The translations under genes were made by a program, and so were the position numbers. 47,056 bases of DNA from an uncultured Clostridia bacterium. Lineage in GTDB: Bacteria; Bacillota; Clostridia; Oscillospirales; Oscillospiraceae. The stretch lies in contig CAMNKQ010000002.1 in assembly GCA_946542465.1 (NCBI GenBank), positions 1 to 47,056 of the forward strand, in the 5' to 3' direction. Shown here piece after piece: positions 1 through 47,056 of this stretch (within the stretch, counting starts at the first letter, position 1; every line of letters begins with the position of its first letter). Under the pieces are notes generated by a model. That model ran no database searches and was not told the origin of the DNA. It was given only the letters and a program-made list of their open reading frames with translations.

Positions 1-2
1 AT

Positions 3-38
3 CCAAATCGAAGCCCAGCGAAGCGGGTTCGATTTGGG
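3..38. repeat. Palindromic hairpin at left edge
   Basis: Ten-base arms CCAAATCGAA and TTCGATTTGG, with inner CCC/GGG pairing, form a long hairpin. It lies beyond the terminator-like palindrome of the tRNA gene. It resembles the other intergenic palindromes in this window, but I see no second copy. Confidence 0.5.
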
Positions 39-44
39 AAAGGA

Positions 45-119
45 AGAAGGACTCTGCGGATGTGCAGTTTTCGCGGCTCTTACGCAAACCGCGGAAACGG
101 AACAAAGCAGAGTCCTTCT
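45..119 (-). terminator. Large inverted repeat downstream of tRNA-Leu
   Basis: Thirteen-base perfect arms (AGAAGGACTCTGC and its complement) enclose a second, imperfect inner pair (GTTTTCGCGG with CCGCGGAAAC). Read on the minus strand it follows the tRNA 3' end and is followed by TTCCTTTCCC. It is probably the tRNA terminator, although the stem is unusually long and two-layered. Confidence 0.5.
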
Positions 120-123
120 GACG

Positions 124-209
124 TGGTGCCGGTGACCGGACTCGAACCGGTACGGGATTGCTCCCAAGGGATTTTAAGTCCCTGGTGTCTACCATTCCAC
201 CACACCGGC
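124..209 (-). tRNA. tRNA-Leu (anticodon UAA)
   Basis: The reverse complement begins GCCGGTG and ends CACCGGCACCA, giving a seven-base acceptor stem with encoded CCA. The anticodon stem AGGGA/TCCCT encloses loop CTTAAAA, so the anticodon is TAA, reading UUA leucine codons. A GGTTCGAGTCC T-arm and a long variable arm (TTGGGAGCAATCCCG region) make it a class II tRNA, as expected for leucine. Total length is 86 bases. Confidence 0.95.
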
Positions 210-219
210 GTGCTTTTAC

Positions 220-248
220 ACTCTACCACTCCCGGGAATTTGTGTCAA
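220..248 (-). promoter_or_regulatory. Promoter of tRNA-Leu
   Basis: On the minus strand TTGACA is followed after 17 bases by TAGAGT. The -10 lies about 11 bases before the mature tRNA 5' end, a typical arrangement for a housekeeping sigma-A promoter. Confidence 0.7.
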
Positions 249-282
249 GACTTGGAAAGCCCCGCTTTTTTAGCCGGATCGC

Positions 283-311
283 TTGTAATTCCCGCGGTAC
301 TATGATAAAAT
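283..311 (+). promoter_or_regulatory. Promoter of the envelope operon
   Basis: TTGTAA and TAAAAT are separated by 17 bases, with an extended TG just before the -10. It lies about 30 bases before the GTG of the MBOAT gene and points into the operon running to 4848. Confidence 0.65.
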
Positions 312-341
312 AGACCGATTTTCGGGAAAGGAGCGCGGAGC

Positions 342-1700
342 GTGGTTTTTTCGTCGGCCATTTTCTTGTTTGCCTTTCTGCCGGCCGTGTTCCTTCTGGA
401 TCGACTGGGGCGGGATCTGCGCTGGAAGAACGCGGTTCTGGCGCTGGCCAGCCTCGTCTTTTATGCTTTCGGGCAGCTCTATTACGTCCCGCTGTTCCTG
501 CTCTCGGTGCTGATTAACTATCTGGCCGGGCGGCTGCTGATGGGGGGCGGACGGCGCCGGGCGGTGCTGACGGCGGCGGTGCTGATAAACCTGGGGCTGC
601 TGGCGGTGTTCAAGTACACGGATTTTGTCCTGCAGAATCTGGGCCTGCCCCCGGCGGGGATCATCCTGCCGATCGGCATCTCCTTTTACACCTTCCAGGG
701 CCTCTCCTATGTGATCGACTGCTATCGGGATCCGGCGAACGGCACCCGGAGCTTTCCGAAGCTCTTCCTCTATATCGCCTTTTTCCCCCAGCTGATCGCG
801 GGCCCCATCGTGAAGTATCACGATATCGCCGCGCAGATCGACGCGCGCGTCTGCGATCCCGTCCGGACGGAGCAGGGGATCCGCCGCTTCATCCTGGGCC
901 TGGCCAAAAAGCTGCTGGTGGCGGACACGGTGGGCTATATCGCCGATACGGTCTTCAACGGCGGCACCGGGGACATCCGCCTGGCCTGGCTGGGCGCCGT
1001 CTGCTACACGCTGCAGATCTACTATGACTTCTCCGGCTACAGCGACATGGCCATCGGCATGGGCCATATGTTCGGCTTCCAGATCCGGGAGAACTTCCTC
1101 CACCCCTATGGGGCGCGGACGATCCGGGACTTCTGGCGGCGCTGGCATGTCTCCCTGTCCTCCTGGTTTCGGGAGTATCTCTATATCCCCCTGGGCGGCA
1201 ACCGCAAGGGAAAACGCCGCGCGGCGCTCAACCGCTTTCTGGTCTTCCTCTGCACCGGCATCTGGCACGGCGCCAACTGGACCTTCGTGGTCTGGGGCCT
1301 GGGCCACGGCCTGCTCTCCGATCTGGAGGGCCTGGGGCTGATCCCGGTGGACAGACTGGAGAAATCCCGCGCGGGGCGGCTGCTCTGCCGGGTCTATACG
1401 CTGCTTTGCGTGACGCTGCTGTTCGTGGTTTTCCGGGCGGAGAGCCTCACGGCGGCCGGGGCCATGTTCACCGCTCTCTTTGCCGGCGCGGTCACGCCGG
1501 CGGGGACGATCCTGCTGCACCGGCTGCTGAACCCGGTGAGCGGCCTGATCCTGCTGCTGGCGGCCCTCTTCTCCCTGGGCATCCGCCGCCGCCCGCTGCC
1601 GCTGCCCCTCAGCCGGGTGCTGAGCCTGGGACTGCTGGTGCTGAGCATCCTGTGCCTGAGCCGGGGCGGCTTCCATCCTTTCATCTATTTCCAATTCTAA
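342..1700 (+). CDS. MBOAT family O-acyltransferase (AlgI/DltB-like)
   Basis: Polytopic membrane enzyme of 452 residues that moves acyl, usually acetyl, groups across the membrane onto an extracellular polymer. Hydrophobic spans run the whole length. The family hallmarks are FWRRWHVSLS around His269, YIPLGGN, and the invariant catalytic His309 in IWHGANWTF. Length matches AlgI and PatA. The start is a GTG preceded by GGAAAGGAG. The next gene is an AlgX/AlgJ-like protein, the usual partner in two-component polysaccharide O-acetylation systems, so export of acetyl groups to a cell-surface glycan is the likely role. The polymer cannot be named from sequence. A DltB role is less likely because no dltA, dltC or dltD is present. 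Confidence 0.9.
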   Translation: MVFSSAIFLFAFLPAVFLLDRLGRDLRWKNAVLALASLVFYAFGQLYYVPLFLLSVLINYLAGRLLMGGGRRRAVLTAAVLINLGLLAVFKYTDFVLQNLGLPPAGIILPIGISFYTFQGLSYVIDCYRDPANGTRSFPKLFLYIAFFPQLIAGPIVKYHDIAAQIDARVCDPVRTEQGIRRFILGLAKKLLVADTVGYIADTVFNGGTGDIRLAWLGAVCYTLQIYYDFSGYSDMAIGMGHMFGFQIRENFLHPYGARTIRDFWRRWHVSLSSWFREYLYIPLGGNRKGKRRAALNRFLVFLCTGIWHGANWTFVVWGLGHGLLSDLEGLGLIPVDRLEKSRAGRLLCRVYTLLCVTLLFVVFRAESLTAAGAMFTALFAGAVTPAGTILLHRLLNPVSGLILLLAALFSLGIRRRPLPLPLSRVLSLGLLVLSILCLSRGGFHPFIYFQF

Positions 1701-1728
1701 TCACTTGCGAAATCTATTTCGCAAGTGA
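1701..1728. terminator. Perfect 12-bp hairpin after the MBOAT gene
   Basis: TCACTTGCGAAA and its complement flank a four-base loop. It starts right after the stop codon. No U-tract follows, so it may trim or stabilise the message or attenuate transcription rather than fully terminate it. Confidence 0.45.
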
Positions 1729-1743
1729 GGACTCACATGTATC

Positions 1744-1861
1744 GCAGCGGGCCAGGGGCCCGCTTTGGTCGATGCGAGGGCTCGCTTGGCTCGCCTCAAG
1801 GTGTTTTTGAAGCGGCAAAGCTGCTTCAAAAACGATTTCAATACCTTCGGGTATCAATCCA
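1744..1861 (+). repeat. Dispersed 120-bp structured repeat, family A copy 1
   Basis: The same element recurs inverted at 46936-47056. It contains hairpins GCGGGCC/GGCCCGC, a perfect stem TTTTTGAAGC / GCTTCAAAAA around GGCAAA, and TACC-ttcg-GGTA. Several differences from copy 2 are paired and keep stems intact: GAAGC..GCTTC here is GAGGC..GCCTC there, and the first stem swaps a C-G pair for T-A. It separates two genes that would otherwise be contiguous in an operon. It is probably not translated, although the downstream reading frame is open through it. Confidence 0.8.
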
Positions 1862-1905
1862 GTCCGATTGTGCCTGCTGCATTCGACGATGCGTCCAATT
1901 TTGAT

Positions 1906-2919
1906 ATGAAGCATGCGATAAGCAAAGTGTATATTGCGCTGTTTCTGCTGCTCTGTCTGCTCCCAAGTCTGGGGATCCTGGTTTTCGGGGAGAGCGGGGC
2001 CGCCGCCAATGAGATCCTCTCGCCGCGCCCTCAATGGGGCTGGGAGGTGCTCAGCCAGACGGCGGACTATCTGGCCGACCACTTCGCCCTGCGGCAGCCG
2101 ATGGTGGCGCTCTGGTCGAGGCTGAACGCGGCGTTGGGCCACTCCACCGATGAGCAGGTGCTGCTGGGCCGCGAGGGCTGGCTCTATTACACGCCCTCTC
2201 TGCCGGACTATCTGGGCGAGCACCTGGAGGATGAGGACCTGGAGCAGATCGCCCGGAATCTGGCCCGCCTGCAGCAGCAGTGCGAGGAGAGCGGGCGGCA
2301 GTTTCTGTTTACCATTGCCCCGAACAAGAACAGCCTCTATCCCGAATACATGCCCGCCTGGGCGACAAACGGGCATGAGCAGGCCAACAGCGTCCGGCTC
2401 CGGCCGCTGCTGGAGCAGTACGGCGTTTGCTATGCCGATCTCTTTGCCCTGGACATGCCCTATTACCGCACGGACACCCACTGGACGGCGGAGGGCGCGG
2501 CCGTGGGCGCGGACGCGATCCTGCGCGCCCTGGGCCGGGAGAGCGGCTATGCCGCGCGCCGCTTTACGGCGGAGGGCCGGCACCTGGGCGACCTGGAGGA
2601 AATGCTCTATCCCGGTACGGCCGGGGAGGAGGCCGCCATCGTCGATACGACGGGCTTTTCCTATGAGGCCCTCGGCAAGGTAAACGGCGGCAACGCCCTG
2701 ACCATCCGTACGCAAAACCCAACAGGGGAGGGCAGCCTCTTCTGCTGGCGCGATTCTTTTGGGATTGCCCTCTATCCCTATCTGGCCGAGGATTACGCCG
2801 AGGCCGTTTTCTCCCGGTCCACGGACTACCGGCTCCCCGAGGGGGACTGGGACACCCTGATCCTGGAGATCGTGGAACGCAATCTGCCCAATTTATTGGA
2901 TATACCCATGGAGGACTGA
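1906..2919 (+). CDS. AlgX/AlgJ-like SGNH-type acetyltransferase partner (DHHW family)
   Basis: Protein of 337 residues with an N-terminal signal anchor (about residues 5-28) and an extracytoplasmic domain. The stretch YYRTDTHWTAEGA carries the D-x-H-W signature of the AlgX/AlgJ and DHHW families, and WRDSFG near the C-terminus fits the serine motif. These proteins take acetyl groups delivered by an MBOAT partner, here the preceding gene, and place them on an extracellular glycan. The frame stays open upstream through the family A repeat, but the ATG at 1906 is chosen because it immediately precedes the signal sequence. No convincing ribosome site is visible before it, which is odd for this genome and may reflect insertion of the repeat. 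Confidence 0.82.
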   Translation: MKHAISKVYIALFLLLCLLPSLGILVFGESGAAANEILSPRPQWGWEVLSQTADYLADHFALRQPMVALWSRLNAALGHSTDEQVLLGREGWLYYTPSLPDYLGEHLEDEDLEQIARNLARLQQQCEESGRQFLFTIAPNKNSLYPEYMPAWATNGHEQANSVRLRPLLEQYGVCYADLFALDMPYYRTDTHWTAEGAAVGADAILRALGRESGYAARRFTAEGRHLGDLEEMLYPGTAGEEAAIVDTTGFSYEALGKVNGGNALTIRTQNPTGEGSLFCWRDSFGIALYPYLAEDYAEAVFSRSTDYRLPEGDWDTLILEIVERNLPNLLDIPMED

Positions 2920-2923
2920 AAAC

Positions 2924-3307
2924 ATGAAAAACCTGCTGACGATCATCCTGCTGCTGGCCCTGTGCCTGTGCCTGTGCGCCTGCGGCGAGAGCAAAGAAGC
3001 CGCCGCCACCCCGACGCCTGCCCCTGTGGAGGAGCCGGCGAGCACCCAGCAGTCCGTTCTGCCCGGCGCGACGCTGGTAGAAGCGGAGGAGGAGCCGGAG
3101 GAAGAGGTGAACGAGGATCTGGAGAAGGCGATGAGTTTTCTGGAGAAGGACGTGTCTGAGCTGATCGCGGTCTTCGGCGAGCCCAATTCCAGCGATTACG
3201 GCCCCAGCTGCCTCGGCAGCGGCGAGGATGGCGAGCTGCACTATGACGCTTTCACGGTCTATACCTATCGGGAAGGCGAGAGTGAGATCGTGAAGGACGT
3301 GGAGTGA
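2924..3307 (+). CDS. Small lipoprotein of unknown function
   Basis: Protein of 127 residues. A leucine and cysteine-rich signal peptide ends in lipobox LCAC (about residue 20), followed by an Ala/Pro/Thr spacer and then a very acidic segment rich in EE pairs. The C-terminal half (about 65-127) looks globular, with an LIAVFGEP-GSGEDGELHYD region. I do not recognise the family. It starts four bases after the AlgX-like gene and its TGA overlaps the ATG of the next gene, so it is translationally coupled inside the envelope operon. Probable role: a membrane-tethered accessory of the polymer or S-layer machinery. Confidence 0.75.
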   Translation: MKNLLTIILLLALCLCLCACGESKEAAATPTPAPVEEPASTQQSVLPGATLVEAEEEPEEEVNEDLEKAMSFLEKDVSELIAVFGEPNSSDYGPSCLGSGEDGELHYDAFTVYTYREGESEIVKDVE

Positions 3308-4848
3308 TGGACACCAAACAGAGACTTGTTTCCCGGCTGGGCTGGGTCGCGGCGGCGCTGCTGCTGATTGCGACGACCTATCTCTTTACCAGCCGACAGG
3401 AGGAGCGGCTGCTGGCCCGCACTCCGATCACGGTCACCTACCACGATCCGGAGGGCAGCCAGAGCGAGGAGCTTGCTCCCGGCGGGGTGCCCAGCTTCCC
3501 GGACGCCCCTGCGATCGAGGGCTATACCTTCCTCTACTGGAAGGATAACGACGGCCAGCAGGTGATCAACCGGAAGCTCCGCCTCCATGAGAATACCGAC
3601 TACTACGCGGTCTATGCCATGGCCTTCGACCGGAGCGGGCATGAGGCCTGGCTGCCCCTGGACGAGGAGGGCAGCTTCCACCCGGATGAACAGATCACCC
3701 GCCGGGCGGCGGCAGAGCTGCTCTATCAGCTCCTGGGCACCGAGCTGGTGGGACAGGGCCGCTTCACCGACGTGGACAAAGAGGACAGCGCCTACAAGGC
3801 GGTGGCCACGCTCAAGGATCTGGGCGTGATCGGCGGCAGCCGTTTCCATCCCGACGAGTTGATCACCCGCTATGAATTCCTGCAGATGCTGACGTCTTTC
3901 TTCCCGGCGGAGGAGAGAAACGTCCGTTTTGCGGACCTGGAAGCCACGGATGAGGAGTACCCGGTTTTCCGCACTGCGGCGCAGCTCAACTGGATCGACA
4001 GCGGCAAGAAGGCAGAGGCCCGGCCCCACGAGGCCCTGACCCGGGCGGAACTGGCGCGCATCCTCTGTGAGGTGCTGAACCGCCGCGGCGATTCGGAACA
4101 TCGTGTCGAGATGGTCGGAACGATCCTGGACGTGCCTGTCAGCGATGAGCGCTATTGGACGATCGCGGAGATGTCCATCTCCCACACGTCCCGGCAGATC
4201 GGGGATGAGGAGATCTGGATCAAGAGCAAGGCGCTGCCCCTGCGTGACGAGGGCTTCTTCTTCCTTGGCAGCAGCCTGCACGCCATCAACAGCGAGGGCG
4301 TGGCGGTGGCCGATGCGGACTATCACAACATAAGCTTTGACGCCTCCGGCCGCGTGACCAGCGGCAACGCCGATCTGGACGCGCTGCTGCGGCCGGTGCT
4401 GGAGGAGATCGTGGACCCGGACAGCATGGAGCAGGAGGAAATGCTGCGGGCGGTGTTCGATTACGCCGTCAACAACATCTCCTATCGCAAGAAGGATCTG
4501 CACAAGCCCGGCGATATCTCCTGGGTCACCCAGACGGCGCTGGACACGCTGAACAGCCATCGGGGCAACTGCTACTGCTTTGCCGCCGTGTTCTACGAGC
4601 TGTCCCGCTTCCTCGGCTATGACACGCAGATCTTCAGCGGCATGGTCAACGGCGAGAACGGCCTGACGCCTCACTCCTGGACAGAGATCGAGATCGACGG
4701 CGAGCTCTACATGTTCGACCCGGAGCTGCAGTTCAAGAGCAACTGGGGGACACAGGATCAGTTCTTCATGCGCACGCCCGAGGAACTGGCCGCCTACAAC
4801 TACACCAAAGAAGCCCCTGCCTACTTCACGGTCATGTGGGGCGACTAA
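3307..4848 (+). CDS. SLH-domain protein with transglutaminase-like domain
   Basis: Surface protein of 513 residues. Order: membrane anchor (about 10-30); an InlB-type beta-repeat with the TYHDPEG..GYTFLYWKDNDG pattern (about 40-105); two to three S-layer-homology repeats (about 105-270) with FTDV, A-x-L and FHPDE-ITRYEF motifs; a variable segment; and a transglutaminase-like domain (about 370-500) with a plausible triad Cys422 (HRGNCYC), His456 (PHSW) and Asp471 (MFDPE). SLH repeats hold proteins to secondary cell-wall polymers, and the transglutaminase fold usually makes or breaks amide bonds. Its place in one operon with an O-acetylation pair suggests cell-wall surface assembly. ATG 3307 overlaps the previous stop. 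Confidence 0.85.
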   Translation: MDTKQRLVSRLGWVAAALLLIATTYLFTSRQEERLLARTPITVTYHDPEGSQSEELAPGGVPSFPDAPAIEGYTFLYWKDNDGQQVINRKLRLHENTDYYAVYAMAFDRSGHEAWLPLDEEGSFHPDEQITRRAAAELLYQLLGTELVGQGRFTDVDKEDSAYKAVATLKDLGVIGGSRFHPDELITRYEFLQMLTSFFPAEERNVRFADLEATDEEYPVFRTAAQLNWIDSGKKAEARPHEALTRAELARILCEVLNRRGDSEHRVEMVGTILDVPVSDERYWTIAEMSISHTSRQIGDEEIWIKSKALPLRDEGFFFLGSSLHAINSEGVAVADADYHNISFDASGRVTSGNADLDALLRPVLEEIVDPDSMEQEEMLRAVFDYAVNNISYRKKDLHKPGDISWVTQTALDTLNSHRGNCYCFAAVFYELSRFLGYDTQIFSGMVNGENGLTPHSWTEIEIDGELYMFDPELQFKSNWGTQDQFFMRTPEELAAYNYTKEAPAYFTVMWGD

Positions 4849-5142
4849 AACACAAAGACATGAAAAGGGGGCTGTGAAATCGTCCCCCATGCTGTGGGGG
4901 CTGACGCCCTCGGCAGAGCGCATTAATAGAGATCCCCAGCGAAAACGGGTAAAAGGTACCCGAATTCGCCGGGGATTTCTGTTTGTTATCCTTTCCACGC
5001 CGGGACGCCAAGGGTGGCGTCCCCTACAAGGGAAGTGCCCAAGCCGTTTTCTGTCAAGCGACTTTTTCCACAGCCCCATCTTCTTGCGAATTCTTGTCTG
5101 CGGGTATATACTGGACCCAATGAAAACAGGGGAGTGACAGCC
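4849..5142. other. Intergenic region with three hairpins
   Basis: Contains CCCCCA-TGC-TGTGGGGG (about 4885-4901), the long terminator-like hairpin listed separately, and GGGACGCC/GGCGTCCC (5002-5023) followed by CCCTAC. The last belongs to a set of GTAGGGG-led hairpins also seen at 26904 and 27094. No open frame of interest was found. Confidence 0.5.
4932..4976 (+). terminator. Terminator-like long hairpin of the envelope operon
   Basis: Arms ATCCCC-GCGAA-CGGGTA pair with TACCCG-TTCGC-GGGGAT, with small symmetrical internal loops. TTTCTGTTTGTT follows. It ends the operon that starts at 342. Confidence 0.6.
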
Positions 5143-6318
5143 GTGCAGGAAAAGTATCTGGCCTGGGGCCGGGTCAAGAATAAAATGCGGGAGATCACGG
5201 CCTACGGCAACGCCCGCAAGGCGGAGATCGGGGCCGAGAAGGTCTTTGATTTCAGCCTGGGCAGCCCCAGCGCGCCGGTGCCGGAGGCGGTGACCGAGGC
5301 GATGCTGGCGGCGCTGGCGCGGGAGGACTGCTGCGAAGTGACGCCCCGGGAGGGTCTGCCGGAATTTCGGCAGGCGGTGGCGGAGGATCTGAACCGCCGC
5401 TACGGCCTGGGGGTGGACCCGGCCTATATCCATGTGGCCACCGGCGCGGCGGGCAGCCTCGCCGTGAGCATCCACGCGCTGCTGAAAGCCGGGGAGGAGG
5501 CCATCGTTCTCGCGCCCTTCTTCTCGGAGTACCGCGTCTTTGTGGAGGGCGCGGGCGGCGTGGTCGTCCCCGTGGGGGCGGACGAAACGCTGCAGCCGGA
5601 TCTGGCGGCCTTCCGGGCGGCGGTCACGGAGAAGACCCGCCTGGTGCTGGTGAACACGCCCAACAATCCCGCCGGCGTCGTCCTCTCGGAGGAGAGCCTG
5701 GCCGCGATGGGCCGCATCCTGACCGAGGCCCAGGCGCGCTATGGGCGCGCCATCTATATGGTCTCGGACGAGCCCTATCGGGAGCTCCTCTACGAACGGA
5801 CGGCCATCCCCTGTGTGCTGAACGCCTATGACAACAGCATCCTCTGCTATTCCTACAGCAAGAGCCTCTCTCTGCCCGGCGAGCGCATCGGTTACCTGGC
5901 GCTGAACAGCCGCATGGCGGAGCGGGACGCGGTCTTTGCCGCGGTGAAGGAGGCGGCCCGGGCCCTGGGCTATAGCGGCGCGCCGGCCCTGATGCAGCGG
6001 GCCCTGATCGGCTGCCTGGGCAGAACGGCGGACGTGTCGCTCTACAAGCACAACCGGGATCTGCTCTACGAGGGCTTGACCGCGCTGGGCTTTTCCTGCG
6101 TCAAACCCGAGGGCGCCTTCTATCTCTTCATGAAAGCACCCATCGAGGACGCGGAGGCCTTCAGCGACGCGGCGCGGAAGTACGAGCTGCTGTTGGTGCC
6201 CAGCGACGGCTTCGGCGTACCCGGCTATCTGCGCCTGGCCTATTGCGTCCCCACTGCCACCATCGAGCGCTCCCTGCCCGCTTTCCGAAAACTCGCGGAG
6301 GAATACGGGCTGGTGTAA
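5143..6318 (+). CDS. PLP-dependent class I/II aminotransferase
   Basis: Fold-type I aminotransferase of 391 residues. The pyridoxal-phosphate lysine is Lys240 in YSKSLSLPGERIGY. NTPNNPAG and SDEPYRELLY supply the cofactor-ring contacts, and a C-terminal arginine in GYLRLAYC fits the substrate carboxylate site. Length is typical of the aspartate/aromatic aminotransferase group, but the donor and acceptor cannot be fixed from sequence. The GTG at 5143 is chosen because it has a GGGGAG ribosome site and begins the conserved QEKYLAWG region; the open frame extends 43 codons upstream without similarity. It appears monocistronic, with a strong terminator after it. Confidence 0.88.
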   Translation: MQEKYLAWGRVKNKMREITAYGNARKAEIGAEKVFDFSLGSPSAPVPEAVTEAMLAALAREDCCEVTPREGLPEFRQAVAEDLNRRYGLGVDPAYIHVATGAAGSLAVSIHALLKAGEEAIVLAPFFSEYRVFVEGAGGVVVPVGADETLQPDLAAFRAAVTEKTRLVLVNTPNNPAGVVLSEESLAAMGRILTEAQARYGRAIYMVSDEPYRELLYERTAIPCVLNAYDNSILCYSYSKSLSLPGERIGYLALNSRMAERDAVFAAVKEAARALGYSGAPALMQRALIGCLGRTADVSLYKHNRDLLYEGLTALGFSCVKPEGAFYLFMKAPIEDAEAFSDAARKYELLLVPSDGFGVPGYLRLAYCVPTATIERSLPAFRKLAEEYGLV

Positions 6319-6334
6319 CAGAATAAGCCAAACC

Positions 6335-6362
6335 AAAGGGCCTCCCGTGCGGAGGCCCTTTT
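6335..6362 (+). terminator. Rho-independent terminator
   Basis: AAAGGGCCTCC-cgtgc-GGAGGCCCTTTT, just after the aminotransferase stop. Confidence 0.9.
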
Positions 6363-6365
6363 AGT

Positions 6366-6393
6366 TTGACTTTTTTAACTAATGTGATATACT
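6366..6393 (+). promoter_or_regulatory. Promoter of the degV gene
   Basis: TTGACT, 16 bases, TATACT with an extended TGA before the -10. It is 31 bases upstream of the ATG. Confidence 0.8.
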
Positions 6394-6424
6394 AACACGG
6401 AATGATTTATTAAGGAGAATTATC

Positions 6425-7306
6425 ATGTCTTATATCATTGCCACCTCCTCCACCTCCGATCTGCCGCGGACCTATCTGGAGGAGCATCATATTCCCTTCA
6501 TCCCCTACCGCTTCACCGTCAATGAGCAGCCCGCCGAGGACGACTGCCGGGAGGAGCGCCGTGCCGCCATCTACGCCGGCATGCGCAAGGGCGACATCCT
6601 CAAGACCTCGATGATCAACGAGTTTGTCTACTACGATTTCTTTAAGGAGCTGCTGGACACCGGCAAGGACGTGATTTTCCTGGATATGTCCGAGAAAATG
6701 TCCGTCTCCTTTGAAAACTGCCGCCGCGCGGCCGAGAGCATCCGGGGCGAATACCCGGATCAGCGCCTATGCGTGATGGACACCCGCTGCATCTCCGGCG
6801 GCCTGGGTCTGCTGGTCATGCACATGGTGGCCCAGATGGAGTCCGGCGCCGACTTCGATGCCGTGGTGGGCTGGGGCGAGGAGAACAAACTGAAAATCGC
6901 CCACCGCTTCACCGTGGACGATCTGAACTACCTCAAGCGCGGCGGCCGCGTCTCCAACGCCGGGGCGCTGGTGGGCTCCATGCTGAACATCAAGCCCGTG
7001 CTCTACGTCCCCGATGAGGGCACGCTGAACGTGGCCAAAAAGGTGCGCGGCCGCAAGACCGCCCTCAAGACCATCCTGGACGCGGTGCTGCACGACCTGG
7101 ACCGGGTGGACACCGCCGGGCGCGACATGCTGATCCTCCACGCCGACTGCCTGGCCGACGCAGAGTACATCCGGGATAACGTAAAGCAGGCCCATCCCGA
7201 CATGGGCGAGATCCGCATCTCCTCCCTGGGCGTGGTCATCGGCGCCCACACCGGCCCGGGCCTTCTGGCCATCTTCTACCTCTGCGGCGAGAGAACGCCG
7301 GAATAA
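6425..7306 (+). CDS. DegV family protein (fatty-acid binding)
   Basis: DegV/FakB-type protein of 293 residues. Members bind a fatty acid in a two-domain fold and, as FakB, present it to the kinase FakA for phosphorylation before phospholipid synthesis. Visible family features are the N-terminal SYIIATSSTSDLP, the DTRCISGGLGLLV segment, and HRFTVDDLNYLKRGGRVS followed by LNIKPVL, which are core conserved DegV motifs. ATG at 6425 has an AAGGAG site. It has its own promoter and terminator. No fakA-like gene lies in the window, so the lipid-kinase link is family knowledge only. Confidence 0.92.
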   Translation: MSYIIATSSTSDLPRTYLEEHHIPFIPYRFTVNEQPAEDDCREERRAAIYAGMRKGDILKTSMINEFVYYDFFKELLDTGKDVIFLDMSEKMSVSFENCRRAAESIRGEYPDQRLCVMDTRCISGGLGLLVMHMVAQMESGADFDAVVGWGEENKLKIAHRFTVDDLNYLKRGGRVSNAGALVGSMLNIKPVLYVPDEGTLNVAKKVRGRKTALKTILDAVLHDLDRVDTAGRDMLILHADCLADAEYIRDNVKQAHPDMGEIRISSLGVVIGAHTGPGLLAIFYLCGERTPE

Positions 7307-7321
7307 AACGAGAATAAAACC

Positions 7322-7367
7322 AATCTCCAGGGAAGACCTGTGCGTCAGGCTTTTCCCTGGAGATTTT
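7322..7367 (+). terminator. Terminator of degV
   Basis: AATCTCCAGGGAA pairs with TTCCCTGGAGATT and is followed by TT. It is immediately followed by the 164-bp repeat. Confidence 0.8.
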
Positions 7368-7373
7368 CGTATT

Positions 7374-7537
7374 ATACTGATATCGGATAGGAAGGTCGGA
7401 AATGATTTTCGAGGCAGAATTGCGCCAGGCAAGGCGGCCTCCGCAGAGCATAATGGAGATATATGGTCAAGGAGGCCAACGCAGTATGGCAGTTTTCTGG
7501 CCGGAAAGAATCCGAGATTTCTATCAGATATCAGTAT
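7374..7537. mobile_element. 164-bp MITE-like element, family B copy 1
   Basis: Bounded by inverted ends ATACTGATATC and GATATCAGTAT, extending to about 17 bp (ATACTGATATCNGATAG). The whole element matches the reverse complement of 16325-16488 with seven differences by hand alignment. It has no coding capacity. It sits exactly between the convergent degV and spoVAE genes and its last base is the last base of the spoVAE stop codon. No clear target-site duplication is visible. Confidence 0.85.
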
Positions 7538-7908
7538 TACTTGTTCTTGTCCTTCGGCTTGAAGAGCAGCGCCGCCAGCAGGCCGAAGAACACCGCCGCC
7601 GCAGTGCCGCCGGAGGCCGCGGTAAAGCCGCCGGTGAAGGCGCCCAGCAGGCCCTGCTCCGCCACGGCCTTTTTGACGCCCTTGGCCAGGGCGTTGCCGA
7701 AGCCGGTGAGGGGCACGGTGGCACCGGCCCCGGCCCAGTCGGCCAGAGGCTGATAGAGGCCCAGCGCCCCGAGAATCACCCCGGCCACCACGTAGCCGGT
7801 GAGGATCCGGGCGGGGGTCAGGCGCGTGCGGTCGATGAGCAGCTGGCCGATCAGGCACAGCAGCCCACCCACCAGAAAGGCCTTTCCGTATTGCAACAGC
7901 GTCTCCAT
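7537..7908 (-). CDS. spoVAE: Stage V sporulation protein AE
   Basis: Small membrane protein of 123 residues and about four hydrophobic segments. It matches the SpoVAE(b) type in length and in the GLYQPLADWAGAGATVPLTGFG stretch. SpoVA proteins form the inner-membrane channel that takes up calcium-dipicolinate into the forespore and releases it on germination. The ATG at 7908 follows the spoVAD stop by one base, so the pair is coupled. The stop codon abuts the family B repeat. Confidence 0.92.
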   Translation of the reverse strand: METLLQYGKAFLVGGLLCLIGQLLIDRTRLTPARILTGYVVAGVILGALGLYQPLADWAGAGATVPLTGFGNALAKGVKKAVAEQGLLGAFTGGFTAASGGTAAAVFFGLLAALLFKPKDKNK

Positions 7909-7909
7909 C

Positions 7910-8923
7910 TTATTCCATCCTTTCCAGCGCCACCGCGTGGCAGATGCCCGGGATGCTCTCCCCCTGCTGGGAGCTGGTGGGGGACATGAGGGCCCCGGTG
8001 GCCGCAAAGAGCACCCGGTTCCAGAGACCCTTTTCCATCCCGGGCAGGATCTGCGCGCCCAGCACCGAGGCACAGCAGCCGCAGCCCGAGCCGCCCGCGC
8101 CCACGTCCTGGGCTGTCCGGTCGTAGATCAGCACGCCGCAGTCCATATAGCGCACGCCGAGCTCAAAGCCCTGCCGGCGGAGCAGATCCTCCAGAATGTC
8201 GTGGCCCAGAGCGCCCAGGTCGCCGGTGAAGATGGCGTCGTAGTCCTCCGGGCGGCGGCCCGTCTCCCGGAAATGGGCCGTGAGCGTGTCCAGCGCCGCG
8301 GGGGCCATGGCCCCGCCCATGTGTGTGGCGTCGGCCACGCCCGCGTCCACGATGCGCCCGGTGGTCACGTGGGTCAGGCGGATCCCCGTGCCGCCCTGGC
8401 CCAGGATCACCGCCCCCGCCCCGGTGACGGTCCACTGGGAGGTGGGGGTGCGCTGGCCGCCGTATTCCAGGGGGAAGCGGTACTGCCGCTCCGCCGAGCA
8501 GAAATGGGAGCCGGTCAGCGCGCAGCAGCGCTCCGCCGCGCCGCCGTCCAGCAGCAGCGCCGCCAGGCTCAGTCCCTCCGCCATGGTGGAGCAGGCCCCG
8601 TAGAGCCCAAAGTAGGGCAGGGCGCTGTCCTTCATGGCGAAGGCGGAGCTGACGCACTGGTTTAACAGGTCGCCCGCGAACACATAGTCCAGGGACGCGC
8701 TCGGCAGCTCGCCCTTGTCGCAGGCCAGCTGAAAGCACTGCTTGAGCATGCGGCTCTCGGCCTTTTCCCAGCTTGCCTCGCCGAAATAGGAATCCTCGGA
8801 GAGAAAATCGAAACCGCGTTTGAGCGGCCCCTCGCCCTCTTTCTTGCCGCCCACCGCGGCGTAGGACAGCAGCACCGGCGGCCGCTCCAGCCGGATGGTC
8901 TGTCGGCCGAGCCGTTTTGCCAT
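7910..8923 (-). CDS. spoVAD: Stage V sporulation protein AD
   Basis: Protein of 337 residues with the thiolase-like fold of SpoVAD, which binds dipicolinic acid for import into the spore core. Characteristic segments are YGLYGACSTMAEGL, the LGHDILEDLL region and SGCGCCASV near the C-terminus. The ATG at 8923 is preceded by GAAGGAGG. Only spoVAE follows; spoVAC, normally the first gene of the core AC-AD-AE set, is not upstream, where a divergent racemase gene starts instead. A forespore-type promoter is visible ahead of it. Confidence 0.95.
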   Translation of the reverse strand: MAKRLGRQTIRLERPPVLLSYAAVGGKKEGEGPLKRGFDFLSEDSYFGEASWEKAESRMLKQCFQLACDKGELPSASLDYVFAGDLLNQCVSSAFAMKDSALPYFGLYGACSTMAEGLSLAALLLDGGAAERCCALTGSHFCSAERQYRFPLEYGGQRTPTSQWTVTGAGAVILGQGGTGIRLTHVTTGRIVDAGVADATHMGGAMAPAALDTLTAHFRETGRRPEDYDAIFTGDLGALGHDILEDLLRRQGFELGVRYMDCGVLIYDRTAQDVGAGGSGCGCCASVLGAQILPGMEKGLWNRVLFAATGALMSPTSSQQGESIPGICHAVALERME

Positions 8924-8956
8924 AAAAACGCCTCCTTCGTATCCGTATCGTGTCTT

Positions 8957-8986
8957 TAGTGTGCGCAGGAGACGGCCAAAATATCA
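8957..8986 (-). promoter_or_regulatory. Possible sigma-G (forespore) promoter of spoVAD-AE
   Basis: On the minus strand TGATA, 18 bases, CACACTA. The -10 matches six of seven positions of the sigma-G pattern CATWHTA, the -35 matches only the ATR part, and the spacing is right. spoVA operons are known sigma-G targets in Bacillus. Confidence 0.5.
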
Positions 8987-9052
8987 GAAAGAGGAAAAGA
9001 ATAAAAATGCGTTTTTTGTTGAAAAAGAGAGTACCCATCCAGATGGGCCCTG

Positions 9053-9061
9053 TGCTATAAT
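9053..9061 (+). promoter_or_regulatory. Extended -10 promoter of the racemase gene
   Basis: TGCTATAAT, a perfect -10 with an extended TG and no good -35 at the right distance. Transcription would start near 9068, which argues for the downstream ATG at 9110. Confidence 0.5.
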
Positions 9062-9109
9062 GAGCCTATGGAAAAAAGCGGAAGCTTTGCCCGGAGAGGA
9101 GAGAGCGCG

Positions 9110-9769
9110 ATGGAGAGCATGACAAAGCCGGTGGCCGTGCTGGCCGGAACCCCGGTGGACACCCAAATGGGCGCGGAGGTGCTGGAGGCCCACGGCATCA
9201 CGCCGATGCCCTTTCCCCTCTCCCGCATCCCGCCGGAGCAGGCCTATTTCCAGGTCCAGCCCCCGGAAAAGAAGCGGGAGCGGGTATTGGGCATCCTGCG
9301 CGAGGCCATGGACAAGGGCTGCGGCAGCGCCTTTGTCTACTGCAATTCGCTCTCCGGCGCGGTGGATTTTGCGCCGCTCTCCCAGAAGCTGGGCCTCAAG
9401 ATCGTGACGCCCATGGACGCCTACGGCAGCATCGCCCGGGCGCACAAAAAGCTCGCCATCATCGCCTACAACGCCCAGGCCATGGTGGGCCAGGACACGG
9501 CCATGATGCGCGCCAATCCCGACATCACCATGCTGACGGCCAGCGTCTCCCAGGTGGCCATCGACATCGAGGCGGGCTGGGCGCCGGAGGAGATCCTCCG
9601 CCGGAATCATCTGGATCTGCTGATGCGGTATTTCGAGGCCTGCGGCTGTGAGGCGCTGGTGCTGGGCTGCACCCATTTCCCCTATGTGAGCGTGGCCCTG
9701 CGTGCCATCACCCGCCTCCCCCTCATCGACCCGGCCGAGGACATGGTACGAATTTTGATCGAGGGATGA
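9110..9769 (+). CDS. Aspartate/glutamate racemase family protein
   Basis: Cofactor-independent racemase-fold protein of 219 residues. The two catalytic cysteines of the family are present: Cys78 in VYCNSLSG and Cys187 in LGCTHFPY. The substrate could be aspartate, glutamate or a hydantoin-like compound. It is distinct from the MurI homologue at 29369. ATG 9110 is preferred over the in-frame ATG at 9068 because GGAGAGGAGAG lies just before it and the likely transcription start falls at about 9068. It stands alone between its promoter and a strong bidirectional terminator. Confidence 0.85.
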   Translation: MESMTKPVAVLAGTPVDTQMGAEVLEAHGITPMPFPLSRIPPEQAYFQVQPPEKKRERVLGILREAMDKGCGSAFVYCNSLSGAVDFAPLSQKLGLKIVTPMDAYGSIARAHKKLAIIAYNAQAMVGQDTAMMRANPDITMLTASVSQVAIDIEAGWAPEEILRRNHLDLLMRYFEACGCEALVLGCTHFPYVSVALRAITRLPLIDPAEDMVRILIEG

Positions 9770-9781
9770 TCGAAACGCGGT

Positions 9782-9825
9782 AAAACGGCGGCGGATTCGT
9801 AATCGTACGAATCCGCCGCCGTTTT
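9782..9825. terminator. Bidirectional terminator
   Basis: An 18-bp perfect stem, AAAACGGCGGCGGATTCG and its complement, has A/T runs on both sides. It serves the convergent racemase gene and the secreted-protein gene. Confidence 0.9.
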
Positions 9826-9831
9826 CTGCCC

Positions 9832-10341
9832 TTAATCCGCGATCAGGACGCAGGTGCCGTCGCTGATCTGCAGGGCGGTGTTCTCCGTCAGCGTGACGCG
9901 CACGGAGTCCCCGGCCTTGAGCTCAAAGGATTTGAGCACCGCGCCGTAGTCCCCGAGGATCTCCACCTGGGTGTTGAGTACCTCGCTCATCATCCCGCCC
10001 AGGGAGCCGAAGAGGCCGCCCCAGTCCTCACCGCCGAGGGAGCTGGCCGCGTCACCCAGCGCGGAATACATGCCGCCGAAGTCGTCACCCGCGGTGGAGA
10101 GGCATTTGAGAGTGTAGCTGCCCGGGAGAATGTCCTCCCCGACGATGAACTTGCCCTCCCGGAGCGTGACCTCCTGGGCCAGGGGCAGGCCGCGGGCGAT
10201 CATCTCCTCCCGGACGGCCTCATAGAGCTGGCGCAGCTCCTCATCGCTGTAGCGGGCGAGGGGATTGTCCTCGGCGCAGGCGGCGGCGCTGACGCTCAGC
10301 ACCAGGGCCAGGATCAGCAGGATCGAAAGCAGTTTTTTCAT
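9832..10341 (-). CDS. Secreted protein of unknown function
   Basis: Protein of 169 residues with a signal peptide (about 1-23, ending AAACAED). It then has a charged helix (YSDEELRQLYEAVREEMIARG) and a beta-rich domain starting GKFIVGEDILPGSYTLKC, which resembles a recurrent secreted domain in gut Clostridia with an 'edIpaGsY' motif. A Gly-rich insert (about 88-115) interrupts it. No enzymatic motif is seen and the function is unknown. The ATG at 10341 has a TAAGGAGGA site. Confidence 0.8.
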   Translation of the reverse strand: MKKLLSILLILALVLSVSAAACAEDNPLARYSDEELRQLYEAVREEMIARGLPLAQEVTLREGKFIVGEDILPGSYTLKCLSTAGDDFGGMYSALGDAASSLGGEDWGGLFGSLGGMMSEVLNTQVEILGDYGAVLKSFELKAGDSVRVTLTENTALQISDGTCVLIAD

Positions 10342-10434
10342 AGCAGTTCCTCCTTAATACTATGTCGGTATCGAAAGTATACCCGATGACGGACCGCCCC
10401 GTTGACCCCGTTTCGGGGGCAAGAGACGGCTCTT

Positions 10435-10887
10435 TTACGGCAGCAGCGGGGCGAGACCGTGTTCCCGCAGCAGCGCGTCCACCTCGTGGATCTCGAAGAT
10501 CCGGTTTTCCATGGCCACGCGGATGACCAGGTCGCGGGGGAAGTGGAGAAAGAGCGGGGCCATGCCGTAGCGGATCAGCGCCTCGTTGGTCTCCTCCGGC
10601 GTGAATTCCGCCGCCAGGCAGAGCCGCAGGATCACGTCCCGCTGCCGGGTGCGCTTCTGCTCGGCGATCAGCTTGTAGCCGCAGCGCTCCGGCAGGTCGG
10701 CGGCCAGAAAGACGTTCTGCTGCAAAAGTCCCTTCTCCCGCAGCCTCTCCCGCATGAAGTCGGCGAAGGGATGGGGGCTTGTGATCAGGTCCTTCTGCAT
10801 CCGCCGCAGGAGATCCCCCAGCTCCTCCAGGCGGACCGGCCGCGGCTCCTCCTCCGTCCAGTCCCAGATGTCGTTTTTGTTTTCCAT
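10435..10887 (-). CDS. Degenerate XRE-like regulator-family protein
   Basis: Protein of 150 residues, probably cytoplasmic, with no membrane segment. The central and C-terminal parts (CGYKLIAEQKRTRQRDVILRLC, then LRLCLAAEFTPEETNEALIRYGMAPL and RDLVIRVAMENRIFEIHEVDALLREHG) resemble the layout of lambda-repressor-like proteins of gut Clostridia, in which helix pairs follow a short HTH. A canonical HTH recognition helix is not obvious, so DNA binding is uncertain. An in-frame GTG at 10896 is an alternative start; the ATG at 10887 has better spacing to AGAAAGGG. Confidence 0.65.
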   Translation of the reverse strand: MENKNDIWDWTEEEPRPVRLEELGDLLRRMQKDLITSPHPFADFMRERLREKGLLQQNVFLAADLPERCGYKLIAEQKRTRQRDVILRLCLAAEFTPEETNEALIRYGMAPLFLHFPRDLVIRVAMENRIFEIHEVDALLREHGLAPLLP

Positions 10888-10902
10888 TGTGTTCACCCTT
10901 TC

Positions 10903-10946
10903 TATAGAGGAACACCGCCCGGGACGAACCCGGGCGGTGCTCTATA
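10903..10946 (-). terminator. Strong hairpin downstream of the AT-rich cassette
   Basis: An 11-bp perfect GC stem, CACCGCCCGGG and its complement, is extended by TATAGA/TCTATA. It separates the cassette (10981-13606) from the GC-rich gene downstream. The trailing U-tract is weak. Confidence 0.6.
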
Positions 10947-10980
10947 AAAGGGGCTGTAAAATTTACGTGGGGGGAACTGA

Positions 10981-11958
10981 TTAGAAATCTATTTCATATT
11001 CAAAATAGCGACGGGACTCTGTCTGCACTTCGCTAGATACGGAGAGACCTCCGGAATACTTCATAGAAGACAGTGCGGCATCAATTTTGGCTGCGTCTTT
11101 CATCTTAATTCCGGAAGAGCTTCCCATGGCAATGGTATATACCTGATGCGTCATGGTGTTATCGCTCATACGCAGGGACACAAGATTCTGGATTTGAGGA
11201 TCATTTTTGAAATAGACGAGAGTCGGTTTGACTGGCGTATGACCAATGCACTGCATCTCTGCGGCAATTTCAACTTTCGAAGAATTGCTGCTTCTGGATT
11301 CGTGGGAGAAATCGGTACTCCCGTTAACTTTTCCGCCAGTTTTTGTGCCAAGCTTTCCCTTGACGCTGTTTGCGTTGAAAGCGGCAGCTTCTTCCTTGAA
11401 TGTCACGCGAAAATGCTTTGCACCGAGATCCTGCGCGATTTTTTGCAGCTCGCTGACACGGGCAACTCTGAGCCGGCTGAAGTATTCGTCCAAGGCAATA
11501 TAATGATCTCTATCGCAGGGATCAACGTAGTACAGATCACTGTCCATGTTAGGCTCAAAGGAGAGCCCGAAAGCCTCGGCTTTGTCAGGATAGATGTTGA
11601 CGATCCGCAACTCCTTGTGGACAGACTCATAGCCGATGGAACCTTGGCAGATTTCACTTTCGGCGTGCTTCTTGTCCATCTCAATTACACGAATCAGCTT
11701 CGGCATCAGGAAGTCTGTACTGTCCAAGTCATCCTCAAAGATCGGGCATAGCGCTTTTCGCTCCGCCTCTTGACGTGTTTGCGCTCTCTTTTCGTTCCAT
11801 TGATCCGTCAGCGAACTAATGTCTTTCAAATCCAGCTTGCCGTCACTGTTTTGGTCAACGGTGTTCACGACGGTTTTCTTTGCTTTGTCGAACAAATCCG
11901 CAGCCGCTTTCCCCTTGCCGGCGACAACGGCTTTTATATCCAACTTTTTCTTTTCCAT
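10981..11958 (-). CDS. Unknown protein with an EF-hand-like calcium loop
   Basis: Protein of 325 residues, predicted soluble, with no signal peptide. Residues 35-46 (DQNSDGKLDLKD) form a canonical EF-hand type loop with acidic or polar ligands at 1, 3, 5, 9 and 12. A middle part (about 65-180) contains many acidic and aromatic residues. The C-terminal part (about 190-325) is rich in Ser, Thr and Gly with alternating hydrophobics and looks beta-rich. I do not recognise the family. It is the last gene of a three-gene minus-strand set, 53 bases after the membrane protein gene. Base composition is clearly AT-richer than the flanks, suggesting transfer. The function is unknown; a calcium-responsive effector is a guess. 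Confidence 0.75.
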   Translation of the reverse strand: MEKKKLDIKAVVAGKGKAAADLFDKAKKTVVNTVDQNSDGKLDLKDISSLTDQWNEKRAQTRQEAERKALCPIFEDDLDSTDFLMPKLIRVIEMDKKHAESEICQGSIGYESVHKELRIVNIYPDKAEAFGLSFEPNMDSDLYYVDPCDRDHYIALDEYFSRLRVARVSELQKIAQDLGAKHFRVTFKEEAAAFNANSVKGKLGTKTGGKVNGSTDFSHESRSSNSSKVEIAAEMQCIGHTPVKPTLVYFKNDPQIQNLVSLRMSDNTMTHQVYTIAMGSSSGIKMKDAAKIDAALSSMKYSGGLSVSSEVQTESRRYFEYEIDF

Positions 11959-12011
11959 ATGAATTACCTCAAAGCACTAATCTAATAGCGCGATCTAATT
12001 ATTTGTAGAGC

Positions 12012-12875
12012 TTAATGGATTGAATTATTCTCCTCACCATCCTTTGGGGATATGGAATCAGCACGCATATCCCTTCTATGCTTTTGACTGTTTGCTTGCC
12101 AAGCAAGCAAGTGACTCAAAGCATCAAAGCCAGTGTATTTTTTTATTAGCATAAAGAAAAAGAGGCAAACCAGCAAGGGAATAATACAGGAAGTAACAAT
12201 CAATACAGCAATGCTTTCAATAAAACGATTGATGATGTTAGAAATCTTACGCTTAAGAGTTTCTGATGTTTCGGATAGGCGGCTTAGGATAGATTGGACT
12301 CCAATTTGATCGTTATCTTCTGCCAACTCTGCCGTCTCGTTTGCCAAATTCTCGGCGGCAGATATAGTTGATTCTATAGATGCTTGATATGTTTTATAAA
12401 TCATATCAGAGGCGCCTATGCCAGCTGGAATAACTAATGAGATTCCCAAAGTTACAAGAACAAGATTATATCCTATACGTTGCAGGAAAGAGTTTCCGAT
12501 TATTTGACTGATTCCAAATAAACCGCAAATAATTGGAATTAAGTAACGGCAAGCGACGACAGGAATTATGGAAAGAAGGTACTTTTCAGAATAAAGAACG
12601 CATAGAATAAACAGATAATACTGGGAAAAATCTGCAAGTTTATCAGCTATTGGATTTGCTATATCACTCGGGAGAGCAGAAACACCAACGGAAGCTAAAG
12701 ACGAGGTCGTGGTTAATGCTAGAACAGTCTTTATTTTTTCGTTTATTGAAAGTACTTGGTTCGCATATATTTCGGGGGAAGCCAATTTATCAGCTAAAAT
12801 CAGATTTGAGATGACAGCAATTAAAACCAGAAAGAGAATTAGCGATGTTTTTTTTAAAAGTTTATTCGTATTCAT
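12012..12875 (-). CDS. Multi-span membrane protein of unknown function
   Basis: Protein of 287 residues. The first hydrophobic segment at about 10-30 is signal-like. A roughly 55-residue extracytoplasmic stretch contains LTTTSSLASVGVSALPSDIANP. Membrane spans follow at about 85-100, 105-125 and 135-160, then a long, probably helical segment (about 165-220) with many Glu and Ser residues, a last span at about 222-248, and a basic tail. Family not recognised. It starts 23 bases after the DUF4230-like gene and is co-oriented with it. Low GC relative to the neighbours. Confidence 0.75.
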   Translation of the reverse strand: MNTNKLLKKTSLILFLVLIAVISNLILADKLASPEIYANQVLSINEKIKTVLALTTTSSLASVGVSALPSDIANPIADKLADFSQYYLFILCVLYSEKYLLSIIPVVACRYLIPIICGLFGISQIIGNSFLQRIGYNLVLVTLGISLVIPAGIGASDMIYKTYQASIESTISAAENLANETAELAEDNDQIGVQSILSRLSETSETLKRKISNIINRFIESIAVLIVTSCIIPLLVCLFFFMLIKKYTGFDALSHLLAWQANSQKHRRDMRADSISPKDGEENNSIH

Positions 12876-12898
12876 AAGGCCCTCAACAAGTAATGTGT

Positions 12899-13606
12899 TT
12901 ATTTATTGGCAGCTTGTATTTCCACTGAATAATCAGATATATCAATGATGCTATTTGCAAATGTACGAATTATTGTTTTTGCGTTGTCCTGTGCTCTTTC
13001 TAAAATTCCGGATTCGATTGCTTTATCTTTTACTTCGTTTTGAAAATCATTCAATGCGCTGTTATAGTCGACCATTGTGAATTTGTTTCCCAAACCATTT
13101 TTTTCAGAGTAGATAGTTAAACTCTCTGGATCAATATCTATACTGAAGATTTCCGAAGAAGGAAGATAGACTGTTATTACCCGACGCAAAATGTCTTTTT
13201 CAACGGTGATTTCAGAAAAGTCTACTCCGGCGCAGATAACGCCTGCGTAGGTGGCAAGGAGACTTGATTCAGTAATACCCCACTCTTTTTTCAGAATCTC
13301 TTTGTTTTTAGAATAATTAATAACATCAGTAAACCAGTATTCCTCTGTAATTAACTTTCCTACATCTTGCAATTTTTCTTGAATCACTTCCGGAGGGATA
13401 CCAGTTTCTTCAATTGCACGTTCTTCGATGTTATCATTTGTGAGATTTTCTTCAGATAATAGAGTTTCGGTAGGAGAAGGTAGTGTACTGGATAAATCTT
13501 TATTCAAGGGATGCGCAAAGTGTATTGCTACTACAGTAAGGGTAGCGATAACTAATAATACAATTATCAGAATCCATAACATAGTCTTATTTTTTTCTTT
13601 GACCAT
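12899..13606 (-). CDS. DUF4230-like membrane-anchored protein
   Basis: Protein of 235 residues with one N-terminal membrane anchor (about 8-30) and an extracytoplasmic domain. The pattern LITEEYWFTDVINYSK, LLATYAGVICAGVDFSEI, VITVYLPSSEIFSIDIDPESL and a C-terminal amphipathic helix ending AKTIIRTFANSI fits DUF4230, whose function is not established. The start at 13606 is preferred because GGAGG lies six bases upstream, although the frame is open for 86 more codons. It is the first gene of the AT-rich cassette and is preceded by a good sigma-A promoter. Confidence 0.8.
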   Translation of the reverse strand: MVKEKNKTMLWILIIVLLVIATLTVVAIHFAHPLNKDLSSTLPSPTETLLSEENLTNDNIEERAIEETGIPPEVIQEKLQDVGKLITEEYWFTDVINYSKNKEILKKEWGITESSLLATYAGVICAGVDFSEITVEKDILRRVITVYLPSSEIFSIDIDPESLTIYSEKNGLGNKFTMVDYNSALNDFQNEVKDKAIESGILERAQDNAKTIIRTFANSIIDISDYSVEIQAANK

Positions 13607-13658
13607 TTTTTCCTCCATAATACAAAAGCATCTTTCAATATGATTCGACAACAAATTC

Positions 13659-13687
13659 ATTATAATAAAAATGGAAGGAATATGCAA
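13659..13687 (-). promoter_or_regulatory. Promoter of the AT-rich three-gene cassette
   Basis: On the minus strand TTGCAT, 17 bases, TATAAT, located 53 bases upstream of the DUF4230-like ATG. Confidence 0.75.
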
Positions 13688-13848
13688 GGACAAACCAAAT
13701 TCCAAACTGTGAACTGACGCCAATAGACTGCATTGCCAAGCGCGGGAGGCTTGACAATTTGGCCGGGCGGCTTCTTGCAATGAGTTCAGAAAAAGCAAAG
13801 AGGGAGCACTTTGACGAGATCGGGTGCAAACAGCGGGGAATCGAATAA
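13672..13848 (+). pseudogene. Possible decayed gene fragment
   Basis: A 58-codon open stretch ends at TAA 13846-13848. Its translation contains PIDCIAKRGRLDNLAGRLL followed by a charged tail and looks like real protein sequence. It has no start codon or ribosome site at its beginning, and its 5' part overlaps the promoter of the cassette on the other strand. The LDNLAGRLLAMS pattern faintly recalls proteins carried on conjugative elements, but I cannot assign it. It lies at the edge of the AT-rich island. Confidence 0.25.
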
Positions 13849-13919
13849 ACCTGCCGGTGTTCAATCTGGCAGGCCGGTTTTAGGTCAGGGCAGGCGTCAC
13901 CGAGCAGGGAAAAGAAATA

Positions 13920-13968
13920 TTGACACGGTGTCAAAATAATGCTATACTGCGGATTGACGCAGTGTCAT
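13920..13968 (+). promoter_or_regulatory. TetR promoter with two palindromic operators
   Basis: Promoter TTGACA (13920-13925), 17 bases, TATACT (13943-13948). A perfect palindrome TTGACACGGTGTCAA covers the -35 (13920-13934). A near-identical one, TTGACGCAGTGTCAT (13954-13968), lies just past the start point, with centres 34 bp apart. The arrangement points to autorepression by the TetR protein encoded next. Confidence 0.85.
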
Positions 13969-14052
13969 TTTCACGCGGGAGAAAGAATTCGCGCGCTGAG
14001 GACGCCGCCGCTCCGGCCCCGGGGCGGAAAACAGCGACAGAGGGGGAAGAGC

Positions 14053-14682
14053 ATGCCGAAAGGATCCGCAGAACGAACCAACGCGCGGCGGGAGGAGATC
14101 CTGGCCGCCTGCCGGAAGCTCTATGAGACGATGAGCTTCAAGGAGATCAGCCTGAAAGAGATCGGGCAGCAGACCTCCTTTACCCGCACCTCGATCTACA
14201 ACTATTTTGAGACCAAGGAGGAGATCTTCCTCGCCCTCTTCCAGCGGGAATACGAGTGTTTTGCCCGGGATCTGGATGAACTCTGCGGGCGGGAGGAGAC
14301 GCTGTCCCTGGACGCGCTGGCCTCCGAACTGGCCCATGCGCTGGAGCGGCGGCCGCTGATGCTCAAACTTCTGAGCATGAACCTCTACGATATGGAGGCC
14401 AACTCCCGCATGGAGCGCCTGGTGGAGTTCAAGACCGCCTATGGGGAATCCAGCGCCGCGCTGGACCGCTGCCTGCAAAAGTTCCTGCCCGGTCTGGGAG
14501 AAGAGGGGCGGCGGACCTTCCTGTATGCCTTTTTGCCCTTCGTCTACGGCCTCTACCCCTATACCGTCGTGACGGATAAGCAGCGGCAGGCCATGGAGGA
14601 GGCGGGCGTCGCCTATGTCTACATGAGCACCTACGAGATGGCCTATACCTTTCTTCGAAGCTTATTGGGAGGATTGCTATGA
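14053..14682 (+). CDS. TetR/AcrR family transcriptional regulator
   Basis: One-component repressor of 209 residues. The N-terminal HTH (about 12-58) shows the family pattern RREEILAACRKLYE, FKEISLKEIGQQTSFTRTSIYNYFETKEEIFLAL. The ligand-binding C-terminal domain (about 65-205) is all-helical and contains FLYAFLPFVYGLYPYTVV. The ATG at 14053 is preceded by AGGGGGA; the open frame extends upstream over the operators and is not used. The TGA overlaps the next ATG (ATGA), so it is co-transcribed with the redox genes that follow and probably represses the whole operon. The inducer is unknown; quinones or electrophiles would suit the operon. Confidence 0.92.
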   Translation: MPKGSAERTNARREEILAACRKLYETMSFKEISLKEIGQQTSFTRTSIYNYFETKEEIFLALFQREYECFARDLDELCGREETLSLDALASELAHALERRPLMLKLLSMNLYDMEANSRMERLVEFKTAYGESSAALDRCLQKFLPGLGEEGRRTFLYAFLPFVYGLYPYTVVTDKQRQAMEEAGVAYVYMSTYEMAYTFLRSLLGGLL

Positions 14683-15008
14683 TCACCGTAAACATCTACT
14701 ACAGGGGCGAAAACGGCAGCGCCCGCGCCTTCGCGGAGGAGATGGTCCGCAGCGGCGTCGTGGCGGACATCCGCGCCGAGGAGGGCAATCTGCGCTATGC
14801 CTATTTCTTCCCGATGGACGATCCCGAAACCCTGCTGCTCATCGACCAGTGGCGGGATCAGGCGGCCATCGACGCGCACCACGCCTCCCCCATGATGGGG
14901 AAGATCGCGGCGCTGCGGGAGAAATACGACCTTCATATGACGGTGGAGCGCTTCGCCTTCGACGAGGCGGGGCTTCCGGAGAAGGACTTGAAATTTATCA
15001 AACGATAA
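14679..15008 (+). CDS. Antibiotic-biosynthesis-monooxygenase-fold protein
   Basis: Protein of 109 residues with the dimeric alpha/beta ABM ferredoxin-like fold (YgiN-like). Visible features are an initial beta strand (MITVNIYYR), ARAFAEEMVRSGVVADIRAEEGNLRYAYFFPMDDPETLLLIDQW and the conserved HHASPMM turn with a histidine pair. Family members act on quinols or other small aromatics without a cofactor. The four-base overlap with tetR and the downstream CMD-cupin and flavodoxin genes support a role in quinone or electrophile redox stress. Confidence 0.85.
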   Translation: MITVNIYYRGENGSARAFAEEMVRSGVVADIRAEEGNLRYAYFFPMDDPETLLLIDQWRDQAAIDAHHASPMMGKIAALREKYDLHMTVERFAFDEAGLPEKDLKFIKR

Positions 15009-15020
15009 GGAGAAAGCGGT

Positions 15021-15776
15021 ATGAGTAAGAAGATCACACAGACGGCCGGGCGCAGCCAGCTCGGCGAATTTGCCCCGATGTTCGCCCACCTCAACGACGA
15101 CGTGCTTTTCGGCGAGGTCTGGAACGAGGAGGCCATCGACCTCAAGACCAAGTGCATCATCACGGTGGTGTCTCTGATGGCCTCGGGGATCACCGATTCC
15201 TCCCTCGGCTATCACCTGCAGAACGCGAAAAACCACGGCGTGAGCAAGGCGGAGATCGCCGCCATCATCACCCACGCCACCATGTATGTGGGCTGGCCCA
15301 AGGGCTGGGCGGTGTTTCGCATGGCCAAGGAGATCTGGAACGAGGAGATAAAGGTCCAAAGCGAAAAGGACGCCTATCAGAACACGATCTTCTTCCCCAT
15401 CGGGGAGAAAAATCCCTATGGGCAGTTCTTTGTGGGGCAGAGTTATCTGGCCCCGGTCTCCACGGCGCAGGTCCCGATCTTCAACGTGACCTTCGAGCCG
15501 GGCTGCCGCAACAACTGGCACATCCACCACGCCGCCAGCGGCGGCGGGCAAATGCTCATCTGTGTGGGCGGCCGCGGCTGGTATCAGGAGTGGGGCAAGG
15601 AGCCCGTTGAGATGACCCCGGGCACCGTGGTCAACATCCCCGCCGAGGTCAAGCACTGGCACGGCGCGGCCGGGGACAGCTGGTTCTCCCATCTGGCCAT
15701 TGAGGTCGCCGGGGAGAAGAGCTCCAATGAGTGGCTGGAGCCCGTGTCGGAAGACGATTACAACAATCTGAAATAA
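15021..15776 (+). CDS. Carboxymuconolactone decarboxylase-cupin fusion protein
   Basis: Protein of 251 residues in two domains. The N-terminal part (about 15-112) is an AhpD/CMD-like helical domain with LKTKCIITVVSLMASG and HLQNAKNHGVSKAEIAAIITHATMYVGWPKGW. It lacks the C-x-x-C of peroxidase-type AhpD, so a CMD-type activity is more likely. The C-terminal part (about 130-245) is a cupin with metal-binding motif WHIHH and a second motif ending KHWHGA. Such CMD-cupin fusions are common in anaerobes; their substrates are mostly unknown. AAGGAG precedes the ATG. It lies in the TetR operon with the ABM protein and the flavodoxin. Confidence 0.88.
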   Translation: MSKKITQTAGRSQLGEFAPMFAHLNDDVLFGEVWNEEAIDLKTKCIITVVSLMASGITDSSLGYHLQNAKNHGVSKAEIAAIITHATMYVGWPKGWAVFRMAKEIWNEEIKVQSEKDAYQNTIFFPIGEKNPYGQFFVGQSYLAPVSTAQVPIFNVTFEPGCRNNWHIHHAASGGGQMLICVGGRGWYQEWGKEPVEMTPGTVVNIPAEVKHWHGAAGDSWFSHLAIEVAGEKSSNEWLEPVSEDDYNNLK

Positions 15777-15790
15777 AAGGAGTTTTTAAA

Positions 15791-16267
15791 ATGAGTAAAC
15801 TGGTCGCCTATTTTTCCGCCAGCGGCAGCACCGCCCGACTGGCCCAGACCCTCGCCGCCGCGGCCGATGCGGCGCTCTATGAGATTAAACCCGCCCTGGC
15901 CTATGAGCGGAAGGATCTGAACTGGATGGACAAGAAGGCCCGCAGCACCGTCGAGATGCAGGATCCGAACTGCCGCCCGGCCCTGGCCGATACCGCCGCC
16001 CCGGTCGCGGAGGCGGATGTGATCTTCCTGGGCTTTCCCATCTGGTGGTACCGGGAGCCCAGCCTGATCGACAGCTTCCTGGACGCCTATGATTTCTCCG
16101 GCAAGACGGTCGTGCCCTTCTTCACCTCCGGCGGCAGCCAGCTGGGCGAAGGTCAGGGCCGCATCGAGACGCTGGCCAAGGGCGCGAGGGTCCTCGGCGG
16201 TAAGCGCTTTTCCGCCCGCGCCTCCGAGAGCGAGCTGAAAGCCTGGGTCGCGTCCCTGAAGGTATAA
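15791..16267 (+). CDS. Flavodoxin
   Basis: Flavodoxin-like protein of 158 residues. The FMN phosphate loop is SASGSTARLAQTLA near the N-terminus (about 9-22), PIWWYREPS supplies the first ring-stacking loop and FFTSGGSQLG the second, as in long-known gut-bacterial flavodoxins. It would serve as electron donor or acceptor for the redox operon. The ATG at 15791 has AAGGAG; an in-frame upstream start at 15731 overlaps the CMD-cupin gene and is rejected. Last gene before a strong terminator. Confidence 0.92.
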   Translation: MSKLVAYFSASGSTARLAQTLAAAADAALYEIKPALAYERKDLNWMDKKARSTVEMQDPNCRPALADTAAPVAEADVIFLGFPIWWYREPSLIDSFLDAYDFSGKTVVPFFTSGGSQLGEGQGRIETLAKGARVLGGKRFSARASESELKAWVASLKV

Positions 16268-16281
16268 AAGCCCTACAGCAT

Positions 16282-16324
16282 AAAAGTGCTCTGCGTACGA
16301 ACGAAAGTACGCAGAGCACTTTTT
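16282..16324 (+). terminator. Terminator of the TetR redox operon
   Basis: AAAAGTGCTCTGCGTAC pairs perfectly with its complement across an eight-base loop, ending in TTTT. It directly adjoins the family B repeat. Confidence 0.92.
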
Positions 16325-16488
16325 ATACTGATATCTGATAGAAATCTCGGATTCTTTCCGGCCAGAATTGTGCCATACTGCGTTGGCCTCCTTGACCATA
16401 TATCTCCATTATGCTCTGCGGAGTCCGCCTTGTCTGGCGCAATTCTGCCTCGAAAATCATTTCCGACTTTCCTATCAGATATCAGTAT
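16325..16488. mobile_element. 164-bp MITE-like element, family B copy 2
   Basis: Inverted relative to copy 1 at 7374-7537 and the same length, with seven differences. The terminal inverted repeat is perfect here (ATACTGATATCTGATAG, 17 bp). It has no coding capacity. It lies between the convergent flavodoxin and aconitase X genes, just after a terminator, the same context as copy 1. Confidence 0.85.
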
Positions 16489-16511
16489 TACAGCCGTTTT
16501 TCCGCTTGACT

Positions 16512-16955
16512 TCAGTCCTCGATGGTGACCTCACCGTTTTCCCCGATGCTCACCATCATGCCGGTCTGCACGGCCTCCAGAAATTCATTTCCCAGCGAGT
16601 CCACCACGGGCATGGGGTTGTCCGTCCACACGTCGCCCAGGATCGCGCCAGAGGCGGCCAGGGAGTCGATGGGCTTGGAGAAGAGCATGCAGGCCGGGGC
16701 CTTGCCCAGGGCGCAGGCGGTGTAGAGCACCATACCGCCGGTGGTGGAGCCGATGGTCATCGGCAGGCACAGGGCCTTGCCCAGCATGGGCTTCTTGTAG
16801 AGATCGGCGTTGTTCTGGTCGCCGCATTTGACCTGCTTATCGCCGAACATCAGGGCCATCTGATAGCTGGCCAGGGTGTTGAAGCCGCCATGGCTCACCA
16901 GAGCCTCGGCCCGGCAAGTGCCGGGGACGATAACGCGGCCTTTAAAAACTTTCAT
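16512..16955 (-). CDS. Aconitase X swivel-domain (small) subunit
   Basis: Protein of 147 residues matching the DUF126/AcnX swivel domain: an N-terminal GRVIVPGTCRAEALVS, then CLPMTIGSTTGGMVLYTACALGKAPACMLF and a conserved AASGAILGDVW. In AcnX enzymes it closes over the iron-sulfur active site of the large subunit. The GTG/ATG-proximal GGAGGG site and the one-base gap after the large-subunit stop show they are coupled. Known AcnX activities are cis-3-hydroxy-L-proline dehydratase in bacteria and mevalonate 5-phosphate dehydratase in archaea. The substrate here is undetermined. Confidence 0.87.
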   Translation of the reverse strand: MKVFKGRVIVPGTCRAEALVSHGGFNTLASYQMALMFGDKQVKCGDQNNADLYKKPMLGKALCLPMTIGSTTGGMVLYTACALGKAPACMLFSKPIDSLAASGAILGDVWTDNPMPVVDSLGNEFLEAVQTGMMVSIGENGEVTIED

Positions 16956-16956
16956 C

Positions 16957-18231
16957 TCAGACCCTCCCTCCGGTGATGATGTCCAGGATCTCCGCCTCCG
17001 TGTAATAGCGGGCGCTGGTGTAGGTGCGCAGCTTGTTGGAGGAGGTGATCACGTTTTTCTTTTTGCAGAGGGGATTGTTCATGTACATGAGCGGGCAGAT
17101 ATAGCTCAGCACCACGCCCATGCGCTCCAGCCGGTAGGCACCCATGGTCTTTTCAAACTCCCGGATGACCGGGGTCGGGGCGGTAAAGACCGTGGGCACG
17201 GCCACCTTCTTGCGCCCGTTTTTCCGCAGACCCGCTTCCACCGCGTCGGTCCAGTCCTTGAGCTGCTGGAGGGACATGTGCGGGCAGCCGACAAAGCAGA
17301 GCTCCGGCTTGGCCTCGGGCTTTTTCCAGACGATGGGATAATTGGCCTTGACGCGCTCCAGCTCTTTGTCGTCGATCACGTAGACCTGCGCGTCGGGGAG
17401 GATCAGGCTCTCGCCCAGCTCCTGCGCCTCGGGGGTGAGGCCGGCGATGTGGTAGAGGCCCACCGCGCCGTTGGAGGCGGTGGCCGCGCCGAAGTCCTTC
17501 AGATAGGCCTTGGCCTCATCGTTCAGCTCCGTGCCCAGCCAGGGCTCCAGCCCCTTGACGTAGGGCACCTCTTCCATGACCTTCATGCCGATGGCCGAGC
17601 CCAGCAGCTGGGCCTCCGGCCTGTGCTGACATTTGACCTCCACGACCCAGCTGGCCTTGCGGCCCGCATCGGTCAGCAGGCCGAACTCAGGGACAAAACC
17701 GGCGATGGAGCCCATCAGCTCGATCATGCCGGAGTTGCGGTTGCAGCGGGCGCCCAGGACGGAGTTGGCGTAGACCACGGCGGAGGATTCCGCCCAGGAG
17801 AGCACGTCGCCCTTCTTCGGCGTGTTGCCCACCTGGTCCAGATAGCAGGCGCAGGTGTAGTCGTCATCGTTCGTGATGCCCAGCTTGCGCATCTGCTCCT
17901 CGTAGCGCTGCTGCTGGGTGTACATGATCTTTTTGAACACCAGGTCGTCCAGCAGGGAAGAGGGCACCCGGGGGTCCAGCGGCTTGGGATCGGCGGTGAA
18001 CTTCTGGTTGGCGGGGAGCCCGGCCGCGATCAGCGTGTCGTAGAGATCGTAGACCGGCTTCATGACCTCCAGACCGAAGGAGATCACCGTGTGGCCGTAG
18101 CTGCTGGTGACCGGCACCATGCGCTCGGCCCCAAAGGTGTCGCCATACATGACAAGGGTCTTGACGATCTTGGCCATGACCTCGCCCTGGCTTCCGTCCA
18201 GAAGGGCCTGCTGCTCCGGCGTCAGTTTCAT
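16957..18231 (-). CDS. Aconitase X catalytic (large) subunit
   Basis: Protein of 424 residues. It begins LTPEQQALLDGSQGEVMAK and contains LGARCNRNSGM and VGLYHIAGLTPEA, all typical of the AcnX catalytic domain, plus conserved cysteines expected to hold the iron-sulfur cluster (candidates in TCACYLDQ, GARCNR and VGCPHMS). Split-subunit AcnX dehydratases act on hydroxy-acids or hydroxyprolines. The ATG at 18231 follows GGATGTGATG-spaced AAAGGA and lies 32 bases from a strong promoter -10. It is divergent from a Tat flavoprotein gene across a 228-base promoter region, which may indicate joint regulation. Confidence 0.9.
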   Translation of the reverse strand: MKLTPEQQALLDGSQGEVMAKIVKTLVMYGDTFGAERMVPVTSSYGHTVISFGLEVMKPVYDLYDTLIAAGLPANQKFTADPKPLDPRVPSSLLDDLVFKKIMYTQQQRYEEQMRKLGITNDDDYTCACYLDQVGNTPKKGDVLSWAESSAVVYANSVLGARCNRNSGMIELMGSIAGFVPEFGLLTDAGRKASWVVEVKCQHRPEAQLLGSAIGMKVMEEVPYVKGLEPWLGTELNDEAKAYLKDFGAATASNGAVGLYHIAGLTPEAQELGESLILPDAQVYVIDDKELERVKANYPIVWKKPEAKPELCFVGCPHMSLQQLKDWTDAVEAGLRKNGRKKVAVPTVFTAPTPVIREFEKTMGAYRLERMGVVLSYICPLMYMNNPLCKKKNVITSSNKLRTYTSARYYTEAEILDIITGGRV

Positions 18232-18262
18232 AGCATCACATCCTTTGTTGTTGATTACTTTC

Positions 18263-18291
18263 AGTCTATCACGGCGGAAAAGAGAAGTCAA
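18263..18291 (-). promoter_or_regulatory. Promoter of the aconitase X pair
   Basis: On the minus strand TTGACT, 17 bases, TAGACT, about 30 bases upstream of the large-subunit ATG. Confidence 0.78.
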
Positions 18292-18368
18292 CGCAGGGTG
18301 CAAGTCCGAAAAACCGACGGAATGATCCAATATATCCTTAAATATTGAATAATAATAAAAATTATATA

Positions 18369-18420
18369 ATTCCTGTATGGACAAAATGGGGAAGGAAAGA
18401 TACAATATAGCCACAGGAAT
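18369..18420 (+). promoter_or_regulatory. Flavoprotein promoter flanked by an inverted repeat
   Basis: TGGACA (18378-18383), 17 bases, TACAAT (18401-18406). The core is bracketed by a perfect 8-bp inverted repeat, ATTCCTGT at 18369-18376 and ACAGGAAT at 18413-18420, which could be an operator. Confidence 0.6.
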
Positions 18421-18459
18421 GGAAACAATTCCGGAATTATCAAACAGGAGGAATGCAAC

Positions 18460-20490
18460 ATGAACGTATCCCGCAGAGATTTCCTGAAGGGCTCCGTCGC
18501 CGGTGCGGCCGCGCTGGCGCTGGGCAGCCTGGGCCTGAACTCCCAGGTCGAAGCGGAGGCCGCCGGCCTCAACAGCAAGGATCCCGGCGAGAAGCCGAGC
18601 TTCTTCACCAATCCCTACAACCATGTGGCCTCTGACGCCGCGCAGGTCGTCACGGCGGAAGTCGTCGTGGTCGGCGCCGGCAACGCGGGCTGCGCCGCGG
18701 CGGCGTCCCTGGCGGACAACAACGTGCAGACCGTGGTCATTGAGCAGCAGAACGTCATCCACGGCCAGGGCGGCGGCATCGGCATGGTCAACACCAAGTT
18801 CATCCAGAGCCTGGTGGACGAGGGCAAGCTGGACGGCCTGACCGACGTCGTGCAGCACCAGAACATCTGGATTCAGCGCTGCGGCAGCCGTGTCAACGAG
18901 AAGCTGGTCTCCATGTGGTTCAACAACGCCCCGGCGACCGGCGACTGGCTGATCGACAAGTGCGCCGAATATGGCGTCATCCCCCTGTCCTTCCGTGCCC
19001 GCGCGCCGAAGGCCATCGTCCCCGAGACCTATGACTACCACATGTTCTTCGGTGTGGGCGACTACCAGTTTGACGACAAGTGCGGCTACTTTGCGGCCAC
19101 CAACGTCTGCTACACCGACGCCCAGCGCGCGGACAAGCATGACAAGCCCGCCGTGTTCTTCTTCAACACCAAGGCCCAGGATCTGCTGGTGGAGGACGGC
19201 CGCGTGGTCGGCGTCTTTGCCGAGCGCGACGGTGAGCTCTGGCTCTTCCGCGGCACCAAGGGCGTGATCCTCGCCACCGGCGGCATCCATGAGGATCCCG
19301 AGATGACCGCCTACTACTGCGACGACTATGTCAACCGCGTCCAGCGCTGCGAGCATGGCCCGGCCGGCTTCTCCACCGGCGACGGCCACAAGATGGGCCT
19401 CTGGGTCGGCGGCAAGATGCAGGACAACGGTCCCTTCCCGCTGATGCTCCATCCCCAGGCCAACGCCATGTTCCACGGCTGCTTCCCCTTCGTCAACACC
19501 AACGGTGTGCGCTTCATGAACGAGGGCGCCTGGGTGCAGGGCAAGTCCATGAACATCATGAACCAGCCCGGCTACATCGCCTACTCCATCTTTGACAAGA
19601 ACTACGGCGAGTATAACCGCAAGTCCCTGGAGGGCGAGACCGGCGGCGGTATGTTCTGGGATACCATGTCCGCGGGCGTCGGCGATCCCTTCACCGATGA
19701 TGACGTGACCGCCACGGTCGAGAGCGACGTGGTCAACGGCAACACCCTCGTGGCCGATACGCTGGAAGAGCTGGCCGAGAAGATCGGCTGCCCGGTGGAC
19801 ACCTTTGTAGAGACCATCAAGCGCTACAACGAGATGGTCGCCCAGCAGTTCGACGACGACTTCCACAAGCCCGTGGAGTTCCTCTATCCCGTGGAGGAAG
19901 GCCCCTTCTACGCCGCCAAGATCGGCGTGGCGCTGCTGGGTATCTGCGGCGGTCTGTCCGTGAACACCGATCTGCAGGTCCTCAACACCGAGAAAGAGCC
20001 CATCCCCGGCCTCTTCGCCACCGGCAACACCTCCGGTGATCTGTACGCCATCGACTATCCCATCAACTGCGCCGGCAACTCCAACGGGCGCTGCTTCATC
20101 TGGGGCTACCTGCTGGGCCAGCGGATGCCGAACTTCCCCGACACCGGCGAGGAACTGACCTCCTACGACGAGCTTGTCGCGCTCAAGGGCGAGGACAGCG
20201 CCCAGGTTATCGCCGATACCACGGTCTACAACGACGGCGTCTATGAGGGCGTCGGCACCGGCCGCAACGGCGATATCAAGGTCGCCGTCACCGTCACCGA
20301 CGGCAAGATCGCCGCGGTCGAGGTGCTGGAGCATGCCGAGTCCGCCGATATCGGCGCGGCCGCCCTGCCCAAGCTGGTGGATCAGGCGGTCGCCGCCAAC
20401 TCCGCCGCCATCGACGGCGCGTCCGGCGCATCCATGACCAGCGAAGGCTTCCGCCAGGCGGTCGCCATGGCGCTGGAACTGGCCAAGTAA
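18460..20490 (+). CDS. Tat-exported FAD-dependent reductase with C-terminal FMN-binding domain
   Basis: Flavoprotein of 676 residues. The N-terminal SRRDFLKG motif and Ala-rich h-region form a Tat signal (1-35). The fumarate-reductase/urocanate-reductase type FAD domain starts VVVVGAGNAGCAAAASLA (about 68-85), with GVILATGG and CAGNSNGRCFIWG later. The C-terminal FMN_bind domain (about 590-676) ends DGASGASMTS; the [ST]GA[ST] motif is where ApbE attaches FMN covalently, here to about Ser658. Such proteins reduce small unsaturated or oxidised compounds outside the membrane in anaerobic respiration. The substrate is unknown, and ApbE and the electron-donor partners are not in the window. The AGGAGG site supports ATG 18460. 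Confidence 0.92.
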   Translation: MNVSRRDFLKGSVAGAAALALGSLGLNSQVEAEAAGLNSKDPGEKPSFFTNPYNHVASDAAQVVTAEVVVVGAGNAGCAAAASLADNNVQTVVIEQQNVIHGQGGGIGMVNTKFIQSLVDEGKLDGLTDVVQHQNIWIQRCGSRVNEKLVSMWFNNAPATGDWLIDKCAEYGVIPLSFRARAPKAIVPETYDYHMFFGVGDYQFDDKCGYFAATNVCYTDAQRADKHDKPAVFFFNTKAQDLLVEDGRVVGVFAERDGELWLFRGTKGVILATGGIHEDPEMTAYYCDDYVNRVQRCEHGPAGFSTGDGHKMGLWVGGKMQDNGPFPLMLHPQANAMFHGCFPFVNTNGVRFMNEGAWVQGKSMNIMNQPGYIAYSIFDKNYGEYNRKSLEGETGGGMFWDTMSAGVGDPFTDDDVTATVESDVVNGNTLVADTLEELAEKIGCPVDTFVETIKRYNEMVAQQFDDDFHKPVEFLYPVEEGPFYAAKIGVALLGICGGLSVNTDLQVLNTEKEPIPGLFATGNTSGDLYAIDYPINCAGNSNGRCFIWGYLLGQRMPNFPDTGEELTSYDELVALKGEDSAQVIADTTVYNDGVYEGVGTGRNGDIKVAVTVTDGKIAAVEVLEHAESADIGAAALPKLVDQAVAANSAAIDGASGASMTSEGFRQAVAMALELAK

Positions 20491-20504
20491 TCCTCATTCC
20501 AAGC

Positions 20505-20542
20505 AAAAAAGATCCGTTTCCGAGTGGAAACGGATCTTTTTT
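20505..20542. terminator. Bidirectional terminator
   Basis: AAAAAAGATCCGTTTCC, four-base loop, perfect complement ending TTTTTT. It is shared by the convergent flavoprotein gene and nrdD. Confidence 0.92.
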
Positions 20543-20548
20543 GTGGCA

Positions 20549-22795
20549 TTATTCGTCCAGATCCAGGCTCAGGTTCTGGCCGATCACGGCGTTGGAGACG
20601 TGCAGCACGCGGTCCTTGATCTCCTGGGTGCGGCCCTGGTTCCAGTACTGGGTGCCGATGTAGCCGCAGGTGCGGCGGGCGACGTTCATCTTGTTCTGGT
20701 CCCGGTTGCCGCAGCGCGGGCAGGTCCAGAGAAGCTTGCCGTCCTCCTCCTGAATCTCGATCTCCCCATCCCAGCCGCAGACCTGGCAGTAATCGCTCTT
20801 GGTGTTGAGCTCGGCATAGAGGATGTTGTCGTAGATGAACTTCATCACAGCCATCACGGCGTCCAGGTTGTCGTTCATGTTGGGCACCTCGACGTAGCTG
20901 ATGGCGCCGCCGGGGGACAGGGCCTGGAACTTGGCCTCGATGCGGATCTTATCGAAGGCGTTGATGGGCTCGGTCACATGGATGTGGTAGGAGTTGGTGA
21001 TGTAGCCCTTGTCGGTGATGCCGGGGATCACGCCGAAGCGCTTCTGCAGGCACTTGGCGAACTTGTAGGTGGTGCTCTCCAGGGGGGTGCCGTAGAGGGA
21101 GTAGTCGATGTTCTCCGCGGCCTTCCACTTGGCGGTGTACTCGTTGAGCTTGCGCATGATTTCGAGGCCCAGTTCCTCGCCCTCCGGCTCGGTGAGCTTC
21201 TTGCCGTTGAGAGCCAGGACGCACTCCCACAGACCGGCATAGCCCAGGCTCAGGGTGCTGTAGCCGCCGTAGAGCAGGCGGTCGATGGTCTCGCCCTTTT
21301 TCAGGCGGGCCAGGGCGCCGTACTGCCAGAGGATGGGCGCCACGTCGGACAGCGTGCCCAGCAGCCGGTCATGGCGGCAGCGCAACGCCCGGTGGCAGAG
21401 CTCCATCCGCTCGTCGAAGATCTTCCAGAATTCGTCCATGTCGCCATGGGCGCTCAGGCCGATGTCCACCAGGTTCACCGTGACCACGCCCTGGTTGAAG
21501 CGGCCGTAATATTTGTGCTTGCCCGGCTCGTAATTGCCGGCGTTGGCGATGTTGCCCACGCCCGTGTCGGTGAAGCGGTCCGGGGTCAGAAAGCTGCGGC
21601 AGCCCATGCAGGTATAGACGTCCCCGCCCTTAAGCTCCTTCATCACCTTTTCGGAGATGTAATCGGGCACCATGCGCTTGGCCGTGCACTTGGCCGCGAG
21701 CTTGGTCAGGTAGTAGTACGGGGAATCCTCGTGGATGTTGTCCTCCTCCAGCACGTAGATCAGCTTGGGGAAGGCGGGGGTTACCCAGATGCCCTGCTCG
21801 TTCTTCACGCCCTCATAGCGCTGGTTGAGCACTTCCTCGATGATGATGGCCAGGTCCTTCTTCTCCTGCTCGTTTTTGGCCTCGCCCAGGTACATGAACA
21901 CCGTGACAAAGGGGGCCTGCCCGTTGGTGGTCATCAGGGTCACCACCTGGTACTGGATGGTCTGGACGCCGCGCTTGATCTCGGCGCGCAGCTGGTGCTC
22001 GGTCAGCTTGTCCAGCAGCGTATCGTTGATCGCGACGCCGGCCTCCCGCAGTTCCTCCTCGGTCTCCCGGCGGATGCGCTCCCGGCTGACCTGCACAAAG
22101 GGGGCCAGATGGGCCAGGGAGATGGACTGCCCGCCGTACTGGTTGGAGGCCACCTGGGCGATGATCTGGGTGGCGATGTTGCAGGCGGTGGAGAAGCTGT
22201 GGGGCTTCTCGATCAGGGTGCCGGTGATGACGGTGCCGTTTTGCAGCATATCCTCCAGATTCACCAGGTCGCAGTTGTGCATATGCTGGGCATAGTAGTC
22301 GCTGTCGTGGAAGTGGATGATGCCCTCGTTGTGGGCCTCCACGATGTCCTGGGGCAGCAGCATGCGCATGGTCAGATCCTTGGACACCTCGCCGGCCATG
22401 TAGTCGCGCTGGGTGGAGTTGATGACCGGGTTCTTGTTGGCGTTCTCCTGCTTGGCCTCCTCGTTGGCGCACTCGATCAGGCTGAGGATCTTGTCGTCGG
22501 TGGTGTTGGACTGGCGCACCAGGGCGCGGGTGTAGCGATAGGTGATGTAGCGCTTGGCGACCTCGAAAGCGCCGTGGGACATGATCTGCTTTTCCACCAT
22601 GTCCTGCACTTCCTCCACGCTGGGGGCGCGGCCCAGCAGCTCGCAGGTGGCGGAGACACGCTCGGTCATCTCCTGGATGTCCGCGTCGCTGAGGCGCTCG
22701 GAGCTGGCGGACGCCTCGCTGGCCTTGCCGATGGCGACGGCGATCTTGCGGCTGTCAAATTCGGTCTCGCTGCCGTTTCTCTTAATAATCTTCAC
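20549..22795 (-). CDS. nrdD: Anaerobic ribonucleoside-triphosphate reductase
   Basis: Class III ribonucleotide reductase of 748 residues that makes dNTPs without oxygen via a glycyl radical. An N-terminal ATP-cone (about 1-90, IIKRNGSETEFDSRKIAVAI) gives dATP/ATP allostery. Near the C-terminus are the zinc cysteines CQVCGWDGEI and WTCPRCGNRD, followed by the glycyl-radical loop RRTCGYIGTQYW. Length is normal. The activase nrdG usually follows, but here a terminator and convergent gene come next, so nrdG must be elsewhere. The operator and promoter upstream are listed separately. Confidence 0.97.
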   Translation of the reverse strand: MKIIKRNGSETEFDSRKIAVAIGKASEASASSERLSDADIQEMTERVSATCELLGRAPSVEEVQDMVEKQIMSHGAFEVAKRYITYRYTRALVRQSNTTDDKILSLIECANEEAKQENANKNPVINSTQRDYMAGEVSKDLTMRMLLPQDIVEAHNEGIIHFHDSDYYAQHMHNCDLVNLEDMLQNGTVITGTLIEKPHSFSTACNIATQIIAQVASNQYGGQSISLAHLAPFVQVSRERIRRETEEELREAGVAINDTLLDKLTEHQLRAEIKRGVQTIQYQVVTLMTTNGQAPFVTVFMYLGEAKNEQEKKDLAIIIEEVLNQRYEGVKNEQGIWVTPAFPKLIYVLEEDNIHEDSPYYYLTKLAAKCTAKRMVPDYISEKVMKELKGGDVYTCMGCRSFLTPDRFTDTGVGNIANAGNYEPGKHKYYGRFNQGVVTVNLVDIGLSAHGDMDEFWKIFDERMELCHRALRCRHDRLLGTLSDVAPILWQYGALARLKKGETIDRLLYGGYSTLSLGYAGLWECVLALNGKKLTEPEGEELGLEIMRKLNEYTAKWKAAENIDYSLYGTPLESTTYKFAKCLQKRFGVIPGITDKGYITNSYHIHVTEPINAFDKIRIEAKFQALSPGGAISYVEVPNMNDNLDAVMAVMKFIYDNILYAELNTKSDYCQVCGWDGEIEIQEEDGKLLWTCPRCGNRDQNKMNVARRTCGYIGTQYWNQGRTQEIKDRVLHVSNAVIGQNLSLDLDE

Positions 22796-22858
22796 GTGTG
22801 TTCCCTCCTGTTGGGAAATACAAATCCTTGTGGCATCCTGTGGAGCAATCGGCGCTCA

Positions 22859-22874
22859 ACACAAGATTTAGTGT
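22859..22874 (-). promoter_or_regulatory. Putative NrdR box
   Basis: ACACAAGATTTAGTGT keeps the outer ACAC..GTGT arms and the length of the 16-bp NrdR box, with a less perfect centre. It lies about 7-22 bases downstream of the predicted nrdD start point, where a bound repressor would block initiation. I did not find a convincing second box at the usual spacing. Confidence 0.6.
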
Positions 22875-22888
22875 TTGTCAGCCCGACT

Positions 22889-22917
22889 AACTTAGCACAT
22901 CTGGTAGGGAAAGTCAA
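22889..22917 (-). promoter_or_regulatory. Promoter of nrdD
   Basis: On the minus strand TTGACT, 17 bases, TAAGTT. The -10 is imperfect, but spacing and position relative to the NrdR box are good. Confidence 0.6.
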
Positions 22918-22924
22918 AGAATTC

Positions 22925-23095
22925 TTTTTGTCGACTTTCGTCACAGTTTGTCTTTTTTCCTGAGTTAGACGAGATTATGGAGCCGAATCGTTCCCGCTTT
23001 CGGCGCCTTTTGGCGGGAAGCGGAACTTTTCCCGAAGGCAGCTTTCGGCTATGGGCAAAGTGACGATTTTTGAGGCCGGAAAGGGATAAAAAATC
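22925..23095. other. Intergenic stretch with overlapping inverted repeats
   Basis: Holds TTCCCGC/GCGGGAA (about 23000-23025), an alternative GTTCC-GCTT/AAGC-GGAAC pairing of the same bases, and CCGAA/TTCGG around 23033-23050. I see no gene, promoter or known RNA family here. Confidence 0.4.
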
Positions 23096-23135
23096 GTCAA
23101 GCATCGGAGGGACTTTTTTGCCTCCGATGCTTGAC
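23088..23135 (-). terminator. Terminator of the spoIIQ-like gene
   Basis: Fifteen-base perfect stem (GTCAAGCATCGGAGG and complement) with a ten-base loop. On the minus strand it is followed by GATTTTTTATC. Confidence 0.92.
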
Positions 23136-23152
23136 AGATTTACCTTCTTTTT

Positions 23153-23884
23153 TCAGGCGGGCAGATAGCTCAGCGGATCCACCGCCGCGCCGTTTGCGGT
23201 CAGGGCGAAGTGCAGATGGCCCTCCTGGCCCACCTCGCAGAGGGCGCTGCTGCCCACGGCGCCGATCACGCTGCCCGGCTCCACCCAGTCGCCCACGGAC
23301 ACGGCCGGCTCCTCGGCCAGATTGGCGTAGACGCTGGTCATGCCGTCGCCGTGATCCACGGTGACCACGGTGCCGTAGAGATCATCCTGGGCGATCTGAA
23401 CGACGGAACCGGCATGGGCCGCGTTCACCGGACTGCCCAGAGGCGCGGCGATGTCGATGCCGGCGTGGGTGCGCCAGTCCTGCATGGTCACGTCATAGCG
23501 GAGAACCTCCAGGTCGTGCCGCCGCTCCACGGTGCCGCTCACCGGCCAGAGATAGAGGGGCGAGGACACGGGCACGGTCTCGCTCCAGACGGCCTCGGCC
23601 TCCGGGGCTTCCGCTTCCGGCTCCGTCTCCTGGGCGGTCTCCTCGGGCAGCGTTACCTGCACGGGGAGCGTCTCCTCCGCCACCGGCGGGACGATGATGG
23701 TCTCGACGCGCTCACTGGGCGCGTCCTGCTTCATGACGCTGATCTCTTCTTTCATAGCCCGATCTCCCGCCGCCATCATCCAGGCGGACGCGCCGATCAC
23801 CGCGGCGCACAGGAAAAGGACTATGTAGAAGCCCTTTCCGTTGAAAAATTCCTCCAGCTTGCCGCCGGAGCTCCTGCTGTTCAT
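23153..23884 (-). CDS. spoIIQ: SpoIIQ-like M23 peptidase-domain protein
   Basis: Protein of 243 residues. It has a cytoplasmic N-terminus, one membrane span (about 18-38), a Glu/Pro-rich linker (about 60-105) and a LytM/M23 domain (about 112-240). The zinc ligands are intact: HxxxD in THAGIDIAAP and HxH in GHLHFAL. SpoIIQ sits in the forespore membrane and, with SpoIIIAH, forms the channel needed for engulfment and later gene expression. In Bacillus subtilis the first ligand is lost, whereas clostridial forms keep it, as here. The assignment rests on architecture plus a perfect sigma-F promoter; a general M23 peptidase is the alternative. Confidence 0.82.
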   Translation of the reverse strand: MNSRSSGGKLEEFFNGKGFYIVLFLCAAVIGASAWMMAAGDRAMKEEISVMKQDAPSERVETIIVPPVAEETLPVQVTLPEETAQETEPEAEAPEAEAVWSETVPVSSPLYLWPVSGTVERRHDLEVLRYDVTMQDWRTHAGIDIAAPLGSPVNAAHAGSVVQIAQDDLYGTVVTVDHGDGMTSVYANLAEEPAVSVGDWVEPGSVIGAVGSSALCEVGQEGHLHFALTANGAAVDPLSYLPA

Positions 23885-23926
23885 GGGTTATCCTCCTATT
23901 GCATACAAATTCAGGTTTGCAATCCT

Positions 23927-23955
23927 ATTCTTTCCGGGCAGGAATGGAAATATAC
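23927..23955 (-). promoter_or_regulatory. Sigma-F promoter of the spoIIQ-like gene
   Basis: On the minus strand GTATA, 15 bases, GGAAAGAAT. This fits the published sigma-F pattern GYATA-N15-GGNNANANT at every defined position. It lies about 43 bases from the ATG, which has an AGGAGG site. Confidence 0.85.
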
Positions 23956-23963
23956 ATCAGCGC

Positions 23964-23992
23964 TTGTAAAAAAAGGGAGGAGATGATAGACT
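23964..23992 (+). promoter_or_regulatory. Promoter of the LUD-cupin pair
   Basis: TTGTAA, 17 bases, TAGACT with an extended TGA, immediately divergent from the sigma-F promoter. Confidence 0.65.
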
Positions 23993-24021
23993 GAAGCTAA
24001 CCTGAATCGGGAGGCAAGCCC

Positions 24022-24612
24022 ATGAACGTAGAAAAAGCCATCAAGAATTTCAAGCTCCGCGGCTATACGGTGCAGCATTTTGCCACCGGGGCGGAGGCGG
24101 CCGCCTATCTGAACGCGCAGATCGACAACACCACCGTCGGCATCGGCGGCAGCATGACGGCCCAGGAGCTGGGGCTGTACGAGACGCTCAGCGCCCATAA
24201 CCAGGTGTTCTGGCACTGGAAGGAGCCGGGCTGGGACACCCTGCACAAGGAGATCACCGCCAAGGTCTTCATCACCAGCGCCAACGCCATGACCGAGGGC
24301 GGCGAGATCCTGAACATCGACGGCCGGGGCAACCGCCTGGCCGGGCAGATCTTCGGGCAGAAGAAGGTCTATATCGTCGCCGGCACCAACAAGCTCTGTC
24401 CGGACTTTGAATCGGCGCTGTTTCGCGCCCGCAACACCGCCGCCGTCACCAACTGCAAGCGCTTTCCCAACAAGCCGCCCTGCCAGATCGATGACAAATG
24501 CCACGACTGCCGCTCGCCGGAGCGGATCTGCCGGGCGCTGGTGGTGCAGTGGATGCCCATGATGGACATGGAGAGCGAGATCATTCTGATCGACGAAGAC
24601 TTGGGATATTAA
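24022..24612 (+). CDS. LUD-domain (LutC/YkgG-like) protein
   Basis: Protein of 196 residues with the LUD fold found in lactate-utilisation proteins. Hallmarks are TTVGIGGSMTAQELGLYETL, an AKVFITSANAMTEGGEILNIDGRGNR segment (the most conserved LUD stretch) and VYIVAGTNKL. A cysteine-rich segment (about 146-174: CKRFPNKPPC, CHDC, IC) might bind a metal or cluster. There is no lutA or lutB beside it, so a lactate role is not supported here. It is followed 11 bases later by a cupin gene. Confidence 0.87.
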   Translation: MNVEKAIKNFKLRGYTVQHFATGAEAAAYLNAQIDNTTVGIGGSMTAQELGLYETLSAHNQVFWHWKEPGWDTLHKEITAKVFITSANAMTEGGEILNIDGRGNRLAGQIFGQKKVYIVAGTNKLCPDFESALFRARNTAAVTNCKRFPNKPPCQIDDKCHDCRSPERICRALVVQWMPMMDMESEIILIDEDLGY

Positions 24613-24623
24613 GGAGGAAAACG

Positions 24624-24971
24624 ATGGTACGCAGAAGTTCGGAGCGGAAGATCGAGACCAAGAAGATGTTCGGCGGCGAGGGCGAAGTCGTCCTCCAGCA
24701 CATCCTCAACGGGGCCGAGGAGATGTACGGCAAGGGCCGCGTCTTCGCCCATACGGTGCTGGAACCGGGCTGCGAGATCGGCTGGCACATTCACCACGGG
24801 GACGGCGAGACCTATTACATCCTCAAGGGCACGGGCCTGTATAACAACAACGGCGAGGAAGTCACGGTCGGCCCCGGGGACATCACCTCTGTGGACGACG
24901 GCGAGGGCCACAGCCTCAAGAATATCGGCGAAGACAAGCTGGAGACCATCGCCCTGATCCTGTATAAATAA
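24624..24971 (+). CDS. Small cupin-domain protein
   Basis: Single-domain cupin of 115 residues. Motif 1 is GWHIHHGDGETYYILKGTG with metal ligands H-x-H and E, and motif 2 is PGDITSVDDGEGHSLKN with the final His. It is probably a metal-binding isomerase, oxygenase or sensor; the substrate is unknown. The ATG at 24624 follows AAGGAGG; the longer open frame overlapping the LUD gene is rejected. Its tight linkage to the LUD gene suggests a shared pathway. Confidence 0.9.
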   Translation: MVRRSSERKIETKKMFGGEGEVVLQHILNGAEEMYGKGRVFAHTVLEPGCEIGWHIHHGDGETYYILKGTGLYNNNGEEVTVGPGDITSVDDGEGHSLKNIGEDKLETIALILYK

Positions 24972-24981
24972 GCGGAAAAGC

Positions 24982-25026
24982 AAAAAACACCCGACGCGGT
25001 CTTGTAAACCGGGTCGGGTGTTTTTT
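24982..25026. terminator. Bidirectional terminator
   Basis: AAAAAACACCCGAC-CGGT pairs with ACCG-GTCGGGTGTTTTTT across a short loop. It lies between the convergent cupin gene and rpsR. Confidence 0.9.
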
Positions 25027-25032
25027 GGTGTC

Positions 25033-25272
25033 TTAATCCAGCACGTAGGGCAGGAGAGCGATCTGGCGGGAACGCTTGATCGCCTCGGTCAGCTCGCGCT
25101 GATGCATGGCGCAGGTACCGGTGGTACGGCGGGGCAGGATCTTGCCGCGCTCGGACAGGAAGCGGCGAAGCTTCGCGGTATCTTTGTAATCAATGTACGT
25201 GGCCTTGTCCACGCAGAACTGGCAAACTTTTCTGCGTTTGCGGTTCTTGGGGTTGTTCTTATCGAAAGCCAA
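25033..25272 (-). CDS. rpsR: 30S ribosomal protein S18
   Basis: Protein of 79 residues, very basic at both ends. It is the zinc-binding (C+) form, with CQFC at about 17-20 and a further cysteine in [27 protein letters not shown] and [17 protein letters not shown] are the conserved S18 core. It binds S6 and 16S rRNA in the platform of the small subunit. Third gene of the classic rpsF-ssb-rpsR operon, with a terminator right after it. Confidence 0.97.
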
Positions 25273-25297
25273 AGCGGTATCCTCCTATCAATAATTT

Positions 25298-25789
25298 TTA
25301 GAACGGCAGTTCGCCGTCGCCATCGTCCAGTTCCGAAAACGCGGAGGGCGCGGGAGCGCTGCTGCGCGGGCTGCTTTCGTAGCCGTAACCGCCGTTGCCG
25401 CGATTGTTGTCGTAGCTGTTGCGGTTATTGTCGTAACTGCCGTAGCTGCTGTTGGACTCACTGTCACGACGGCTCTCGCCGAAGTAGACGTTGTCAGCGA
25501 CGACTTCCCAGTTGGTGCGGTTGTTCCCGTCGCGATCCTGCCACTTGCGGGACTGCAGGCGGCCGGAGACCACGATCATGCTCCCCTTGTGGAAGTACTT
25601 GGAAACAAACTCACCGGTCTGACGCCAGGCGACACAGTCGATAAAATCGGTCTGCCGCTCGCCGCCGTCGCGCCCGCCGAAATCACGGTCGACCGCAACG
25701 GAGAAGGACGTCACGCTGACGCCGGACTGCGTGCTGCGCAGTTCGGGGTCCCGGGTCAGACGACCCATGATGGTGATGTGATTGAGCAT
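25298..25789 (-). CDS. ssb: Single-stranded DNA-binding protein
   Basis: Protein of 163 residues. The OB-fold occupies about 1-105 (MLNHITIMGRLTRDPELR, FIDCVAWRQTGEFVSKYFHKGSMIVVSGRLQ). A flexible Ser/Asn/Tyr/Gly-rich linker follows (about 112-148), then an acidic tip ending DDGDGELPF, which docks replication and repair partners. It lies between rpsF and rpsR as in most Firmicutes. Confidence 0.97.
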   Translation of the reverse strand: MLNHITIMGRLTRDPELRSTQSGVSVTSFSVAVDRDFGGRDGGERQTDFIDCVAWRQTGEFVSKYFHKGSMIVVSGRLQSRKWQDRDGNNRTNWEVVADNVYFGESRRDSESNSSYGSYDNNRNSYDNNRGNGGYGYESSPRSSAPAPSAFSELDDGDGELPF

Positions 25790-25801
25790 CGGGGATCTCC
25801 T

Positions 25802-26098
25802 TTACTCTGCACGCAGGGTGATCAGGCGACGCAGGATGCCATCGGTGATACCGAGAATACGGTCCAGCTCAGCCGGGAACTCCGGGCCGCTGGTGAACTT
25901 CATCAGCACATAGTAACCTTCGGTCAGGTAGTCGATCTCATAAGCGAGCTTGCGCTTGCCCATTTCCTCCAGCTCCTCCAAAGTACCATTTGCCTCAACA
26001 AGCCCCTTGAACTTCTCAACAACCGCTGCGGTCTCCTCCTCGGAGAGCTTCGGGCTGATGATGTACATAACCTCGTACTTTTCGCTTGCTTTTGCCAT
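25802..26098 (-). CDS. rpsF: 30S ribosomal protein S6
   Basis: Protein of 98 residues with the S6 ferredoxin-like fold: YEVMYIISPKLSEEET, GKRKLAYEIDYLTEGYYVLMKF and LGITDGILRRLITL. It pairs with S18 on 16S rRNA. The ATG at 26098 has an AGGAGGT site; an upstream in-frame extension to 26209 is not conserved-looking and overlaps the promoter. First gene of the rpsF-ssb-rpsR operon. Confidence 0.97.
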   Translation of the reverse strand: MAKASEKYEVMYIISPKLSEEETAAVVEKFKGLVEANGTLEELEEMGKRKLAYEIDYLTEGYYVLMKFTSGPEFPAELDRILGITDGILRRLITLRAE

Positions 26099-26177
26099 GG
26101 TTGCACCTCCTTTTGGTCTTTTGGCCCTCCCTCTCAGGGGAGAGCAAGGATAGTCTGCCTCTTGGACAGGCCATATT

Positions 26178-26205
26178 ATTATACCGGTTTTCCCCGGAAT
26201 GTCAA
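26178..26205 (-). promoter_or_regulatory. Promoter of rpsF-ssb-rpsR
   Basis: On the minus strand TTGACA, 16 bases, TATAAT: both hexamers perfect. The leader of about 70 bases contains TGGCC/GGCCA pairing and could hold an S6:S18 autoregulatory structure, but I could not recognise its conserved loop. Confidence 0.88.
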
Positions 26206-26280
26206 GCATTTTTGCGAAGTTTTTCCCGGCTTTTCCGGGGCTTTGTTCACGCTTTTTCTCTTTTCCGGCCGGGAGGGACG

Positions 26281-26289
26281 TGGTATACT
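26281..26289 (+). promoter_or_regulatory. Extended -10 promoter of the TlpA-like gene
   Basis: TGGTATACT, 30 bases upstream of the ATG; no clear -35. Confidence 0.5.
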
Positions 26290-26319
26290 TGTCTCATCCC
26301 CATACAAGGAGACACTGCC

Positions 26320-26883
26320 ATGAAAAAAACACTGTTATTCTTGCTGCTCCTGTCCCTGCTGCTGAGCGCCGCGGCCTGCCAAAGCGCCGCGCCCGCGGCC
26401 CCCGCGGCGACGGAGACGCCGGCGGAGGCGGCGCCCGCGCCGGAACCGGAGGCCACGGCGGAAGCGGAGCGCGAGGCGGAGGGCGTTCGCTTCACGACCA
26501 CCGACCGGGAGGGCGCGGCCTGGGATGAGAGCGTCTTTGCCGAGCACAGCCTGACCATGATCAATTTCTGGGAGCCCTGGTGCCCGCCCTGCGTGGGGGA
26601 GATGCCGGAGCTGGAGAAGCTGTATGAAAACTACGCCGAGCAGGGCTTCACGATCCTGGGCGTCTACAGCACCGCGGACAGGGAGGACGAGGTGGACGCG
26701 GTGCTGGCCCAATGCGGCACCAGCTATCCCATCCTGCACTACTGCCCGGACTTTGATCTCTTCCAGTCCGGCTATGTGCCCACGACGGTCTTTGTGGACA
26801 GCCGGGGTCAGCTGGTCGGCGAGATGCAGATCGGCGCTCTGAGCTATGAGGGCTGGGCCGCCCTGGTGGAGGCGTTGCTGTAA
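26320..26883 (+). CDS. TlpA/ResA-like thioredoxin-fold lipoprotein
   Basis: Protein of 187 residues. A signal peptide with lipobox SAAAC (Cys20) is followed by a 35-residue Ala/Glu/Pro linker and a thioredoxin-like domain (about 55-187). The redox motif is WCPPC in NFWEPWCPPCVGEMPELEKL, with the cis-proline in GYVPTTVFVDSRGQ. Extra cysteines occur in LAQCGTS and LHYCPDF. Membrane-tethered TlpA-type proteins reduce disulfides outside the membrane, for example in cytochrome or sporulation pathways. No partner gene such as ccdA lies nearby. ATG 26320 is used; the longer open frame includes the promoter. Confidence 0.9.
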   Translation: MKKTLLFLLLLSLLLSAAACQSAAPAAPAATETPAEAAPAPEPEATAEAEREAEGVRFTTTDREGAAWDESVFAEHSLTMINFWEPWCPPCVGEMPELEKLYENYAEQGFTILGVYSTADREDEVDAVLAQCGTSYPILHYCPDFDLFQSGYVPTTVFVDSRGQLVGEMQIGALSYEGWAALVEALL

Positions 26884-27140
26884 GAGGCAATTCGCTCCGT
26901 GCCGTAGGGGAGGGCCTTGTGGCCTTCAGTTGCCCCGGACGCGCACAAACATTTCGGCGGTGTCATTCCGAACCAGTGACTGTGTCACTGGTGTGGGAAT
27001 CCGTTCTCCCCCTGGCAGCATAAAAGAGAAACGGATTGCCACGTCGGGCTCCGCCCTCCTCGCAATGACAGGACAGGGGCTAATGCGGCCACCGTAGGGG
27101 CCGACGGCCCGGCGGCAGATCTTGTATAAAAACCAAAAAG
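26884..27140. other. Intergenic region of palindromic repeats
   Basis: Between the TlpA-like gene and the dehydrogenase terminator there is no gene. It holds two GTAGGGG-led hairpins (26904-26926, AGGGCC-ttgt-GGCCTT; and 27094-27110, GGGCC-gac-GGCCC) around the 110-bp palindromic element listed separately. Confidence 0.6.
26961..27070. repeat. 110-bp palindromic intergenic element (GTCATT type)
   Basis: Ends TGTCATTCCGA and TCGCAATGACA are inverted. Inside, GTGGGAATCCGTT pairs with AACGGATTGCCAC, and ACCAGTGAC pairs with GTCACTGGT. The motifs GTCATT-cGA and cgtgGCAATCCG recall repeats I know as common between genes of gut Clostridia, but I see only one copy here. Confidence 0.7.
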
Positions 27141-27169
27141 AAAGGCGCGCCCGATTCGGACGCGCCTTT
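27141..27169 (-). terminator. Terminator of the 2-hydroxyacid dehydrogenase gene
   Basis: AAAGGCGCG and its complement; on the minus strand CTTTTTGGTTTTT follows. Confidence 0.88.
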
Positions 27170-27183
27170 GGCATGCATGGGGA

Positions 27184-28140
27184 TTATTTCTTGTAGCCGG
27201 TGGTAAAGTCGATGACGTTGCGCAGCTCCTCGCCCTTGAGATAGGCCGCAAAGTTGGCAAGGCTGATGGACACGATGTTCTCCAGCGTCACCGGCAGATG
27301 GAAGCCGCCGGAGATGTGGGGCGTGATGATCATGTTGCGCTGCTTCCAGAGTGGGTGATCCGCGGGCAGAGGCTCGACCTCCGTCACGTCCGCGGCGGCG
27401 CCGGCGATGACGCCCTGCTCCAGCGCGCGGCAGAGGGCCTCGCCGTCCAGGGCGGTGCCGCGGCCGCAGTTGATGAAGTAGGCGCTGGGCTTCATCTTGG
27501 CATAGCGCTCGTCGTTAAAGAGATGATAGGTGCTGGCGGTGCCGGGCAGAAAGCTGCACACCACGTCGGCCCGGGGCAGAACGCTGTCCAGCTCGTCGGT
27601 GAGGCAGAGCTCGTCCACGCCCTCGGGGCAGGCGGAGAGGCGGCGCTTCACGCCGATCACATAGGCGCCCACCGCATGGGCCAGGCGGGCGTACTGCAGG
27701 CCGATATCGCCCAGACCGACGACCACCACCGTGGCGCCGCGCAGGGAGCTGACCATGCCGTTATCGCCCCAGACGGCCTTGGCCTGGTCGTCCCGGTACA
27801 GGTGGAGCTTCTTGATCAGACTCCAGGTCAGGGCGAAGGCATGCTCGGAGACGGCCTGCCCGTAAGCCCCGGTGCAGCTGCAGAGCGCCGTGCCCTCTTT
27901 CAGCACGCCGCTCTTCACATAGCCGTCCGCGCCGGAGGCGGCCAGCTGCAAAAACTCCAGATTCTCGGAGGCGTGGATCATGCCGGGAGCGGGATTGCCG
28001 AAGATGATGTTGGCGTCCTGAATCTGCGCCTCGGTTACTTCACTGTCCTTCACATAGCTGTAGCGGTAGTCGGGGGCCAGAGCCTCCAGTTGCGCTTTCT
28101 GCTCCTCACTCAGAGGGATAAGAACCAATACCTTTTTCAT
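27184..28140 (-). CDS. D-isomer-specific 2-hydroxyacid dehydrogenase
   Basis: NAD-dependent oxidoreductase of 318 residues. The Rossmann motif is VVVVGLGDIGLQYARLA (about 138-154). Catalytic signatures include the INCGRGTALDGEAL region (Arg contact), the DVTEVEPLPADHPLW glutamate region and the general-acid His in ITPHISGG. Substrates in this family are 2-hydroxy/2-keto acids such as glycerate, phosphoglycerate or lactate; which one is open. The lack of a C-terminal ACT domain argues against a full-length SerA. Own promoter and terminator. Confidence 0.92.
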   Translation of the reverse strand: MKKVLVLIPLSEEQKAQLEALAPDYRYSYVKDSEVTEAQIQDANIIFGNPAPGMIHASENLEFLQLAASGADGYVKSGVLKEGTALCSCTGAYGQAVSEHAFALTWSLIKKLHLYRDDQAKAVWGDNGMVSSLRGATVVVVGLGDIGLQYARLAHAVGAYVIGVKRRLSACPEGVDELCLTDELDSVLPRADVVCSFLPGTASTYHLFNDERYAKMKPSAYFINCGRGTALDGEALCRALEQGVIAGAAADVTEVEPLPADHPLWKQRNMIITPHISGGFHLPVTLENIVSISLANFAAYLKGEELRNVIDFTTGYKK

Positions 28141-28191
28141 GGCACAGCCTCATTTCTTGTTATTGATAGATAAAAGGACTTCGCTGCTTTC

Positions 28192-28220
28192 AGTATAATA
28201 CAGAAGCAGACCCTTTTCAA
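28192..28220 (-). promoter_or_regulatory. Promoter of the 2-hydroxyacid dehydrogenase gene
   Basis: On the minus strand TTGAAA, 17 bases, TATACT. Confidence 0.75.
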
Positions 28221-28238
28221 GCACAGAAACAGAGCAAA

Positions 28239-28264
28239 ACCCGGCACCTCTTCCGATGCCGGGT
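28239..28264 (-). terminator. Terminator of the greA unit
   Basis: ACCCGGCA and TGCCGGGT form the stem, followed on the minus strand by TTTGCTC. It lies immediately after greA. Confidence 0.75.
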
Positions 28265-28270
28265 GTGAAG

Positions 28271-28774
28271 TCAATATTGCAGCAGCGGGGCCGAGCCGTC
28301 GTCCTGCTGCTTGGTGATGGAGCGGATCTCCGCCTCGTAGCTGTAGTGCTCGTCCACCTGGACGGTGAAGCGGTCGCCCACCCGCTTGCCCAGGACCTGC
28401 TTGCCGAATGGGGATTCCTTGCTGATGAGGCCCTTGCGCGGGTCGCAGCGCACGGTGGTCACCACCTGGATGATCTCGGTCTCGTCGTCCTCGGGCATGT
28501 AGATCTCCACCTTGTCGAAGAGACCCACCTGATCGTCCCCAGCCATGTCGGTGATGATGTGGGCGGTCTTGATCATGCCCTCCAGATAGCGGATGCGGCT
28601 GCGGTTCTTGTTCTGGGCCTGCTTGGCCGCTTTGTATTCAAAGTTCTCGCTCAGATCGCCGAAGGCGCGGGTGCGCTTGACCTCCTCGATCAGCCCGGGC
28701 ATCAGCTCCAGCCGCCGGTAGTCCAGCTCCTCCTGCATCTTGCGGATATCCTCGCGTGTCAGTTCGTCGTGCAT
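28271..28774 (-). CDS. greA: Transcription elongation factor GreA/GreB family
   Basis: Protein of 167 residues. The N-terminal coiled coil (about 1-78) contains the tip motif AFGDLSENFEYKAAKQAQ that reaches into the RNA polymerase secondary channel and triggers transcript cleavage in backtracked complexes. The C-terminal FKBP-like domain (about 84-160) contains SPFGKQVLGKRVGDRF, matching the SPxGxALLG-type GreA signature. It is 19 bases downstream of a small gene on the same strand. Confidence 0.93.
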   Translation of the reverse strand: MHDELTREDIRKMQEELDYRRLELMPGLIEEVKRTRAFGDLSENFEYKAAKQAQNKNRSRIRYLEGMIKTAHIITDMAGDDQVGLFDKVEIYMPEDDETEIIQVVTTVRCDPRKGLISKESPFGKQVLGKRVGDRFTVQVDEHYSYEAEIRSITKQQDDGSAPLLQY

Positions 28775-28793
28775 TCTGAATGTGCGCTCCTGT

Positions 28794-29204
28794 TCATATA
28801 TTCTCCACGGTGACGGTGCTCAGACCGTTGCGGTCAAACTCCTGCAGGTAGTCCTCCATCCGCTCGCTGAGCTCGGTGAAATCCTCCGGGTCCGTCTCCT
28901 CCAGGCCCAGATCCCGCCGGGCCAGCTCCTCGGCCAGGATGTTGAAGAACACCGCGTCCTCATAGTCGGCGATGGCCTCGTGGATGCCGCCGTCGGCAAA
29001 GGCCTGGGAGGGATAGATGTGGCCGCGCCAGAACTGCACCAGGGATTTCATCCCCTGAGACGGAGCCAGGGCAAACAGCTTCTCCTCCACCTTGTCGTAG
29101 TCCTCGAAGCGGTCGTCGCCGCGGGTGGAATTGAGGATCCAGTTGCCGATATAGACCATGTCCAGCAGACGCCGGTACTCTTTTTCTGTCAGCTCGATGT
29201 TCAT
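28794..29204 (-). CDS. Conserved hypothetical protein
   Basis: Soluble, acidic protein of 136 residues, mostly helical. Visible features are YRRLLDMVYIGNWILNSTRG near the N-terminus, a DDRFEDYDKVEEKLFALAP segment and a Glu/Asp-rich helix at the C-terminus. I associate this pattern with uncharacterised clostridial proteins but cannot name a function. It is first in a unit with greA and has a good promoter, so some link to transcription or a housekeeping role is possible. Confidence 0.8.
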   Translation of the reverse strand: MNIELTEKEYRRLLDMVYIGNWILNSTRGDDRFEDYDKVEEKLFALAPSQGMKSLVQFWRGHIYPSQAFADGGIHEAIADYEDAVFFNILAEELARRDLGLEETDPEDFTELSERMEDYLQEFDRNGLSTVTVENI

Positions 29205-29243
29205 GCGCTCGCCTCCCTTGAGTCTCAGGCTCGAATATCGAAT

Positions 29244-29271
29244 ATTATATACGTTTTTTCAAAAAGAACAA
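29244..29271 (-). promoter_or_regulatory. Promoter of the hypothetical-greA unit
   Basis: On the minus strand TTGTTC, 16 bases, TATAAT. Confidence 0.7.
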
Positions 29272-29313
29272 GAGGAATTTATGAACAAAGACCGGGAGAG
29301 GCGGAAAAAGAGC

Positions 29314-29342
29314 TTGTCAGAGACGGCCTTTTAGTGTATATT
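29314..29342 (+). promoter_or_regulatory. Promoter of murI and the argS unit
   Basis: TTGTCA, 17 bases, TATATT, 26 bases before the murI ATG. Confidence 0.72.
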
Positions 29343-29368
29343 AAATTGTCTGCGTGAAGGAGAAAGCT

Positions 29369-30172
29369 ATGGATAATCGACCGATCGGTATTTTTGATTC
29401 CGGCCTGGGCGGCCTGACGGGCCTGATGGCTCTGCGGGAGCTGATGCCGGAGGAAAACCTCATCTATTTTGGGGATACGGGCCGCCTGCCCTATGGCGGA
29501 CGTCCGGCTTCCCAGCTGCGGAAGATGGCGCGGCAGAACCTGGACTTCATGGCGGGCTTTGACGTGAAGGCCGTGTTCGTGGCCTGCGGCACCTTTTCCA
29601 GCACCGCGGCCGAGATCCTGGCGCAGAACCCGATCCCGACCTTCGGCGTGCTGCGCGCCGGGGTGGAGGGCATGGCCCGTGTCCCGGGGGACGGTCCCCT
29701 GGCCGTCATCGCCACCCAGGCCAGCATCGACAGCGGCGCCTTTGCCCGCGCCCTGATGGAGCGCTGCCCGGGGCGGGAGATCCTGCCCGTGCCCTGCCCG
29801 GCCTTTGTGCCGCTCATCGAGGGCGGGCACACCCGGCCCGGCGATCCGGAGCTGGAGCAGGCGCTGGAGCGCTACCTCCGCCCGGTGAAGGAAGCCGGGG
29901 CGCAGGCCCTCCTCTACGGCTGCACCCATTACGGCATCATCGACGAGGCCGTGCGCGCTTACCTGGGCCCGACGGTGCGGACCGTCAGCGCCAGCGCCTG
30001 CGCAGCCCGGGAGTTGGCCGATTTTCTCACCCGCGAAGACCTCCGCGGCGGGAGCGGGGAGGAGCGCTATTTTACCAACGGAGACCCGATCGCCTTTGCC
30101 GAAGCCGCCGAGCGCCTGCTGGGCCATGCGCTGCCGTCGGCGGTGGAAAAAACGGCGGTCCTGGAGTGTTAA
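29369..30172 (+). CDS. murI: Glutamate racemase (divergent)
   Basis: Protein of 267 residues. It has the MurI landmarks IGIFDSGLGGLTGL, YFGDTGRLPYGGR, catalytic Cys73 in VACGTFSS and catalytic Cys185 in YGCTHYG. The enzyme makes D-glutamate for peptidoglycan. The first catalytic loop is unusual: ACGTFS replaces the near-universal ACNTAS, and GCTHYG replaces GCTHYP, so substrate use or kinetics may differ. ATG 29369 (GAAGGAGAAAG site) is preferred to the GTG at 29354. The TAA abuts the next ATG, linking it to the DUF1934 and argS genes. Confidence 0.88.
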   Translation: MDNRPIGIFDSGLGGLTGLMALRELMPEENLIYFGDTGRLPYGGRPASQLRKMARQNLDFMAGFDVKAVFVACGTFSSTAAEILAQNPIPTFGVLRAGVEGMARVPGDGPLAVIATQASIDSGAFARALMERCPGREILPVPCPAFVPLIEGGHTRPGDPELEQALERYLRPVKEAGAQALLYGCTHYGIIDEAVRAYLGPTVRTVSASACAARELADFLTREDLRGGSGEERYFTNGDPIAFAEAAERLLGHALPSAVEKTAVLEC

Positions 30173-30616
30173 ATGGACGAAAAGAAACTGAAAAATGTAT
30201 GGATCTCCTTTCACAGCGTCCACAGCTATGACGAGGAGGAGCCGGACAGCCTGGAGTTTTCCACCGAAGGGGAATACCTCTTTCTGGACGATGTGGGCTG
30301 CCTGAGCTATCAGGAGAGCGAGGTGACCGGGATGGAGGGCACCCGCACCAGCATGACCATTGCGCCTAACCGGGTGGAGGTGTTCCGCAACGGCACCGTA
30401 ACCAGCCGGATGGTCTTTGAGGAGGGACGGAAGAACTCCTTCCTCTATTCCACGCCCTTCGGGGACGCCACCATGGGGGTGGACACCCGGAAGATCCGCC
30501 GCCATGTGGACGAGAACGGCGGCCGGGTGGAGATCGACTACGTGGTCGATATGGAGCACGCCGTCGTGGCGCGCAATAAATTTGAAATTACGATCAGACA
30601 GACGGGGGAAGCATGA
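30173..30616 (+). CDS. DUF1934 family protein (YwiB-like)
   Basis: Protein of 147 residues, beta-rich calycin-like, matching DUF1934: VWISFHSVHS, SLEFSTEGEYLFLDDVGCLSYQESEVTGMEGTRT, and LYSTPFGDATMGVDT. The function of the family is unsettled; in Bacillus subtilis ywiB also lies next to argS, so this neighbourhood is conserved. It starts directly after the murI stop and ends two bases before argS. Confidence 0.9.
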   Translation: MDEKKLKNVWISFHSVHSYDEEEPDSLEFSTEGEYLFLDDVGCLSYQESEVTGMEGTRTSMTIAPNRVEVFRNGTVTSRMVFEEGRKNSFLYSTPFGDATMGVDTRKIRRHVDENGGRVEIDYVVDMEHAVVARNKFEITIRQTGEA

Positions 30617-30617
30617 C

Positions 30618-32357
30618 ATGGCGAATCGGATCCAGGAAGCGAAAGACAGCGTAAACGAGATTTTGCAGAAGGCCTATCAGCGCGCGGCGGAGAAGGGCCA
30701 GCTGCCCGCCGGGGCAAGGCTCAGCGGCACGGTGGAGATCCCCAAGGACACCGCCAACGGCGACTTTGCCGCCAACCACGCCATGACCGGCGCCCGCGCT
30801 CTGCGCATGGCCCCGCGCAAGATCGCCGAGACCCTGATCGAGAACGCGGAGCTGGAGGGGACCTGGTTTGCCTCTCTGGAGGCCGCCGGCCCCGGCTTTC
30901 TGAACTTCCGTCTGGCCGACAGCTGGTACGCCGATGTGCTCACTTCCATCACCGGCGAGGGCGAGAACTACGGCCGTCTGGACGAGGGCAAGGGGAAAAA
31001 GGTCATGGTGGAGTTTGTCTCCGCCAATCCCACCGGCCCCATGCACATGGGCAATGCCCGCGGCGGCGTCCTGGGCGACGCCCTGGCCAGTGTCCTGGAC
31101 CGGGACGGCTATGAGGTCTGGCGGGAATTCTATGTGAACGACGCCGGCAACCAGATCGAGAAGTTCGCCTCCTCCATCGACGCCCGCTATCAGCAGCTGA
31201 TCCTGGGCGAGGACGCGGTGGAGTTTCCCGAGGACGGCTACCATGGCGAGGATATCAAGGACCTGGCCGCCGCCTTCCGGGCGGAAAAGGGGGACGATTG
31301 GCTGAATACACCCGTGGCCGAGCGCCACGCCGCCATGGCCGCCTTCGGCCTGGAGCGGAACATCCCCAAGATGCAGAGCGATCTGAGCCGCTACGGCATC
31401 CACTACGACCAGTGGTTCTTCGAGTCCGAGCTGCACAACACCGGCTATGTGGCCGACTCCGTGCAGAAGCTGGGCGAGCGGGGCTATACCTATGAGAAGG
31501 ATGGGGCCCTGTGGCTGGCCACCTCCCGCATCCTCGCCGAGAACCTGCGCAGGCAGGGCAAGAGCGAGGAGGAGATCGAGAAGCTGGAGCTCAAGGACGA
31601 CGTGCTGCGCCGCGCCAACGGCTTCTACACCTATTTCGCCGCCGACATCGCCTACCACCGCAACAAACTGGAGCGGCGCGGCTTTGACAAGGCCATCAAC
31701 GTCTGGGGCGCCGACCACCACGGCCATGTGGCCCGCCTGAAGGGCGCGCTGGATGCGCTGGGCCTGGACGGGGAGCACCGGCTGGACATCGTGCTGATGC
31801 AGCTGGTCAAGCTCACCCGCAACGGCGAGGTGGTGCGCATGTCCAAGCGCACCGGCAAGGCCATCTCCCTGACCGACCTGCTGGACGAGATCCCGGTGGA
31901 CGCCGCCCGCTACTTCTTCAACTCCCGGCCCGAGAGCCCGGTGGAGTTCGATCTGGAGCTGGCCGTGCGCCAGGACAGCGAGAACCCGGTCTATTACGTC
32001 CAGTATGCCCACGCCCGCATCTGCACCCTGCTGGCCGCCCTGGCCGAGGAGGGACAGGCGGTGCCGGAGACGGCGGACGTCTCCCTGCTGAAGGATCCCA
32101 CCGAGCGGGAGCTCATCAAGCAGCTGGCCGCCCTGCCGGAGGAGATCCATCTGGCCGCCCAGAGCTATGATCCCAGCCGCATCAACAAGTATGTGACGGA
32201 GCTGGCCGCCCGCTTCCACCGCTTCTACACCGCCTGCCGCCTGAAGGGCGCGGAGGAGGACGTGCTGAAGGCCCGTCTGCTCCTGGCCGACTGCACCCGC
32301 CGGGTGATCGCCCTGTCCCTCGGCATCATCGGCGTATCCGCTCCGGAAAAGATGTAA
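30618..32357 (+). CDS. argS: Arginyl-tRNA synthetase
   Basis: Class I aminoacyl-tRNA synthetase of 579 residues. The N-terminal additional domain (about 1-105) contacts the tRNA elbow. SANPTGPMHMGNARGG carries the HIGH-type motif at 143-146 (HMGN), and VRMSKRTGKAISL carries the KMSKS-type loop near 407-411. The C-terminal anticodon-binding helices end with ALSLGIIGVSAPEKM. The ATG at 30618 follows ACGGGGGAA. The frame is open far upstream, but that part overlaps DUF1934. Last gene of its unit; a structured repeat follows. Confidence 0.96.
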   Translation: MANRIQEAKDSVNEILQKAYQRAAEKGQLPAGARLSGTVEIPKDTANGDFAANHAMTGARALRMAPRKIAETLIENAELEGTWFASLEAAGPGFLNFRLADSWYADVLTSITGEGENYGRLDEGKGKKVMVEFVSANPTGPMHMGNARGGVLGDALASVLDRDGYEVWREFYVNDAGNQIEKFASSIDARYQQLILGEDAVEFPEDGYHGEDIKDLAAAFRAEKGDDWLNTPVAERHAAMAAFGLERNIPKMQSDLSRYGIHYDQWFFESELHNTGYVADSVQKLGERGYTYEKDGALWLATSRILAENLRRQGKSEEEIEKLELKDDVLRRANGFYTYFAADIAYHRNKLERRGFDKAINVWGADHHGHVARLKGALDALGLDGEHRLDIVLMQLVKLTRNGEVVRMSKRTGKAISLTDLLDEIPVDAARYFFNSRPESPVEFDLELAVRQDSENPVYYVQYAHARICTLLAALAEEGQAVPETADVSLLKDPTERELIKQLAALPEEIHLAAQSYDPSRINKYVTELAARFHRFYTACRLKGAEEDVLKARLLLADCTRRVIALSLGIIGVSAPEKM

Positions 32358-32363
32358 TACTAT

Positions 32364-32520
32364 CAAGCTGTTGACAAAGTGTCAACAGCTTGAAGCACAA
32401 AAATGAGAACTTCCATAAAAGTTCCCATTTTTGTGTGGATCAAACTCGAGAGGGAATAACCAATCCCCTCTCGAGCTCTCCCCATGCGTATCCATGCTTG
32501 GCCACATGGGTTTGTCTACA
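32364..32520 (+). repeat. 157-bp four-hairpin repeat, family C copy 1
   Basis: Direct repeat of 40706-40862, same length. Hairpins in order: AGCTGTTGACA-aag-TGTCAACAGCT; a long A/T-flanked stem around AACTTCC..AAGTT; CTCGAGAGGG..CCCTCTCGAG; and CCATG..CATGG. The first stem here has TTGACA/TGTCAA where copy 2 has TCGACA/TGTCGA, a compensatory pair. The second hairpin ends CATTTTTGTGTG and could terminate argS transcription. Confidence 0.85.
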
Positions 32521-32745
32521 ATCTGATACTATTATCAGATTAAATTCTTTAATCTGCACAGCATAAGCTCGCGTAAGCCAAATCAAAGATTTGGACGCTC
32601 GCTTAAGATAAGCCGCAGTTCCTGCGGCATTTTCATCGCAAAGGCGCTGAAAATCCGTCTCATGCAGAACCTCTACGCGCCTTACGGCGCTATAAAAACC
32701 TTTAAGAATGAAAGGTTTTTATGAGGTTCTAGTATAAGAAATGAA
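32521..32745. other. Hairpin-rich intergenic stretch with possible three-way junction
   Basis: Successive hairpins: ATCTGATA/TATCAGAT; CCAAATC-aaa-GATTTGG inside partly paired flanks; GCCGCAG-ttc-CTGCGGC; and TTTTCA..TGAAAA. Then AGAACCTC (32666) pairs with GAGGTTCT (32730) and encloses two hairpins, GCGCC-ttac-GGCGC and AAAAACCTTT/AAAGGTTTTT. No open frame is seen. It could be a structured RNA or a composite of degenerate repeats. Confidence 0.5.
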
Positions 32746-32750
32746 AGAAC

Positions 32751-32802
32751 CCCCAGTCATCGAATCCCTTTGTATGACGTTCGATGACCGGGGTTATTTT
32801 TT
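32751..32802. terminator. Terminator between argS and the GT-C-like gene
   Basis: CCCC-GTCATCGAA pairs with TTCGATGAC-GGGG, one mismatch, followed on the plus strand by TTATTTTTT. It lies just past the minus-strand gene's stop and could act in both directions. Confidence 0.75.
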
Positions 32803-32810
32803 AGGAGATG

Positions 32811-34421
32811 CTAACGGAATTCTGCCAATACGGCGGGATCGTCAAAGCGATAGAGATAATAGGACAGATTCGGAGAATGAAAACTCTTTACCAGTTGAAA
32901 CGCCTTTTCAAATTCTTCCCGGTAGGCGTCGGATGCCGCGGACTGAAGCCAGCGGTAGCCGGAAGCCTCGTCATAGGCCGAGTCGGATAAGACAAGCAGA
33001 GAATGCGCCGGGTCAACCTGGCGGTACTCGACAGCCGACACCGGCGAGCCAAAGGGCGCGAGCAGCGCTCCGTCAGCCATATCGGCTTGCGGGTAGATGG
33101 GAGAGGAGCGGATCGTATCGGCAGAACAGGCCGCAATACTGGGGGCCTCGTAGTCACCATAGAGAACCGTGATTTCCTGATCCTGCAGATAAGCAACGAT
33201 CTCCCGGTAAAACTGCATCTGGGAGGAATAGCGATGATAATCGGGATAAAAGGTATAAACCGCGTTTATCATCCCGCAGGCCAGCAGCGCGCAGCAGAGG
33301 AAGCGCGCGGAAGCGGCAGGGCCGGAATCGACCAGATAGGCCAGGGAAAAGGGGAGTAGCAGATACCAGACGAAGAAGTAGATCGCCCGGACACGGAAAA
33401 GGAGAACCCCGACGCCAAAGACACACAGAAGGCTGATCCAACACAACAAAAGCGGCAGGGCCTGATCGCTCTCCGGTTTCGTTTTCAGCGCTTTTATCAG
33501 GGCCCACACGGAGACCAGGAGGAGCACAAGCGCGAGCAGCGTGAGAATCTGCCATTTCCAGCTCTGAGACAGATAGCGCAAACCGATCAGCTCCAAAAAA
33601 GAAGAGGCGGTTGCGCGAAAAGCGGCCAGCAGATCCGAGGCGGAGCGATTGAACTGGAGCGGTGCGATGTTGGGGATGCGCTGCGCGGGGATCAGTCGGC
33701 CCGCCCCGAGACCGAGAAGGTTGAACGCGAGAGCCGCCAGAGCGAAGCGCAGCCCGCGTTTTTCCGGCGTCTGCTTCCGCCTCAAGACAAGAAGGCCTGC
33801 CAAAAGGACGAGCGGGAGGTTCAATACCAGCGTCTCGCGCGGGCTTTGGAGGCCCAAGGCGATATCGCAGAGCATAGCGAGAATCGGAAGAAGAGCCGAA
33901 ACCGGGAGGCCGCGCCGCAGCCGGAGCCAGATCCCCAGGTGGAACAAAAGCACCCAGGCATAGCAGGCATAATAGCTCGCCATGGTGTAAAAAAGCTGGA
34001 GGCCATAGACGCAGTTTGCCGCGCTGTCGCCAAGAATGGTCGCGCCGACAAGAGAGAGCGTGCCGGCGGCGATGGCGCGGGTGGAAAACAGAGGCCGGCA
34101 GCACCAGATAAACAGAAACAGAATGAGCCCCAGCATCAGGCTGGAGGCCAAGGCCATGGCCGATACGCTGTCGGGAATGAGCGAGTAGATAAGAGAGGCG
34201 AGCACCGGTGTTGCGATGATATAGTATTGGTTCCCAAAATACCAGTCCTTCGGGAAAAAGCTTCTCTCCTGGCTCATCAAACGGGCGACATACGCATCCG
34301 CATACATGTCGTAAGTATACCATGCGGCGCTGTGATAATTGATGAGAAGAATGCCGATGACATAGGCGGCCGCGGCGGCGAACAGAAGAAGGGAGAGCCT
34401 GTCCTTTTTTTTGAGAGCCAT
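32811..34421 (-). CDS. GT-C-like polytopic membrane protein
   Basis: Integral membrane protein of 536 residues with about ten to twelve hydrophobic spans and a C-terminal extracytoplasmic domain (about 400-536). The first external loop contains YTYDMYADAYVARLMS and later WYFGNQYY, with acidic residues placed like the catalytic loop of GT-C glycosyltransferases (YfhO or PMT-like). That makes a lipid-linked-sugar glycosyltransferase a reasonable guess, but no signature proves it. The ATG at 34421 lies at the first membrane span and has a weak GAGGTG site. Codon and base usage are somewhat less GC-rich than the neighbours. Confidence 0.65.
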   Translation of the reverse strand: MALKKKDRLSLLLFAAAAAYVIGILLINYHSAAWYTYDMYADAYVARLMSQERSFFPKDWYFGNQYYIIATPVLASLIYSLIPDSVSAMALASSLMLGLILFLFIWCCRPLFSTRAIAAGTLSLVGATILGDSAANCVYGLQLFYTMASYYACYAWVLLFHLGIWLRLRRGLPVSALLPILAMLCDIALGLQSPRETLVLNLPLVLLAGLLVLRRKQTPEKRGLRFALAALAFNLLGLGAGRLIPAQRIPNIAPLQFNRSASDLLAAFRATASSFLELIGLRYLSQSWKWQILTLLALVLLLVSVWALIKALKTKPESDQALPLLLCWISLLCVFGVGVLLFRVRAIYFFVWYLLLPFSLAYLVDSGPAASARFLCCALLACGMINAVYTFYPDYHRYSSQMQFYREIVAYLQDQEITVLYGDYEAPSIAACSADTIRSSPIYPQADMADGALLAPFGSPVSAVEYRQVDPAHSLLVLSDSAYDEASGYRWLQSAASDAYREEFEKAFQLVKSFHSPNLSYYLYRFDDPAVLAEFR

Positions 34422-34503
34422 TGGATAACACCTCAATTCGCAATAAAAGTATGTTAACATAGAACGCGCTAAAAATCCACAGGGAATCTCCCCGGACACA
34501 GAA

Positions 34504-34541
34504 GACCCCTGATGCGGGAGGCGTTTCCCGCATCAGGGGTC
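34504..34541 (-). terminator. Hairpin downstream of the lipoprotein gene
   Basis: A 16-bp perfect stem, GACCCCTGATGCGGGA and complement, loop GGCGTT. U-tract weak. Confidence 0.6.
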
Positions 34542-34589
34542 GATCGGTTCTCGGATGTCACACAGGGGGCAGGGCGCGGCTGCCGGTTC

Positions 34590-35495
34590 TCAGGCGACCG
34601 GGGGCGTAAAGTCCGCCGGATCCAGCTCGTTAAACTGGGACAGCGTGACGCTCAGGCGTGTCTGAGCGACGTGGATCTCCATATCAAAGCCCTCCAGGTC
34701 GAGTTGCTCGGCGATCAGGGCATTCACCAATCCGGAGCCCAGGAAGCTGTTCAGGAAGGGGCCGAGATCCATTTCGGCCTTCACCAGGCGGCCGCTCTCC
34801 TGATCCAGCCACAGGGACAGGGGAACATCTTCCAGATTGTCCAGGTCGATCAGCGCCTCCACGTCCGCGGCGTCCAGGTGCAGGGATTCCGCCAGATCCG
34901 CGTAGAAGGACGCTCTCGCCTCCGGATCTGCGGCGATCGCCTTCATACTGAGGCTCGCATCGTAGCGATCGGCGGGAGAAGCCTTGACGTCCTCCGTTCC
35001 GACCTTGACGAAATCCTGGAAGCTCTCACCGAGAGATTTGCCGAAATCCAGGATGCCGGAAAGGGAGGGAGAGGGATCGCTCTCCGTTTCGACCTCACTG
35101 TCCTCCGCTTTTTCCAGCGTGGTGTGTTCCCAGGTCTCCCCCTCGTCCAGGGAATACCAGATGTCCGTGACCTCGCTTCCGCTCTCTGCATAGGCCAGCA
35201 GGTGCTGCTCCTCTCCCTCGACCAGCTGGAAGTGCAGATCGGCCATGAGGCGCGTCGGATCTTTCACAAGGTCGATATGGCCCGATGTCGCGGCATTCAG
35301 ATCGAGGGACGCATCATAGTCGGGCACCTGCACCTGCACATCGAAGGCCAACTCCGGCTCGGCGCGGAAGCTGTCAAACTGTGACAGCTCCAAGGCTGCT
35401 TTGACGAGCGGGACGTCCGAGAGGCCGCAGGCGCTCAGGCACAGGAGCAGGGCGGCCATGCAAAGAAGCGCCAGAATCTTTCTTGTTTGTTTCAT
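34590..35495 (-). CDS. Lipoprotein of LppX/DUF6612-like type
   Basis: Protein of 301 residues. The signal peptide ends in lipobox LSAC (Cys23). The mature part alternates beta strands (FDVQVQVPDYDASLDLNAATSGHIDLVK, RLMADLHFQLVEGEE, IWYSLDEGETWEH) and ends with LDQESGRLVKAEMDLG and a further beta pair. The layout resembles lipoproteins with a half-barrel fold that hold hydrophobic ligands, but I see no decisive motif. It is divergent from a GntR-ABC operon. The ATG at 35495 has AAAGGAGA. Confidence 0.75.
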   Translation of the reverse strand: MKQTRKILALLCMAALLLCLSACGLSDVPLVKAALELSQFDSFRAEPELAFDVQVQVPDYDASLDLNAATSGHIDLVKDPTRLMADLHFQLVEGEEQHLLAYAESGSEVTDIWYSLDEGETWEHTTLEKAEDSEVETESDPSPSLSGILDFGKSLGESFQDFVKVGTEDVKASPADRYDASLSMKAIAADPEARASFYADLAESLHLDAADVEALIDLDNLEDVPLSLWLDQESGRLVKAEMDLGPFLNSFLGSGLVNALIAEQLDLEGFDMEIHVAQTRLSVTLSQFNELDPADFTPPVA

Positions 35496-35528
35496 CGGTG
35501 TTCTCCTTTCTTGTCAATCTTTTTTCTT

Positions 35529-35558
35529 ATTATAAAGGTTTCTGCCCGACTTTGTAAA
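35529..35558 (-). promoter_or_regulatory. Promoter of the lipoprotein gene
   Basis: On the minus strand TTTACA, 18 bases, TATAAT. Confidence 0.7.
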
Positions 35559-35584
35559 TCCCCCAAATTTTTTTGTAAAAGCTC

Positions 35585-35638
35585 TTGACAGAACTGTATG
35601 AATGTGTTACTGTATTAATCGCTTAAGACAATAACACA
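35585..35638 (+). promoter_or_regulatory. Promoter and likely YtrA-type operator
   Basis: TTGACA (35585-35590), 17 bases, TACTGT. A perfect 7-bp inverted repeat, TGTGTTA (35603-35609) and TAACACA (35632-35638), starts at the -10 and runs past the start site. That fits autorepression by the GntR-family protein encoded 14 bases later. Confidence 0.65.
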
Positions 35639-35651
35639 GAGGAGGTGCCAC

Positions 35652-36008
35652 ATGGAATGGAATTTCCGAAATGACCTGCCCATTTATTCCCAATTGGTGG
35701 AGCAGATCAAGCGGGGGATCGTCTCCGGCGCCTTTGCTCCGGGGGAGCGGCTCAGTTCCGTGCGGGAGATGGCCACGGAGGCCGGGGTCAACCCCAACAC
35801 CATGCAGCGCGCGCTGCAGGAGCTGGAGCGCCAGGGCCTGGTCTATTCCCAGCGGACCGCCGGGCGCTTTGTGACCGAGGACACCCAGACGATCGAGGAC
35901 AGCAAGCGCGCCCTCGCCCGGGAGCAGACGGAGGCCTTTCGCAAGGCCATGGAGACATTGGGATACGACAGGGCGGAGATCGTCGCCCTATTACAGGAGG
36001 AGGCGTAA
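35652..36008 (+). CDS. GntR family (YtrA subfamily) regulator
   Basis: Protein of 118 residues. A winged HTH occupies about 8-75: PIYSQLVEQIKRGIVSGAFAPGERLSSVREMATEAGVNPNTMQRALQELERQGLVYSQRTAGRFV. A short C-terminal helical dimerisation tail follows instead of a large ligand domain, as in YtrA. YtrA-type repressors control adjoining ABC transporters and respond to cell-envelope stress. It is followed by an ABC ATPase and a permease in one operon. Confidence 0.93.
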   Translation: MEWNFRNDLPIYSQLVEQIKRGIVSGAFAPGERLSSVREMATEAGVNPNTMQRALQELERQGLVYSQRTAGRFVTEDTQTIEDSKRALAREQTEAFRKAMETLGYDRAEIVALLQEEA

Positions 36009-36011
36009 GAG

Positions 36012-36707
36012 ATGCCGATTTTGGAATGCAGAGAATTGAGCAAGCGCTTCGGCAAGACCGCGGCGCTGGACAATGTTAGCCTGAAGCTGGAGCCGGGGCG
36101 GGTCATCGGCCTGCTGGGCCCCAACGGAAGCGGAAAAACCACCCTCATCAAGCTTTGTAACGGCCTGCTGACCCCCTCGGAGGGAGAGATCCTGATTGAC
36201 GGCGAGGCGCCGGGCCCCAAGACCAAGGCCATCGTCTCCTACCTCTCCGACAAGGAATACCTGCCGGATTGGATGAGCACCCGGCAGCTGATGGATTTCT
36301 TTGAGGACTTCTACCAGGATTTCGACCGACAGCGCGCCGAGGAGATGCTCCTCCGCCTGGGCCTGGACGAGAAGCAGAAGGTCAAGACCATGTCCAAGGG
36401 CACGCGGGAGAAGGTACAGCTCATCCTGGTGATGAGCCGCCGCGCCAAGCTCTACCTGCTGGATGAGCCCATCGGCGGCGTCGACCCGGCCACCCGGGAT
36501 TACATCCTTGATACCATCATCCGCAACTATAACCCTGAGGCCGCCGTCCTCATCTCCACCCATCTGATCGCGGATGTGGAGCAGGTGTTGGACGAGGTGA
36601 TCTTCATTCAAAACGGACAGATCCTGCTCCAGTCCGACGTGGACAGCATCCGCGAGGAGAAGGGCATGAGCGTGGATCAGTACTTCCGGGAGGTGTTCAA
36701 ATGCTAA
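36012..36707 (+). CDS. ABC transporter ATP-binding protein (YtrB-like)
   Basis: ABC ATPase of 231 residues. Walker A is GPNGSGKTTL (about 37-46), the signature is the variant MSKGTREKVQL, Walker B is LYLLDEPIGGVD and the switch His is in STHLIADV. The K-G in place of the usual SGG signature is common in the YtrB/BcrA-like group. It pairs with the permease that overlaps its last seven bases. Together with the GntR gene it forms a three-gene export-type module. Confidence 0.92.
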   Translation: MPILECRELSKRFGKTAALDNVSLKLEPGRVIGLLGPNGSGKTTLIKLCNGLLTPSEGEILIDGEAPGPKTKAIVSYLSDKEYLPDWMSTRQLMDFFEDFYQDFDRQRAEEMLLRLGLDEKQKVKTMSKGTREKVQLILVMSRRAKLYLLDEPIGGVDPATRDYILDTIIRNYNPEAAVLISTHLIADVEQVLDEVIFIQNGQILLQSDVDSIREEKGMSVDQYFREVFKC

Positions 36708-37525
36708 GCAAACTTCTGAAACAGGAATTCCGCGCCACCGGACGCATCATGCTGCCGGTGCTGGCGGCCCTGCTGCTGCTCAGCGTGCTGGGCAATTTCT
36801 CCATCCGTATGATGGATCAGAACGTCACGAACAACGCCGTTTTGCGCTTCCTTTTCGTTTTCCTGATCATCGTTTTCGTGCTGGGCATGTTTGCGGCCGT
36901 GCTGATGACCCTGCTGCTGATGATCACCCGCTTCTACCGCAATCTCCTCAAGGATGAGGGCTATCTGATGCACACGCTGCCGGTCAGCGTCCATGGGCTG
37001 GTCTGGTCGAAGCTGATCGTCTCCCTGGTCTGGTTCGTGGTGACCGGGCTTGTGGTGACGGCCATCCTCTTCCTGACCGGGCTGATCCAGTCCGGCACCA
37101 ACCTGGGCGAGCTGATGATGGAGTTTCCCTCCTGGGCGGAGATCCGCGAGGCGATGGCCGAGGCCGGCTTCCGCGGCAGCGACATCACGGTCTTCCTGCT
37201 GGAGCTGCTGGCGCTGGTGGGCTTCTTTGCCACCTGCCTGCACTTCTATGCCGCCATGGCCATGGGCCATATGTTCAACAAGGACAAGATCCTGCTGAGC
37301 ATCGTGTTCTTCGTGGTGATCAGCTTTGCCCTGAGCATGATGACCAGCCTGCTGGCCTTCCGGATCGACAGTCTGGAGCTGTATGTTGCGGAGTTTGATT
37401 CGGCCCAGGTCCTCGGCTTTATGAACCGGCTGCTCCGCTTCTCCCTGATCGTGGAGCTGATCCAGGGCGCGCTGCTCTACTTCGCCACGACCCTGAGCCT
37501 GCGCCGTGGCCTGAACCTGGCGTAA
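36701..37525 (+). CDS. ABC transporter permease subunit
   Basis: Membrane protein of 274 residues with six to seven spans (about 15-35, 45-75, 100-130, 170-195, 205-230, 245-270). It starts MLSKLLKQEFRATGRIMLP, a pattern typical of ABC-2-like permeases partnered with YtrB-type ATPases. The substrate is unknown; peptide or lipid export, or antimicrobial defence, is likely from the regulator class. The start overlaps the ATPase stop, and a strong terminator follows. Confidence 0.85.
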   Translation: MLSKLLKQEFRATGRIMLPVLAALLLLSVLGNFSIRMMDQNVTNNAVLRFLFVFLIIVFVLGMFAAVLMTLLLMITRFYRNLLKDEGYLMHTLPVSVHGLVWSKLIVSLVWFVVTGLVVTAILFLTGLIQSGTNLGELMMEFPSWAEIREAMAEAGFRGSDITVFLLELLALVGFFATCLHFYAAMAMGHMFNKDKILLSIVFFVVISFALSMMTSLLAFRIDSLELYVAEFDSAQVLGFMNRLLRFSLIVELIQGALLYFATTLSLRRGLNLA

Positions 37526-37531
37526 ACGTAC

Positions 37532-37573
37532 AAAAAAAGATTCCGCTTTCCGACGGAAAGCGGAATCTTTTTT
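37532..37573. terminator. Bidirectional terminator
   Basis: AAAAAAAGATTCCGCTTTCC, three-base loop, complement ending TTTTTT. It overlaps the stop of the convergent glycosidase gene by two bases. Confidence 0.92.
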
Positions 37574-39149
37574 ACTCATTCGGCACCGCGCTTGCGAAAT
37601 AGATAATATCGCTGATATCCTTCTCCCAGCCGAACTGCACGGGGTTGATGAGCTGGCCGTTGAAGACCGTGGTGGCGGTCTGACCGCCGTCCAGGGTGTA
37701 GGCCTTGAGGCAGCCCCGGCGCACCATGGCGTCCGCCGCCTGGCGGAGCGTGGCCAGATAGTAATAGTCCGGCTGCTGGCAGTTGATGTTCATGGTCAGG
37801 TAGTGCCGCTCGCCCAGGAGACCCAGGGCGCTGCGGGCATAGGTGTCGTCGATCTCGCCCCAGGCATAGCTGGTGGGCGTCACGTCCACGCCGTTATCGA
37901 TCAGAACCGGGCCGAAGACCAGGGAGAAGAGCACGTCGTTTTCTTCGATAAACTGCTTTGCCTCTTCCTCCGTCTGGAACTGGCCGCGATAGCTGAAGAG
38001 CAGATCCCCGTCGGGGGTGATGTAGCAGACGTCGCAGCTGTCCGGCTCGAAGCGGCAGATCTCCCGCTGGTAGACGGAGATGCCGCAGGCGCGCCCGTGG
38101 TGGTAGAAGTCGCCGCCCACGGCCAGCACCGCGTTGGTGTCCTGGGCGAAACGGCTGCAGCTCTCAAAATTCAGGTCAAAGGGCGTGTCCCCGGCGATCT
38201 TCCGCCGCAGCTGGGAGCCGTCGGCGACGAAAACCTCCGAGAAGGTGCCCACCGCCCGGGCCTCCGGCTCCTGCCAGACGAGCACCAGGAGCGTCTCGTC
38301 CAGATACCAGCGGATGGGCGTGTTGGGGATGCGGGCGATCTCGGCGTTCCAGCAGAGCTCCTGCCCGTTAATGAGCGCCTGGGCCTCCGGCCGCTGCAGC
38401 AGCGCCTCGATCACCGCCGGGTCGTCGGTCTCGCCGAAGCCCTCGGGATTCGGAACCGGGCCGGCCAGCGCGTCCTCGGCGATCCGATAGCGCACCGGCA
38501 GATAGGGCAGAGCTTCGCTTACCAGGGTGAAAAGGGATTCCGCCATCGCATCCGGGTTTCCCATCTCCAGAAGGTACAGCATCTGTGTGAGATTCTCCTC
38601 GCTCGGGACCCAGGCCCCGTCCTCGTAACGGAGCGCGAGCTCCAGGTTGAGCTCCTCGGGATAGCGGGAGGCATTCAGCGCCGCGTCCAGTTCCTCGAGG
38701 AAGGCCGGCTCCAGCAGCTCGGGGCGGATGGCCTGATCGTCGGTATAGACCTCACTGCCGCGGGCGGCGGCGTCCACCCAGCTCTGCAGCCGTGCGGTCA
38801 TTGCCGCTGTCAGATCCGCCCGCAGGGCGGCCTCGTCCAGGCGCGTCAGGCGGAGCAGCTGCCGGGCTTCATCGCCCTCGATGTGGCAGTCCCCCTCCGG
38901 GCTGACGGCGCATACCGCCTGCAGGGCCTGAAGGAGGCGTTTGCCGCCCTCGGTCTCCGGCTGGGTGAGCGGCTCGGGCACGGTAAGCGCGGTGATGGCC
39001 TCGGCCGGGTCGGGCCGCTGCAGCCCAAGCTGTACCATGACGGGTACGGCGTCCTCACCGCCCAGCCCCATGCGCAGGGCGACAAGAGCACAGACGACCG
39101 CCAGCAGAAGCAGCAGGATGGCAAGCCATAAAAAGCTTTTTCGTTTCAT
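37572..39149 (-). CDS. Phosphodiester glycosidase (NAGPA/DUF2233) family protein
   Basis: Membrane-anchored extracytoplasmic protein of 525 residues, with an anchor at about 5-28 and a variable helical N-terminal region (about 30-270). The C-terminal NAGPA domain (about 300-520) has AVGGDFYHHGRACGISVYQ, FGPVLIDNGVDV, a LTMNINCQ-x-DYYYLATLRQAADAMVRRGCLKAY stretch, and the hallmark TLDGGQTATTVFNGQLIN. Family members cleave sugar-phosphodiester bonds in cell-wall or exopolysaccharide polymers. The ATG at 39149 has a GGAGA site just after the asnS terminator; no separate promoter was found, so read-through from asnS is possible. Confidence 0.88.
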   Translation of the reverse strand: MKRKSFLWLAILLLLLAVVCALVALRMGLGGEDAVPVMVQLGLQRPDPAEAITALTVPEPLTQPETEGGKRLLQALQAVCAVSPEGDCHIEGDEARQLLRLTRLDEAALRADLTAAMTARLQSWVDAAARGSEVYTDDQAIRPELLEPAFLEELDAALNASRYPEELNLELALRYEDGAWVPSEENLTQMLYLLEMGNPDAMAESLFTLVSEALPYLPVRYRIAEDALAGPVPNPEGFGETDDPAVIEALLQRPEAQALINGQELCWNAEIARIPNTPIRWYLDETLLVLVWQEPEARAVGTFSEVFVADGSQLRRKIAGDTPFDLNFESCSRFAQDTNAVLAVGGDFYHHGRACGISVYQREICRFEPDSCDVCYITPDGDLLFSYRGQFQTEEEAKQFIEENDVLFSLVFGPVLIDNGVDVTPTSYAWGEIDDTYARSALGLLGERHYLTMNINCQQPDYYYLATLRQAADAMVRRGCLKAYTLDGGQTATTVFNGQLINPVQFGWEKDISDIIYFASAVPNE

Positions 39150-39163
39150 ATGTTTCTCCGGAA

Positions 39164-39191
39164 AAAACAGGGGCGGTCGATCGACCGCCCC
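39164..39191 (-). terminator. Terminator of asnS
   Basis: GGGGCGGTCGA and TCGACCGCCCC form the stem; on the minus strand TGTTTTTT follows. Confidence 0.85.
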
Positions 39192-39202
39192 ATTTTTTAG
39201 TC

Positions 39203-40597
<1,395 letters not shown>

Positions 40598-40661
40598 TGG
40601 CACTCGTCCTTTCTCGGTGCCCCGAAGGACACGCATATTTCCCGGTTGCCCGGATTTTCCC

Positions 40662-40690
40662 ATTATATACAACAGAGGCTGTTTTTGCAA
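40662..40690 (-). promoter_or_regulatory. Promoter of asnS
   Basis: On the minus strand TTGCAA, 17 bases, TATAAT. A GTTTTTGC/GCAAAAAC hairpin (40681-40700) overlaps the -35. The 64-base leader is too short for a T-box. Confidence 0.72.
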
Positions 40691-40705
40691 GAGCAAAAAC
40701 AGCCT

Positions 40706-40862
40706 CAAGCTATCGACAAAGTGTCGACAGCTTGAGGCACAAAAATGGGAACTTCCGAAAAAGTTCCCATTTTTGTGTGAATCAAACTCGAGAGGGAATA
40801 ACCAATCCCCTCTCGAGCTCTCCCCATGCGAGTCCAAGCTTGGCCACATGGGTTTGTCTACA
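40706..40862 (+). repeat. 157-bp four-hairpin repeat, family C copy 2
   Basis: Same orientation and length as 32364-32520. The stem CACAAAAATGGGAACTT and its complement is perfect here (17 bp), and CTCGAGAGGG/CCCTCTCGAG is conserved in both. CCAAGCTTGG in the fourth hairpin is CCATGCTTGG in copy 1. It lies upstream of the asnS promoter and downstream of the transporter operon, both minus strand. Read on the minus strand the long stem is also followed by T-poor sequence, so it need not be a terminator for the transporter. Confidence 0.85.
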
Positions 40863-40882
40863 GGCAGAGCAGTTTGGAGAGT

Positions 40883-41866
40883 TTATCGTTCCTCTCGGAA
40901 ATAGGCCAGGCCGAGGGAGGCGGGGGGCTGGTTCTCGCGCTTGTTGCGCATGGAGGAGAGCACCAGCACGATGATCGTGACCACATAGGGGGCCATCTTG
41001 TAGAGCTCCTTGACGGCCAGGTTCATACCGGAGGGGATGTACATATGCAAAATGTACAGTCCGCCGAAGAGGAAGGAGGCCAGCACGCCCACGTTGGGAC
41101 GCCAGACCGTGAAGATGACCAGCGCGATGGCGAGCCAGCCGCGGTCGCCAAAGGCGTCGTTGGTCCAGACGCCGGAGGCGTAATCCATCACGTAATACAG
41201 GCCGCCCAGGCCCGCGATCATGGAGCCGGTGCATGTGGCGATGTATTTATACTTGGAGACATTGATGCCGGCGGCGTCGGCGGTGTTGGGGTTTTCACCC
41301 ACGGCGCGCAGATGCAGACCCACGCGGGTGTGCTTGAGGATGTAGGCGGCCGTCAGCGCAATGATCACGGCGATATAGGCCAGGAAACCGTAGGACAGCA
41401 GGAGCTTGCCGAAGACCCCGGCCTTCTCGGCGATGGGCAGAGAAGTGCGGAAAGCGTTGCTGGTGGCGGAGAGGATGACGGAGGGCAGGTCGCTGCCGGA
41501 GAGCTTGATGAGGGAGCCGCCGAAGAAGTTGCCGAAGCCCACGCCGAAGGTGGTCAGGGCCAGACCGGTGACGTTCTGGTTGGCGCGCAGGGTGACCGTC
41601 AGGAAACAGTAGAGCAGACCCATCAACAGCGAGCCCAGCAGGCAGCAGCCCAGCGGGATCAGGATGGCGGGCAGGGGGGCGAAGTTGGGCGACTGCTCAT
41701 AGAAGAAGGCACCGATGACGCCGGAGATCGCGCCCACGTACATGATGCCGGGAATGCCCAGGTTCAGGTTGCCGGATTTCTCGGTCAGGGTTTCGCCGGT
41801 GCTGCCCAGCAGCAGGGGAATGCCCTGGACGACAGCCCGGGGGATGAAAGAGATAAAATCAAACAT
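40883..41866 (-). CDS. BMP-type nucleoside ABC transporter permease (NupQ-like)
   Basis: Membrane protein of 327 residues with eight to nine spans. It starts FISFIPRAVVQGIPLLLGSTGETLTEKSGNLNLGIPGIMYVGAI, the conserved opening of the NupQ/RbsC-like second permease, and has LRAVGENPNTADAAGINV, the cytoplasmic coupling motif. Last gene of the bmp-ATPase-permease-permease operon, four bases after the first permease. No clear terminator follows before the family C repeat. Confidence 0.92.
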   Translation of the reverse strand: MFDFISFIPRAVVQGIPLLLGSTGETLTEKSGNLNLGIPGIMYVGAISGVIGAFFYEQSPNFAPLPAILIPLGCCLLGSLLMGLLYCFLTVTLRANQNVTGLALTTFGVGFGNFFGGSLIKLSGSDLPSVILSATSNAFRTSLPIAEKAGVFGKLLLSYGFLAYIAVIIALTAAYILKHTRVGLHLRAVGENPNTADAAGINVSKYKYIATCTGSMIAGLGGLYYVMDYASGVWTNDAFGDRGWLAIALVIFTVWRPNVGVLASFLFGGLYILHMYIPSGMNLAVKELYKMAPYVVTIIVLVLSSMRNKRENQPPASLGLAYFREER

Positions 41867-41870
41867 CGTC

Positions 41871-42971
41871 TCAGCCCTCCTTACCGCCGGATTTGCGGAA
41901 GTGGATCTCGTAGTTGATGAAGAACTCGCTCCCGATGATGAAGAACAGAATGAGGCCGGTCAGAATATCGCCGAAGGAGCGGTTCAGACCGAACTTGGTG
42001 GCGATCTCACCCGAGCCGCGGCCCAGGAAGACGATCAGGAAGCTGGTGAGGATCATCCAGATGGGGTTGAACTTGGCAAGCCAGGAGACCATGACCGCGG
42101 TGAAGCCGCGCCCGTCCACGATGGTGGTGGTCAGGGTGTGGTTGGTGCTGCCCACGAGCAGCAGGCCGGCCAGACCGCAGACGGCGCCGGAGAGGAGCAT
42201 GGTGCGGATGATGACCCGGTCCACCTTGATGCCGACGTAGCGGGCGGTGCGCTCGCTCTCGCCGACGACGGTGATCTCATAGCCGTGCTTGGAGTAGTTG
42301 AGGTAGACATACATCGCCAGGCACACCGCCGCGACGATCAGGATGTTCAGCAGATACTTGTAGCTGCCGATCTGCGGGAACCAGCCCAGCTCCGTGGTGG
42401 GGTTGATGACGCCGATGGTGCCCGAGCCCTTGGGGGACTCCCAGACCACGCAGTAGTAGGCCACCAGCTGGGTGGCGACGTAGTTCATCATCAGGGTGAA
42501 GAGGGTCTCGTTGGTGTTCCACTTGGCCTTGAAGAAGGCGGGGATCGCGGCCCAGATGGCGCCGGAGAGCACACTGGCCACGCACATGCAGGCGATGATG
42601 CCCCAGTTGGGCAGCTTTCCGGGCAGCAGGATCATGCAGGCCGCGGCGGCCAGACCGCCGATCAGGGCCTGACCCTCGGCGCCCAGGTTCCAGCAGCGCA
42701 TGCGGAAGGCGGGGGTGACCGCCAGAGAGATGCACAGGAGCATGGAGATGTTCTGCAGCAGCACCCAGATCTTGCGGGGGGAGCCGAAGGAGCCGTTGAT
42801 GATGGCGGCATAGACCTGGATGGGGTTCTGCCTGGTGACCAGGGAGGTGATCAGCCCGCAGGTGACCAGCGCCAGAACCAGCGCCGCACCGCGGATGGCC
42901 CAGGCCTTGTACCAGGGCAGCAGTCCGCGCTTGGAGACGTGGATAAGAGGGCTGCGTGTCTTGTTATTCAT
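41871..42971 (-). CDS. BMP-type nucleoside ABC transporter permease (NupP-like)
   Basis: Membrane protein of 366 residues with about ten spans. AFRMRCWNLGAEGQALIGGLAAA matches the conserved FNIGAEGQ motif, LMMNYVA is the next landmark and ITVVGESERTARYVGI the coupling helix. The start overlaps the ATPase stop by eight bases. It forms a heterodimer with the downstream permease. Confidence 0.92.
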   Translation of the reverse strand: MNNKTRSPLIHVSKRGLLPWYKAWAIRGAALVLALVTCGLITSLVTRQNPIQVYAAIINGSFGSPRKIWVLLQNISMLLCISLAVTPAFRMRCWNLGAEGQALIGGLAAAACMILLPGKLPNWGIIACMCVASVLSGAIWAAIPAFFKAKWNTNETLFTLMMNYVATQLVAYYCVVWESPKGSGTIGVINPTTELGWFPQIGSYKYLLNILIVAAVCLAMYVYLNYSKHGYEITVVGESERTARYVGIKVDRVIIRTMLLSGAVCGLAGLLLVGSTNHTLTTTIVDGRGFTAVMVSWLAKFNPIWMILTSFLIVFLGRGSGEIATKFGLNRSFGDILTGLILFFIIGSEFFINYEIHFRKSGGKEG

Positions 42972-44502
42972 GGGCGTTTCCTCCCAGCTTCGTCATCATC
43001 ATGCCCACGTCCCGCTTGTTGGCGCCGCGGCCGGGCACAATGCCGGAGACCTTGCCGCCGCAGAGGACCAGAATGCGGTCGGCCAGCTCCAGCAGCACGT
43101 CCAGATCCTCGCCCACGTAGACGACGGCGACGCCGGACTTTTTCTGCTTGTTGATCAGATCGTAAATGGTGTAGGACGAGTTGATGTCCAGACCGCGCAC
43201 CGCGTAGGCGGTTAGCAGTACCGTGGGCGCCGAGGCGATCTCACGCCCGACCAGAACCTTCTGGACGTTGCCGCCGGAGAGGCGGCGCACCGGGGTGCTG
43301 ATGCCGGGGGTCACGACCTCCAGCTCCTGCACCACGTCCAGCGCGAGCTGGCGCGGGGTCTTGCGGTCGGTGAACACGGAGTGGCCGCGGCGGAAGGAGC
43401 GGAGCATCATGTTGTCGCTCAGGTCCATGTTCGCCACCAGGCCCATGCCCAGGCGGTCCTCCGGCACGAAGGAGAGGGAGACGCCCATCTGCTGGATGGT
43501 CAGGGGGTCCTTGCCCAGCAGCTGCTCGGCGCGGCCGTCGTCCTCAATATACTCGATGCTGCCCTTTTCCACGGGCTGCAATCCGGCAATGGCCTCCAGC
43601 AGTTCCTTCTGACCGCAGCCGGAGATGCCGGCGATGCCCAGGATCTCCCCGGAGTTGGCGGTGAAGGACACGTCGTCCAGCTTTACGATGCCGTCGATGC
43701 TGCGCACGGTCAGATTCTTGACCACGATCCGGGGCTTGGGGTCGACGGGGTCGGGGCGGTCGATGTTCAGGGTGACCGCGTGGCCGACCATCATGTTGGT
43801 CATCTCCTGGGCGTTGGTCTTGGCGGTGGGCATATCGCCGATGAACTGCCCGTGGCGCAGGATGGCGACCCGATCACTGAGAGCCTCCACCTCGTGCATC
43901 TTGTGGGTGATGATGACGATGGCCTTGTTGTCGTTGCGCATGTTGCGCAGGACGTTGAAGAGCTTGTCGGTCTCCTGGGGGGTCAGAACGGCGGTGGGCT
44001 CGTCCAGGATCAGGATGTCCGCGCCGCGGTAGAGGACCTTCACGATCTCCACGGTCTGCTTCTGGGACACGGACATGTCATAGATCTTCTGGTTGGGATC
44101 GACCTCAAAGCCGTAGGCCTCGCAGATCGTGCGGATCTTCTCCGAGGCGGCCTTCAGATCCAGCTTGCCGGGCAGGCCCAGCACAATGTTCTCCGCCGCG
44201 GTCAGCACATCGACCAGCTTGAAATGCTGGTGGATCATGCCGATGCCCAGGTCGAAGGCGTCCTTGGGGGAGCGGATCACCACGTCCTTGCCGTCGATGC
44301 TGATCGCGCCCTCGTCGGGGAAGTAGATGCCGGAGAGCATGTTCATGAGGGTCGTTTTGCCGGAGCCGTTTTCGCCCAGCAGCGCCAGGATCTCGCCCCG
44401 GTAGATATCCAGCCAGACCTTGTCGTTGGCCACGGTGGGGCCGAAGGTCTTGGTGATGTTGCGCATCTTGACAGCGGGGATTTTGTTGTCCAAAGCCGTC
44501 AC
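42964..44502 (-). CDS. Nucleoside ABC transporter ATP-binding protein, double ABC (NupO-like)
   Basis: Fused double ATPase of 512 residues. The first half is complete: Walker A GENGSGKTT (about 43-51), signature VSQKQTVEI and Walker B ILILDEPTAVLT. The second half has the family's degenerate Walker A (GISGCGQKE) and signature LSGGNVQKVLVGRE. After that the usual PTRGLD stretch reads TAYAVRGLD, so its hydrolysis site looks weak. Asymmetric double ATPases are typical of BMP/ribose-type importers. The start at 44502 lies 176 bases after the substrate-binding gene, with stable hairpins between. Confidence 0.93.
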   Translation of the reverse strand: MTALDNKIPAVKMRNITKTFGPTVANDKVWLDIYRGEILALLGENGSGKTTLMNMLSGIYFPDEGAISIDGKDVVIRSPKDAFDLGIGMIHQHFKLVDVLTAAENIVLGLPGKLDLKAASEKIRTICEAYGFEVDPNQKIYDMSVSQKQTVEIVKVLYRGADILILDEPTAVLTPQETDKLFNVLRNMRNDNKAIVIITHKMHEVEALSDRVAILRHGQFIGDMPTAKTNAQEMTNMMVGHAVTLNIDRPDPVDPKPRIVVKNLTVRSIDGIVKLDDVSFTANSGEILGIAGISGCGQKELLEAIAGLQPVEKGSIEYIEDDGRAEQLLGKDPLTIQQMGVSLSFVPEDRLGMGLVANMDLSDNMMLRSFRRGHSVFTDRKTPRQLALDVVQELEVVTPGISTPVRRLSGGNVQKVLVGREIASAPTVLLTAYAVRGLDINSSYTIYDLINKQKKSGVAVVYVGEDLDVLLELADRILVLCGGKVSGIVPGRGANKRDVGMMMTKLGGNAHE

Positions 44503-44583
44503 ACTCCTTTTTCAAAGAAAAGATGAAGGGACGCCGCGCCCGCGGCAGGTCCCGAATCTGGCAGAAAAAACCAAGAATGCTGT

Positions 44584-44663
44584 AAAGGGCAGCGCGGCGG
44601 CTGATAGTCACTGCGCTGCCCTTTGCAGCATGGAGGGAAGTCCCGGAAGGACCGGGACTTCCC
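44584..44663 (-). promoter_or_regulatory. Tandem intercistronic hairpins
   Basis: Two stable stems between the substrate-binding gene and the ATPase gene: GGGAAGTCCCGG and complement (44635-44663, 12 bp perfect), and AAAGGGCAGCGC and complement (44584-44624, 12 bp). Neither has a proper U-tract, so 3'-end protection or partial attenuation of the operon is likely. Confidence 0.6.
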
Positions 44664-44678
44664 AGAAGCTTAAAAAAC

Positions 44679-45860
44679 TCAGGCGTCGATGTTGGTGATG
44701 CCGTCGATGAAGAGATCGAAGTAAGGAGCGCTGCGATACTCGGACTCGTGGAAGTAGCCGTCGGAGATGGCGTTGGTCTCGGGGACAAAGTCGCCCATAT
44801 CGTCAACGTCGGCCAGATACTCGTCCAGGGTCTCACCGTTCACGGTGAAGGTGGCGGTGTCGAAGACCTTCAGGGAGCCGTCAGCCAGAGCGGCCTTGAC
44901 TTCCTCAAGCTTCTCGACGGTGCCGGCGGCAGCGGCCTGCTCGTTGACCTCGGTCATCAGGACGGAGTCGGTGGCCAGGGTGCCAGTCCAGTCGGCGGGG
45001 ATGGCCTCACCGTTCATGACGCACTCCATGGCAAACTGCATGTAGGGAGCCCAGTTGATGCGGGAAGCGACGATGAAGGTGTTGGGGCAGGCGTCAGCGG
45101 CGGAGCCGTTGTAGAACACGAAGGGGATGTTGTTGGACTCGCACTCGGTGGGAGCGCCCATGGAGTCGGCATGCTCGGAGAGCAGGACGCAGCCGTTGGA
45201 GATGAGCTTGATGGCGCCTTCCTTCTCCAGGGTCGGGTCATACCAGGAGTTGGTGAAGGTCACTTCCATGGTGGCGGCGGGGCAGGCGTAGCGGACGCCC
45301 AGGAAGAAGGAGGTGAAGCCGGAGACGACCTCGGCATAGGGGAAAGCACCCACGTAGCCGACCTTGGCCTGCTCTTCGGTGATGGCGCCGCTCTCGATCA
45401 TCTCGTTGAGCTTCAGACCGGCGGCAACACCGCCGAGGAAACGACCCTCATAGATGGAGGCGAAAGCGTTGTGGTAGTTGTCAAGACCCACGGTGTGAGC
45501 CTGGGTGCCGGTGGCGTGGCAGAACTGAACCTCGGGGAACTCCTTGGCAGCCTGGATCAGGAAAGGCTCGTGGCCAAAGGAATCGGCGAAGATGAAGTTG
45601 CAGCCTTCGTCAACCAGTTCGGCGGCGGCGTCATAGCACTCCTGGCCTTCGGGGATACCGGTCTTGAGCAGATACTCAACACCCAGGGCCTCGCAGGCTT
45701 CCTTGGCAGCGTTGATGAAGTTCAGGTCATAGGTGGAGTTCTCGTCGTGCAGGAAAATGAAACCGGCCTTGACGGGAGTCTCGGCGGAAGCGGTGGGACC
45801 GACAGCACACAGCGCCACGACCATGACGACAGCGAGCATCATTGCGATGATCTTCTTCAT
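44679..45860 (-). CDS. BMP family nucleoside-binding protein
   Basis: Substrate-binding protein of 393 residues. Mature sequence: VKAGFIFLHDENSTYDLNFINAAKEACEALG, FADSFGHEPFLIQAAKEFPEVQFCHATGT, NYHNAFASIYEGRFLGGVAAG and KVGYVGAFPYAEVVSGFTSFFLG, all typical of the BMP/PnrA (nucleoside-binding) family. The signal peptide ends TASAE and has no lipobox cysteine, unusual for a monoderm importer, so it may be released or kept by an uncleaved anchor. Strong AGGAG site. First gene of the transporter operon and directly controlled by a guanine riboswitch. Confidence 0.92.
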   Translation of the reverse strand: MKKIIAMMLAVVMVVALCAVGPTASAETPVKAGFIFLHDENSTYDLNFINAAKEACEALGVEYLLKTGIPEGQECYDAAAELVDEGCNFIFADSFGHEPFLIQAAKEFPEVQFCHATGTQAHTVGLDNYHNAFASIYEGRFLGGVAAGLKLNEMIESGAITEEQAKVGYVGAFPYAEVVSGFTSFFLGVRYACPAATMEVTFTNSWYDPTLEKEGAIKLISNGCVLLSEHADSMGAPTECESNNIPFVFYNGSAADACPNTFIVASRINWAPYMQFAMECVMNGEAIPADWTGTLATDSVLMTEVNEQAAAAGTVEKLEEVKAALADGSLKVFDTATFTVNGETLDEYLADVDDMGDFVPETNAISDGYFHESEYRSAPYFDLFIDGITNIDA

Positions 45861-45984
45861 TGTGTTTCTCCTTATAATAAATTTTGTATATCAGTGCTGG
45901 GGAGGAGCCCGAAGGCCCTCCTCAACACACCTAAACCGCTATTGCGGTAAAGGGAAAGGTGAGGCGCGCCGAAGCGCACAAAAC

Positions 45985-46016
45985 AAAAAGGGAGAGCGGA
46001 TCGAAAATCCCTCTCC
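45985..46016 (-). terminator. Second terminator downstream of the riboswitch
   Basis: On the minus strand GGAGAGGGAT pairs with ATCCGCTCTCC, followed by CTTTTTG. It lies 44 bases downstream of the first riboswitch terminator and before the bmp gene. Confidence 0.75.
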
Positions 46017-46020
46017 AACG

Positions 46021-46058
46021 AAAAAACAGGTGACGTCCCACGGAGGAGACGTGCCCTG
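46021..46058 (-). terminator. Riboswitch expression-platform terminator
   Basis: On the minus strand CAGGGCACGTC pairs with GACGTCACCTG, followed by TTTTTT. It begins about ten bases after the aptamer P1 strand, so ligand-stabilised P1 would favour termination. Confidence 0.8.
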
Positions 46059-46068
46059 GAGTTTTTTC

Positions 46069-46132
46069 CGATAGTCCGGTCATTTACGGTGTCCGGGTAG
46101 AGACTTCAAATCCATATCATTTGCTTATATCG
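46069..46132 (-). promoter_or_regulatory. Guanine (purine-class) riboswitch aptamer
   Basis: Read on the minus strand, P1 CGATA/TATCG encloses the invariant core: ATAAG, GATATGG, a P2 stem, GTCTCTACC, a P3 stem around ACCGTAAAT, and GGACTAT. The base at the position equivalent to xpt C74 is C (GACTAT rather than GATTAT), predicting guanine or hypoxanthine rather than adenine. U51 of the TCTACC core is retained, arguing against the 2'-deoxyguanosine variant. It controls the downstream nucleoside transporter operon. Confidence 0.93.
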
Positions 46133-46177
46133 AAACGATGTTCAATTGCGGCAGCCGCACTGCCCATTGATGACAAT

Positions 46178-46206
46178 ATAGTAACAGCGCAGGAGCCAAA
46201 AGTCAA
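46178..46206 (-). promoter_or_regulatory. Promoter of the riboswitch-bmp operon
   Basis: On the minus strand TTGACT, 17 bases, TACTAT, about 46 bases upstream of the aptamer. Confidence 0.7.
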
Positions 46207-46263
46207 GCGGAAAATTCGTGGATTTCGACATTTTTTGCTTCAAAAAATTGTATAATTTGCATA

Positions 46264-46299
46264 AGAAAAGCAGGATTTCCCACGGAATGGGAAATCCTG
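46264..46299 (-). terminator. Terminator of xpt
   Basis: CAGGATTTCCCA pairs with TGGGAAATCCTG; on the minus strand CTTTTCTT follows. It separates xpt from the riboswitch-transporter operon. Confidence 0.88.
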
Positions 46300-46305
46300 T
46301 CAAAC

Positions 46306-46878
46306 TCAGCAGAATTCGATCGTGCCGTCGTCGTCCATGGAGGCGATGCGGGCCAGGGATTCCACGCGCAGACCCTCGGCGCGCAGCTTGTCGCCGCCGC
46401 CCTGGAAGGCCTTCTCGATCGCGATGCCGGCGCCGACCACGCTGCCGCCGGCCTGCTCCACCAGCGCCTTGAGCCCCACCAGCGCCGCGCCGGTGGCCAG
46501 AAAGTCGTCAATGAGCAGGACGCGGTCGCCCGCGTGCAGATACTGCCGGGAGACCACGACGGTGTTGGTGTTGCCGTGGGTAAAGGAGGGAACCTCCACC
46601 GAATAGACCTCATGGGAGATGTTTTTGGACTTGCTCTTCTTGGCGAAGACGAGGGGGCAGCCGAAGGCGTGGGCCGCCATGACGGCCATGGCGATGCCGG
46701 AGGCCTCGATCGTCAGCACCTTGTTGACCCCGGCGTCGGCGAAGAGACGCTTAAACTCCTGCGCCATCTCGTACATGAGCTGGGGATCGATCTGATGATT
46801 CAGAAAGTTGTCCACCTTCAGAATGCCGCCGGGCAGGATCTGCCCATCCTGGCGAATACGCTGCTCCAAAAGTTCCAT
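46306..46878 (-). CDS. xpt: Xanthine phosphoribosyltransferase
   Basis: Purine-salvage enzyme of 190 residues that joins xanthine to PRPP to make XMP. It shows MELLEQRIRQDGQILPGGILKVDNFLNHQIDP (typical Xpt start), LTIEASGIAMAVMAA, the region FAKKSKSKNI and the PRPP loop VLLIDDFLATGAAL. Length is standard. The ATG at 46878 has GGAGAGAG. Purine salvage fits with the riboswitch-controlled nucleoside importer immediately downstream. No purine riboswitch is visible before xpt itself; a structured repeat is there instead. Confidence 0.96.
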   Translation of the reverse strand: MELLEQRIRQDGQILPGGILKVDNFLNHQIDPQLMYEMAQEFKRLFADAGVNKVLTIEASGIAMAVMAAHAFGCPLVFAKKSKSKNISHEVYSVEVPSFTHGNTNTVVVSRQYLHAGDRVLLIDDFLATGAALVGLKALVEQAGGSVVGAGIAIEKAFQGGGDKLRAEGLRVESLARIASMDDDGTIEFC

Positions 46879-46898
46879 GTCTCTCTCCTTATGTTGTG

Positions 46899-46928
46899 AT
46901 AGTACCTAGCTGATTGCGATAGTCGCAA
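46899..46928 (-). promoter_or_regulatory. Possible promoter of xpt
   Basis: On the minus strand TTGCGA, 18 bases, TACTAT. A TTGCGA-cta-TCGCAA palindrome covers the -35. Weak hexamers, so uncertain. Confidence 0.4.
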
Positions 46929-46935
46929 AGGAGCT

Positions 46936-47056
46936 TGGATTATTGCCCCAAAGGGAATTGAAATCCGTTTTTTGAGGCAGCTTTGCCGCCTCAAAAACAC
47001 CCTGAGGCGAACTGCGTGAGCCCTCGCGCCGACCAAAGCGGGCTTTAGCCCGCTGC
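46936..47056 (-). repeat. Dispersed 120-bp structured repeat, family A copy 2
   Basis: Reverse complement matches 1744-1861 along its length and runs to the window edge, so it may continue. It keeps the three hairpins: GCGGGCT/AGCCCGC, TTTTTGAGGC/GCCTCAAAAA and CCC-ttt-GGG. Changes relative to copy 1 keep pairing in each stem. It lies upstream of the xpt promoter region. Confidence 0.8.

Follow-up and report, generated by a model that had tools for sequence, protein, structure and literature searches.

The three-way junction behind argS in a Clostridia bacterium is very probably part of a structured, MITE-like mobile element

The DNA that follows the argS gene of an uncultured Clostridia bacterium (Oscillospiraceae) folds into a three-way junction, which raises the question of whether this structure is an RNA that serves argS, a terminator or a piece of DNA with a history of its own. 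We analyzed it within a stretch of 47,056 nucleotides, hereafter the window, and all positions refer to this stretch. The outer stem of the junction (AGAACCTC at 32666-32673 with GAGGTTCT at 32723-32730) encloses a central hairpin (GCGCC at 32677-32681, GGCGC at 32686-32690) and an A/T-rich hairpin (ATAAAAACCTTT at 32692-32703, AAAGGTTTTTAT at 32711-32722), as a preliminary description of this DNA had drawn it. RNA folding of 32655-32737 returned exactly this junction, together with four outward pairs (32662-32665 with 32732-32735), at an energy of -33.1 kcal/mol, as compared to -14.3 +/- 2.8 kcal/mol for shuffled sequences (z = -6.8). The same minimum-energy fold was obtained with DNA parameters (z = -6.9), and the whole of 32560-32745 yielded z = -7.9. 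The three-way junction is thus far beyond chance, and the earlier judgment that such a geometry is unlikely to arise by accident is borne out, as 0 of 200 shuffles matched its energy.

A search of the window's own genome with 32340-32820 did not lead to a single homologue but to several dispersed repeat families with differing boundaries, and the comparison of copies splits the region into three units: two elements, called A and B here, and a hairpin module of 51 nt. Positions 32355-32737 are a copy of element B, with element A near its left end and the 51-nt module in its first hairpin, H1 (Table 1). The right arm of H1 resumes as ATAA at 32608-32611, past the insert, and one pair of H1 that is A-T in other copies of B is T-A in the window, a compensatory change. 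The further hairpins that had been described between 32363 and 32800 are real, but what had been taken for continuous structure consists of separate, nested units. The hairpin at 32744-32800, lying outside B, is probably the native terminator. Adjoining this stack, the minus strand has an open frame of 562 aa (32811-34499), which is missing between argS and the next gene in a relative (G033) that is 98% identical in argS. Elsewhere on the minus strand of the window, a purine riboswitch aptamer (46052-46152) and a tRNA (127-209) score above the Rfam gathering score.

Table 1 Features of the locus behind argS. Positions are those of the window.
Feature	Positions	Strand	Basis or remark
argS stop codon TAA, left copy of the element B target duplication (TNA)	32355-32357	+	Sequence; TNA duplication in other copies
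Element B left end TACTA, separated by element A from the body of B	32358-32362	+	Deduced from the intact copies L009/L056
Element A, nested IS1182-type MITE, 16-bp ends TCAAGCTGTTGACAAA / TTTGTCTACAATCTGA	32363-32526	+	
Second copy of TACTA, 5-bp duplication from insertion of element A into B	32527-32531	+	Sequence; row L273 of A copies
Element B hairpin H1, TTATCAGATTAAA / TTTAATCTG	32532-32556	+	
51-nt hairpin module inserted in H1	32557-32607	+	
Element B hairpin H2, GCCGCAG TTC CTGCGGC	32612-32628	+	Compensatory variants in other copies
Element B hairpin H3, ATTTTCATCGC / GCGCTGAAAAT	32629-32654	+	
Element B unpaired linker CCGTCTC	32655-32661	+	Near-invariant even in other genera
Element B three-way junction	32662-32735	+	Outer stem 32662-32673 with 32723-32735; central hairpin 32677-32690; A/T-rich hairpin 32692-32722
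Element B right end TAGTA	32730-32734	+	
Right copy of the element B target duplication, TAA	32735-32737	+	
Terminator-like hairpin outside B, between argS and the convergent gene	32744-32800		Sequence, folding
Second element A copy in the window, 93% identical	40705-40863	+	

The position of the junction directly behind argS and its strong folding could speak for a regulatory or termination structure specific to this gene, as the preliminary description proposed in the form of an RNA behind argS. The argS tails of relatives, however, argue otherwise: element B is absent from all 10 tails that are readable past the stop codon, including that of G033 (the contig of an eleventh relative ends before the argS tail and is not counted among the 10), and several of these relatives have a plain hairpin terminator there. 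Moreover, element B is found behind many unrelated genes. An argS-linked conserved RNA is accordingly rejected on the basis of these tails, and we regard any argS-specific role of the junction as highly improbable. A single intrinsic terminator, consisting of a G+C-rich stem and a T run, is likewise rejected, as the terminator scan calls H2 only and places no site in the junction, in line with the earlier remark that a simple terminator does not suffice. No Rfam family matched the structure above its gathering score. An influence of the insertion on this single argS transcript is possible. In G033, the gene found at 34584 of the window comes almost immediately after argS; the two loci differ by ~2.2 kb, such that G033 does not offer a clean empty site.

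The junction makes up the right half of element B, which is very probably a non-autonomous, MITE-like element of ~164 bp with the ends TACTA...TAGTA and represents a family of structured MITEs. Among 102 genomes from this genus, 21 carry element B, and its exact end pattern occurs in more than 20 copies in one metagenome-assembled genome (MAG) and in more than 15 in another. Identical TNA trinucleotides stand on both sides of TACTA...TAGTA in 42 of the 46 full copies, while one genome has six copies, each at a locus of its own, that differ from each other in nothing but the TNA duplication. Three of the four defining features of a MITE were thus found, namely dispersed copies, a target duplication and terminal inverted repeats (TACTA/TAGTA), it being noted that the latter match over only about 5 bp. 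An autonomous insertion sequence (IS) with the ends of B was not found in these incomplete MAGs through PF01609, PF13359 or PF13586 transposases (the latter two in 17 genomes only), end patterns or end-only matches, and the partner searches yielded just other non-autonomous copies, chance matches and unrelated IS. A clean empty site for B was not obtained at orthologous DNA, two other loci being missing from the MAG of the relative.

Element B inserts at TNA and duplicates this trinucleotide, and the copy considered here landed on the TAA stop codon of argS, with the stop being re-formed on its left side. As judged by the duplication, TNA is probably cut with a 3-bp stagger by a DDE-type transposase that is provided in trans and would then join the TACTA ends of B. 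The agreement of the variable base between the two copies of the duplicated TNA led us to set aside single-strand mobility of the IS200/IS605 kind. Element A and the 51-nt module became part of this copy of B by insertion.

Landing on a stop codon is not peculiar to argS. When at least 60 open codons are required before it, the trinucleotide that B duplicates proves to be an in-frame stop codon in 23 of 45 copies. With a threshold of 100 codons, 24 of 61 copies lie on a stop codon, as compared to an expectation of 8.1 were all TNA sites within 150 bp used with equal likelihood. These counts should be read with the understanding that they rest on a crude open-frame test rather than on annotated genes, and gene-distance counts were left out, as they are distorted by open frames that extend into element B. 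The copies on stop codons are mostly in the sense orientation (20 sense versus 4 antisense). Away from these stops, TAA or TGA was used 29 times and TCA or TTA 8 times, and the target thus looks oriented relative to element B. The enrichment may reflect target choice, and it may also reflect the survival of harmless insertions; insertion on a stop codon offers a neat route to harmlessness. We found no description of stop-codon insertion by such elements in the literature searched.

The fold itself has been retained while its letters changed. Across 33 copies of B, 16 of 49 pairs changed on both sides. Considered by itself, the junction has 97.7% of its cells paired, as compared to 38-50% when the partners are slid, and its covariation score exceeded those of all 500 shuffles, although such shuffles ignore relatedness. 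A homologue search with a structure-aware model, as had been suggested earlier, was performed using a covariance model of the junction on 394 genomes of the order, and it yielded homologues from three further genera within the family, as well as from a single genome that belongs to a different family. Six of the seven matches are whole elements of 142-156 nt in the order H1-H2-H3-junction, the 142-nt homologue having one hairpin fewer ahead of the junction, and five of these six, all from other genera, are flanked by matching TNA duplications. The match in the other family is partial, lacks the central hairpin and folds as a single hairpin, whereas each of the other homologues adopts the junction fold by itself. 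Across genera, letters have been replaced in the outer stem and in the A/T-rich hairpin, while CGTCTC, the ACGCGCC/GGCGCTAT hairpin and TAGTAT are nearly fixed. Homologues thus retain the outer and inner pairings by means of compensatory changes, the point against which the preliminary description had asked to be judged. As the order H1-H2-H3-junction is kept while the letters of the stems are rewritten, the fold matters to element B. A MITE normally needs just its ends; here, an interior fold outlives the replacement of its letters across genera.

One further copy was met on a viral (phage) contig (L279:5387-5560). This copy is B-like, with TGA on both sides, and lies immediately upstream of a reading frame that begins with MENIRFDLQFFA. 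A first pattern scan of viral contigs revealed none, a scan for the conserved hairpin revealed this one true copy, and matches to a looser linker pattern were mostly due to chance (22 of those loci were examined). Element B was not found in named phage and plasmid records. The copy on the phage contig is a possible vehicle for spread.

What preserves the fold should be considered separately from how the element moves. When selection acts on one RNA strand, Watson-Crick pairs should give way to G-U much more frequently than to A-C. Among stem deviations within the genus, G-T was seen at 17 and A-C at 16 pair/type sites, with many of these deviations being single-copy mutations, possibly in dead copies. 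Such equality is not proof, but it lends no support to function of the RNA strand or to the view that this strand is the conserved entity, and DNA-level structure and palindrome correction fit the strand-bias result equally well. The absence of a strand bias hints faintly at action of the fold at the DNA level. We suspect that the fold would most likely act as DNA in the mobility or retention of the element, for example as a cruciform or a single-stranded form recognised in transposition, and structure-dependent mobility of element B is plausible. Were the fold instead a functional RNA, element B would be transcribed as the 3' UTR of the gene ahead of it or as a small RNA of its own, for example one that stabilises the mRNA end or is cut by RNase III, with mobility merely spreading it. 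Such a role would agree with the predominance of sense insertions directly behind stops, with the compensation of stems across genera and with the reported RNase III processing of transcripts of NEMIS, another MITE (PMC2229807). We nonetheless consider it unlikely, given the balance of G-T and A-C deviations, the lack of an Rfam family and the occurrence of antisense and non-stop insertions.

It is also possible, if doubtful, that there is no selection on the fold and that template switching in replication repeatedly corrects the palindromes of an active MITE, while the letters drift. Near-perfect stems with a sequence that is free to change, as well as the missing strand bias, are in agreement with such correction, which does not, however, explain the cross-genus CGTCTC linker, the ACGCGCC/GGCGCTAT hairpin or the fixed order of hairpins. 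One may further speculate, although we think it improbable, that element B belongs to an ancient line of mobile DNA and that its many-hairpin fold, with its junction, near-invariant CGTCTC linker and GCGCC hairpin, is itself the signal for a transposition machinery that favors TAA/TGA in one orientation and thereby stop codons; this would be a structure-dependent, stop-codon-targeting mode of transposition that has not been described before. What reads the fold, be it a transposase, a host factor or RNA machinery, is directly testable with compensatory mutants. In more general terms, the locus calls for caution, as strong intergenic structure accompanied by covariation can be a transposable element rather than the regulatory RNA of a neighboring gene.

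Element A, nested in this copy of B, is an IS1182-type MITE, sharing both the ends and the stem-loop targets of such elements. The 16-bp ends of A agree with those of an IS in locus L147 that encodes a 514-aa transposase of the NCBIfam IS1182 family (NF033551, E 4e-133). Eleven of the 15 full copies of A sit between two copies of a complete 22-32 bp hairpin, often with a T run behind it (copies in such a context include L002, L003, L027, L029-L031, L033, L034, L041, L042 and L044). The target duplication of element A is thus a whole stem-loop, often terminator-like; in the window, A lies at the foot of H1 of B, with a 5-bp duplication. Two full-length IS with A-like ends (L147:685-2323 and L138:1377-2946) each lie, unlike A, between two different hairpins. 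The 51-nt module, an imperfect hairpin, is seen at two fixed places in some copies of B (in L024 at the same place in H1 as in the window, and elsewhere in B in L020, L018 and L022), and also inside other repeats; further loci with the module are L114, L115 and L213. A further MITE, with the ends GGCAACACCGCA, is nested in the A/T-rich last hairpin of B in L082 and L083. The same ends are found on several IS of ~1.1 kb with a ~330-aa DDE transposase (L118, L120, L121 and L128 among the loci), two of which are flanked by TTAA on both sides.

Compared to known systems, element A resembles IS1272/IS1182 in its 16-bp terminal repeats, in the IS1182 transposase found between matching ends in a relative and in its stem-loop targets. 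IS1272, however, replaces its target stem-loop, and duplication of the whole stem-loop has been drawn as a hypothetical pathway b (PMC5678879); element A, which duplicates its target stem-loop whole, provides natural examples of such an outcome. The 3-bp TNA duplication of element B resembles the PIF-Harbinger/NuwaII (PHIS) type, PIF/Harbinger being relatives of IS5, and bacterial IS1031 reportedly produces a TNA duplication as well. Loci with PF01609, PF13359 or PF13586 transposases (the latter two searched in 17 genomes only), however, lack the ends of B. The 3-bp duplications are TWA for PIF/Harbinger and TNA for NuwaII, with that of IS5 being given as ANT (PMC4482050). Bacterial MITEs and small mobile repeats, such as RUP, Correia/NEMIS, ERIC and CIR, have been reviewed (PMC2229807, PMC10969869), and our search of the literature, within its limits, revealed no described family of the kind of element B. 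Like these MITEs, B is 100-200 bp long, dispersed and intergenic, shows no coding capacity, has short inverted ends and a target duplication and is strongly structured, while the nesting of elements within it recalls pneumococcal BOX/RUP/SPRITE. End-to-end pairing folds the majority of these elements into one long stem-loop, an exception being CIR, which has two arms and a linker (PMC2229807). The interior of B, in contrast, is a row of separate hairpins that ends in a three-way junction and covaries across genera. Element B is a MITE family that is set apart by this many-hairpin interior, conserved across genera, and by its insertion on stop codons.
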